Under the pieces are notes generated by a model, which was not told the origin of the DNA, made no database searches, and saw only the letters and a list, made by a program, of their open reading frames with translations. Below, piece by piece: positions 1 to 43,131 of a stretch of DNA of 43,131 nucleotides. Source of the DNA: Salinisphaera shabanensis E1L3A (GTDB lineage Bacteria; Pseudomonadota; Gammaproteobacteria; Nevskiales; Salinisphaeraceae); the NCBI RefSeq assembly GCF_000215955.2, contig NZ_AFNV02000029.1, positions 1-43,131 of the forward strand, in the 5' to 3' direction. Numbering within the stretch: position 1 is the first letter of the stretch; every line of letters starts with the position of its first letter. Made by a program: the position numbers and the translations under genes.

Positions 1-274
1 CGTCGATAAATGCCCATTCCAGATCAGGGTCGGTGATCAGCGCTTTGGCAATCCGCCACCACTTCCCGCTCTGAGACCAGGCGCGGAAGCGTTTGTAGAC
101 CGCGTTCCAAGCGCCAAAGACCTCGGGCAGGTCGCGCCAAGGGCAACCTGTACGCATTCGGTAGAGCATGCCTTCAACCGTCAGACGTAAATCCGATTTG
201 TCGTAGATCGATTCGGCAAGCAAAATACGTTTGAGCTTGGACCAATGCTCATCTGTGAGTATTTGTCGGGCCAT
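1..274 (-). CDS. IS5-family transposase, N-terminal part (partial)
   Basis: Starts at ATG 272-274 on the minus strand with MARQILTDEHW and runs 91 codons to the window edge. The N-terminal domain has the pattern seen in IS5/IS1031-type transposases (DUF4096-like), including SDLRLTVEGMLYRMRTGCPW, RDLPEVFGAWNAVYKRFR and the WSQSGKWWRI segment. The catalytic DDE residues would lie off the window, so whether the copy is active cannot be judged. No frameshift is seen in the visible part. Confidence 0.85.
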   Translation of the reverse strand, partial: MARQILTDEHWSKLKRILLAESIYDKSDLRLTVEGMLYRMRTGCPWRDLPEVFGAWNAVYKRFRAWSQSGKWWRIAKALITDPDLEWAFID

Positions 275-363
275 CGCAGGCTCGTCGTTGTGTTGCTGGT
301 AACACCACAATACGAGCCTGCCTTTCCTACAATCAATAACTTAGCGCGAAACGGCAACACGCC
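1..363 (-). mobile_element. IS5-family insertion sequence, truncated by window edge
   Basis: Contains the 5' part of an IS5-type transposase reading leftward off the window. The likely outer end is the GGCGTGTTGCCG motif (minus strand) ending near 363, flanked by CTAA, which fits the YTAR target preference of IS5. The far end and the second target duplication are outside the window, so the boundary is inferred. It lies about 15 bp beyond the stop codon of the PQQ dehydrogenase gene. Confidence 0.6.
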
Positions 364-378
364 CTAAGAAACGAGCGT

Positions 379-2534
379 TTATTGGTCGTCGCTGTATTCC
401 TTGTCGAGCAGATCGTTGGCCCGCTTGATGAGATAGGCATGGATCTTGTCGATTTCGTCCGGTTCGAGCACCTCGGCATAGGACGGCATGCCCTTGCTCA
501 AGCGCGCGCCCATCACGATCGCCTTGAAATGATCGTGGGTATCGGCCGACAGGCGACGCAGATCGGGGGTCACACCGCCGCTCGCGGCATTCATACCGTG
601 ACACTGGCTGCAATGACCGTTCATCAGGTCCTTGCCTTCGGCAATCTCCTCGGCGCTCGCGGTCTGCTCCGGCGGTTCCGGCTTGGCCAGCGGCGGGAAA
701 TCAGGCTCGGCCAGCTTTTCGTCGCCGCCGATCTTGAAGGTCAACACCTCGGCGTACGGGCGCACACCCGCGTTCTTGGACTGACCGCCCGCAAACGTGG
801 AGAACGCACCGCCCCAGCCCACCATGAAGGTGACGTACTGTTCGCCACCGGCCATATAAGTCACCGGCGCGGCCATCACGCCGCTGTTGGCCGGTGATTC
901 CCACAGCTTCTTGCCGTCGGTCGCACGATAGGCCACCACGCGGCCGTCGGCGGTGCCTTCGAATACGAGGTTACCCGCGGTCGAGAGCGTGCCGCCGTTG
1001 AAGATGGTCTGTGCGGTACTTCCCAAACCTTTTCCTGCTTGACCGGATCCCAGGCCAGCAGCCCGCCGGTCCAGCGATCGGCCCATGACTGCATTTCCTC
1101 GGCATCGTCGGACATGGCCGCGGCATTCGTACCCAGCTGGTAGAAGCCCTTCTGCGGCGTCCATTCGGGGTCCCGTACGTCTTCGTAGGTCACCTCGAAG
1201 TAATGCTTGGGTATATAGACCAGGCCGGTGTTCGGGTTGTACGACATCGGCTGCCAGTCGTGGCCGCCCCAGAAGCCCGGCTGTACGACGACCGGGCCGT
1301 CCTGTTCCCAGTACTTGGCGTGATCGGTGAACACCGGACGCCCGGTTTCCAGATCCACCTTCTCGGCCCAGTTGACCGGCGCATATTTCTCGGCCGAGAT
1401 CACCTTGCCGGTCTTGCGGTCGAGCACGTAGAAGAAGCCGTTCTTGGGCGCCTGCATGATCACTTCACGTTTCTTGCCGTCGATTTCGAGATCGGCAAGG
1501 ATCATGTGCTGGGTCGCGGTGTAGTCCCAGGCATCGCCCGGCGTGGTCTGGTAATGCCAGACATACTCGCCGTTGTCGGGGTTGATGGCCAGAATCGACG
1601 ACAGGAACAGATTGTCGCCCTTGGCATCCGAACGTGCCTTGTAATTCCACATCGAGCCGTTGCCCACACCGACGTAGAGCAGGTTCAGGTCCGGATCGTA
1701 GGCCATGGAATCCCAGGCCGTGCCGCCGCCGCCCTGCTCGATCCAGGCATCGCCGTGCCAGGTCTTGGCGGCCATTTCCAGCGCTTCGTTTTCCTGTGGC
1801 TCGGCCGGGTCGCCCGGCACGGTGAAAAAGCGCCAGGCCTTGTCGCCGGTTTCGGTATCGTAGGCGGTGATATAGCCGCGCACGCCGAACTCGGCGCCGC
1901 TGTTGCCGATGATCACCTTGTCCTTGACGATACGCGGCGCACCGGTAATGCCGTAGCTGCGGTCGTGGTCGATGATCGTATCGACCGACCACACTTCCTC
2001 GCCGCTGGCGGCATCGATGGCGACCATGCGCCCGTCCAGCGTGCCGAGAAAGACCTTGCCTTTCCAAACGGCCACGCCGCGGTTGACCACGCCGCAGCAG
2101 AAGCTCGCCGCCTTGGTGCGATCGACCTTCGGGTCGTGCTTCCACAGCAGCTCGCCGGAGGCGGCATCGAAGGCATAGACGATGCTGTAGGCGCCGGTGG
2201 TATACATCACGCCGTCGACCACGATCGGCGTGGCCTCGACGCCGCGATCGACGTCCAGCTTGTACTGCCAGGTCAGACCCAGCTCATCGACGTTCTCGTC
2301 GCTGATATCGTCCAGCGGGCTATAGCGCTGTTCGTCGTAGGTCCGGCCGGTGCTCATCCAGTTGCCGGGTTCCTTGTCGGCATTGATGATGCGCTCGCCG
2401 TCGACATCGGCCGGCCCGCGTGCGCCGCTGCCCGTTTCGGCTAACGCCACGGGCTGGCAGAACGCGAACAGCACCAGGGCGAGCCCGGTATGACGTCGCC
2501 AGGCCTGCGACGGGTGGAATCTCTGCGTATTCAT
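379..2534 (-). pseudogene. PQQ-dependent alcohol dehydrogenase with C-terminal cytochrome c, frameshifted
   Basis: Periplasmic quinohemoprotein alcohol dehydrogenase (methanol/ethanol family) that oxidises alcohols to aldehydes and passes electrons through PQQ and heme c. A good signal peptide (ending near PVALAETG) follows ATG 2532-2534, with GAGGAG about 9 bases upstream. Visible marks are repeated beta-propeller W-type strands, the vicinal Cys pair in KAASFCCGVVNRG, the active-site segment PGDAWDYTATQ, and a C-terminal heme site HCSQCHG near 597-611. The reading frame breaks near 1019-1022: upstream reads VWEVPH, and downstream (FNGGTLSTAGNLVF) continues in another frame. One missing base (CACAGACC where CACCAGACC is expected) accounts for it. 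Adding it gives 719 codons, the normal family length. It is the second gene of an operon, 22 bp after aldA. It may be a recent pseudogene or a sequencing error. Confidence 0.88.
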
Positions 2535-2556
2535 ATTGTTGTTTCTCCTCGGTGCG

Positions 2557-4002
2557 TTAGCCGTGCTGCATGTAGACGACGTGCGTCTCCATGAACTCGT
2601 AGAGGCCGTGCTTGCCGTCGGCACCGCCGATGCCGGACTTACGCCGGCCGGCATGAAAGCCCTGCATGGCCTCGAAATTCTCGCGGTTGATATAGGTTTC
2701 GCCGTATTGCAGTGTGCGTACCGCCTGCATCGCGGCATTGATGTTCGTGGTGTAGATCGACGAGGTGAGGCCGTAGTCGGAATCGTTGGCGAGCGCGATG
2801 GCTTCATCCAACGAATCGACGGTCTGCATCGGCAGAACCGGGCCGAAGATCTCGTCGCGCATGATCGCCATGTCGGCCCGGCAATCGGTCAGCAACGTGG
2901 GCAGATAGTGATAACCCTGGCCCAGATCGGCCGTGCTACCGCCGGTGACCACCGTGGCACCGTCGACTTTTGCCTGCTCGACCATGGCGGCGACCTTGTC
3001 CAGCCCGGCCTTGTTGATGAGCGGGCCCATGTCGAGGTCGTTTTCGGCTGACGGGTCGCCGTAGCGAGTCGCCTTCAAATGGGCCGCAATCTTCTCGGCC
3101 AGCGGCTCGGCAACGCTTTTCTCGACATAGATACGCTCGGCGCAGTTGCAGACCTGGCCGGTGTTGATGGTGCGCGAAGCGCAGATCGCTTTCGCGGCCA
3201 AATCCAGATCGGCATCGGCCAGTACGATCGCCGGCGCCTTGCCGCCGAGTTCCAGATTCACCCGCGTAAGATTCTTAGCCGCGGTGGCCATGATCCGCGA
3301 GCCGGTCGCGACGCTGCCGGTGAAGGTGATTAGGCGCACGTCCGGATGCGCACACAGCGCGTTGCCGGTAATCTCGCCACGGCCGCCCACGAGATTGAAT
3401 ACACCCGCCGGCAAGTCGGTTTCGGCGACCAGCTTTGCGAACGCGTAGGCATTGAGCGGCGTTTCTTCGCTGGGCTTGATGACCACGGTATTACCCGTGA
3501 CCAGCGCGGGCGCCATCTTGCGGGCGATCAGAAAGAACGGAAAATTCCAGGGCAGGATGCCGGCCACCACGCCCACCGGCTTGCGCAGCAGGAAGATGCT
3601 TTCGCCGGCCCGATCGCTCTCGATGACCTCGCCCTCGATACGACGCGCCCATTCGGCCATGTAGTCGATATAGTCGGCGGTGAAGTTGACTTCCACCTCG
3701 GCCAGCGCCCGCACCTTGCCCTGTTCGCGCACGATGATATCGGCGAACTCGGCCACGCGCTCACGCAGTTTCGCGCTGATCTGGCGCAGATAACCGGCGC
3801 GCTCGATCGCCGGGCGCTTTTCCCAGGCGGGCTGGGCGCGACGCGCGGCGGCCACGGCCGTATTCACCACTTCGGCATCGCTGTCGGGAATATGGCCGAT
3901 GGTGGCCTGGGTGGCCGGGTTTTCGACCGCGATCGATTCGCCGCGGGCGGCCACGAAATGACCGTCGATAAAATTCTGTTCGGGTTCTGCCGGCTGGCTC
4001 AT
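2557..4002 (-). CDS. aldA: NAD-dependent aldehyde dehydrogenase, AldA-type (lactaldehyde/glycolaldehyde)
   Basis: 481 residues, collinear over its whole length with E. coli AldA (479 residues), which oxidises L-lactaldehyde and glycolaldehyde to lactate and glycolate with NAD+. Visible are FTADYIDYMAEWARR, the GILPWNFPFFLIARKMAPAL cofactor segment, the general base in LELGGKAPA, the nucleophile Cys285 in GQVCNCAER, and the C-terminal INRENFEAMQGFHAG signature. Start ATG 4000-4002 has AAGGAG 8 bases upstream; a longer upstream reading frame exists but lacks family similarity. It is first in an operon with the PQQ alcohol dehydrogenase, so together they could turn an alcohol such as ethylene glycol or 1,2-propanediol into the acid. 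Substrate is inferred. Transcription probably starts at a sigma-54 promoter at 4185-4199. Confidence 0.93.
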   Translation of the reverse strand: MSQPAEPEQNFIDGHFVAARGESIAVENPATQATIGHIPDSDAEVVNTAVAAARRAQPAWEKRPAIERAGYLRQISAKLRERVAEFADIIVREQGKVRALAEVEVNFTADYIDYMAEWARRIEGEVIESDRAGESIFLLRKPVGVVAGILPWNFPFFLIARKMAPALVTGNTVVIKPSEETPLNAYAFAKLVAETDLPAGVFNLVGGRGEITGNALCAHPDVRLITFTGSVATGSRIMATAAKNLTRVNLELGGKAPAIVLADADLDLAAKAICASRTINTGQVCNCAERIYVEKSVAEPLAEKIAAHLKATRYGDPSAENDLDMGPLINKAGLDKVAAMVEQAKVDGATVVTGGSTADLGQGYHYLPTLLTDCRADMAIMRDEIFGPVLPMQTVDSLDEAIALANDSDYGLTSSIYTTNINAAMQAVRTLQYGETYINRENFEAMQGFHAGRRKSGIGGADGKHGLYEFMETHVVYMQHG

Positions 4003-4140
4003 GAATAGCGCTCCTTGTCGAAAGAAAACGCTCGAGGCCGAGAATCGACGCATGGGCGCAGACGATGACCGACCGCTATCGCAGCGGAACAGACATCGCC
4101 GGGGCACGCCGTTTTGGGATCTCCTCGAACGCCATTTTTT

Positions 4141-4164
4141 ACGCGGCTGTCATGCAGGCCGCGT
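4141..4164 (-). other. Hairpin in the aldA mRNA leader
   Basis: ACGCGGC (4141-4147) pairs with GCCGCGT (4158-4164) around a 10-base loop. With transcription starting near 4173 on the minus strand, the stem lies close to the RNA 5' end. There it could stabilise the message. On the plus strand it is followed by TTTATT and could terminate transcription in that direction. The function is not determined by sequence alone. Confidence 0.4.
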
Positions 4165-4184
4165 TTTATTGAATGACCACAGGC

Positions 4185-4199
4185 GCAAACGGCGTGCCA
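4185..4199 (-). promoter_or_regulatory. Sigma-54 promoter of the aldA-PQQ dehydrogenase operon
   Basis: Minus strand reads TGGCACG-CCGT-TTGC, an exact match to the RpoN consensus TGGCACG-N4-TTGC with the required 10 bases between the GG and GC elements. It is correctly oriented, about 180 bases upstream of the aldA start codon. Predicted transcription start is near 4173. Sigma-54 promoters need an AAA+ enhancer-binding activator; candidate sites lie 125-200 bp upstream. No such activator gene is in this window. Confidence 0.8.
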
Positions 4200-4298
4200 G
4201 CCGATAGGCGTACGAAAAGGCTACGGCGTAGCGTGCACGGACAGAGAGTCAAGCCGCTGTTTTAGCGTAATTTTTTATAGCAGCACAGGCGTTTGTGC

Positions 4299-4321
4299 CG
4301 CTCGCGTCATACGCGCGAGCG
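4299..4321. repeat. Inverted repeat CGCTCGCG-N7-CGCGAGCG
   Basis: Perfect 8-bp arms (4299-4306 and 4314-4321) with a 7-base loop, between the sigma-54 promoter and the TGTTGCA palindromes. It has no T-run on either strand, so it is not a standard terminator. It could be structural spacer or a protein site. Confidence 0.45.
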
Positions 4322-4322
4322 T

Positions 4323-4340
4323 GTGCAACAAGTGTTGCAC
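4323..4340. promoter_or_regulatory. Palindrome 1: GTGCAACA-AG-TGTTGCAC, probable activator site
   Basis: Perfect 8-bp arms (4323-4330, 4333-4340) with a 2-base centre. It uses the same TGTTGCA half-site as palindrome 2 but with the halves in the opposite order. It lies about 125-140 bp upstream of the sigma-54 -24 element, the normal range for an enhancer site. Activator identity is unknown. Confidence 0.55.
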
Positions 4341-4358
4341 CGCGACACCGTGAACGCG

Positions 4359-4387
4359 CCATCTGTTGCAATCCGTGCAACAGATGG
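4359..4387. promoter_or_regulatory. Palindrome 2: CCATCTGTTGCA-N5-TGCAACAGATGG
   Basis: Perfect 12-bp arms (4359-4370 and 4376-4387) around ATCCG, repeating the TGTTGCA/TGCAACA half-sites of palindrome 1. It could be a second upstream activator site for the sigma-54 promoter. It also lies 13 bases after the stop codon of the dihydroxyacetone kinase gene on the minus strand, so a hairpin formed in that mRNA is an alternative. There is no T-run, which makes an intrinsic terminator less likely. Confidence 0.55.
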
Positions 4388-4399
4388 TGCGTGTCTAAG

Positions 4400-6031
4400 C
4401 TAGCCGTCGGCCAGCTGCTCCCAGACACGGGCAACCGCCTCTGCGCCCGGATCGGTGAGATCGCGCAGCGCGTTCTCGGGCACGTAAGCCGAACGTCCGG
4501 CCTTGGCGTGGGTCATCGAACGCGTGGCATCGGCGCCGTCGCGGGCGGCCGTGGCGGCCGCGCCCAGATCATTGCCCTCGCCCAACGCCTCGGTCGCCGG
4601 AATGAGCGCATCGAGCAGTGTGCGATCGCCCTGGGCCGCGCCGCCATAATGCTGCATGCGTTCGATACCGCGCATGAGCGCCTCGCTCCAATTACTGCCC
4701 TCGTCCAGCGCCGCGCCGGTGGCCGTACACAGAATGGACAGCAGCACGCCGCTGGAACCACCCATGTCGCGCGCCAGAATTTCGCCGATCTCGTAAGCCA
4801 TGCGTGCATCGTCGCCGCTGGATAGCACCTCGTTCTGCAAGGCATCGCGGATCGCTCGCGCGCCGGCCGCGAACGTCGTGCCGGTATCGCCATCACCGGC
4901 CTTGGCATCGAGCGCATCGAGTTCGTCCTTCGACTCGATCAGCCGCTGCACCACACGTTCGATACGCTGCTCACGATCGGCATCGCGCGCACCCGCCGGC
5001 TCGTTCGATGCCGCGCTCAACTCGACATCGAAGCTTTCGTTTTCACGAGCGCTATAGAGCCCCGGCCAGGCAATCGCGGCCACGGGTGATTCCAGCGCGC
5101 TTACGAAGTCGTCTTCGGCGGGCAGCAGCGTGACCGAGAAACCGTGCATATCCAGCGATGTCATCAATGCCGCCGGCGCAACCACACGAGCCACACGCTC
5201 GGCCGGCAGGCGGGCCAGCAATTCGTTGAAGAGCACGCCCATTTCCTGGGTCGCACAGCTGCCCAGGTTATTGAGCATGACGATCAGCGGCGCGTCACCG
5301 CTACCGCGTTCGTTTATGGCTTCGAGCAAGGGGGCGACTACCAGCTGCATCGCATCGCCGGCATCCACCGGGTCGACTTCGCGCACGCCCGGTTCGTTGT
5401 GTATGCCCAGGCCGAGCTCGGCAGCACGCCGGTCGATGGCATGACCCGGCAGCGTACAACTCGACAGCGACAGGCCGATCGAGCACAGCCCGTCGCATAC
5501 GCGCTGGGCCATATCGGCTACGGTGTCGAGGTCCGCGCCTTCGGCGGCATAGTGGCCGGCAATCTTGTGGACCAGCACGGTACCGGCCAGACCGCGCTTC
5601 TGGGTCGCCTCATCTAGCGCAATATCGTCGGCGACAATCACGCTACGCACGCGATAGCCCTCGCGGGTGGCGCGTTCGGCCGCCAGGCCGAAGTTGAGCC
5701 GATCGCCGGTATAGTTCTTGATGACCAGCAGGCAGCCGGCCTCGCCGCAGGTCGCACGGATGGCGGCAAGCACCGCTTCGACGCTGGGCGAGGTAAAGAT
5801 ATCGCCGGCGATGGCGCCAGCGAGCATGCCCTTACCCACGAACCCCGCATGCGACGGTTCGTGCCCGGCGCCCCCACCGGACAGAACGGCGACTCGCTGC
5901 TTGTTCCAGTGGCGATCGACGACCACACGCACGCCGTGCGTTTCGGCACTGCGCTTGACCGGCGCGATACGAGCCAGGCCGTCGATCACTTCGTCGACGA
6001 CACGCTCCGGAGCGTTATAAAAGAAGTCCAT
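4400..6031 (-). CDS. Dihydroxyacetone kinase, ATP-dependent, DhaK-DhaL fused
   Basis: 543-residue cytoplasmic kinase that phosphorylates dihydroxyacetone to DHAP using ATP. The N-terminal DAK1 (DhaK) domain has SGGGAGHEPSHAG at 51-63 and the substrate-linking His211 in GIHNEPG. The C-terminal DAK2 (DhaL) domain carries DAKAGDGDTGTTF (Asp380 and Asp382), which binds Mg-ATP. Both domains in one chain indicate the ATP-using rather than the PTS-coupled enzyme. Start ATG 6029-6031 has GGAAGGA about 8 bases upstream. It is the same strand as aldA but separated by about 400 bp holding its own promoter, so probably not one operon. The neighbourhood suggests use of small polyols or C1-C3 compounds, which is inference. 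Confidence 0.93.
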   Translation of the reverse strand: MDFFYNAPERVVDEVIDGLARIAPVKRSAETHGVRVVVDRHWNKQRVAVLSGGGAGHEPSHAGFVGKGMLAGAIAGDIFTSPSVEAVLAAIRATCGEAGCLLVIKNYTGDRLNFGLAAERATREGYRVRSVIVADDIALDEATQKRGLAGTVLVHKIAGHYAAEGADLDTVADMAQRVCDGLCSIGLSLSSCTLPGHAIDRRAAELGLGIHNEPGVREVDPVDAGDAMQLVVAPLLEAINERGSGDAPLIVMLNNLGSCATQEMGVLFNELLARLPAERVARVVAPAALMTSLDMHGFSVTLLPAEDDFVSALESPVAAIAWPGLYSARENESFDVELSAASNEPAGARDADREQRIERVVQRLIESKDELDALDAKAGDGDTGTTFAAGARAIRDALQNEVLSSGDDARMAYEIGEILARDMGGSSGVLLSILCTATGAALDEGSNWSEALMRGIERMQHYGGAAQGDRTLLDALIPATEALGEGNDLGAAATAARDGADATRSMTHAKAGRSAYVPENALRDLTDPGAEAVARVWEQLADG

Positions 6032-6292
6032 TGCTCATTCCTTCCTTGGCTAAAAGGCGATGCACGCGCCACAACGAACGCAGCACGTTCAGACTATCAG
6101 GACGAACGATTGCATCTGCCGCACCGGTTATTAGCCGTCCTGCGCCAGGCGTACTGTGCGGCTTGTTCGAACGTCACCGAAATTTACTCGCCGATGCTTG
6201 ATTTACCCCAACAAGGCACCAGACTATGTCGCCCCGACACCACCGCGCCGTTGCAGCATATCGACTGACCTCCAACGGATTCTGGAGCCGCC

Positions 6293-6655
6293 ATGCCAGC
6301 CTACTTCGACAATCGTATCGAGCTGCATGAGCACGCGGGGCAGCTCTGCGTTTATGCCGGCCCGCAGCTAATCGGCCAGACCGACACGGCGCTGCGCCTG
6401 GCCGAACGCGGCTATGCCGATCGCTTCTATCTGCCCTGGTCCGCGATCGAGTCGCATTGCTTGCAGCGCTCCGACAAGCAAACGTATTGCCCATACAAGG
6501 GCGATACGCGCTACTACCATGTGGTGATCGACGATGTGTCATACGACAACGCGGCGTGGGTGTATCCGCAGCCGCGTTCCGAGATGGCTGCGATCGCCGG
6601 GCGTATCGCTTTTGATCATCCGCAGGTCACGCTTGAGATCGCGCCCCGGCAATAG
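6293..6655 (+). CDS. DUF427 domain protein
   Basis: 120-residue soluble protein of the DUF427 family, a small beta-rich domain of unknown biochemical function. Family marks seen are YADRFYLPWSAIE, the TYCPYKGDTRYYHVVID core (nearly invariant CPYKG) and AWVYPQP followed by IAGRIAFDHP. The start ATG 6293 lies just before the family's usual first strand, with GGAG about 8 bases upstream. It is divergent from the dihydroxyacetone kinase gene across 261 bp in which I see no clear promoter or operator. It shares no obvious operon with the MFS gene downstream (91 bp gap). Confidence 0.88.
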   Translation: MPAYFDNRIELHEHAGQLCVYAGPQLIGQTDTALRLAERGYADRFYLPWSAIESHCLQRSDKQTYCPYKGDTRYYHVVIDDVSYDNAAWVYPQPRSEMAAIAGRIAFDHPQVTLEIAPRQ

Positions 6656-6746
6656 CCGCGGCCCGATCAGCCGATAGAGAGTTCCAGCCGGTGCCGGGCT
6701 CGACTTTCTACTTCTGTTTCTTTTTCTGTTCGCTTCTGGTTTTTCG

Positions 6747-8075
6747 ATGACACGCTTGGCCACTTCGCTCATTGCACTGATTGCCAGCATCGCCCTGCTG
6801 GTCAGCGGCAACGCCTTCCTGATGACCCTGCTCGGCCTGCGCCTGAGCGTAGAAGGATTTTCCACCAGCCTCATCGGCTGGATTCTGGTGTGTTATTCCG
6901 TGGGCTTCACGCTGGGTACCGTCTTTGCCGAGCGCGTGGTCGAACGGGTCGGGCATATCCGTGCCTTTGCCGTGTTCGCAGCCGCGCTCGGGGTCACGAT
7001 CCAGATCTACCCGCTCGCGGTGAATGCGCCGCTATGGGCTGCGCTGCGCGCCTTCGCCGGCTTTGCCATGGCCGGCTTGATGATCGTCATGGAAAGCTGG
7101 TTCTCGAGCCGGGCGACCAACGACAACCGGGCGCGTCTGTTCGCGGTCTACCAAATCGTGTTCTTTCTTTCGACAGCGTCCGGCCAGCTGCTGATCAACG
7201 TCAGCGCGCCGGAAAATGTTTTCCCGTTCACGCTCGCGGCGATGCTGGTGACCATCGCGGTGGTGCCACTGTCGCTCACCCGTATGCAAGCGCCGACGAT
7301 CGAAGGCGCGGAGCGGGTGTCGCTGCTCGCGCTTTATCGCCTGTCGCCGGTCGGCGTGAGCGGGGCGTTGATCGCCGGTTTGCTGGTCAACGCGTTCTAT
7401 TCGATGGCGCCGGTCTATGCGGACCGGATCGGGCTGCCCACTGATCGGCTGTCCTTGTTCATGGCCAGCGCCATCGTGGGGGCGATGCTGCTGGCCTGGC
7501 CGGTCGGCCGGCTGTGCGATCGGTTCAATCGGCGGCGCGTGCTCATGGCCGTACTGACGGTGGCTGCGCTGACCAGTGGCGCGATTCCATTCGTGGGCAA
7601 TACGCATGCTGTGGCCCTTATCGCGGTGGTCGGTCTTTATATGGGTCTGTCGGCAGCGCTTTACCCGGTATCGGTTGCAATTACCAACGACCAGATGCCC
7701 AGCCACCGAATCACTGCCGCAAGCACGACCCTGCTGCTGGCCTACGGTATCGGCAGCTGCATTGGTCCGGTAGTCGCCGCTACCGCCATGGACGAACTCG
7801 GCCCGAACGGGCTGTTCTATACCAACACCGCCTTTCTTGTGGTGCTGGGTGCCTATCTGCTTTATCGTCTGCAACGGCGCGCCGACGTGCCGGCCGAGGA
7901 TCGTGTCGATTACTACACCACCTCGCCGCAGGGTGGCCGTCATCTCTATGCGCTGGACCCGCGCAACGCCGATTTCAAACCTCGAGGCGAGACGGCCCGA
8001 GCTGCCGGCATGCGCATCGGGCGTACTGTATTGGGCGCCGCCGGGCGCGCTCACGCGGCTACGCGCGGGCGTTGA
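6747..8075 (+). CDS. MFS transporter, YcaD-like
   Basis: 442-residue inner-membrane protein with about 12 predicted helices in two halves. It ends in a hydrophilic tail of about 65 residues containing DYYTTSPQGG. The first half has the MFS loop signature after helix 2 (FAERVVERVGHIRAF) and MESWFSSRATNDNRAR, typical of YcaD and relatives; the second half has GRLCDRFNRRR. The substrate is unknown. The start is uncertain: ATG 6747 follows a pyrimidine-rich tract without a recognisable Shine-Dalgarno. Even so, the N-terminus from this Met forms a good first helix. Nothing in the neighbours identifies the cargo. Confidence 0.88.
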   Translation: MTRLATSLIALIASIALLVSGNAFLMTLLGLRLSVEGFSTSLIGWILVCYSVGFTLGTVFAERVVERVGHIRAFAVFAAALGVTIQIYPLAVNAPLWAALRAFAGFAMAGLMIVMESWFSSRATNDNRARLFAVYQIVFFLSTASGQLLINVSAPENVFPFTLAAMLVTIAVVPLSLTRMQAPTIEGAERVSLLALYRLSPVGVSGALIAGLLVNAFYSMAPVYADRIGLPTDRLSLFMASAIVGAMLLAWPVGRLCDRFNRRRVLMAVLTVAALTSGAIPFVGNTHAVALIAVVGLYMGLSAALYPVSVAITNDQMPSHRITAASTTLLLAYGIGSCIGPVVAATAMDELGPNGLFYTNTAFLVVLGAYLLYRLQRRADVPAEDRVDYYTTSPQGGRHLYALDPRNADFKPRGETARAAGMRIGRTVLGAAGRAHAATRGR

Positions 8076-8198
8076 GCAAGCGTGGCCAGTGATAGAACAA
8101 ATCGTGACGCCGATGCGTCGAAGCATTCAACCCGGCGCTTCTGGTGCCGATAGTGCGGGTACAACGAAACGCATCGGTACACGTCAGCCAGGTCGCGC

Positions 8199-9908
8199 AT
8201 GGAAGTGAAGGACGCCCCCCGCATCGAAATCAACGACGGTGACCGAGTAGCCAGCGCGTTCGAGACCCTGCAGCAGCGCCCGTATTGCGATCTGCGGCTG
8301 GAATGCGTGGCCACCGGCGAGCGCTTTGATATCGAAGAATTCCGTATCGAAGCCAGCGGCCAGCGCATTCGTCTGATGATCGATGTCCTCGGTCTGCCGC
8401 GCGATCGCTTCGCCACCGGTGTACGCCTGCATGCCAGCCTGGGTGTGGAAGCGCTATTGTTTACCGGCATCGAGGTCGAGAACTTCAGTATTGAAGCCGA
8501 TCCGCCGGAGCTGGTCATCGCCAAGCCCGAACGGGTTTATGTTTCCAACAAACGCGAGTCCACGCGTATTCGCCTGGTTCGCGGCATGCGTGCGTTGGTG
8601 CAGCTGCAGGTGTACGAGGACCGAAACCCCCTCGACGCGCGGCTGATGGATCTGTCGTTGGGCGGCTGCGGTATCGAAATCGATCTACGTGCCGGCATGC
8701 TGCTCGAATGCGATCAGCAGGTCGCTGCCCTATTCATCGAGTTTCCCAACGGCACGCGATCGGCGCTGTCGGCGGTGGTACGCCATGTCCAGATGGCGGA
8801 GCGAAACGCCCATGCCTATGTCGGCTTTTCGTTCGTACAGCGTGACGGCAATCGGCTGACCGAGGTGCCGGTATGGCTGCGCGAAATGGAGCGCGAGATC
8901 GCGTTCCGTGCCGGTCAGGGCCGTAATCACATGATTCAGCCCTCACGGCTGTTCATCGGCGGCGCCGAATCGCCGGTAGCGATTCGTCTCGACCAGCAGG
9001 AAAAAACGCCTTATGCCAGCACCACGTCGATGGTCGGCCCCCTGCGCGATATTGCCCACACGCTTGGCGTCACGGCCATCGCGTTGCGTCACGGGCGCGA
9101 ACTGCCGGTCGACGATCTGTATCGATGTGCGGACACGCTCTGCGCGCTGCTGGCCGAGGACCGTCCGACCTTTCTTTATGCGCTGTGCTGTCTCAACGAA
9201 CAACCGGCGTTGCTGCATCACTGTATTGTCGTTGCCGGCCGTCTCGCCGATCTCGTGCAGAACGACGAAACGCTGGTTCGCAATCTGCGCGATATTGTCG
9301 TCGCCGCGCTCGTGCACGATCTCGGCAATATCCGACAGGCCGGCCCGCAGACCGCTTCGGCTGATTCGCTGATTACCGATCCGAGCGCACCAACCAACAG
9401 CCATCGCGAACTGATCGAAGCCCTCGGTTCGGCCGGCTCATGGGCCGCCAGTGGCGCCCGGCGCGCGGTTATCGAATGCCTGAACTCGACCGACGCCGAT
9501 GTCGCGCAACTACCGGTCGCGTTGGCGTCGTTGGCACGCGCGGCGCGAATCGTCGATCTGATCGAAGTAAAAAGTCGTGGCGGTATTGGCGCCCACGAAG
9601 CGGGCACGCCGCTGCAGGTGTTTCGCACCCTCTATCACAACTGCGACGAAGCCGAGCGCGAATGGCTACAGCGCTATATGAAACGCCAGGGCATATACCC
9701 GATCGGCAGCCTCGTTCATTGTTCGAGCGGCTTTCTCGCCTGGGTGCTGCAACTCGGTGAAGACGGTCAGCCATCGCGCATACGCGTGGTGCGCAGCCTC
9801 AACAATGCACGCAAACTCAACCAGATTCTCGGTCGGGCGGATTTCTCGCAAATCGGCAAGATCGATCAACCGGCATTGCCGCAGCGTTTCGGGCTGTCCC
9901 CTTTCTAG
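8199..9908 (+). CDS. YcgR-N / PilZ protein fused to a degenerate HD-GYP-like domain
   Basis: 569 residues, no membrane segment. Residues about 10-105 resemble the YcgR N-terminal domain. About 115-225 is a PilZ domain with both c-di-GMP contacts: RESTR at 119-123 (RxxxR) and DLSLGG at 151-156 (D/NxSxxG). The C-terminal half resembles an HD-GYP domain. It keeps an HD pair in VHDLGN (373-374) and a later SHRELIE, but lacks the HHE..DGSGYP segment, so phosphodiesterase activity is doubtful. The ARIVDLIEV helix and the GIYPIGSLV segment match the tail of HD-GYP domains. It probably senses c-di-GMP and signals through the second half. The start codon has only a weak AGG upstream. Confidence 0.78.
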   Translation: MEVKDAPRIEINDGDRVASAFETLQQRPYCDLRLECVATGERFDIEEFRIEASGQRIRLMIDVLGLPRDRFATGVRLHASLGVEALLFTGIEVENFSIEADPPELVIAKPERVYVSNKRESTRIRLVRGMRALVQLQVYEDRNPLDARLMDLSLGGCGIEIDLRAGMLLECDQQVAALFIEFPNGTRSALSAVVRHVQMAERNAHAYVGFSFVQRDGNRLTEVPVWLREMEREIAFRAGQGRNHMIQPSRLFIGGAESPVAIRLDQQEKTPYASTTSMVGPLRDIAHTLGVTAIALRHGRELPVDDLYRCADTLCALLAEDRPTFLYALCCLNEQPALLHHCIVVAGRLADLVQNDETLVRNLRDIVVAALVHDLGNIRQAGPQTASADSLITDPSAPTNSHRELIEALGSAGSWAASGARRAVIECLNSTDADVAQLPVALASLARAARIVDLIEVKSRGGIGAHEAGTPLQVFRTLYHNCDEAEREWLQRYMKRQGIYPIGSLVHCSSGFLAWVLQLGEDGQPSRIRVVRSLNNARKLNQILGRADFSQIGKIDQPALPQRFGLSPF

Positions 9909-10001
9909 CCCGGGCATCGTCACCTGGCCGACCGAAAGCGCGCGTACCATAGGCGCGCCTGATAGAGGTGCTCGTATTTCTTCGGTCCGGGAAGGGTTTC
10001 G

Positions 10002-10607
10002 ATGATCGTCACAATTGCGCTGATCGCGCTGACCTGCGCTGTTTCGTTTACCGCTTTCCAGAATCGCGACATGATGGAGCGGCTGATCTTCTGGCCACCA
10101 GCCGTCAATCGCGGCGAGTACCAGCGCCTGCTCACCCATGGTTTCATTCATGCGGACGGCCAGCATCTGCTGTTCAACATGATCACGCTGTTCTTCTTCG
10201 GGCGTGTGATCGAGGGCTTTTTCGAACGCTATATCGGCGCCGTGGGATTCGCGCTCTTTTACCTCGTCGGTGTGGTGGTGGCGATCGTTCCGAGCTATCT
10301 CCAGCATCGTAACGACAGCCGTTATCGCAGTCTCGGCGCGTCCGGCGCCGTATCGGCGGTGTTGTTTGCGTACGTGCTGATCGCGCCCTGGTCGACGATC
10401 TACGTGTTCTTCTTTCCGATTCCGGCGATCGTCTATGCCGGGTTGTTTACTGCATACGGCCTGTACGCCGGGCGGCTCGGGCACGACCACATCAACCACA
10501 GCGCGCACCTGTGGGGCGCCGGCTATGGCGTACTGTTCTCGCTGTGTATGGAGCCGCGTCTGGCCGGCGTGTTCATCGAAAATCTGATGAAACCGCTCGG
10601 CGGCTAG
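10002..10607 (+). CDS. Rhomboid-family intramembrane serine protease
   Basis: 201 residues with about six transmembrane helices. The serine nucleophile is Ser114 in LGASGAVSA (GxSG) and the partner His169 lies in HSAHLWGAGYG. The loop-1 and helix-2 segment HGFIHADGQHLLFNM is the classic rhomboid HxxxHLxxN-like region. So it is likely a catalytically competent protease cleaving membrane proteins near their helices. Substrates are unknown. It starts at ATG 10002 after CGGGAAGGG about 8 bases upstream. A small membrane protein gene follows 2 bp after its stop. Confidence 0.92.
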   Translation: MIVTIALIALTCAVSFTAFQNRDMMERLIFWPPAVNRGEYQRLLTHGFIHADGQHLLFNMITLFFFGRVIEGFFERYIGAVGFALFYLVGVVVAIVPSYLQHRNDSRYRSLGASGAVSAVLFAYVLIAPWSTIYVFFFPIPAIVYAGLFTAYGLYAGRLGHDHINHSAHLWGAGYGVLFSLCMEPRLAGVFIENLMKPLGG

Positions 10608-10609
10608 CC

Positions 10610-10822
10610 ATGAAGCTTCTTTTCGGACTTTTGCTGCTGTCGTTTCTCGGCTGGCTGGCAGTCAACCTTGTCATTCAGCGCCTGCGCCGACTGCGCGGCG
10701 AGCCGATCCCGGAACGTAAAGGCCCGCGTACGGTCACGTACGTGTGTATCGGGCTGGTCGCGATCTATGCACTGCTGATCCTCTGGCGGGTCTATAACGA
10801 AGGTTTTTCCGCCTTTGGCTGA
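10610..10822 (+). CDS. Small two-helix membrane protein downstream of rhomboid
   Basis: 70 residues with two predicted transmembrane helices (about 2-22 and 43-63) separated by a basic loop containing QRLRRLRGEPIPERKG. Start ATG 10610 lies 2 bp after the rhomboid stop codon, so the two are almost certainly co-transcribed. No family is recognised with confidence. It could be a rhomboid partner or substrate, or simply a membrane protein of unknown role. The tRNA-Glu promoter begins about 20 bp after its stop. Confidence 0.7.
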   Translation: MKLLFGLLLLSFLGWLAVNLVIQRLRRLRGEPIPERKGPRTVTYVCIGLVAIYALLILWRVYNEGFSAFG

Positions 10823-10843
10823 GTACGATTTTGCGAAAACCAC

Positions 10844-10871
10844 TTGAGCCACACGTTCGCGCCGCTATACT
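10844..10871 (+). promoter_or_regulatory. Sigma-70 promoter of tRNA-Glu
   Basis: TTGAGC (10844-10849), 16 bases, then TATACT (10866-10871), followed by the GC-rich discriminator GTGCGG. The expected start is near 10878, just upstream of the tRNA. A GC-rich discriminator is typical of stable-RNA promoters under stringent control. Confidence 0.75.
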
Positions 10872-10886
10872 GTGCGGCCGATCGCT

Positions 10887-10962
10887 GCTCCCTTCGTCTA
10901 GCGGTCCAGGACGTCGCCCTCTCACGGCGAAAACACGAGTTCGAGTCTCGTAGGGAGCGCCA
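10887..10962 (+). tRNA. tRNA-Glu (anticodon CUC), CCA encoded
   Basis: 76-nt cloverleaf. The acceptor arm GCTCCCT pairs with AGGGAGC (10952-10958), then G and encoded CCA (10960-10962). The anticodon stem TCGCC/GGCGA encloses loop CTCTCAC, giving anticodon CTC, which reads GAG. The T arm contains GTTCGAGTC. Overall similarity to proteobacterial tRNA-Glu (CTTCGTCTAG D-arm start) supports the identity. Confidence 0.95.
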
Positions 10963-10966
10963 TCTT

Positions 10967-10980
10967 CGGGCTTCAGCCCG
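10967..10980. terminator. Short hairpin between tRNA-Glu and the convergent PAS-GAF-GGDEF gene
   Basis: CGGGC (10967-10971), loop TTCA, GCCCG (10976-10980). It sits 4 bases after the tRNA and its loop contains the stop codon of the convergent minus-strand gene (10973-10975). It could end both transcripts, but there is no T-run, so the terminator call is tentative. Confidence 0.4.
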
Positions 10981-12370
10981 CTTCGACCCGACCCCGACCG
11001 TTGGATCGAGCAAGATGACGCGCGATATCGGCGCGATGAATAATGATCTGCGCACTGTCTTCACCGCTCGATTCCGCCACGCCGGCGCTTGCCGTGATAT
11101 CCACGTGCCAAGCCTCGCTCACCATGCCTTGCCCCCGCAGGGCTTGCAGCAAACGCTCGATAGTCACCAGCGCCTGCGCCCGGCTGGTATCGGGCAGCAG
11201 TAGAAGAAGCTCGTTGTCGTCCCAGCGTCCGACATGGTCGCTCGCGCGCAGGGTTTCGTTGCAAAGCGCGGCGACATGATCCAGGGCCGCCTCGCCGGCG
11301 CCTTGTCCGTGCTGCGCATCGAGCGTTTCGAAATCATCGACCGCCAATAACGCCACGCTCACCGGCTCTTGTCGTGAGCGCGCCCGGTCGATTTCATCCT
11401 GAAGTTGGCGCTCGAGCCGGTCACGATCGCTTAAATCGGTGAGCGCGTCCGTCGCCGGGCCAAACTGCTCACGCGCCTGTTTCAGCAGTACAATGCTATT
11501 TTCGATCCCGATCTCCTGCCCGACCCATTGCGCAAGCGCGGCGATCAGATCGAGGTCTGCCTGGCCGAACAGCCCATCTGCTTCGTGCCCTGCGAAATAG
11601 AGCGTGCCGTAGACCCTGCGCCCCATCGGTATGGGGCAACCGATATAACAGCCGACTTCGACACGATCGCCGTATCGCCGCAGCGGTACGTGCTTGTAGG
11701 TAAGTCCATCACGACGAAACGGCGCATTGCGCTCGATCGCATGGTCACAGTAGGTATCGCCACGGTTGAAGGCATCGCCGATATGAAAACCGTCGTCCGG
11801 CCCGGTGGCATCGATGACTGTCAGCTCATTATCGACCAGCTCGCTGATAGCGCCATACGGGGTGCCGAAATGTTCGCAGCCAAATGCCAGCAAGGCACGA
11901 CGGCGCTCATCGAATGGCAGACCGGGATCGAACACGACACGACGCAGCGCATGCAATACCTGATCGGAACATGACCAGACGCTGACATCGTGTACGACCT
12001 CGATATACAACAGTTCCTCATGTCGCGGATCGCGAATGGTGGCAACGAGCGTCTGCGCATCGAAAGTCGATCCATCGGCGCGCCGCCGACGCCCCAGATA
12101 GCGGCGATAGCCCTGCCCCAGATCGGCACTGGCTTGTAGCACGTCCTCCGACGGCAACGCCTGCGCCTCGGTAAAGAAGTCACTCGCCTTGCGCCCTATC
12201 ATGTCGCTTTCCTGACAGCCGAACAGCGACAGCGCCGCCGGGTTCGCGAAACAGATGCGACGGCCGCCGTCGGCGAACAGCACGGCCTGTTCGGCTTGCA
12301 CGAACAGTCGCGCCAGTATCGTCCTCAGTAATTCCGAGGCGGGCGGGCGTTTGTCATCCATATCATGCAT
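10973..12370 (-). CDS. PAS-GAF-GGDEF signalling protein with degenerate GGDEF site
   Basis: 465 residues, no membrane helix. An N-terminal PAS domain (about 20-130, with ADGGRRICFANPAALSLFG) is followed by a GAF domain (about 150-300, containing HVPLRRYGDRVEVGCYIGCP). A C-terminal GGDEF domain begins near DALTDLSDRDRLERQL. The catalytic loop reads GRWDDNELLLLLP (W383) where GRxGGDEF is expected, so cyclase activity is unlikely. It may be a c-di-GMP- or GTP-binding sensor or a dead enzyme. The ATG at 12370 is the first of several close ATGs; an AGGAG lies rather far upstream, so the exact start is uncertain. It is convergent with the tRNA-Glu gene and divergent from the GabD-type gene. Confidence 0.85.
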   Translation of the reverse strand: MHDMDDKRPPASELLRTILARLFVQAEQAVLFADGGRRICFANPAALSLFGCQESDMIGRKASDFFTEAQALPSEDVLQASADLGQGYRRYLGRRRRADGSTFDAQTLVATIRDPRHEELLYIEVVHDVSVWSCSDQVLHALRRVVFDPGLPFDERRRALLAFGCEHFGTPYGAISELVDNELTVIDATGPDDGFHIGDAFNRGDTYCDHAIERNAPFRRDGLTYKHVPLRRYGDRVEVGCYIGCPIPMGRRVYGTLYFAGHEADGLFGQADLDLIAALAQWVGQEIGIENSIVLLKQAREQFGPATDALTDLSDRDRLERQLQDEIDRARSRQEPVSVALLAVDDFETLDAQHGQGAGEAALDHVAALCNETLRASDHVGRWDDNELLLLLPDTSRAQALVTIERLLQALRGQGMVSEAWHVDITASAGVAESSGEDSAQIIIHRADIARHLARSNGRGRVEAG

Positions 12371-12548
12371 GGGGAAGGCCTTCTCCTACGGTCGCGTCTG
12401 CCACAGAGGATACGCAACGCGTGGTTATAGTACGCACCGATCGAATCCCGCACGTGCACGCGGTACGCGGCCGGTTCGCACGCTAAGTTTGATACACGCT
12501 GTTTTCGCCCCAAGGTCGAGGTTATCCCACGAAGACAAAGGCAACGCC

Positions 12549-14003
12549 ATGACAAGCGAAACCGAACTTTTCCGTGAACAGGCCTATGTCGGGGGCCGCT
12601 GGATCGACGCCGCCGAGCAAGCGACCCGTGCGGTCGACGATCCGGCAACCGGCGAAACCATCGGCCATATTCCCGATCTGGAATCGGCGCGTTTACAGGG
12701 CGCGATCGACGCCGCCGATGCCGCGTTTGCGCGCTGGCGCGATACGGCCGTGACCACCCGCGCCGACAAGCTTCTTGCCTGGTACGACGGCATGCAGAAA
12801 AACCGCGAAACCCTGGCGCGGCTGATGACGCGCGAACAGGGCAAACCGATCGCGGAGGCGCGCGGCGAAGTCGACTATGCGGCCAGCTTCATTCGCTGGT
12901 TCGCCGAACAAGGCCGTCGCAGCAATGGCGTGAATATCCCAGCCGAAAACCCGGACATGGCGCTCGGCACGGTCGAAGAACCGGTCGGCGTGGTCGGCGT
13001 GATCACACCCTGGAATTTCCCGTTGGCAATGATCACCCGCAAGGCCGCGGCCGCGCTGGCGGCCGGCTGCACGGTAGTGGTCAAACCGGCGAGCGAAACC
13101 CCGTTTTCGGCGCTGGCGCTGGCAGCCCTGGCCGAGCAGGCCGGGCTCGATGACGGCGAATTCAACGTCGTGACCGGCGATGCCCAGCGTGTCTCCGAAA
13201 AGCTGTGCGCCGACACACGCGTACGTGCCCTGTCGTTCACCGGCTCGACGCCGATCGGCCGCCAGTTGCTGCGTGACGGGGCCGATACGGTCAAGCGCAT
13301 GTCGATGGAGCTGGGCGGCAATGCGCCGTTGATCGTCTGCGAAGACGCCGATCTCGACACGGCGGTGGAATCGGCAATCGCTGCCAGATTTCAGACCAGC
13401 GGCCAGGACTGCGTGGCGGCAAACCGAATGTTCGTGCATCGGTCGTTGTACGACGAGTTCGTCGAGCGATTTGCTGACCGCATGAACGCGCTGGCCGTCG
13501 GCAACGGCTTCGACGAAGCCAGCGATATCGGCCCGCTCATCCACGAGCGCGCGGTCGAAAAAGCCAAGGCGCTGGCCGACGACGCCGAGGATAACGGCGC
13601 ACGCGTGATCGGACGTGCCCAGGCCAACGCGCCGGGCGCGCGCTTCTTCATGCCGACTCTGCTCGCCGATATCACGCCCGAAATGCGCATCTTTTCCGAA
13701 GAAGCCTTCGCGCCGTTGGCCGCGGTATGCGCCTTTGATGATGACGACGCGGTCATCGCCAGTGCCAACGATACCGAGTACGGCCTCGCCGCCTATGTGC
13801 ATACCCACTCGGATGCGCGTATCCGCAAGTTCATGCGCGGGCTCGATTACGGCATGGTCGGTGTAAACACCATGGATATCACCGGTCCGCATGTGCCTTT
13901 TGGTGGCATGAAGCAATCCGGCCTGGGGCGCGAGGGTGCCCATGCCGGTATGCAGGAATACCTGGAAACCAAGTACTACTGCCTGGGTGACGTGCCGGTG
14001 TGA
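12549..14003 (+). CDS. NAD(P)-dependent succinate-semialdehyde dehydrogenase, GabD-like
   Basis: 484-residue soluble aldehyde dehydrogenase. Start ATG 12549 opens MTSETELFREQAYVGGRW, and AAGG lies 8-9 bases upstream. A longer upstream frame has no family similarity. Marks are the VITPWNFPLAMITRKAAAAL cofactor loop, MELGGNAPLI with the general base, Cys288 in SGQDCVAANR, and the C-terminal PFGGMKQSGLGREG. The overall pattern (SFTGSTPIGRQL, GMVGVN) is that of GabD-type enzymes converting succinate semialdehyde to succinate. Related aldehydes such as glutarate semialdehyde cannot be excluded. No gabT or other GABA gene lies nearby, so the metabolic role is inferred from family only. Confidence 0.88.
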   Translation: MTSETELFREQAYVGGRWIDAAEQATRAVDDPATGETIGHIPDLESARLQGAIDAADAAFARWRDTAVTTRADKLLAWYDGMQKNRETLARLMTREQGKPIAEARGEVDYAASFIRWFAEQGRRSNGVNIPAENPDMALGTVEEPVGVVGVITPWNFPLAMITRKAAAALAAGCTVVVKPASETPFSALALAALAEQAGLDDGEFNVVTGDAQRVSEKLCADTRVRALSFTGSTPIGRQLLRDGADTVKRMSMELGGNAPLIVCEDADLDTAVESAIAARFQTSGQDCVAANRMFVHRSLYDEFVERFADRMNALAVGNGFDEASDIGPLIHERAVEKAKALADDAEDNGARVIGRAQANAPGARFFMPTLLADITPEMRIFSEEAFAPLAAVCAFDDDDAVIASANDTEYGLAAYVHTHSDARIRKFMRGLDYGMVGVNTMDITGPHVPFGGMKQSGLGREGAHAGMQEYLETKYYCLGDVPV

Positions 14004-14055
14004 TCGCGCCGGCCGATCGCTGGCGCCGCGTCAGCCGCTGTTTGCCGGCGGCCCG

Positions 14056-14081
14056 GACGAGCCTGCTCTGTTCGGCTCGTC
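14056..14081 (+). terminator. Hairpin after the GabD-like gene, possible terminator
   Basis: Perfect GACGAGCC (14056-14063) and GGCTCGTC (14074-14081) arms with a 10-base loop, 52 bases after the stop codon. There is no T-run downstream, so it may be a terminator of the rho-assisted kind or only an mRNA 3'-end structure. Confidence 0.4.
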
Positions 14082-14201
14082 GATGTGCGTGCCGAAGAGC
14101 TCGGCCCGCCGGGCCGTGTCACGCTGATTGTGGGGCCGGCAATTCATCTATGTTCTGTCGGACCTGATTAACTCACACCGAAATCACACGAGGGCCCATT
14201 C

Positions 14202-14468
14202 ATGGCTGCCATGTTCGAACCCAAGCACGCATCGACCCACGAGGAGCGCCGGGTCTACGGCCGCTACGAAAAGCTGTACACGCTCAACGATTTTTTTGCT
14301 GCGCTGTATTTCCTCGTCGGTTCGATCATGTTCTTTTATGAAAGCCTGATGGTTCCCGCGACCTGGTGCTTCACGCTCGGTTCTGTGCATTTTCTTCTGC
14401 GCCCGACGATCAAGGTCGCGCGCGAATTTCATATCGCCCAGTTGCCGCTGCCGGGCGACGACGAATAG
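14202..14468 (+). CDS. YrhK-like small membrane protein
   Basis: 88 residues. It resembles the YrhK domain: RRVYGRYEKLYTLNDFFAAL leads into two hydrophobic segments (about 28-47 and 52-68) and ends with LLRPTIKVAREFHIAQL. The function of this family is not known. ATG 14202 is chosen because GAGGG lies 8-9 bases upstream; a second in-frame ATG at 14211 is possible. It ends 10 bp from the convergent stop of the YccS-like gene. The promoter region 14004-14201 shows no clear motif beyond one hairpin. Confidence 0.8.
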   Translation: MAAMFEPKHASTHEERRVYGRYEKLYTLNDFFAALYFLVGSIMFFYESLMVPATWCFTLGSVHFLLRPTIKVAREFHIAQLPLPGDDE

Positions 14469-14478
14469 TCGGGCCCAG

Positions 14479-16620
14479 CTATCGCACCAACGCCTGACCG
14501 ACCCGCCGTAGCCGCGGCAGTTCGTCGAGCAGCTGAGCCAGCTGGGCGCTGATCAAACGCTGGGGTTCGATATCGCCCAGCGGCATGGCCGCAAGCGCGT
14601 CGCGCAGGCTTTGTTCGTGTTCGCTATCGACCGGCATGGGCTCGCCGCGCACGAGCGCATGCGCGGCCTCTTCCAGCGTATCGGCGATATAGCCCGCCAC
14701 CTGCTCGAGTAATGTATTACCAGCGTGGGTGGACAGCACCTGGCGGTGCGCACCAAGCGTGGACAGGTGCGCAATCAGCGTCTGCGCACCGGCCAGCACG
14801 GCCAGCGCCTGCTTGCTGTCGGCGCGCGCGCCGTGCGGATCCTTGAGCGCCGATGACACATGCGTACTCACGGCAGCATCGGCATTATGCGCATCGCGGC
14901 GCGCGACCCGGTAGTCCAGATCATCGCGTTTGCCGCTTTGATACTGGGCGAAAATCGCACGCAGATAGCGACCGTCTGCAGCCAACGCATCGGCCAGGCG
15001 CTGGTGCAGTTCACGCGAACGCCAGTCCGGGAGCACAAGGCGCATGGCGGCAAAAGCGATCGCGCCGCCGATGACCGTATCCAGCAAGCGCGGCACGATC
15101 AGGTCGAAGCCGTTGCCGACCTGATTGAACGCCAGCAGCACAAGCACACTGATAGCCGCCGCTGCGATGACATAACGCCGAAAGCGGGTGGCGAAAAATG
15201 TAACCCCGGCCGCAATCGTGAGCAGCAGCTGTATTTCGGTGGCCGGGAAAAGCTTGAGTAGCGCCCAGCCCACGACCAGGCCGAGCACGGTTCCGCCCAC
15301 GCGCTGAATCGCACGCTGCCGGGTCGCGCCATAGTCAGGCTGGCACACCAGCATCACCGTCAACAAAATCCAGTAGCCCTGCTCCGGATGCACGATCTTG
15401 AGCACCGCATAGCCGACCAGCATCGCCAGTCCCAACCGCAGGCCGTGGCGAAAACGCGCGGACGCGGGCGTGAACTCGACCACTATACGACGCAACCCTT
15501 CGGCAAACGTCGCGGGCGCCGGGTTCTGAAGACGCCGTTCGACCGTCTGCTCGGCCGGCGCTTCGGACGTCACCACACGCTCGGCCAGGGTATCGAGATT
15601 TTCCGCCAGCTCCTCGACTACCGCGAGCAACTCGCGCCCGGGGGCGTCTTCGCGCTCGCGCTGATAGGCGAGCGCGGCATCGAATTCCGAGCGGGCCGTA
15701 TACAGCCGCGAAAAGCCTTGCGTTGCCTGGTAGCGCAGCGCCGCGCCGCGCTCACGACAGGCCATACCCACCGCGGTAACGAGCCGTTGCGCACGAAACA
15801 TCAGGTCGCTATGAAAGAAGGCCTGCGTCAATCGCGAATAGGGATGATGCGAGGACGCCGCCCGCTCGTGAATATCCTGTGCCGCCAGATAAAGCCGCAG
15901 GTTTTCGTCCATTGCAGAGCGCGAGCGACGCCCGTCGAGCCGGTCGATAAGCGCCAGGCGGGTATCGTTGAGTGCGCCCACCACCCGCGCATTGGCGTGG
16001 GCCAGCGCATTGCGACAGGCGGCGATATCCAGACCGCGGCTGGGCTCGAAAAGGCGTGCCTTGCAGTCGAGATAATCGCCGAGCGCGTCGTAGAGCTTGG
16101 CCAGGGCCTGGCGTACCGGCCGGTGTACGAACAGCGCGTTCCATAACAACGACAACACCCCGTACCAGCCGGCACCGGCGACGAGCAGCGCCGGCTGATG
16201 CCAGAACGCATCGGCCACGGCATGCTGATCGCGTCCGATCATGCCGTAGACAGCCAGCAGTAGCGTGGCATTGCTGATGGTTGCATAGCGCGGGCTCGCC
16301 GAGCCCATCATCACCAGCAAAAACGGGCCGAGCGCCAACGCCACGCCGAATAAAAACGCGCGCTCGAACAGCAACTGCACGATCAACGCGGCGGCTGCAA
16401 AACACAGCAACGTCACCGCCAATGCACTGGCGCGCCGACGCCAGCTATCGTCGGTTTCGGCAATTGCGGCCGCGATCACGCCAAGCATGAGCGGGATCAG
16501 CTCATGCACGTTGTCGCCAAGCCCCGCATAAAGCATCACCCCGGCAAGCGCGACGAACACGCGCAGCGCGTCGGCGAACCGATCAAAAGCGATAAGGTAT
16601 TGCAGACGGTGCCAGCGCAA
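14479..16620 (-). CDS. yccS: FUSC-family inner-membrane protein, YccS-like
   Basis: 713 residues, collinear with E. coli YccS. It has two hydrophobic blocks, each with about five or six helices (roughly residues 15-155 and 400-520), a cytosolic helical region between, and a cytosolic C-terminus. Shared features include QDIHERAASSHHPYSRL, the block RHGLRLGLAMLVGYA to GYWILLTVMLVCQPDYGATR, PRLLDTVIGGAIAFAA, and DYRVARRDAHNADA. FUSC proteins resemble aromatic-acid efflux and fusaric-acid resistance transporters, but the substrate of YccS is unknown. The only in-frame start before an upstream stop is TTG 16620 (MRWHRLQYL), without a strong Shine-Dalgarno. It is convergent with the YrhK-like gene (10 bp gap). 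Confidence 0.9.
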   Translation of the reverse strand: MRWHRLQYLIAFDRFADALRVFVALAGVMLYAGLGDNVHELIPLMLGVIAAAIAETDDSWRRRASALAVTLLCFAAAALIVQLLFERAFLFGVALALGPFLLVMMGSASPRYATISNATLLLAVYGMIGRDQHAVADAFWHQPALLVAGAGWYGVLSLLWNALFVHRPVRQALAKLYDALGDYLDCKARLFEPSRGLDIAACRNALAHANARVVGALNDTRLALIDRLDGRRSRSAMDENLRLYLAAQDIHERAASSHHPYSRLTQAFFHSDLMFRAQRLVTAVGMACRERGAALRYQATQGFSRLYTARSEFDAALAYQREREDAPGRELLAVVEELAENLDTLAERVVTSEAPAEQTVERRLQNPAPATFAEGLRRIVVEFTPASARFRHGLRLGLAMLVGYAVLKIVHPEQGYWILLTVMLVCQPDYGATRQRAIQRVGGTVLGLVVGWALLKLFPATEIQLLLTIAAGVTFFATRFRRYVIAAAAISVLVLLAFNQVGNGFDLIVPRLLDTVIGGAIAFAAMRLVLPDWRSRELHQRLADALAADGRYLRAIFAQYQSGKRDDLDYRVARRDAHNADAAVSTHVSSALKDPHGARADSKQALAVLAGAQTLIAHLSTLGAHRQVLSTHAGNTLLEQVAGYIADTLEEAAHALVRGEPMPVDSEHEQSLRDALAAMPLGDIEPQRLISAQLAQLLDELPRLRRVGQALVR

Positions 16621-16864
16621 TCCGACAACTCACGAAGGAATCTCAGAGCCGCATTCTAGACGTTCCAGCAGCGCCGGCGCCGGCCGGCATCGCAGTCGCG
16701 CCTCGTCGACAGCCCCGCGCCGCGCATTTCCTGCACCGAGTGGATAAAAGCACCGATCCAGGGACGACGCGAAAGCGGCAAACGTTTACCCTCCCACGCG
16801 CATCGCACTCGCTTGCAACGACCTTCAGAGCCGGCGCCGCCGGCATCAGCAGATCAGGACGACC

Positions 16865-17593
16865 GTGCAGATTCTGTTATTCAACCTTGCCGCATTCGCC
16901 GGTGCCTGCGCGCAGGGCATGACCGGCTTTGGCTCGGGCACGCTGACCGTGTCTTTGTTGGTGATGCTGTTTCCGTTTCGTGATGTGATCGCGACCGTGG
17001 CGATGGTCGTGCTCGTGCCCAATCTGATGCTCACCTGGCTGACCCGCCACGAAATGGACTGGCGTCGCGGGCCGGTGGCCGCGCTCGGCCTGTCGCTGGG
17101 CATCGTCGTGGGCGGCCAGTTACTGGCGATTCTGCCGGCCGAGCTGCTGCGCCGCGGGCTGGGCATGGCGATACTCGTTTATGTCGGACTCATGCTCTGG
17201 CGTACGCCCACCCCAGAGCACGCACCGCCGCGCTCACCGCGCGAGGCTGGTTTTCTATTCGGCTGCGGCGCTGTCTCCGGTGTGATCGTGGGGGCGGTCG
17301 GCGTATCGCCGATTCCGCTATTGATCTATGTGAGCCTGCGCTATCCCAAACAGATCGCTCGATCGGTACTCACGCTCGCGTTTTTCTGCGGCACGATCAC
17401 GCAGAACATCGTCTACTTCCAGCTAGGACTGCTCACCGGCGAACTGGCGCTCATGGCGCTTCTGACCGTGCCTGGCATCGCGCTTGGGCTGCTGGTCGGC
17501 AACCGGCTGCACTATAAAATCAACCAGAAGACGTTTGCACGGGCCCTGGCATTGATTCTGCTATTGCCGGCGCTGCGCCTGGTATGGGGTTGA
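16865..17593 (+). CDS. TauE/SafE-family permease
   Basis: 242 residues with about eight hydrophobic segments arranged as two repeats, the layout of TauE/SafE (sulfite/organosulfonate exporter) proteins. The first repeat opens with AAFAGACAQGMTGFGSGT, the conserved glycine-rich helix start. The second contains FLFGCGAVSGVIVGAVGVSPI, its counterpart. GTG 16865 is used as start with AGGA 6-7 bases upstream. The real substrate is open, because the family moves sulfite, sulfoacetate and other anions. It is divergent from the YccS-like gene over 244 bp of very GC-rich DNA in which I found no confident promoter. Confidence 0.85.
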   Translation: MQILLFNLAAFAGACAQGMTGFGSGTLTVSLLVMLFPFRDVIATVAMVVLVPNLMLTWLTRHEMDWRRGPVAALGLSLGIVVGGQLLAILPAELLRRGLGMAILVYVGLMLWRTPTPEHAPPRSPREAGFLFGCGAVSGVIVGAVGVSPIPLLIYVSLRYPKQIARSVLTLAFFCGTITQNIVYFQLGLLTGELALMALLTVPGIALGLLVGNRLHYKINQKTFARALALILLLPALRLVWG

Positions 17594-17700
17594 TGCCGCG
17601 CTTCGCGTTGCACTACCCGGGCCCAGGCCACGTCGGCATTGCGCCCGGCCCTTGCACGCGGGCATGATTCGAATCGTGAAATATCGGTTACCGACGCGAG

Positions 17701-17710
17701 TTTACGTAAA
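17701..17710. repeat. Perfect palindrome TTTACGTAAA
   Basis: 10-bp perfect palindrome, the first of a group of symmetric sites in the 373-bp gap between the TauE-like gene and prc. It is the size of a regulator site, but no regulator can be named. Confidence 0.4.
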
Positions 17711-17759
17711 CCAACCCCATCATTCGCATGGTCATACGGGCGCTGCCGTCACAAAAACG

Positions 17760-17775
17760 ATTTGCGATGGCAAAT
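17760..17775. repeat. Inverted repeat ATTTGC-GATG-GCAAAT
   Basis: Perfect 6-bp arms (17760-17765, 17770-17775). Another member of the palindrome group upstream of prc. Function unknown. Confidence 0.4.
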
Positions 17776-17806
17776 GTTCGGGTTTGCATGCACCGGTATC
17801 GACCCA

Positions 17807-17846
17807 GTGACAGCCGGTACATCCTATGTTTCGTACCGGCCGTCAC
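17807..17846. repeat. Long hairpin, 14-bp arms with one mismatch, between tauE-like gene and prc
   Basis: GTGACAGCCGGTAC (17807-17820) pairs with GTACCGGCCGTCAC (17833-17846) around a 12-base loop, 13 of 14 positions complementary. It lies 213 bases after the TauE-like stop and has no T-run. Terminator, mRNA stabiliser and regulator binding are all possible. Confidence 0.6.
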
Positions 17847-17858
17847 GAATAATTCGTG
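17844..17858. promoter_or_regulatory. Palindrome CACGAAT-A-ATTCGTG upstream of prc
   Basis: Perfect 7-1-7 palindrome overlapping the end of the long hairpin. It is followed at once by GTATCG-N6-CGATAC (17858-17875) and a CATAAT hexamer (17878-17883) that could be a -10 element for prc. No convincing -35 is seen. The position suggests an operator. Confidence 0.45.
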
Positions 17859-17966
17859 TATCGTGAAAGCGATACGCCATAATGGCAACAATGGCGACAA
17901 CTGTTTAAGCCTGCGGCTGCCCCGGGCGCCGCGCCGGCGGACCATGCAGCCGACGCCGGCCAATTA

Positions 17967-20087
17967 ATGAGTTCCTTCATGCGCAAGCTTGCCCTGCTGT
18001 TTCTGATTGCCCTGTTCGTGTTCGCGCAGACCGGCTGCGCGGCCGACTCTCCGGCCGACCCCGAACCGGTGCCCGACGCCGGCGGCGGTACTGCCGAGGG
18101 CTATTCCCCACTGGTGCCCGAGGATAATCAAGGCGAAATCGACCGCGAGATCGTCAAGCAGCTGCAGCAAAACCACTACAACAAGGTAGAGCTCAACGAC
18201 GCGTTCTCGGAAAAGTTCTTCAACGCCTATCTGGACGAGCTGGACGGCACCCGCGGTGTCTTTCTGCAATCCGATATCGACCGCCTGCGCGACAAGTACG
18301 AACACGCGCTCGACGACGAGCTCAAGCAGGGTCAGACCCGCGCCGCCTTCGATATCTACAACACGTATCAAAAGCGTCGCATCCAGATCGACCAGTGGGC
18401 GCTGGATCGTATCGAACAGGGTATCGACAGCCTGAACATCGACGATGACGAGAGCTTCGAAATCGATCGAGAAAACGCCCCCTGGCCGGCCAATGCGGCC
18501 GAGCGCGAAGCGCTATGGACGAAGCAGCTCGAGAACCAGCTGATCAATCTCAGACTCAACGATCTCGACGAGGCCGAGGTCGAAAAACGCCTCACCCAGC
18601 GTTACTCCAACGAACTCAAGCAGCTGCGCCAGACCGAGCCGATGGATGCATTTTCGGCTTATATGGATGCCTATACGCACAGCTACGATCCGCATACCGA
18701 CTATTTCTCGCCACGGCGCTCGGAAGATTTCAATATCGATATGAACCTGCAGCTGCAGGGGATCGGCGCCGAGCTACGTTCCAAGAATGGCTATGCCGAG
18801 CTAGTGCGCCTGATCCCGGGCGGCCCGGCCGCGAAGTCAGGCAAGCTCAAGCCCACGGACCAGATCATCGCCGTGGGCCAGGGCGAAAGCGGCGAGTTCA
18901 CCGACGTGGTCGGCATGCGTCTGGACGAGACGGTCCAGCTCATCCGGGGCGAGAAAGGCAGCACCGTGCGTCTGCAGATTTCGTCGCAGGACGGCAGCCA
19001 GACCAAGACGGTCGTACTCGTTCGCGACAAGATCGAACTCAAGGACCAGGCGGCCCGTAAACAGATCATCGAAATCGAACGCGGCGGCCAGACCGTCGAT
19101 GTGGGCCTGATCACGCTGCCCTCGTTCTATAACGGCACCGCCAAGGACGTTAAGAACCTGGTCGAGGAACTCAAGAAGAACGAAGACCTGGCCGGCATCG
19201 TGCTTGACCTGCGCAACAACGGCGGCGGTGCGCTCGGCGAAGCCATGAAGCTCACCGGGCTGTTCATGAATTCGGTGCCCGTGGTACAGATTCGCGACGC
19301 CGACGGCAACGTTCAGGTACTGGGCGATCGCAACGATGGCCCGCTCTATGACGGGCCGCTGGCCGTGATGGTCAACCGCCTATCCGCGTCGGCGTCCGAG
19401 ATCGTGGCTGGCGCACTACAGGACTACGGCCGCGCGATCGTGCTCGGTGGCCAGACTTTCGGCAAAGGCACGGTGCAGACGCTAATGCCGCTTTCCGAGG
19501 GCCAGATCAAACTGACCCAGGCGAAGTTCTACCGCGTGTCCGGCGAGTCCACCCAGGATCGCGGCGTGACCCCCGACCTGACGTTCCCGGCCGCGATCGA
19601 TCCGAGCAAGATCGGCGAAAGCGCACTGCCCAATGCCCTGCCCTGGGATCGCATCAAACCGACCACGTTCCCTTATTCGGATGAGATCGTGCAGCTGCTG
19701 GACACGCTCAAACGCGGCCACACCTTGCGTATCGAGAACGACCCGGACTACCAGTATCGCGTCGACCGTATTCGGCTGGCTCGCCAGCAGAGTGAAAAGA
19801 CCCGCGTTTCGCTCAATCTGGAAGAGCGCCGCGCCGAACAGGAAACGCTCAAGCAGCAGAGCCTGAAACTCGCCAATGTTCATCGCAAGGCGACCGGCGA
19901 GCAACCGTTCGAAAACTATGCCGCCTTCGAAGAAAGCGAAGAAGGCGAAGACCCGCAAGAGCAGGAGCTCAGTGCGCATACGTTGGAAACGGGCGACGAA
20001 GTCGACGCCTACCAGACCGAAAGCGCGCGTATTCTGCTCGACTTGGTCGAAGCGTTCATTCGCGAAAAACAGAGTGCGGCAAGCTGA
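17967..20087 (+). CDS. prc: Tail-specific (carboxy-terminal processing) protease Prc
   Basis: 706-residue periplasmic S41 peptidase that degrades proteins from their C-termini. The export signal MRKLALLFLIALFVFAQTGC ends in a possible lipobox Cys, so it may be lipid-anchored, unlike soluble E. coli Prc. The order is an N-terminal helical domain (about 45-235, with DPHTDYFSPRRSEDF), a PDZ domain (about 245-345), the S41 protease core, and a C-terminal DUF3340-type helical region. The catalytic Ser lies in the SASASE motif (473-478) and the Lys is K500 in FGKGTVQ. Two ATGs compete: 17967 and 17979 (MRKL); neither has a good Shine-Dalgarno. The C-terminal tail is rich in Glu. No NlpI-like adaptor is adjacent. 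Confidence 0.93.
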   Translation: MSSFMRKLALLFLIALFVFAQTGCAADSPADPEPVPDAGGGTAEGYSPLVPEDNQGEIDREIVKQLQQNHYNKVELNDAFSEKFFNAYLDELDGTRGVFLQSDIDRLRDKYEHALDDELKQGQTRAAFDIYNTYQKRRIQIDQWALDRIEQGIDSLNIDDDESFEIDRENAPWPANAAEREALWTKQLENQLINLRLNDLDEAEVEKRLTQRYSNELKQLRQTEPMDAFSAYMDAYTHSYDPHTDYFSPRRSEDFNIDMNLQLQGIGAELRSKNGYAELVRLIPGGPAAKSGKLKPTDQIIAVGQGESGEFTDVVGMRLDETVQLIRGEKGSTVRLQISSQDGSQTKTVVLVRDKIELKDQAARKQIIEIERGGQTVDVGLITLPSFYNGTAKDVKNLVEELKKNEDLAGIVLDLRNNGGGALGEAMKLTGLFMNSVPVVQIRDADGNVQVLGDRNDGPLYDGPLAVMVNRLSASASEIVAGALQDYGRAIVLGGQTFGKGTVQTLMPLSEGQIKLTQAKFYRVSGESTQDRGVTPDLTFPAAIDPSKIGESALPNALPWDRIKPTTFPYSDEIVQLLDTLKRGHTLRIENDPDYQYRVDRIRLARQQSEKTRVSLNLEERRAEQETLKQQSLKLANVHRKATGEQPFENYAAFEESEEGEDPQEQELSAHTLETGDEVDAYQTESARILLDLVEAFIREKQSAAS

Positions 20088-20159
20088 GCCGACCAACGTA
20101 AGGCGGCAATGCTACGGCCTGTGTCCCAGGCCTCGCGGGGCTTGGAAGGACTCCCGGAT

Positions 20160-20180
20160 TGCCGGGCCAACTGCCCGGCA
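20160..20180 (+). terminator. Hairpin downstream of prc
   Basis: TGCCGGGC (20160-20167), loop CAACT, GCCCGGCA (20173-20180): perfect 8-bp stem, 72 bases after the prc stop. It probably marks the end of the prc transcript; lacking a T-run, it is not a classic intrinsic terminator. Confidence 0.45.
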
Positions 20181-20383
20181 TAACGGTGGCTGTTTGACCG
20201 CCGCTGATCGGGGGTTCCGGCCGGCGCTGCCCCGCCGGGCCAGCAGACGATCAACCGATGGCCTATCACGCCCGAGCCATGCCAGGCGTTATCGATCCCG
20301 TTCGAACCGCTGCCAAGACGCGATAGCGCCCTGATGCTCTTATGGGTCCGAGCCCGCGCCTTACAACAGCACGGGCTCGAACC

Positions 20384-20860
20384 ATGCGGCTAATCCTGCT
20401 GCGACGGCCGGCCCACGTCGTCCTGGGCCGGCTATCGCAGAGCAGCGACGTCAAGGAACGCGTATACGAACAATCGGTCGCCTTTTTCAGTACCAATGAA
20501 AGCGTGTTCACAGCGCTGGCGGCGACTTTCGTTTCGCTTGGCGGTTTGCACGAGTCCACGCAGACCCTCGAACGTATGAAACAGGGCATGAACGAATCGA
20601 TCGAAACGCTAGCCAATGTCGGCGATGACGTTCTCATGCAGGGCACGCGTGCCGGCTATGGCCCGTCACTACGCGCCGAAAGCGTGGAAAAACTGGTCGA
20701 TGCCATCGCCGATTACCAGCAGCGCACCTACGAAACCACCCGCGAAATGCGACAGCTCGCGACCGACAACGGCGACGAAATCGCGCGTCTGGTCGAGGCC
20801 GGCAAAGCACGCTATAGCCGCCTGCTGCACGAAGAACCGAAAAACCCGCATAGTCCATGA
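20384..20860 (+). CDS. Hypothetical helical protein, first gene of a three-gene operon
   Basis: 158 residues from ATG 20384; an in-frame ATG at 20342 would add 14 residues. Neither has a clear Shine-Dalgarno, and a hairpin (CGAGCCCG 20349-20356 with CGGGCTCG 20372-20379) lies just before the shorter start. No signal peptide or membrane helix is visible. It is predicted to be largely alpha-helical with heptad-like stretches (STQTLERMKQGMNESIETL, TYETTREMRQLATDNG). No family is recognised with confidence. Its stop overlaps the next start in an ATGA, which implies coupled translation with the DUF6384-like gene. Confidence 0.7.
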   Translation: MRLILLRRPAHVVLGRLSQSSDVKERVYEQSVAFFSTNESVFTALAATFVSLGGLHESTQTLERMKQGMNESIETLANVGDDVLMQGTRAGYGPSLRAESVEKLVDAIADYQQRTYETTREMRQLATDNGDEIARLVEAGKARYSRLLHEEPKNPHSP

Positions 20861-21180
20861 GCGATCCCGACATGTCCCGGCCCGGTCTGGAGGACAGCCT
20901 GGTGGTTATGGATATCGCTGATCGCATGCGTCGGCGTGCCGATACGCTCGATCAGGCCAGCGATTACGACTCGCGCCGTCGTGCGTTGCGTGAACGCTTG
21001 GTGCAGCTCTACAAGGCACAAGGCATCGCGATCGATACCGACACGCTCGATTCCGCGATCGAACAGCATATGGCACGCCGTCTGACCTACCGCCCCGCGC
21101 GCAGGCTCGCTGCCGCCCTGGCGCGATTCTATGTGCGTCTGGTCACGCCCGCGGCTGACGTACCCAGGCAAGAGCGTTGA
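20857..21180 (+). CDS. DUF6384-like small protein, second gene of the operon
   Basis: 107 residues. The pattern LEDSLVVMDIADRMRRRADT, then RRRALRERLVQLYKAQGI, then a short helix and LAAALARFYVRLV matches what I recall of DUF6384 proteins. Those are usually small cytosolic helical proteins encoded near other uncharacterised helical proteins, sometimes beside TelA-type toxic-anion-resistance genes. This is from memory and needs a profile search. Start ATG 20857 overlaps the previous stop (ATGA), and the next start follows 3 bp after its stop. Function unknown. Confidence 0.6.
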   Translation: MSDPDMSRPGLEDSLVVMDIADRMRRRADTLDQASDYDSRRRALRERLVQLYKAQGIAIDTDTLDSAIEQHMARRLTYRPARRLAAALARFYVRLVTPAADVPRQER

Positions 21181-21183
21181 TAC

Positions 21184-22248
21184 GTGGTCGAATCCCAAAC
21201 GATTGCCGAACGTGTCGCCGCCCGGCGTTCGCGCCTTGGGACCAACGAAGTCCGGCAAAACGAACTATGGCAACAATTCGCCGAATTACGCGCGCGCAGC
21301 CTGGCCGCCGGTGAGATTACGGGCGAGTTGACCCGCAGCGATCGACGCATGCGCGAGCTAGACGCGCAACGTCGCCAGTTCGGGGACGAAATCGAACGTG
21401 TGTTGCGCGAACGCGACGCCCGTGAGCGCCTGCGCAACGAAGCTCTGAACAAAGCCCGGCAACAGGCTGCCGCGGCCGAAGCGGCGTATGAACAGCTACG
21501 CGCCGATATCGAAGCCGAACTTCAGGCCGACGCCGATTACCGCGAAGCGGCCCAGGCCTACGAACGCTCGCGCCAGACCTTGGGCGAACTCGAAACGCGT
21601 TTGGCCGACGCCCGCAGCGAACGCGATGCCAAACGCCAAGCTTATGAAAATGATCCGCTGTTCGTCTATTTGTTGAAGCGCGGATACGCCACCCAGGAGT
21701 ACACACGCTGGGGCTGGGCTCGCCGTATCGATAACTGGATCGCCGATATCGTCGATTTCAACAATGCCTACGCCGACTACAGCCTGCTTAACGATATGCC
21801 GGCCTGGCTCGAAGAGAACATCGAGCGCGTTTCCACGCTCCTGCACGAGCATGAACGCGTTCTCGCCCGTTACTGGGAACAACTCGCACGCGCTGGCGAA
21901 CTGCGACAACGACGCGAAAATGCGGAACAGGCACGCCACACGGCCGAAAGTCAGGCCGAGGCCAACGCCCAGGAAATCGCACATGAACAGGCGGTGATCG
22001 ATGCACGCCCGGCTTACGAAGCGCGCGACGATATATATGCTCGCGAGATGCGCGAACTCTATCGGCGCAGCTTCGCCCATCAACCACTGACCGCGCTACG
22101 TACGCTCGCCGCGCAAACGACAACGTCGCTGGACGTACAGGCAATCGACGATCTCGCACGCCTGCAGGCAGAGCATGCCGACCTCAGCCAGCGTCTGGCT
22201 TCGCTACAAATCGAAGACAACACGGATGCCGACGACGTCGAGCATTGA
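21184..22248 (+). CDS. Long coiled-coil protein, third gene of the operon
   Basis: 354 residues, no signal peptide or clear membrane segment. Residues about 1-160 are Glu/Arg/Ala-rich coiled coil (RRMRELDAQRRQFGDEIERV, EAAYEQLRADIEAELQADAD). A less charged aromatic segment follows (about 158-205, with FVYLLKRGYATQEYTRWGWA and WIADIVDFNNAYADY), then a second coiled coil and a C-terminal helix. This coiled coil/hinge/coiled coil layout suggests a scaffold or membrane-surface protein. No family is named. GTG 21184 is the start, 3 bp after the DUF6384-like stop. An antiparallel coiled-coil adaptor is my best guess, at low confidence. Confidence 0.72.
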   Translation: MVESQTIAERVAARRSRLGTNEVRQNELWQQFAELRARSLAAGEITGELTRSDRRMRELDAQRRQFGDEIERVLRERDARERLRNEALNKARQQAAAAEAAYEQLRADIEAELQADADYREAAQAYERSRQTLGELETRLADARSERDAKRQAYENDPLFVYLLKRGYATQEYTRWGWARRIDNWIADIVDFNNAYADYSLLNDMPAWLEENIERVSTLLHEHERVLARYWEQLARAGELRQRRENAEQARHTAESQAEANAQEIAHEQAVIDARPAYEARDDIYAREMRELYRRSFAHQPLTALRTLAAQTTTSLDVQAIDDLARLQAEHADLSQRLASLQIEDNTDADDVEH

Positions 22249-22311
22249 GCTGTGACCCACACGCTTGCGGCACAATAGCCGTCTTGCTGTCACATCGAGT
22301 ATCGAGCGCTT

Positions 22312-23142
22312 ATGAGCATCCTCCAGCTACCCACCGCCGATCCGTGCGTGATTCTGATCGATTGGCACGCCACGCTCGTCGATACACACGATGCGATGTA
22401 TCACGCAGTCGACGATGTGCTGCCGCGTCTGGAGGAACTCGGCTTGCTCGAACATCTGCTTGCCCCGGACCAATCCAAGACGGTCGAGGATGCAAAGCTG
22501 GTCAAGTATGTGCGCGATAACCAGGCCCTGCATCCGCGTATCGTCGCCGAGCGCAAGATTTCTCGCACCGACATCTTCGAGGTGCTATTCGGCGATAACC
22601 CCGACGCCAAGCGCCGCGCACACGGCGCCTTCGACGAGTCGTATCGCAAGTACGTGGGCGAAGTCACACCACTCGAGCCGGACACGCGCGTCAATCTGCA
22701 AGCGCTGCGCGAACTCGATATCACCCTGGGGCTGATCTCGAACCGTAATCGCGAGTTCATGAACCACGAACTGGCGATCGTGGACGACACCGGGTGGGAA
22801 GATCTGTTCGACGCGATGACCTGCGGCAACGATGTGCCGCATCGAAAACCACATCCCGATCTGTTGCTCAAGGCACTCGAACAACTGGGCCGGGGCGCGG
22901 GCGAGCACGTCTGGTACGTGGGCGACTCCACCACCGATGTCATCGCGGCCAAGCGCGCCGGCGTGACGGCTGTGTTCTACAACGGCGCCGGCTGGGATCA
23001 GGCATGGATTGACAAGATCTTTCCCGGCACGGTGCGCCACCCGCACCGGCCCGATGCCGTCGTCGATAACCTCGGCGAACTGGTCGATCTTGCTCGGCAC
23101 ATGCGGGCCCAACACCTGCGGGTGGAACGCTCACAGGATTGA
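22312..23142 (+). CDS. HAD-superfamily hydrolase-like protein with atypical DWHAT motif
   Basis: 276 residues of the HAD (phosphoglycolate-phosphatase-like) fold with a helical cap. Motif I reads ILIDWHATLVDT: the nucleophile Asp17 is present, but the usual second Asp (DxDxT) is His19. Motif II is the Ser in LISNRN, motif III the Lys in HRKPHPDLL, and motif IV is WYVGDSTTDVIAAKRAG. The +2 residue tunes chemistry in HADs (Asp in phosphatases, Ala in phosphonatase, Tyr in dehalogenases), so His here suggests unusual chemistry or weak phosphatase activity. Start ATG 22312. It follows the coiled-coil gene by 63 bp and may share its transcript. Confidence 0.85.
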   Translation: MSILQLPTADPCVILIDWHATLVDTHDAMYHAVDDVLPRLEELGLLEHLLAPDQSKTVEDAKLVKYVRDNQALHPRIVAERKISRTDIFEVLFGDNPDAKRRAHGAFDESYRKYVGEVTPLEPDTRVNLQALRELDITLGLISNRNREFMNHELAIVDDTGWEDLFDAMTCGNDVPHRKPHPDLLLKALEQLGRGAGEHVWYVGDSTTDVIAAKRAGVTAVFYNGAGWDQAWIDKIFPGTVRHPHRPDAVVDNLGELVDLARHMRAQHLRVERSQD

Positions 23143-23152
23143 TGCGCGTCTG

Positions 23153-23173
23153 TTGCGCCCCGTTTTGGTGCAA
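23153..23173. promoter_or_regulatory. Inverted repeat TTGCGCC-N7-GGTGCAA upstream of the guanidine operon
   Basis: 7-bp arms (23153-23159, 23167-23173) with one G:T-type mismatch. The shape loosely resembles NtrC sites (GCAC-N7-GTGC), but the spacing between the core half-sites is 2 bases longer than usual. It lies about 85 bp upstream of the possible sigma-54 element. Tentative. Confidence 0.35.
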
Positions 23174-23255
23174 CTTTTCCAAACATGGCCAGCCTGACCG
23201 GCAGGCAATGGCCACGCGCTTTGCAAGCGCCTGATTCGGCAACTTCCATGCGGAA

Positions 23256-23271
23256 TGGCAAGGTTCCTGCA
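23256..23271 (+). promoter_or_regulatory. Possible sigma-54 promoter of the guanidine operon
   Basis: TGGCAAG-GTTC-CTGCA keeps the GG and GC elements with the correct 10-base spacing and differs from the RpoN consensus at two positions. Predicted start is near 23282, before the riboswitch. A competing weak sigma-70 promoter, TTGCAC (23275-23280), 17 bases, TATCGG (23298-23303), would also start upstream of the riboswitch. Nothing else is seen in 23143-23338 apart from a GGCAGC-ATGG-GCTGCC hairpin (23302-23317). Confidence 0.4.
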
Positions 23272-23338
23272 TCGTTGCACCCAACGAGTTAATCGGGTAT
23301 CGGCAGCATGGGCTGCCCCACAATCAGTTTCCAATAGA

Positions 23339-23457
23339 TGGCTAGGGTTCCGATCGGCGCGAAAAACAAGCGTCGGTGACTGGTCCGAGAGCGATCGACC
23401 TGACCGGCAGGGCCGGCGCAGGTTACACGGCGGGACAAAAGCCCGGGAGGTCACCAA
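23339..23457 (+). promoter_or_regulatory. Guanidine-I (ykkC) riboswitch
   Basis: Contains the near-invariant blocks of the ykkC class I aptamer in order: CTAGGGTTCCG at 23342, GACTGGTCCGAGAGC near 23378-23392, and ACACGGCGGGACAAAAGCCC from 23425, ending in CCCGGGAGG. The TGG/CCA ends can pair as P1. This aptamer binds guanidinium and, in known cases, raises expression of guanidine export or degradation genes. Here it lies 56 bases before the start of the SBP gene. No clear terminator hairpin with T-run is visible between it and the gene, so control may act on translation or another way. Bounds are within a few bases. Confidence 0.9.
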
Positions 23458-23512
23458 GCAGTTCGACTGCGTCCGGTACCCCCTGTGTCATTCGCCGAAG
23501 TTGGAGACCGCC

Positions 23513-24562
23513 ATGCCCCGCACTTCCCGCCTGTTTGCACTTCTTGCCGTGCTCGCTGTATCGCTGGTGCCGTTGGGCGCTGCCCAGGCCAAGGACAATT
23601 TCCGTGTCTGCTGGTCGATCTATGCCGGCTGGATGCCTTGGAGCTACGCCGAAAGCTCCGGCATCATGAAGAAGTGGGCCGACAAGTACGACATCTCGGT
23701 CGATCTGGTTCAGATCAACGACTATATCGAATCGGTGAACCAGTACACCTCCGGCAACATGGACGGCTGCGCGATCACCAATATGGATACGCTCACGATT
23801 CCGGCGGCCTCCGGTGTCGACTCGACCGCCCTGATCATCAACGATTATTCCGACGGTAACGACGGCATCATTCTCAAGGATGCCGATTCGCTCGAAGATA
23901 TCGAAGGGCGTCAGGTCAATCTGGTCCAGTTCAGTGTCTCTCACTACTTCCTGGCCCGTGCACTGCAATCGGTCGGCCTGTCCGAGCGGGATATCAGCAC
24001 CGTAAACACGACAGATGCCGACATGGTGGGTGTTTATGCCAACGACGATGTCGATGCGGTGGTGACCTGGAACCCGCAGTTGCAGGCCATCGACGAAATG
24101 CCCAACAGCAACCTCGTCTACACCTCGCAGCAGACTCCGCGTGAGATCCTCGACATGCTGGTCGTGAATACGCAGACCCTCGAAGCCAACCCCGACTTCG
24201 GCAAGGCCATGGTCGGTGCCTGGTACGAGGTGATGCAGCATATCGCCGACGGCGACGAAGCCGCGCTGACCGCCATGGCCGAAGCCGCGGGCACGACCAT
24301 GGACAACTACAAGCGCCAGCTCGAAGCCACGTATCTGTATACCGATCCGGCCGAAGCCGCCGAACTGATGAACAGCGAAGAACTGCTCGACAACATGCAG
24401 CGTATTGCCGAGTTCAGCTTCGATCACGGTCTACTCGGCCCGGCCGCGCCCGGCCCGGATTTCGTCGGCATCGAATCGCCGGCCGGCGTTTATGGCAGCG
24501 AGTCCAACGTGATGATGCGCTTCGACCCGAGCTTCGCCGAAGACTACGCCGAATCGCACTAG
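23513..24562 (+). CDS. ABC transporter periplasmic binding protein of the guanidine/urea carboxylase operon
   Basis: 349 residues from ATG 23513, with GGAG 8 bases upstream. A signal peptide ends near AAQAKDNF. It resembles the TIGR03427-type binding proteins found beside urea-carboxylase clusters, which are NMT1/SsuA-like. Visible are WSIYAGWMPWSYAESSG, GNMDGCAITNMDTLTIPAA, and VNLVQFSVSHYFLARAL. It binds a small nitrogen compound for import. Because a guanidine-I riboswitch precedes it, guanidinium is the best candidate rather than urea. It is the first gene of a tight operon; 69 bases separate it from the permease. Confidence 0.88.
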   Translation: MPRTSRLFALLAVLAVSLVPLGAAQAKDNFRVCWSIYAGWMPWSYAESSGIMKKWADKYDISVDLVQINDYIESVNQYTSGNMDGCAITNMDTLTIPAASGVDSTALIINDYSDGNDGIILKDADSLEDIEGRQVNLVQFSVSHYFLARALQSVGLSERDISTVNTTDADMVGVYANDDVDAVVTWNPQLQAIDEMPNSNLVYTSQQTPREILDMLVVNTQTLEANPDFGKAMVGAWYEVMQHIADGDEAALTAMAEAAGTTMDNYKRQLEATYLYTDPAEAAELMNSEELLDNMQRIAEFSFDHGLLGPAAPGPDFVGIESPAGVYGSESNVMMRFDPSFAEDYAESH

Positions 24563-24631
24563 TCACGTTGCTTGTGCGGCGTCCGTAAACACGGGCGCCG
24601 CCCTTTCGGCCGAATTCCAAGGACTGCATCC

Positions 24632-25456
24632 ATGAAGCGCTTGATCAACCTCAAGCCGGCGCGCCCCGCGCGCGTCGCCCTCGCGCTGTTACCGTTTTTG
24701 CTGATCGCCTTCGTCTATCTGAGCGCGTCCAGTGCACGGCTGGCCGAGAATCCCAACGACCGTCTGCTGCCCTCGCCGGCCAAGATGGCCGATACCATGC
24801 ACGGCCTGGCCACCGAGGCGAACGTGCGCACCGGCAGCATACCGCTATGGGCGGATACCGCCGCCAGCTTGAAGCGGCTGGGCATTGGCGTCGGTATCAG
24901 CGCCTTCGCAGCCCTGGTGTTCGGCCTGTTCAGCGGCGGCCTGCCGTTGTTCCGGGCACCGTTTTCGCCCTTGATCACCGTGGTGTCGCTGATTCCACCG
25001 CTGGCGGTACTGCCAATTCTGTTCATTGTGTTCGGCACCGGCGAGCTGGCCAAGGTGGTGCTGATCATCGTCGGCATCACGCCGTTTCTGATTCGCGATC
25101 TCACCGGCGAGGCGCTGCGCCTGCCCGACGAGCAGCGCATCAAGGCACAAACGCTGGGCGCCAATTCCTGGCAGGTCATGCTGCGCGTGCTGCTACCCCA
25201 GCTCACACCCCGACTGATTTCCGCCACCCGGCTGGCGCTGGGCAGCGCCTGGCTGTTTCTGATCGCCGCCGAAGCCATCGCGGCCCAGGACGGCCTGGGC
25301 TATCGCATCTTTTTGGTGCGCCGCTATCTGTCGATGGACGTGATCCTGCCGTATGTGGCCTGGATCACCCTGTTGGCGTTCCTGATCGATCAGGCGCTGC
25401 TATGGATCTCGCGCCTGTCGTTCCCCTGGTACCACGTCGACGAGGGCAAATCCTGA
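24632..25456 (+). CDS. ABC transporter permease (guanidine/urea carboxylase operon)
   Basis: 274 residues with about six helices and a BPD_transp_1 domain. The cytoplasmic loop shows DEQRIKAQTLGANSWQVMLR, the EAA-type motif that contacts the ATPase. AAGGA precedes ATG 24632 by 9 bases; an upstream in-frame Met lacks a signal. It resembles SsuC/TauC-type permeases. Its stop overlaps the ATPase start (TGATG), a sign of translational coupling. Its partner is the binding protein just upstream, and by context it imports guanidinium. Confidence 0.9.
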   Translation: MKRLINLKPARPARVALALLPFLLIAFVYLSASSARLAENPNDRLLPSPAKMADTMHGLATEANVRTGSIPLWADTAASLKRLGIGVGISAFAALVFGLFSGGLPLFRAPFSPLITVVSLIPPLAVLPILFIVFGTGELAKVVLIIVGITPFLIRDLTGEALRLPDEQRIKAQTLGANSWQVMLRVLLPQLTPRLISATRLALGSAWLFLIAAEAIAAQDGLGYRIFLVRRYLSMDVILPYVAWITLLAFLIDQALLWISRLSFPWYHVDEGKS

Positions 25457-26229
25457 TGAGTCTCGTAGAAGCCAAAGGGCTGGAAAAACACTACGGCGAC
25501 GACGTGGTGCTGGAACGCCTGAATTTCAGCGTCGAACCCGGCGAGTTCGTCACCGTCGTCGGCGCCTCCGGCTGTGGCAAGACCACATTTCTGAAAATGA
25601 TGCTGGGTACGGAGTCGATCACCAAGGGCCAGCTGCGGGTCGACGATAAACCCATTCCCGGCGAACCCGGCCCCGATCGCGGCGTGGTGTTTCAGCGTTA
25701 TTCGGTATTCCCGCACCTCACCGTGCTCGGCAACACCATCATCGCGGAAGAACTGTCGCGTTCGCGCGTGTTCGGCAAGCTGTTCGGCCCCGGGCGGCGC
25801 AAAGCGCGTGAAGCGGCCATGGAACGGCTCACCCAGGTGGGCCTGCAGCATGCGCTCGACAAGTATCCGCATGAGCTGTCCGGTGGCATGCAGCAGCGTC
25901 TGGCCATTGCCCAGGCACTGATGATGAAACCGCGCATCCTGCTGCTCGACGAGCCGTTCGGCGCGCTCGATCCGGGTATCCGCCAGGACATGCACGAACT
26001 CGTCGGCAAGCTCTGGCGCGAACAGAAACTCACCATCTTCATGATCACCCACGACATCGAAGAAGCCTTCGCGCTGGGTACGCGCGTGTGGGTCTTCGAC
26101 AAGTGGCGTGACGATCCGCAGGCGCCCCAGGCGTACGGCGCCACCATCACCTACGACCTGGACGTGGACCGCAACCGCGAGGACGCGCCTTCCCAGGCCA
26201 AGAAACTCCAGGAGGACATGCACGCATGA
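25456..26229 (+). CDS. ABC transporter ATP-binding protein (guanidine/urea carboxylase operon)
   Basis: 257 residues. Walker A GASGCGKTTF, signature LSGGMQQRLAIAQAL and Walker B ILLLDEPFGALDP are all present, with the H-loop His in MITHDIEEAF. It is closest in pattern to SsuB/TauB-type ATPases. The C-terminal extension (DLDVDRNREDAPSQAKKL) is common in the carboxylase-linked group. The start overlaps the permease stop and the stop overlaps the next gene (ATGA), so it is translationally coupled on both sides. Confidence 0.92.
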   Translation: MSLVEAKGLEKHYGDDVVLERLNFSVEPGEFVTVVGASGCGKTTFLKMMLGTESITKGQLRVDDKPIPGEPGPDRGVVFQRYSVFPHLTVLGNTIIAEELSRSRVFGKLFGPGRRKAREAAMERLTQVGLQHALDKYPHELSGGMQQRLAIAQALMMKPRILLLDEPFGALDPGIRQDMHELVGKLWREQKLTIFMITHDIEEAFALGTRVWVFDKWRDDPQAPQAYGATITYDLDVDRNREDAPSQAKKLQEDMHA

Positions 26230-26948
26230 GCGATACCGCCTATTCCACTCATCTGCCCGGCGGGCAGCACTGGTCACTGCGCCTGCGCCGTGGCACCACC
26301 ATGACACTGACCGCCACCGAGCCCGACACGAATGTCGGCATGCTGATGTACAACCCGGAAAACCTGCTCGAGCGGCTGAACCTGCCGGACAGCCTGAAGT
26401 GTCAGCACACCTTCAAGCTTACCCGCGGCAACTGCCTGTATTCCGATATGGGCCGCATCTTTGCCTCCATCGTTGAAGACGATCTGGGCTGGCACGATGC
26501 GGTCGGCGGCAACCTGCACGAACGCCATCTCATCGACAAAGGCTGGCAGCCGGTGAGCTTCCAGTCCGCGCTCAACGACCGCACCCAGACCGGCCACGAC
26601 AGCTTTCTGATCGAGCTGGCCAAATACGGACTGGGCAAGCGCGACCTGGCAGCGAACCTGAACCTGTTCAGCAAGGTCGCCGCCGATGACGAGGGCAATC
26701 TGTCCTTCGTGACCGGGCATTGCAAAGCCGGAGACGCGGTCACGCTGCGCTTCGAGATGGACACGCTGGTGGCCTTGCATACCTGCCCGCACCCGCTCGA
26801 CCCGGCCGCCGAATATCCCAAGCGCGGCGTGGATATCGCGCTGGCCGAAGCGGCGCCCGTGGCCGCCGACGATGTCTGCCTGACCCACTGCGACGAAAAC
26901 GCCCGCGGCTTCGAGAACAACCGCCTGTACTACCTCGGCGCGGCCTGA
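26226..26948 (+). CDS. DUF1989 protein, probable carboxyguanidine deiminase subunit (UAAP2-like)
   Basis: 240 residues, DUF1989 family, the larger of the two urea-carboxylase-associated proteins. Motifs include [40 protein letters not shown] and CPHPLDP. Members were long annotated as urea-related, but paired DUF1989 proteins in such operons have been shown to act as carboxyguanidine deiminase (CgdAB), forming allophanate from carboxyguanidine. I cannot say which subunit name applies, so no symbol is given. Its start overlaps the ATPase stop. The next DUF1989 gene follows after 26 bases. Confidence 0.85.
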
Positions 26949-26974
26949 AGCCCACGATACGACAAGGAGCACCC

Positions 26975-27613
26975 ATGACCATCGCAAGCCAGCAACGCGA
27001 GGAAAACGCCGTCTTTCGCCAGCTCATCGATGCCGGCGATCATTACATCGGCACCATAAAAAAAGGCCAGACGATTCGTATCGTCGATGTCGAAGGCAAT
27101 GAAGCCGCCGATACGCTGTTCTTCAACGCCAACGACCCGTCCGAGCGCTATAGCGCCGTCGATACCGTGCGCGAACAGGGCAAGGTCTATCTAACCACCG
27201 GCACGGAGCTGCGCTCGAACCTCAACAACGTAATGCTCACCATCAACGCCGATACCTGCGGCCGCCACGACACGCTCGGCGGTGCCTGTGCCAGCGAATC
27301 GAACACGGTGCGCTACGACCTGGAAAAGCGCCATATGCATTCCTGTCGCGACAACTGGATGCTGGCGATCGCCAACTATCCGGAATACGGCATCACCAAG
27401 CGCGACATTGCCCACAACATCAATTTCTTCATGAACGTGCCGGTCACCGCCAACGGCGAACTCTACTTCGACGACGGCATTTCCGGGCCCGGCAAGTACG
27501 TGGAAATGGTCGCCGAAATGGACGTGGTCGTACTCATCTCCAACTGCCCCCAGCTCAACAACCCCTGCAGCGGCTTCAACCCAACGCCCCTGGAAGTGCT
27601 CGTCTGGGACTGA
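26975..27613 (+). CDS. DUF1989 protein, probable carboxyguanidine deiminase partner subunit (UAAP1-like)
   Basis: 212 residues with AAGGAG upstream of ATG 26975. It is the shorter DUF1989 protein of the pair: [40 protein letters not shown] and [10 protein letters not shown] carry the Cys and His residues expected for a metal or catalytic site. [21 protein letters not shown] tail is typical. With the preceding protein it probably forms the deiminase that removes ammonia from carboxyguanidine. Substrate assignment rests on the operon and the riboswitch. Confidence 0.87.
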
Positions 27614-27701
27614 TCGGCCAGGCCGTGAGGATCCGGCGCCGGGACGACCCGCGCCGTCGATGACAAACCGCGGGACGACCCGCCGTTGAAGGCATTGCCC
27701 T

Positions 27702-31310
<3,609 letters not shown>

Positions 31311-31452
31311 CGCTCCCGCACTTCGTTCTAAGACGCGTTTGCCACAGATGGGCCCAGATCGACGCGGTTGGAAGGGCGATAGTGATATTCCCGAGGTTAC
31401 GCCGTTGTTTCGATGCCATATGTCTTTCGGCACTCACGAGTTTGCCGAAACT

Positions 31453-32055
31453 TTGGTTTCGCGCTGCAGCGCGACCCACTTTCGTTTGCTTGTCCAAACG
31501 AAAGTAGGCAAAGGAAAGGACACCCGGGTTACGCGTCGGCGCGCAGCGCGCCGAACCACTGCGATGCTCGAGCCGAAGCGATGCGGCAAAAACTCGCATC
31601 GCTTTCGCGATGCTCAAACACCTTGCCGCACCGGCGCAGTGCGCCGGACACCCTTCGGCCCTGCGCTTCTCGTTCGCTCCACACGGTGCCTGAATACAGG
31701 CGGATTAGCCCGTAGTCCTGAGCCGTTACAGCTACGAACAAAACCGCCGCCCGTGGTTGCGTTGCGTCGGATTACGCCTTGGCTAATCCGACGTACAAAA
31801 CTCGTGACCTTGAGCGAGCGCCAGCGACGCTTGCCTGTATTGGGCCCCTTGGGCGTAGCGCCGAGCAGTGGAGGCCGAACGCGGACAAAGCGGGCCGGAT
31901 GTTTGAGCGAAGCGAGTTTCCGGCACGCCCGCGTTCGGCCGGAGCCGCGCAGGGAATCGGCGCGTAGCGCCGACGCAAGACAGGGTGCCCTTCTCTTGGT
32001 TACTTCTCTTGGGCAAGCAAGAGAAGTGACTCGCACAGCAGTGCGAAACCCCAAG
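31453..32055. repeat. Giant imperfect inverted repeat made of nested hairpins, non-coding
   Basis: About 600 bp between the carboxylase and the 2OG oxygenase. Left arm (31453-31710) and right arm (31781-32055, read in reverse) have the same order of parts. The order is GGTTTCGC..GCGA hairpin (palindrome 31459-31474; TCGCAC-AGCA-GTGCGA 32031-32046), a 10-11-bp stem (31478-31505; 32002-32027), a purine linker, ACACCC or GCACCC, a GCGTCGG stem (31536-31554; 31957-31973), an AACTCGC..CTCAAACA segment, and AATACAGGC. Arm differences preserve pairing: ACTTTCGTTTG/CAAACGAAAGT on the left, ACTTCTCTTG/CAAGAGAAGT on the right. The centre holds GTCGGATTA-N9-TAATCCGAC (31766-31792). Further perfect stems are 31631-31647 and GGCCGAACGCGG/CCGCGTTCGGCC (31873-31884, 31929-31940). 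No supported CDS lies in 31311-32218. Confidence 0.75.
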
Positions 32056-32218
32056 CCTGAATTCGCCCGCGTCGTTGATTCAGACGCACTGATAGAGCAG
32101 CGATCTTTCCGTACCCAAGCGTTCATCAAACCCGCAGCGTCATCCCACCGCGCCTAGTCGACAACACCCGTCACCAATCGCAAACGCCAAAACACGCAAA
32201 CGTCTCAAGAGGTTTAAT

Positions 32219-33268
32219 ATGACCACCCGCCAACCCACCGCCTTCGAATCCATCCCGGCAATCGACATCGCGCCGCTGTTTGGCTCCGATGTGCAGGCAC
32301 AGCAGGCCACCGCCGAAGCACTGGGCCGCGCGGCCCGTGAGGTCGGCTTCTTTTACGTGATCAACCACGGTATTTCCGAAGCACGTCAGCAGGCGCTGTT
32401 CGACCAGACAAAACGCCTGTTCGAGCTGCCGCTGCAACGAAAGATGGACTACTACATCGGCAAGTCCGATAACCATCGCGGCTACGTACCGGCCGGCGAA
32501 GAGGCCCCCGACCCGTCCAAGGCCGATGCCAAGGAGGCGTTCGATCTGTCCTTCGAATTGCCCGACGATCACCCGGAGGTGCGTGCCGGCACGCCCATGA
32601 TGGGGGCGAACGTCTGGCCCGATATCGACGGCTTCGCCGACGATGTTTACGCCTATTATCAGGACGTGTTCGCTGTCGGGCGCGCATTGATGGGCGGCTT
32701 CGAACAGGCGCTTGGCCTGGAGGCCAATACCCTGCTCGGCGAGGTCACCGAGCCGCCGAGCCAGCTGCGCCTGATCCACTATCCCTACGACCCCAATGCC
32801 CAGGACGCCCAGGGCATTGGTGCCCATACCGACTACGAATGCTTCACCCTGCTGCGCCCGACCGCGCCCGGCCTGGAAGTGATGAACGGTGCCGGTGAAT
32901 GGGTCGATGTGCCCTATCGCGACGATGCGCTGGTGGTGAACATTGGCGACATGCTGGAGATATGGACCAACGGCGCGTTCGTGGCCACGTCGCATCGCGT
33001 GCGCAAGGTCAAAGAGGAACGCTACAGCTTCCCCCTGTTCTTCGCCGCCGACTACCACAGCCAAGTCGCACCGCTGCCGCAACTGCTCAAAGACGGGGAA
33101 ACGCCCAACTACGAACCACTGTCGGCCGGCGATCACCTCTGGGCACAGACGATCCAGACCTTCAACTATCTCAAGAAACGGCTGGCCGACGGCGAAATCG
33201 AGCTGCCCGACGGCGCCCGCGGTGCCGGCACACTGGGCCAGCACGCCCGGCACAAGGACGAGGCGTAA
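32219..33268 (+). CDS. 2-oxoglutarate/Fe(II)-dependent oxygenase, isopenicillin-N-synthase-like
   Basis: 349 residues. An N-terminal DIOX_N domain (about 12-115, with PAIDIAPLFG and VGFFYVINHGI) is followed by the jelly-roll oxygenase core. The Fe(II) triad is His203 and Asp205 in GAHTDYECFTLL and His259 in TSHRVRK; the 2OG carboxylate anchor is R268-x-S270 in ERYSFP. The superfamily includes the ethylene-forming enzyme and plant homoarginine-6-hydroxylases, which release guanidine, as well as many unrelated hydroxylases. Start ATG 32219 has AGAGG 7-8 bases upstream. It lies 908 bp after the guanidine carboxylase with the repeat between, so a separate transcript is likely. A 221-residue gene follows after 2 bp. 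Substrate unknown. Confidence 0.9.
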   Translation: MTTRQPTAFESIPAIDIAPLFGSDVQAQQATAEALGRAAREVGFFYVINHGISEARQQALFDQTKRLFELPLQRKMDYYIGKSDNHRGYVPAGEEAPDPSKADAKEAFDLSFELPDDHPEVRAGTPMMGANVWPDIDGFADDVYAYYQDVFAVGRALMGGFEQALGLEANTLLGEVTEPPSQLRLIHYPYDPNAQDAQGIGAHTDYECFTLLRPTAPGLEVMNGAGEWVDVPYRDDALVVNIGDMLEIWTNGAFVATSHRVRKVKEERYSFPLFFAADYHSQVAPLPQLLKDGETPNYEPLSAGDHLWAQTIQTFNYLKKRLADGEIELPDGARGAGTLGQHARHKDEA

Positions 33269-33270
33269 CC

Positions 33271-33936
33271 GTGGATCACGTACCGCAAATCTACCACGGC
33301 CTGTGGCAGCGCACGCTCTATGCCGAGCCGGCCAATGGCGAGCCGACGTTCGTCGATCGCGATACACAGGTCTACTGGCTCCAGGCCGGCGACTGGCATG
33401 CCGATCTGCGCGTGCCCACAGATCGGCCCGACTTTACGGGCCAAGAGTCGCTTGCGGCTTGCGGACGCGATCAGCTCGAATGGCTTGCCAGCCAGACCGC
33501 GTTCGCGGGCATTACGCGCGTCGAAGGCCGGTTCTGTACCTGGCATCGGTTGATTGACCTATCGCCCGGCTTGAACAAGGACATTGGCGTGATGCGTTTC
33601 ATTGATGACGACACACTTGAAGAGTGCCATCCGGAGAGCACTTATCGCGAAATCTGGCAGCGTGTCACCGCTCGCGACAGCGCCGAGCCGGTCGTGGAAC
33701 TGGACGCCGCCGGCCTGCCCCGCTGGCTACAGTACGGCGACCATGCGATGGCTATTCAACCGCGCCCGGCCATAGCGGGCGAGCACGACCTACTGGCCGC
33801 CCCGGCACAATGCACCACGGCCGAGCTACACGCCCGGGCCGCAGTCAATATTCGTTATGCCACACAACACGACGACGCATGGCAGGTCGCACTTTCCACG
33901 CTACCGTGGCAAGAGAACCGCCCGCTCGTCGCCTGA
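33271..33936 (+). CDS. Conserved hypothetical protein co-transcribed with the 2OG oxygenase
   Basis: 221 residues starting at GTG 33271, 2 bp after the oxygenase stop, with GAGG upstream. It has no signal peptide or membrane segment. A conserved pattern is visible: VYWLQAGDWHADLRVPTDRP, FTGQESLAACGRDQLEWLAS, FAGITRVEGRFCTWHRLIDL and the DTLEECHPESTYREIW segment. I recognise this as a recurring conserved hypothetical family with a lipocalin-like (HRI1-type) look, and would not name a function. Tight spacing says it works with, or is expressed with, the oxygenase. The HRI1 comparison is from memory and needs a structure search. Confidence 0.7.
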   Translation: MDHVPQIYHGLWQRTLYAEPANGEPTFVDRDTQVYWLQAGDWHADLRVPTDRPDFTGQESLAACGRDQLEWLASQTAFAGITRVEGRFCTWHRLIDLSPGLNKDIGVMRFIDDDTLEECHPESTYREIWQRVTARDSAEPVVELDAAGLPRWLQYGDHAMAIQPRPAIAGEHDLLAAPAQCTTAELHARAAVNIRYATQHDDAWQVALSTLPWQENRPLVA

Positions 33937-33948
33937 GCCACTTATCGC

Positions 33949-34845
33949 TCAGTTCGCAGCAGCCTGCTTCGACTCGCCGGCAGTCCAATCGGCGATGACG
34001 TCCGGATGTTCGTCGATGAATGTCTGGGCGGCTTGTTCGTAGGAGGTCTGTTCGGCGTTCACGAGCGCCGTATTGATCTGGTCCAGCGTGTAGTGCATGC
34101 GCTTCAACATGGCATGCACCTCGGGCTCGCTCTCGGCCAGTCCCTTGCTGGCGATCGCATCGACATGCTCGCGATCCCCCAGCACGCCTTTCGGGTCATC
34201 GAGATAACGCAGATCGAAGCGCTCCCACATCCAGTGTGGGCTCCAGGCGGTGACCACGATCCATTCCTTGTTATCGATCGCGCGCTTGAGTGCGGCGGTC
34301 ATCGCCGCACTGCTGGCGGTAATCAGCCGATAGTCGTCATCGAGATCGTAGCCCTCGATCGTCTCCTTGGAGACCTGCATCAGGCCTGCGCCCGCGGAAA
34401 TTCCCTGAATTTCACCGCCGAGTTTGTCGACCACATCCGGCTTTGTCATATCGGCGATACTGGCCAGCTGATCTTCCGGCACATAGCTCGGTACCGCCCA
34501 GCCCAAACGCGCGCCGTCGAACAGCTCACCCAGATTGTCGACCTTATCGCCGACGCGATCCATGTAATCACCGTGCGTACGCGGCAACCACGCGACCAGG
34601 AACAGAGAGCGTTCGTCGTTGGCCACACCGAGAAACGCAGGACCGACGGCCACCGTCTTGAGCTCGACCGGTACATCGTATTCCGACTCGATCACGCTCT
34701 TGGCCACGTGACTCATCACCTGACCTTCCGCATATTCGTCGACATAAATACGAATGGGTTCGGGCTGTGCCGCCATGGCCGCGCCCACAGGGATAACCGA
34801 TACCGCAATAATCGCGGTCATAAGAAAACAGGAAAGACGCTTCAT
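33949..34845 (-). CDS. Glycine-betaine/choline-type ABC transporter substrate-binding protein (orphan)
   Basis: 298 residues with a signal peptide (AIIAVSVIPVGAAMAAQPE). It carries the OpuAC fold: FLVAWLPRTHGDYMDR and the aromatic box segment AWSPHWMWERFDLRYLDDPK, whose Trp residues hold quaternary ammonium ligands in the family. No permease or ATPase lies alongside, so it must serve a transporter encoded elsewhere or act as a stand-alone receptor. ATG 34843-34845 has no strong Shine-Dalgarno. It converges on the oxygenase pair, with stop codons only 12 bases apart. Ligand (betaine, choline or carnitine) is inferred. Confidence 0.88.
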   Translation of the reverse strand: MKRLSCFLMTAIIAVSVIPVGAAMAAQPEPIRIYVDEYAEGQVMSHVAKSVIESEYDVPVELKTVAVGPAFLGVANDERSLFLVAWLPRTHGDYMDRVGDKVDNLGELFDGARLGWAVPSYVPEDQLASIADMTKPDVVDKLGGEIQGISAGAGLMQVSKETIEGYDLDDDYRLITASSAAMTAALKRAIDNKEWIVVTAWSPHWMWERFDLRYLDDPKGVLGDREHVDAIASKGLAESEPEVHAMLKRMHYTLDQINTALVNAEQTSYEQAAQTFIDEHPDVIADWTAGESKQAAAN

Positions 34846-35048
34846 GGCAGTGCCAGCACTCAGGGTTATTTCGGTTTCCCAAGTGTTCTGGATATCACGG
34901 CGTCACGCAAGGTTCCGACTTTGCAACGCTGTCTACCGAAACCGGGCACCGGCCCGCCCGACCGCATGCACGCCAGCCAAGTTTATTGAATAACACCGGC
35001 CGCGCGCTCGGGCCTCCTACCACGGGCCTGCCCAATGCCTCGGACGGG

Positions 35049-36434
35049 TCAGATCACCCGTGAGAACCGCGCCGGCGTTTCGCGCTGTTTGAGATAGGCA
35101 TCGAAGACCATCGCGATCGGACGCAGCAGCAGACGGCCACGATCGAGGATATCGATCCCGCCGGCGTCGATCACGATCAGCGCGTCGTCCGCCAAGGCGG
35201 TCAGTGCTTCCAGTTCAACCGCGAAGTAGTCGTTGAACACAATGCCGTGACGCTGTTCGATCGGCGCGAAATCGAGCCGGTCGTGGCACATCAGCCCCTG
35301 AATGACGTCGCGGCGCAGCCGGTCGTCGTCGGTCAACGCTACGCCGCGCTGAACTGGCAGGCGGCCCTCGGCCAGCGCCTGCTGGTAATCCGGAATACTC
35401 TTGCCGTGCTGGTTGTAGCTGTCGGCCACGCTCGAAATCGCGCTCATGCCCATGCCCACGAGATCGCAGCCGCGATGGGTCGAGTAGCCCTGGAAATTGC
35501 GATACAGCCGGCCTTCGCGCTGGGCCACGGCCAGTTCGTCGTCCGGCAGCGCGAAATGATCCATGCCGATATAGACATAACCGGCCGCGGTCAGGCGCTC
35601 GATCGCCAGCGCCATGAGCGCGAGCTTGGTTTCCGCGCTCGGCATATCCTCGTCGCGGATCTGGCGCTGCGCGGAAAACAGCTGCGGCATATGCGCATAG
35701 CTGTAGAGCGCGATACGTTCAGGCCGGCGCAGGATCACTTCGCTGAGCGTGGCGTTGAACCCCATCACCGACTGGCACGGCAGACCATAGATCAGATCGA
35801 AGTTCACCGATTGAAAGCCCACCCGGCGCAGTTCATCGAGCACGCGCGCAACCTGATCCTTCGACTGGATTCGATTGACCGCCTTCTGCACGTTGATATC
35901 GAAATCCTGCACGCCGAGGCTGGCACGGTTGAAACCGAGCGCCGCCATGAGCCCGATCGAATCGGTATCCACCGTGCGCGGGTCGATTTCCATGGTGAAT
36001 TCACGTGAATCCGCGGTGTCCAGATCGAAGTGCGTGCCCAGATCGGTCATCAGCGCCGTCATCTGTGCCGAGGTGAGATAGGTCGGCGTACCGCCGCCCC
36101 AGGCCATTTGCGACACCGTGCGGTTGGAATCGTACAGCGCCCCCTGTAGCGCGATTTCCCGGCGCAACGCGGTGACGTAGCTATCGATAACCTGGGGCTG
36201 GCGCGTGATAACCCGCGTACAGGCACAATAAAAACACGGGCTCGAACAGAACGGCAGGTGCAGATAGAGCGACAGCGGACCGCCGGCTGCGTTGCTGGCC
36301 GCCACGCGCTCGCGATAGGCCGCTTCATCGAAATCCTGCGAGAAATGCGGCGCCGTCGGATACGAGGTGTAACGTGGCCCGCTACCGCTGTAGCGGCGCA
36401 CCATATCCATATCGAAAGACAGCGATGAACTCAT
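35049..36434 (-). CDS. hemN: Oxygen-independent coproporphyrinogen III oxidase HemN
   Basis: 461-residue radical-SAM enzyme that converts coproporphyrinogen III to protoporphyrinogen IX without oxygen. The iron-sulfur motif is CSSPCFYC (Cys63, Cys67, Cys70, followed by Ala-Cys). Family marks are YTSYPTAPHF, AWGGGTPTYLT, EIDPRTVDTDSIGLMAALGF, RASLGVQDFD and the HemN C-terminal domain (QGLMCHDRLDF). Length matches E. coli HemN (457). ATG 36432-36434 has only a weak Shine-Dalgarno. A perfect FNR/Anr box lies 62-75 bases upstream, fitting anaerobic induction. Confidence 0.95.
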   Translation of the reverse strand: MSSSLSFDMDMVRRYSGSGPRYTSYPTAPHFSQDFDEAAYRERVAASNAAGGPLSLYLHLPFCSSPCFYCACTRVITRQPQVIDSYVTALRREIALQGALYDSNRTVSQMAWGGGTPTYLTSAQMTALMTDLGTHFDLDTADSREFTMEIDPRTVDTDSIGLMAALGFNRASLGVQDFDINVQKAVNRIQSKDQVARVLDELRRVGFQSVNFDLIYGLPCQSVMGFNATLSEVILRRPERIALYSYAHMPQLFSAQRQIRDEDMPSAETKLALMALAIERLTAAGYVYIGMDHFALPDDELAVAQREGRLYRNFQGYSTHRGCDLVGMGMSAISSVADSYNQHGKSIPDYQQALAEGRLPVQRGVALTDDDRLRRDVIQGLMCHDRLDFAPIEQRHGIVFNDYFAVELEALTALADDALIVIDAGGIDILDRGRLLLRPIAMVFDAYLKQRETPARFSRVI

Positions 36435-36451
36435 GGCGTACGTCCGCGTCG

Positions 36452-36457
36452 ATTATA
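36452..36457 (-). promoter_or_regulatory. hemN: -10 element TATAAT of hemN
   Basis: The minus strand reads TATAAT here, 18 bases before the ATG. The start would be near 36445, which puts the centre of the FNR/Anr box at about -57. That is near a class I position. No good -35 hexamer is seen, as expected for an activator-dependent promoter. Confidence 0.5.
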
Positions 36458-36495
36458 TGGGCCACGCAGGGTAGCGCTGTTGGCGCCCACGTAAT

Positions 36496-36509
36496 TTGAT
36501 CTCAATCAA
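36496..36509. promoter_or_regulatory. FNR/Anr box TTGAT-CTCA-ATCAA upstream of hemN
   Basis: Exact match to TTGAT-N4-ATCAA, in the intergenic region between the hemN start (36434) and the stop of the GGDEF gene (36548). Only hemN is transcribed away from this site, so it is assigned to hemN. Confidence 0.85.
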
Positions 36510-36547
36510 TTTCAGCAAGCCGTGGACGGCGCGCACAGCGCTTCGCC

Positions 36548-37804
36548 TCAGGCCGCCTCGACGCGATCGCGGCCCGCGTTTTTCCCCTCGTACAAAGCCG
36601 CGTCCGCACGGCGCAACACATCGTCCAGGTCTTCATCGCTCGCGTCGAACTGGGTCACCGCCAGGGTGGCCGTGAGCCTGACGCAGTGCGAACCGCTGAC
36701 CAGATCGCTGCCGGCAAGGCGCGTGCGTATCGTCTCGGCGATGGCGCGCGCCTGGTATTGATCGGTACCGGGCATAATCAAGATAAACTCTTCGCCGCCC
36801 AGACGGCCGAAGATATCCGACTCACGAAGCACTTCGCGACACAGATTCGCTGTCGATACCAGGGCCGCATCGCCGGTCGCATGACCAAAGGTATCGTTCA
36901 CGCGCTTGAAGTGATCCAGGTCGAGCATGACGAACGACAAAGGCTGGCCCGACACGCGTGCCCGACACATTTCACGTTGTGCTGCGCCGGCATAGGCGCG
37001 CCGGTTGAAAGCGCCCGTCAAGGGATCGGTCTGCGCCTGTTCCAACAGCTTCGCTTCCAGCGCCGCGCGACGTTCGATTTCAGCGCGTGCCAGCTCCAAC
37101 GCCATGAATTCGCGCCGACGGGTCGTTTCAAAGCGCTGTGCAGCAAACCAACCGGAAACCGCCGGGATCAACAGGAACGCCGCCAGCAGGATCATGCGTA
37201 TTGGCGTCGTTTCACCGATATTGAGCTGGACGCTGACCCACGTCCCCACCGCGGTATACAGTGCGATACCCAGCGAATACACGGTGCGGTTGGGAAACAG
37301 CACGAACAGCTCGAGGATCAACACCATATTCACGGCGGCCAGCCAACGAATATTGTCCTCGGCGCTGATGAAATACAGGGCGAACAGCGACGTCATCCCC
37401 ACCAGCGCAGCCGGCGTCATCACCAGCCCGGATGTTGCAAGCCACGGTCGCTGGCGCACCAACGCAGCGCTGGCCAACAGACCACAGAACAGGATCAGCC
37501 GTGCCGCCCAGACGCCATAAAGCGTCAACGAAAAACCGAACTGGTAATAATCGCTCAGGCCGAAGAGCAGCCATAGCACGCCCCACACCACGAGCATGCG
37601 GCTTACATAATTGGCGACCGGGCCCTCGATATGTCGGCGATAACGTCGTTCGGTATCGCCGTCGCTGAATTCCACACGCCATCGCGAAATGCGATAACGC
37701 CCGGGCTCGTTTTCCGGCAACACGGGCGGTGGCGCAGTAGCCGGCCGCGTTTGAGCATCAGCCGTTCGACCACGCGCCTTTGCTCGCTGGCTGAGGCGGT
37801 TCAT
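36548..37804 (-). CDS. Membrane diguanylate cyclase (GGEEF intact)
   Basis: 418 residues. An N-terminal hydrophilic region (about 1-65) is followed by about six hydrophobic helices (about 67-220, a 6TM sensor-like block), a short coiled coil, and a GGDEF domain. The active site is GGEEF at 336-340 and an inhibitory I-site RxxD lies at 327-330 (RESD), so it should make c-di-GMP and be feedback-inhibited. Start ATG 37802-37804 lacks a strong Shine-Dalgarno. It is next to hemN on the same strand, but the FNR box lies in the 113-bp gap, so the genes are transcribed separately. Confidence 0.92.
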   Translation of the reverse strand: MNRLSQRAKARGRTADAQTRPATAPPPVLPENEPGRYRISRWRVEFSDGDTERRYRRHIEGPVANYVSRMLVVWGVLWLLFGLSDYYQFGFSLTLYGVWAARLILFCGLLASAALVRQRPWLATSGLVMTPAALVGMTSLFALYFISAEDNIRWLAAVNMVLILELFVLFPNRTVYSLGIALYTAVGTWVSVQLNIGETTPIRMILLAAFLLIPAVSGWFAAQRFETTRRREFMALELARAEIERRAALEAKLLEQAQTDPLTGAFNRRAYAGAAQREMCRARVSGQPLSFVMLDLDHFKRVNDTFGHATGDAALVSTANLCREVLRESDIFGRLGGEEFILIMPGTDQYQARAIAETIRTRLAGSDLVSGSHCVRLTATLAVTQFDASDEDLDDVLRRADAALYEGKNAGRDRVEAA

Positions 37805-37996
37805 GCAGGTTTGAATAAATAATGGTCAACAACTATCGGCGTTACACACCCGTGCTTGAGGCGCGAGTCACCGCGCACAAGCTGTCCAGCTTAGCCTGCA
37901 CGATCCGGCCGCGGCCTATAGGATTGCCCTGTCGGCCCTGGGGTTACCGGCTTTCATATCCACCCGGGGCTCCTGTTCCGTCGCACCGCGCCTACC

Positions 37997-38746
37997 ATGA
38001 AGCGTATTCTGCTTTTCTTCATCGCCACATCGGCTCTGCTGCTGTCGGGCCCGCTGCTGATGCTGGGCAGCGACGAACTGCGTATGGGGCAGAGCTGGCG
38101 CGAGGCCGATCGCAGCTCCGCGGCGCTGGCGCCCCGCCCGTCGCATGAATCCAGGGCCGTGGTACAGGTCTATGCCGCCCGGGCCTTCAGCTGGCGCGGC
38201 ATCTTCGCCGTGCATACCTGGGTCGCGACCAAACCGGCCAATGCCGATCGCTATACCGTGCATCAGGTCGCTGGCTGGAACCGTCCGCCCCTGACCTCTC
38301 GCACCGACATCCCCGATCGCCGCTGGGTGGGCGCCACGCCGCAGTTGTTGCTCGACATGCGCGGCCCGCACGCCGAACAGGCGATCACGCAGATCGACGC
38401 CGCCCTGGCCGACTATCCCTACGATGCGTATCGCATCTGGCGCGGGCCGAACAGCAACACCTTCGTCGCCTGGCTGGTGCGCCATGTGCCGGCGTTGAAC
38501 GTGGAACTGCCGCCCACCGCGATCGGCAAGGACTATCTTGGAGACGCCCTGTTCTCACAGGCGCCGAGCGGGACCGGCTACCAATTTTCCTTGTTCGGTG
38601 CGCTGGGCGTGCTCGCGGCATGGGACGAAGGCATGGAGATCAACCTGTTTGGTCTGGTCTGGGGCATCGATCCGGCGGACCTGGCTATCAAATGGCCGGG
38701 GCTGGGGCGTATCGCCTGCCACGATCCCGAACCGGACGCACGCTAG
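37997..38746 (+). CDS. DUF3750 family protein
   Basis: 249 residues with an N-terminal membrane anchor or signal peptide (MKRILLFFIATSALLLSG). The body matches DUF3750: VQVYAARAFSWRGIFAVHTW, YTVHQVAGWN, YRIWRGPNSNTFVAWLVRHV, FGALGVLAAWDEGMEINLFG, and LAIKWPGLGRI. It is probably periplasmic. Function is unknown. It is divergent from the GGEEF gene; the 192-bp gap between them holds no motif I can name. Confidence 0.85.
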   Translation: MKRILLFFIATSALLLSGPLLMLGSDELRMGQSWREADRSSAALAPRPSHESRAVVQVYAARAFSWRGIFAVHTWVATKPANADRYTVHQVAGWNRPPLTSRTDIPDRRWVGATPQLLLDMRGPHAEQAITQIDAALADYPYDAYRIWRGPNSNTFVAWLVRHVPALNVELPPTAIGKDYLGDALFSQAPSGTGYQFSLFGALGVLAAWDEGMEINLFGLVWGIDPADLAIKWPGLGRIACHDPEPDAR

Positions 38747-38802
38747 CGCGCGCCGGGGGACTGGCTGCACGGGCTGTCGCCCCATCAGGGCGACCGGACA
38801 TG

Positions 38803-39414
38803 TCAGCTCGCTCGCACGAGTGCCGTTTCGACATAGCCGGCGACCATATCGCTGAGCGCGGCGATCAGCACTTCGCGGTCGAAGCCGGGCTCGGCCATGC
38901 TCAGATAACGCATGAGCGGAAACAGCGTGGCGTTGACGATGACGAACAACACCGGCCGCAGATCGTCGATCTGCAAACGCTGGTGATGGCGCAGCACATA
39001 GCGCCGGCACACCTCCATCGTATGGTCTTCAAGGGCTTCGATGACCGTCAACACGCCCGTCGTCTGCCAGTGACGCATGAGTTCCAGATACAGCGCCGGG
39101 CGGCGATCAACCACGGTCAAGGTCGCCTGTAGCAATCGCTCCACGGCCGCGCGGGTATCGGCCGCCAGGACGTCGACCAGCGCCTCGTCGACCGCTTCAA
39201 GAATCTGACCGCTCAGACGTTCGATCAACGCCAGCACCAGATCCGGCTTGCTTTCGAAGTACTGGTAGAGCGAACCGATGCTCACACCGGCACGCGCGGC
39301 GATATGGTTGGTGGTGGTCTCGACGAGACCGCGATCGATAATTTCCAACGCGGTCGCTTCGATCAAGTCGTCGACACGCCGCTGGGCGCGCGCCTGACGC
39401 GGTTTCTTGCGCAT
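38803..39414 (-). CDS. TetR-family transcriptional regulator
   Basis: 203 residues from ATG 39412-39414; an in-frame GTG at 39423 could add three residues. The N-terminal helix-turn-helix is clear: TTTNHIAARAGVSIGSLYQY, then FESKPDLVLALIERL. The C-terminal ligand domain is of the all-helical TetR type with no family-specific mark. It is divergent from the DUF2236 oxygenase gene and a 20-bp palindrome lies between, so it probably represses both itself and that gene. The inducer is not predictable. Confidence 0.9.
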   Translation of the reverse strand: MRKKPRQARAQRRVDDLIEATALEIIDRGLVETTTNHIAARAGVSIGSLYQYFESKPDLVLALIERLSGQILEAVDEALVDVLAADTRAAVERLLQATLTVVDRRPALYLELMRHWQTTGVLTVIEALEDHTMEVCRRYVLRHHQRLQIDDLRPVLFVIVNATLFPLMRYLSMAEPGFDREVLIAALSDMVAGYVETALVRAS

Positions 39415-39430
39415 GCAGAACACGAGTTGA

Positions 39431-39450
39431 ATGTGAGCAATTACTCACAT
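39431..39450. promoter_or_regulatory. Operator palindrome ATGTGAG-CAATTA-CTCACAT
   Basis: Perfect 7-bp arms around a 6-base centre, itself nearly symmetric (cAATTa), 16 bp from the TetR start and 12 bp from the DUF2236 start. Its size and divergent position are typical of a TetR operator controlling both genes. Confidence 0.8.
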
Positions 39451-39462
39451 TAACGTTCTTTC

Positions 39463-40728
39463 ATGATTTCGCCAATGCACGATCGCATGATGGATCAATC
39501 CCGCAACTCAGTGCCCGCGATGCCGTCGCGCCACGGCATCGACCTCGATCGCAGCCGTGCAATCGCGGCCGCCATCGGCCGCGCGATCAAGGGCGACCCG
39601 CAACCCTCGCCCGAACGCTGGCAAGCGATCGGCCAGGCGCTGATGCAGGGTGACCCGCTCATGGACGATGTCGTGGCCTGGTTGTACGACGACACCACGT
39701 CCCACAGCCGGGGCGAGAAGCGCGCCCAGTTCCAGACCGCGGTGGATGCCGGTATCGATACCATTGCAGAGCCCGCCCCGGCCCTGCATGCGCTGTTCGC
39801 TCATGTGGGTACACGCCCCGCCTGGGTCGACGACACGCTGCTCGAACGCGGTGCCCGGGTTTCACACCGCAGCGGCATGGCCGGGCTGCACATCCTGCGC
39901 GATGTGGCATTAATGGGCGGCTATCAGGCCGCCGCAATCAACAAGACACTGGTAGCCACCGGCAGCCTCGAACGCGGCGCGCAACGTCGTCTGGCCGAAA
40001 CCACATCCTGGTGGCTGGACTGTACCGGCGTGGGCGCGCTCGAGCGCTTCGGTGCGGGTTTTCGCAACACGTTGAACGTGCGCTTCATCCACGCCCTCAT
40101 CCGCCGCGGGGTACAGGACAAACCCGATTGGCGCAGCCAGGACTGGGGCCTGCCGGTCAATCAGACCGACATGGCGAGCACACAGCTGGGCTTTAGCGTG
40201 ATCTTTCTGCTGGGCACGCGCGTCGTGGGCGTGCCGATCTCCAGGGCTGACGGCCATGCGGTCATGCATTTGTGGCGTTTCATCGGCTGGCTGATGGGCG
40301 TGGACGAGCGCTGGCTTGCCGAAGACGAACAGGACGGCCGGCGTCTGCTCTATGCCCTGCTGCTCAGCCAGGCGCCGCCGGATGAATCCAGTCGCCAACT
40401 CGGCCGCGCACTGATGAACGAACCGCTCGCCCGGCCGTACCCCAACTTCGCCAAGCTGCGCGCCCGCTATATCCAGGCTCGTGCAAACAGCATCACACGC
40501 CTGTTCGTCGGCCGCCGCGGCATGCGCGATCTCGGCCTGCCCGTCTGGATGCCACCCTGGTATCCCGCACTCGCCGCGCCGCGCAACATCATCTATCACA
40601 CCGGCGCTCGCTTATTGCCGGGCGGGCTGCGTCGGGCCGAACGCGCCGGCCGGCAGGCCCAGATCGACCAGCTGCATGCACTGTTTCCAGATCGCACACC
40701 GGGGATTCACCGGCCGGTGCTCAGTTAG
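39463..40728 (+). CDS. DUF2236 / MpaB-like oxygenase family protein
   Basis: 421 residues, soluble, no signal peptide. It resembles the DUF2236 (MpaB) family, which includes heme b rubber oxygenases (latex clearing proteins) and fungal MpaB. Seen are HRSGMAGLHILRDVALMGGY, TSWWLDCTGVGALERFGAGF, NQTDMASTQLGFSVIF, and the characteristic ADGHAVMHLWRFIGWLMGV. The heme ligand cannot be assigned with certainty. Start is unclear: ATG 39463, 39475, 39487 and 39490 are all in frame, none with a good Shine-Dalgarno. The TetR operator 12 bp upstream suggests induction by a small lipophilic compound, which is inference. Confidence 0.8.
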   Translation: MISPMHDRMMDQSRNSVPAMPSRHGIDLDRSRAIAAAIGRAIKGDPQPSPERWQAIGQALMQGDPLMDDVVAWLYDDTTSHSRGEKRAQFQTAVDAGIDTIAEPAPALHALFAHVGTRPAWVDDTLLERGARVSHRSGMAGLHILRDVALMGGYQAAAINKTLVATGSLERGAQRRLAETTSWWLDCTGVGALERFGAGFRNTLNVRFIHALIRRGVQDKPDWRSQDWGLPVNQTDMASTQLGFSVIFLLGTRVVGVPISRADGHAVMHLWRFIGWLMGVDERWLAEDEQDGRRLLYALLLSQAPPDESSRQLGRALMNEPLARPYPNFAKLRARYIQARANSITRLFVGRRGMRDLGLPVWMPPWYPALAAPRNIIYHTGARLLPGGLRRAERAGRQAQIDQLHALFPDRTPGIHRPVLS

Positions 40729-40779
40729 CGCTTGCCGACTGCTTGAGCCGCCCGTATGAAAGCCGAGCCTGCCCAAGCG

Positions 40780-42384
40780 CTAATCCGCACGGCGCAGGCT
40801 GGCCAGCGCCTGCGCGCGCAAGCGTTCGCGCACCTCGCGTGCGTTCTGGTCGGCCGCGTCGAGATCGTGTTGCTCGCCTTTAGCCGGCAGTACGACGTCG
40901 GCAAGCGGCCGATCGCCCGGCTGCTTCATCGCCGCGCGTGCGTGCAGCGCGGCCGCTAAGCCGGCACGCATCGCGCCATCCCCGTGGTTGAGAAAAACGG
41001 TTGCCGCGGGCGCAGTCTCATCGATCTCGAATACGAACCGGCACAACGCGTCGATATCGCCATGGCCGGAATAATAGTCGCCAAAATCCACGAGGCGGGC
41101 CTGAATACGGGACGGGTCGATACGGGCTTTGCCGAGCGCAAGCGGCGTGTTGCTCGGCCACTCGCCCGCAATCAAGCGTCGCAGTCGTCCCGCGCCGGTT
41201 TCAGGCGGCGCATAGCCGCAGAGCACGATCGTGGCCGCCGGGTTGCCGATCTGATCGGTAATGAAATCCACGATACGCCCGCCCTCGCACATGCCGCTGC
41301 CCGCCAGCGCGACCAAGCGCGACAGCTCGGGGTCATGCATCGCACGTAACGTGCCGCCGGGCGCCCGATTGCGGCCAACCCGCGCCCATAGGTCCACGAG
41401 ATACGCATCGACAGCAGCCTCGTCGGCCAGCCCCAGACGATCGGCCAGCGCCGGATTACGCCAGGGCGGTTGCTCGCCCTGTTCGTTGCGCCGCGTCAGC
41501 AGCTCGGCATAGACATCGGTCATACGCGCTGCGAGCGGGGCATCCATCGACAGCCAGCGCGGCCGACCGGCCGCATCCGGTGCGCCGGCCGCCGTATTGC
41601 GCAGCACTCGATCAAGATCGAACCACAGCTCCTGCGCCCGATGAATCGCAAAACACGGCACCACCACCGGACCGCCGCCGCGTGCGTCGCTGTCGGCAAA
41701 CACATCGGCCCAGGCCTGCTCGCGGCCGGTAGCCGATTTATAGTGCGCCGGTCGCGCCGGCTCGGCGCCGCGGGTAGATTCCACCACCATATAATCCACC
41801 GCGCCGGGCGTTTGCTGACCGGCCAACAGCGATTGATACGGATTGCCCGGCGTATTACCGCCGATATCCCCGCTGAAACAGATCGAGCGCCGCGTGCTCG
41901 TGCGGCTGCGCCAGGCAATCGTAAGCGCCACCGCACCCAGAATATGCGCGCTGCGATGAAAGGTAACCGCGACACCGTGCAACCGCATGGGCTGGCCGAA
42001 CTTGAAGTCGGCCCGGCGATCAAGCGGCTGGAAGTCGATCATCTCGACATCGTCCGCGTCGTACTCGCGCGAGAATTTGGCGGCGTCCATCAACGCGATA
42101 CGCGTCATCGCCGCCGTGGCTTCGGTGCAGTACACCGGCCCGCGAAACCCGGCCCGATGCAGCTGCGGCAGCCGACCGCAATGGTCGCGATGGGCATGGG
42201 TTAAAAACACACAACTCAGCGCCCGCGCATCGAAACCCAGCCGCGGCGCACCGTCGGGCCGCATCAGCTCGCGCTCGGCATGGGCACCGCAATCCACAAG
42301 CGCACGCAGCCCCAGACGCGTATCCGTCAGCAGGCTGGCAGAGCCCGTGACGCCGTCCGCACCGCCGATGAAGGTCAATTCCAT
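40780..42384 (-). CDS. Metallo-beta-lactamase / beta-CASP RNA-processing exonuclease
   Basis: 534 residues of the MBL-beta-CASP (YSH1/CPSF-type) family. The zinc signature is HAHRDHCG with His63, His65, Asp67 and His68. Motif 3 is the His in RSAHILGA and motif 4 the Asp in FSGDIG. The beta-CASP part shows VVESTRG (usually ESTYG), PCFAIHRAQE, AGSGMCEGGR and YYSGHGDIDAL. The family cleaves RNA, sometimes DNA. Compared with the common bacterial group (about 450 residues) it has an insertion (about 260-330) and a longer tail. ATG 42384 opens directly with the strand MELTFIGGADGVTGS. It converges with the DUF2236 gene. Confidence 0.88.
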   Translation of the reverse strand: MELTFIGGADGVTGSASLLTDTRLGLRALVDCGAHAERELMRPDGAPRLGFDARALSCVFLTHAHRDHCGRLPQLHRAGFRGPVYCTEATAAMTRIALMDAAKFSREYDADDVEMIDFQPLDRRADFKFGQPMRLHGVAVTFHRSAHILGAVALTIAWRSRTSTRRSICFSGDIGGNTPGNPYQSLLAGQQTPGAVDYMVVESTRGAEPARPAHYKSATGREQAWADVFADSDARGGGPVVVPCFAIHRAQELWFDLDRVLRNTAAGAPDAAGRPRWLSMDAPLAARMTDVYAELLTRRNEQGEQPPWRNPALADRLGLADEAAVDAYLVDLWARVGRNRAPGGTLRAMHDPELSRLVALAGSGMCEGGRIVDFITDQIGNPAATIVLCGYAPPETGAGRLRRLIAGEWPSNTPLALGKARIDPSRIQARLVDFGDYYSGHGDIDALCRFVFEIDETAPAATVFLNHGDGAMRAGLAAALHARAAMKQPGDRPLADVVLPAKGEQHDLDAADQNAREVRERLRAQALASLRRAD

Positions 42385-42580
42385 GGGGCCAGTATGCGTG
42401 CTTGACGGTGTTCGGTTTCAGAACGAATACCGAGGTAGCTACGCCAAGCTACCCTGGATCTACGCGTCTTCGCTGCCTGTTGGCGTGGCTGCTACTTCTG
42501 GGCTCAGAGCCGGCCGCCCTGATACACGGCTCGCGACTTACCTTTAGCTCACTTCGCCGGAAAACCATTAAATCGCGGAG

Positions 42581-42634
42581 CAATTAAATATACTGTCCCC
42601 GGATCGCCAATTAAATATACTGTCCCCGGATCGC
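42581..42634. repeat. Perfect 27-bp tandem duplication containing AAATATACTGTCCCCGG
   Basis: The 27-bp unit 42581-42607 is repeated exactly at 42608-42634. Its core (reverse complement CCGGGGACAGTATATTT) is a recurring sequence I associate with REP/RAYT-type elements in proteobacteria, from memory. Between the MBL gene and this repeat (42385-42580) I see no gene. Confidence 0.7.
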
Positions 42635-42657
42635 CACGGATCGCCACGGATCACCAC
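42628..42657. repeat. 10-bp tandem repeat GGATCGCCAC x3
   Basis: GGATCGCCAC at 42628-42637 and 42638-42647, then GGATCACCAC at 42648-42657 (one change). It follows the 27-bp duplication and abuts the helicase remnant, marking a slippage- or transposition-prone junction. Confidence 0.7.
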
Positions 42658-42660
42658 GAA

Positions 42661-43089
42661 CGCACACTCCCCAGCCTGCCGGCGGCGCATATATCGCAGA
42701 CGCTGATCGCCGTAAGACGAAATAACTACAAGACCGGGCTCTATAAAGACGACGTGGGTATTGTGCTCGAAAGCCGGGACGGGCAACTTAGAGTCTGGTT
42801 TGACGGGGGCAACGGACTACGGGCATTCCTCCCGAGCGCACTACCCGCTCACGACACTGTTTACGCAATGACGATCCACAAAAGCCAGGGTTCGGAGTTC
42901 GATGCCGCCACCCGCGTACTGCCGGACTACGACTTGCTAGTTTTGACGACGGAGTCGTTTTATCCGGGGTTAACTCGCACGCGCGAGAGGTTAGCTGTGC
43001 TTGTGCCGCATGAGGCTTTGCAACGGGCCGTTGGACGAAAGGTTGCACGGGTCTCGGGACTTGCCAGTCTAATAGTTATCGGAGATTAG
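42661..43089 (+). pseudogene. RecD/UvrD-type helicase, C-terminal fragment
   Basis: Open frame reading through the repeats; recognisable from about 42697 (SQTLIAVRRNNYKTGLYKDD) to the stop at 43087-43089. It has the UvrD_C_2 domain of RecD-like SF1 helicases: VGIVLESRDGQLRVWFDGG, then motif V AMTIHKSQGSEFD and motif VI YPGLTRTRERLAV (usually YTGITRARE). All ATPase motifs I-IV are missing upstream, where only tandem repeats occur, so it cannot be a working helicase. No start codon with a Shine-Dalgarno is seen. It is likely the tail of a recD gene cut by a rearrangement or element insertion. Confidence 0.78.
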
Positions 43090-43131
43090 AACGTGTCTAG
43101 ATGTGTAAACCCACCAGGTTGTTCACGCCGA

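Follow-up and report, generated by a model that had tools for sequence, protein, structure and literature searches.

A ~660-bp intergenic inverted repeat of Salinisphaera whose units covary as hairpins, a pseudoknot and an apparent triple helix

The window, i.e. the whole 43,131-nt stretch of Salinisphaera shabanensis DNA that was analysed, contains a non-coding repeat block of ~660 bp at positions 31421–32084, flanked by a biotin-dependent carboxylase gene (27702–31310) and a 2OG-Fe(II) oxygenase gene (32219–33268). The block comprises two ~250-nt units of one family, a long unit A and a short unit B, which face each other across a spacer. Comparison of 33 copies places the onset of conservation 34–37 nt beyond the motif TTTCGC on either side, and two cross-site alignments cover the entire block. 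The initial annotation had drawn the repeat at 31453–32055; the block is real, but those ends are slightly short, with conservation extending to about 31421 and 32084. The features are as follows:

31421–32084, no strand: whole element (unit A, spacer, inverted unit B), delimited by conservation across copies
31440–31702, plus strand: unit A, long type; the pyrimidine triple helix is proposed to lie on the minus strand
31459–31474, no strand: unit A hairpin P1, TCGCGCTGCAGCGCGA
31478–31505, no strand: unit A hairpin P2, loop CTTGTC
31509–31518, minus strand: unit A putative third strand, read there as CTTTCCTTTG and running parallel to the purine strand of P2
31518–31522, no strand: unit A pseudoknot strand GGACA, pairing with loop TGTCC
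31536–31554, no strand: unit A hairpin P3
31570–31659, no strand: unit A nested stems P5 (31572–31578/31653–31659), P6 (31582–31589/31623–31630) and apical P7 (31596–31613), inside conserved ACTC...CTCAAACA; located by sequence and alignment, with no covariation score
31703–31831, no strand: spacer, containing a 27-nt hairpin (31766–31792) that is a separate repeat
31832–32070, minus strand: unit B, short type, inverted; the proposed folded strand is the plus strand
31873–31940, no strand: unit B stem P5 (31873–31884/31929–31940), apical TGTTTGAGCGAAGCGAGTTT; no covariation score
31957–31973, no strand: unit B hairpin P3
31983–32030, plus strand: unit B putative triple-helix pseudoknot, GGGTGCCC, with third strand CTTCTCTTGG and hairpin GTTACTTCTCTTG-GGCAAG-CAAGAGAAGTGAC
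32031–32046, no strand: unit B hairpin P1, TCGCACAGCAGTGCGA

The spacer hairpin (GTCGGATTACGCC..GGCTAATCCGAC) is a REP-like repeat distinct from the element. It recurs at many places in genome G007, in a stretch at 3.62–3.69 Mb with some copies ~135 bp apart, and a Y1 transposase match lies near these repeats, at 3674109.

Alignment of 31440–31702 with the reverse complement of 31832–32070 gives a local score of 65 (71.5% identity over 151 bp), far above the scores of 500 dinucleotide shuffles (mean 15.1, sd 2.5, maximum 24), bearing out the annotated inverted repeat of ~600 bp with alignable arms. Profiles seeded by either arm and iterated over 79 loci both converge on 180 overlapping hits, on both strands, indicating that the two arms are one ~250-nt unit. 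The alignment took in 133 distinct full-length Salinisphaera units, which fall into two subtypes, long A and short B. Each displayed Salinisphaera pair consists of one of each, and single units and arrays occur besides the inverted pairs. The stems that the annotation had named are present (31475–31488/31495–31508, 31999–32011/32018–32030, 31873–31884/31929–31940, and both P1 hairpins), and in the RNA-folding check that it had proposed the 631-base block beats all 20 shuffles (z = −7.3).

Comparison across copies reveals that the stems change in a compensatory manner. In particular, changes on both sides of the stem are present in P1, P2 and P3 among the 133 distinct Salinisphaera units. Across several genera, a set of 46 units has 95.6% of its P2 and pseudoknot cells paired, and 109 cells are changed on both sides, against a shuffled mean of 28.6; when the registers are slid, pairing falls to 41–53% and both-side changes to 2–14. 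The pseudoknot, in which the P2 loop pairs with a downstream strand, is formed in 98.4% of cells in the same 46 units, with both-side change at 3 of the 4 scored pairs (the last pair is CG in 24 units and GC in 20). The sequence of the P1 hairpin differs between families, where the units are misaligned at P1, and this difference is hence a visual observation. Thus the compensatory change that had been noticed between the two arms holds also across other copies.

The tract that follows P2 resembles an imperfect copy of the P2 arm. On the complementary strand, its letters lie parallel to the P2 purine strand and match it by T.A-T and C+.G-C pairing, which are the two triads that the accessible text of PMC13407867 names. 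Specifically, a triplex code (A>T, G>C and T>G) relates the third strand to the purine strand: among 46 distinct haplotypes and at four variable positions, A faces T in 103 of 118 cases, G faces C in 34 of 44, T faces G in 9 of 12, and C faces C or T in 10 of 10. In triplex chemistry generally, a T-A inversion is best met by G, and a C-G inversion by C or T. The code is matched in 146 of 174 cases, compared with a mean of 104 and a maximum of 127 in 2000 permutations; shifting the parallel register by 1–2 positions gives 67–89/174, and antiparallel registers give 70–128/174. A Watson-Crick third strand was rejected on this comparison, its best antiparallel register reaching 128/174 against 146/174 for the parallel one.

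The code holds within the genus and outside it. In Salinisphaera, 94 of 116 variable positions follow it (29 haplotypes; permutation maximum 81, so that 0 of 2000 shuffles come up to the observed 94), and a purine-strand T faces G in 41 of 44 units and A in none. In the other genera the match is 60 of 80 (20 haplotypes, one of which dominates, with misregistered rows retained), a level reached by 1 of 2000 shuffles and thus weaker than in Salinisphaera; the permutation counts keep some units in which the third strand is misregistered or which are not the motif. In a further check, using a pattern with three positions free per side and the matching genomes outside the genus, all 51 free positions follow the code, two of them as T>G and three as C>T; they come from 17 genome-haplotypes in 15 genomes, which comprise six distinct haplotypes only, the commonest making up 10 of the 17 cases. 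Copying of a repeat, whether inverted, direct or mirror, would not produce T>G. In the accessible text, pyrimidine-purine inversions are said to destabilise triplexes (PMC13407867) and natural bases to lack stable triplexes at such inversions (PMC9964087), and the accessible text of PMC3711454 and PMC9964087 holds no support for G opposite T-A. A triple helix is apparent in both units of the window. The compensatory and triplex-code covariation together back the selected structure that the annotation had proposed, and units that change together in a way that would keep their hairpins, their knot and an apparent three-stranded helix suggest that the blocks are kept or spread for their folded shape.

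Element matches are present in 36 of the 61 genomes searched, the window's own included, and in all 14 of the genus. The window's genome (G000) holds at least 22 matched stretches, several overlapping and four near full length. With the arms aligned beyond chance, further copies present and compensatory change in excess, none of the annotation's own grounds for refutation applies. Copies of 430 bp or more number at least 29 in the congener G008 and at least 4 in G000, where one further pair is split in pieces. Several contigs of G003 start or stop inside the element (L053, L055, L056); because contigs break within the element, copy numbers in draft genomes are lower bounds. The family ranges over Xanthomonadaceae, Nevskiaceae, Pasteurellaceae and some Pseudomonas, and among the matches listed are Xanthomonas, Pseudoxanthomonas, Lysobacter, Frateuria, Solimonas, Stagnimonas, Hydrocarboniphaga, Pasteurella, Mannheimia, Avibacterium, Rodentibacter, Aggregatibacter and Pseudomonas. 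The core pattern was found in 14 of 369 genomes of a class sample and in 6 of 398 genomes of a phylum sample, all six within the same class. A phage or plasmid home was considered and rejected: the element was not found in phage records and viral contigs, and the plasmid matches amount to 52 bp in three Pasteurella multocida plasmids.

In several Pseudomonas (L139, L148, L111, L195) and Pasteurellaceae (L204, L170) loci, the first 70–160 nt of one or both units are recognisable, the second unit of L111 being nearly full. These inverted pairs still span about 550–700 bp, which argues that their inner body has diverged or been replaced. Inverted pairing is kept across lineages and polarity is not: the loci counted in Nevskiaceae/Solimonadaceae are >< in 21 of 21 cases, and the Xanthomonadaceae pairs are <> in 16 of 17.

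Two sites that are filled in G008 are empty in relatives. At L062, the flanking matches stand 921 bp apart in G008, whereas G003, G004 and G006 have 109, 141 and 136 bp, respectively, between them (G000, G011 and G012 are uninformative, their flanks being rearranged). At L025, the corresponding distances are 840 bp (G008) and 62 bp (G000); this empty site rests on one relative, in which loss is possible, the flanks not being adjacent in other relatives. A third site (L052, in G003) is unusable as an empty-site test because its left flank is itself repetitive, and the intergenic letters at the empty sites are too diverged to give exact element ends. The check for target duplications that had been proposed came out negative, with no enriched flank identity in 32 elements, and no autonomous partner element was noticed in the loci fetched. 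The candidate transposase Y1/RAYT (PF01797) is matched in 14 of 14 genus genomes and, at E ≤ 0.001, not in G032, G033, G036 and G040, four members of the order that hold element matches; mobilisation by RAYT was therefore rejected as a requirement.

The most widely shared site among the loci fetched is filled in ten genomes of the genus, which argues for long residence; G003 shows one flank of it only, where the contig ends. In G000 this site (L003) lies between the end of a RecB-type nuclease gene and recD, and recB and recD are expected to form one operon. Sequence similarity at shared sites is mixed. At six shared sites, the A unit of G008 is closest to a paralog five times (90–95%) and to its ortholog once. 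Many units have the ortholog as their nearest match (L001, 98% versus 86% for the best paralog; L064, 87% versus 81%). Comparison of the window's own site with G003 gives 98.5% identity for the A arm, against 84–89% for the flanks and 81% for the B arm. Old sites with young-looking sequence point to conversion or replacement as well as spread. Short remnants in G000 (L008, L010 and L015, 41–88 bp) hold mainly the P1–P2 end, and relatives have longer copies at the sites of L008 and L010, which suggests that decay can leave the putative triple-helix end. Of the annotation's proposal of a MITE-like element, the dispersal, the variable copy number and the empty sites stand; the absence of a target duplication or transposase among the sets searched, and the site common to ten genomes, do not fit it.

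The closest known kind is that of the E. coli BoxC/PIT/TM_ECO intrastrand triplex repeats, which, according to the accessible text of PMC4666352, are dispersed and intergenic, vary in copy number between related strains and include five inverted pairs, each of a type A and a type B. The same text lists bacterial triplex motifs by pattern search, with no agreed function and no associated mobility gene. The Salinisphaera element resembles BoxC/PIT class II in its strand order (pyrimidine, purine, third strand) and short first loop (PMC4666352, accessible text). Its stem core of 10 nt, third strand of 10 nt and first loop of 6 nt agree with the BoxC/PIT description of a 6–15-nt stem with short loops, and the displayed pairs of A with B agree with inverted pairs of two subtypes. 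The TM_ECO consensus (CCCTCNCCC...GGGNGAGGG...) is absent: the Salinisphaera element has an A/T-rich stem without G/C tracts, whereas the 34–37-nt motif of E. coli is rich in G/C and of the purine type (PMC4666352, accessible text). Compared with the E. coli pair at hrpB-mrcB, which covers about 85 bp, the Salinisphaera pair is ~660 bp long with units of ~250 nt, and it adds a covarying loop-tail pseudoknot and stems P1, P3 and P5–P7. The Salinisphaera substitutions fit a pyrimidine motif, on the opposite strand. Judged by its letters, the element is similar in kind to BoxC, with architecture in common and sequence not, and would not be a BoxC member.

Other known systems share parts of this architecture. 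REPIN/BIME elements are intergenic, non-coding inverted pairs of structured units, found also as alternating arrays and moved by RAYT (Y1); the Salinisphaera element is likewise intergenic and non-coding, with paired units and arrays, but is several times larger, would contain a pseudoknot and a triplex, and is present in the four order members with no Y1 match. In telomerase RNA and the ENE, a pyrimidine-rich third strand follows the purine strand of a stem within an H-type pseudoknot. The Salinisphaera units appear to resemble them in this respect, but are a bacterial repeat that may act as DNA. Like the MITEs described in the accessible text of PMC10969869, the element is a non-coding, multicopy dispersed inverted repeat with copy-number differences and empty sites; unlike them, it has neither a target duplication nor a parent transposase among those looked for, and its internal hairpins are the conserved part. 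The accessible text of PMC2267715 describes stem-loop families, among which Pam-1 of P. multocida is built of uptake-sequence motifs and on that ground was rejected as an element of the Salinisphaera type. We found no published description of the ~660-bp element in the literature within reach, subscription papers mostly and supplements wholly lying beyond it; the ITxF database of PMC4666352, a paper accessible in part, may list the core motif.

With moderate confidence, we favour the reading that the block is a giant BoxC/PIT-like, non-autonomous and MITE-like dispersed repeat of ~660 bp, the units of which are selected to fold as a single strand. The proposed fold of each unit comprises hairpin P1, further stems, and an H-type pseudoknot that P2, the loop-to-tail pairing and the third strand build together and that includes a pyrimidine-motif triple helix. 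The fold may form in single-stranded DNA exposed at replication forks, and units may be copied between sites by a trans-acting recombination enzyme or by fork stalling followed by template switching; such copying would yield both spread and homogenisation.

The choice between DNA and RNA bears on the alternative that the block is a structured non-coding RNA, a possibility also raised by the annotation, or a 3′-UTR module, transcribed from the pyrimidine-rich strand, its triple-helix pseudoknot protecting or scaffolding an RNA in the manner of telomerase RNA or the ENE. An RNA acting from one strand would tolerate G-U more readily than A-C. In P1–P3 of the 133 Salinisphaera units, G-T and A-C mismatches are about equal (P1 19/13, P2 35/32, P3 10/14), which argues for DNA or for use of both strands; in the pseudoknot the counts are 7/67, 57 of them at the outermost position, which is not counted as a pair. 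Among the 295 units of a stricter set, stem position 11 has C.A 158 times and T.G once, which on the proposed strand amounts to G.T, and a weaker skew in the same direction (42 versus 18) is present at the remaining scored positions of the stem (4–10, 12, 13); this skew favours the pyrimidine-rich strand. The identical letters on the opposite strand read as a purine-motif triplex, and the assignment of the folded strand therefore follows from the inversion choices and the stem skew. The skew, the covarying pseudoknot, and the ability of RNA to form pyrimidine-motif but not purine-motif triplexes (PMC4666352, accessible text) are on the side of an RNA. Against it, in addition to the balance of mismatches in P1–P3, stand the strand order that flips between Xanthomonadaceae and Nevskiaceae/Solimonadaceae, the lack of a sigma-70-like promoter in 31200–32300, and the lack of an Rfam family above threshold in 30900–32700, where two sub-threshold hits (a CRISPR repeat and a glutamine riboswitch) were set aside. 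We consider an RNA module unlikely.

A host-serving DNA structure, such as a fork barrier, a recombination hot spot or a nucleoid mark, that occupies fixed sites, undergoes gene conversion and is not mobile would account for the recB-recD site filled in ten genomes (the genes being named in G000) and for the within-genome homogenisation at some shared sites. Triplex repeats have been linked to rearranged E. coli loci and block DNA polymerase in vitro, but earlier in vivo tests of PIT elements gave no effect (both from the accessible text of PMC4666352). The wide range of copy number among congeners, the sites that are empty in close relatives, and the lack of a common theme among the 12 neighbouring genes examined speak against fixed host sites, and leave this alternative improbable in our judgement.

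The annotation had also offered a transcription boundary, and a bidirectional terminator or boundary element fits the gene context in Salinisphaera: of the 59 elements whose two neighbouring genes were called, none lies between divergent genes, and with a second gene caller 1 of 75 elements does, compared with 13 of 51 other gaps (both counts come from home-made gene callers, with two sites, L029/L091 and L032/L086, counted twice). It failed in two other groups, where divergent settings are common: 10 of 26 in Xanthomonadaceae and 8 of 21 in Nevskiaceae/Solimonadaceae (from 35 and 28 loci, respectively, that we chose among 118 listed, both genes being called in 26 and 21). No lineage-wide gene orientation was found around the element, and an orientation rule bound to one lineage speaks against a terminator role. 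One copy sits between recB and recD, T-run terminators are not beyond chance (2 found, 1.5 expected), and the filled L062 site and its empty counterparts have a separate terminator-like hairpin with a T run. A boundary role is thus very unlikely. Least credible of all is that the compensatory changes arose purely by template-switch correction of palindromes, with no selection: the stems are nearly without G-T and A-C intermediates, as that process would have it, but it is largely contradicted by a third strand that obeys the Hoogsteen code including T>G.

Returning to the reading of a dispersed repeat selected to fold as a single strand, we tentatively extend it, as a possibility somewhat short of even, to a widespread class of repeats kept and spread by selection for a pseudoknot-held intramolecular triple helix in single-stranded DNA (or RNA). 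In that case the Hoogsteen code would be enforced by evolution in full, with G opposite T-A inversions as part of it, and the units would be copied or converted by an enzyme that recognises the fold. The third strand appears to change in step with the duplex by triplex chemistry in several genera, and evolution itself thereby seems to report that strand. Biophysical work would gain a testable case of a selected natural triplex, in a defined construct of 48 nt, and the search for a recognising protein would have a large natural family to draw on. Such a repeat would also account for a kind of intergenic block found repeatedly in the genomes of Xanthomonas, Solimonas, Salinisphaera and, in part, Pasteurellaceae.
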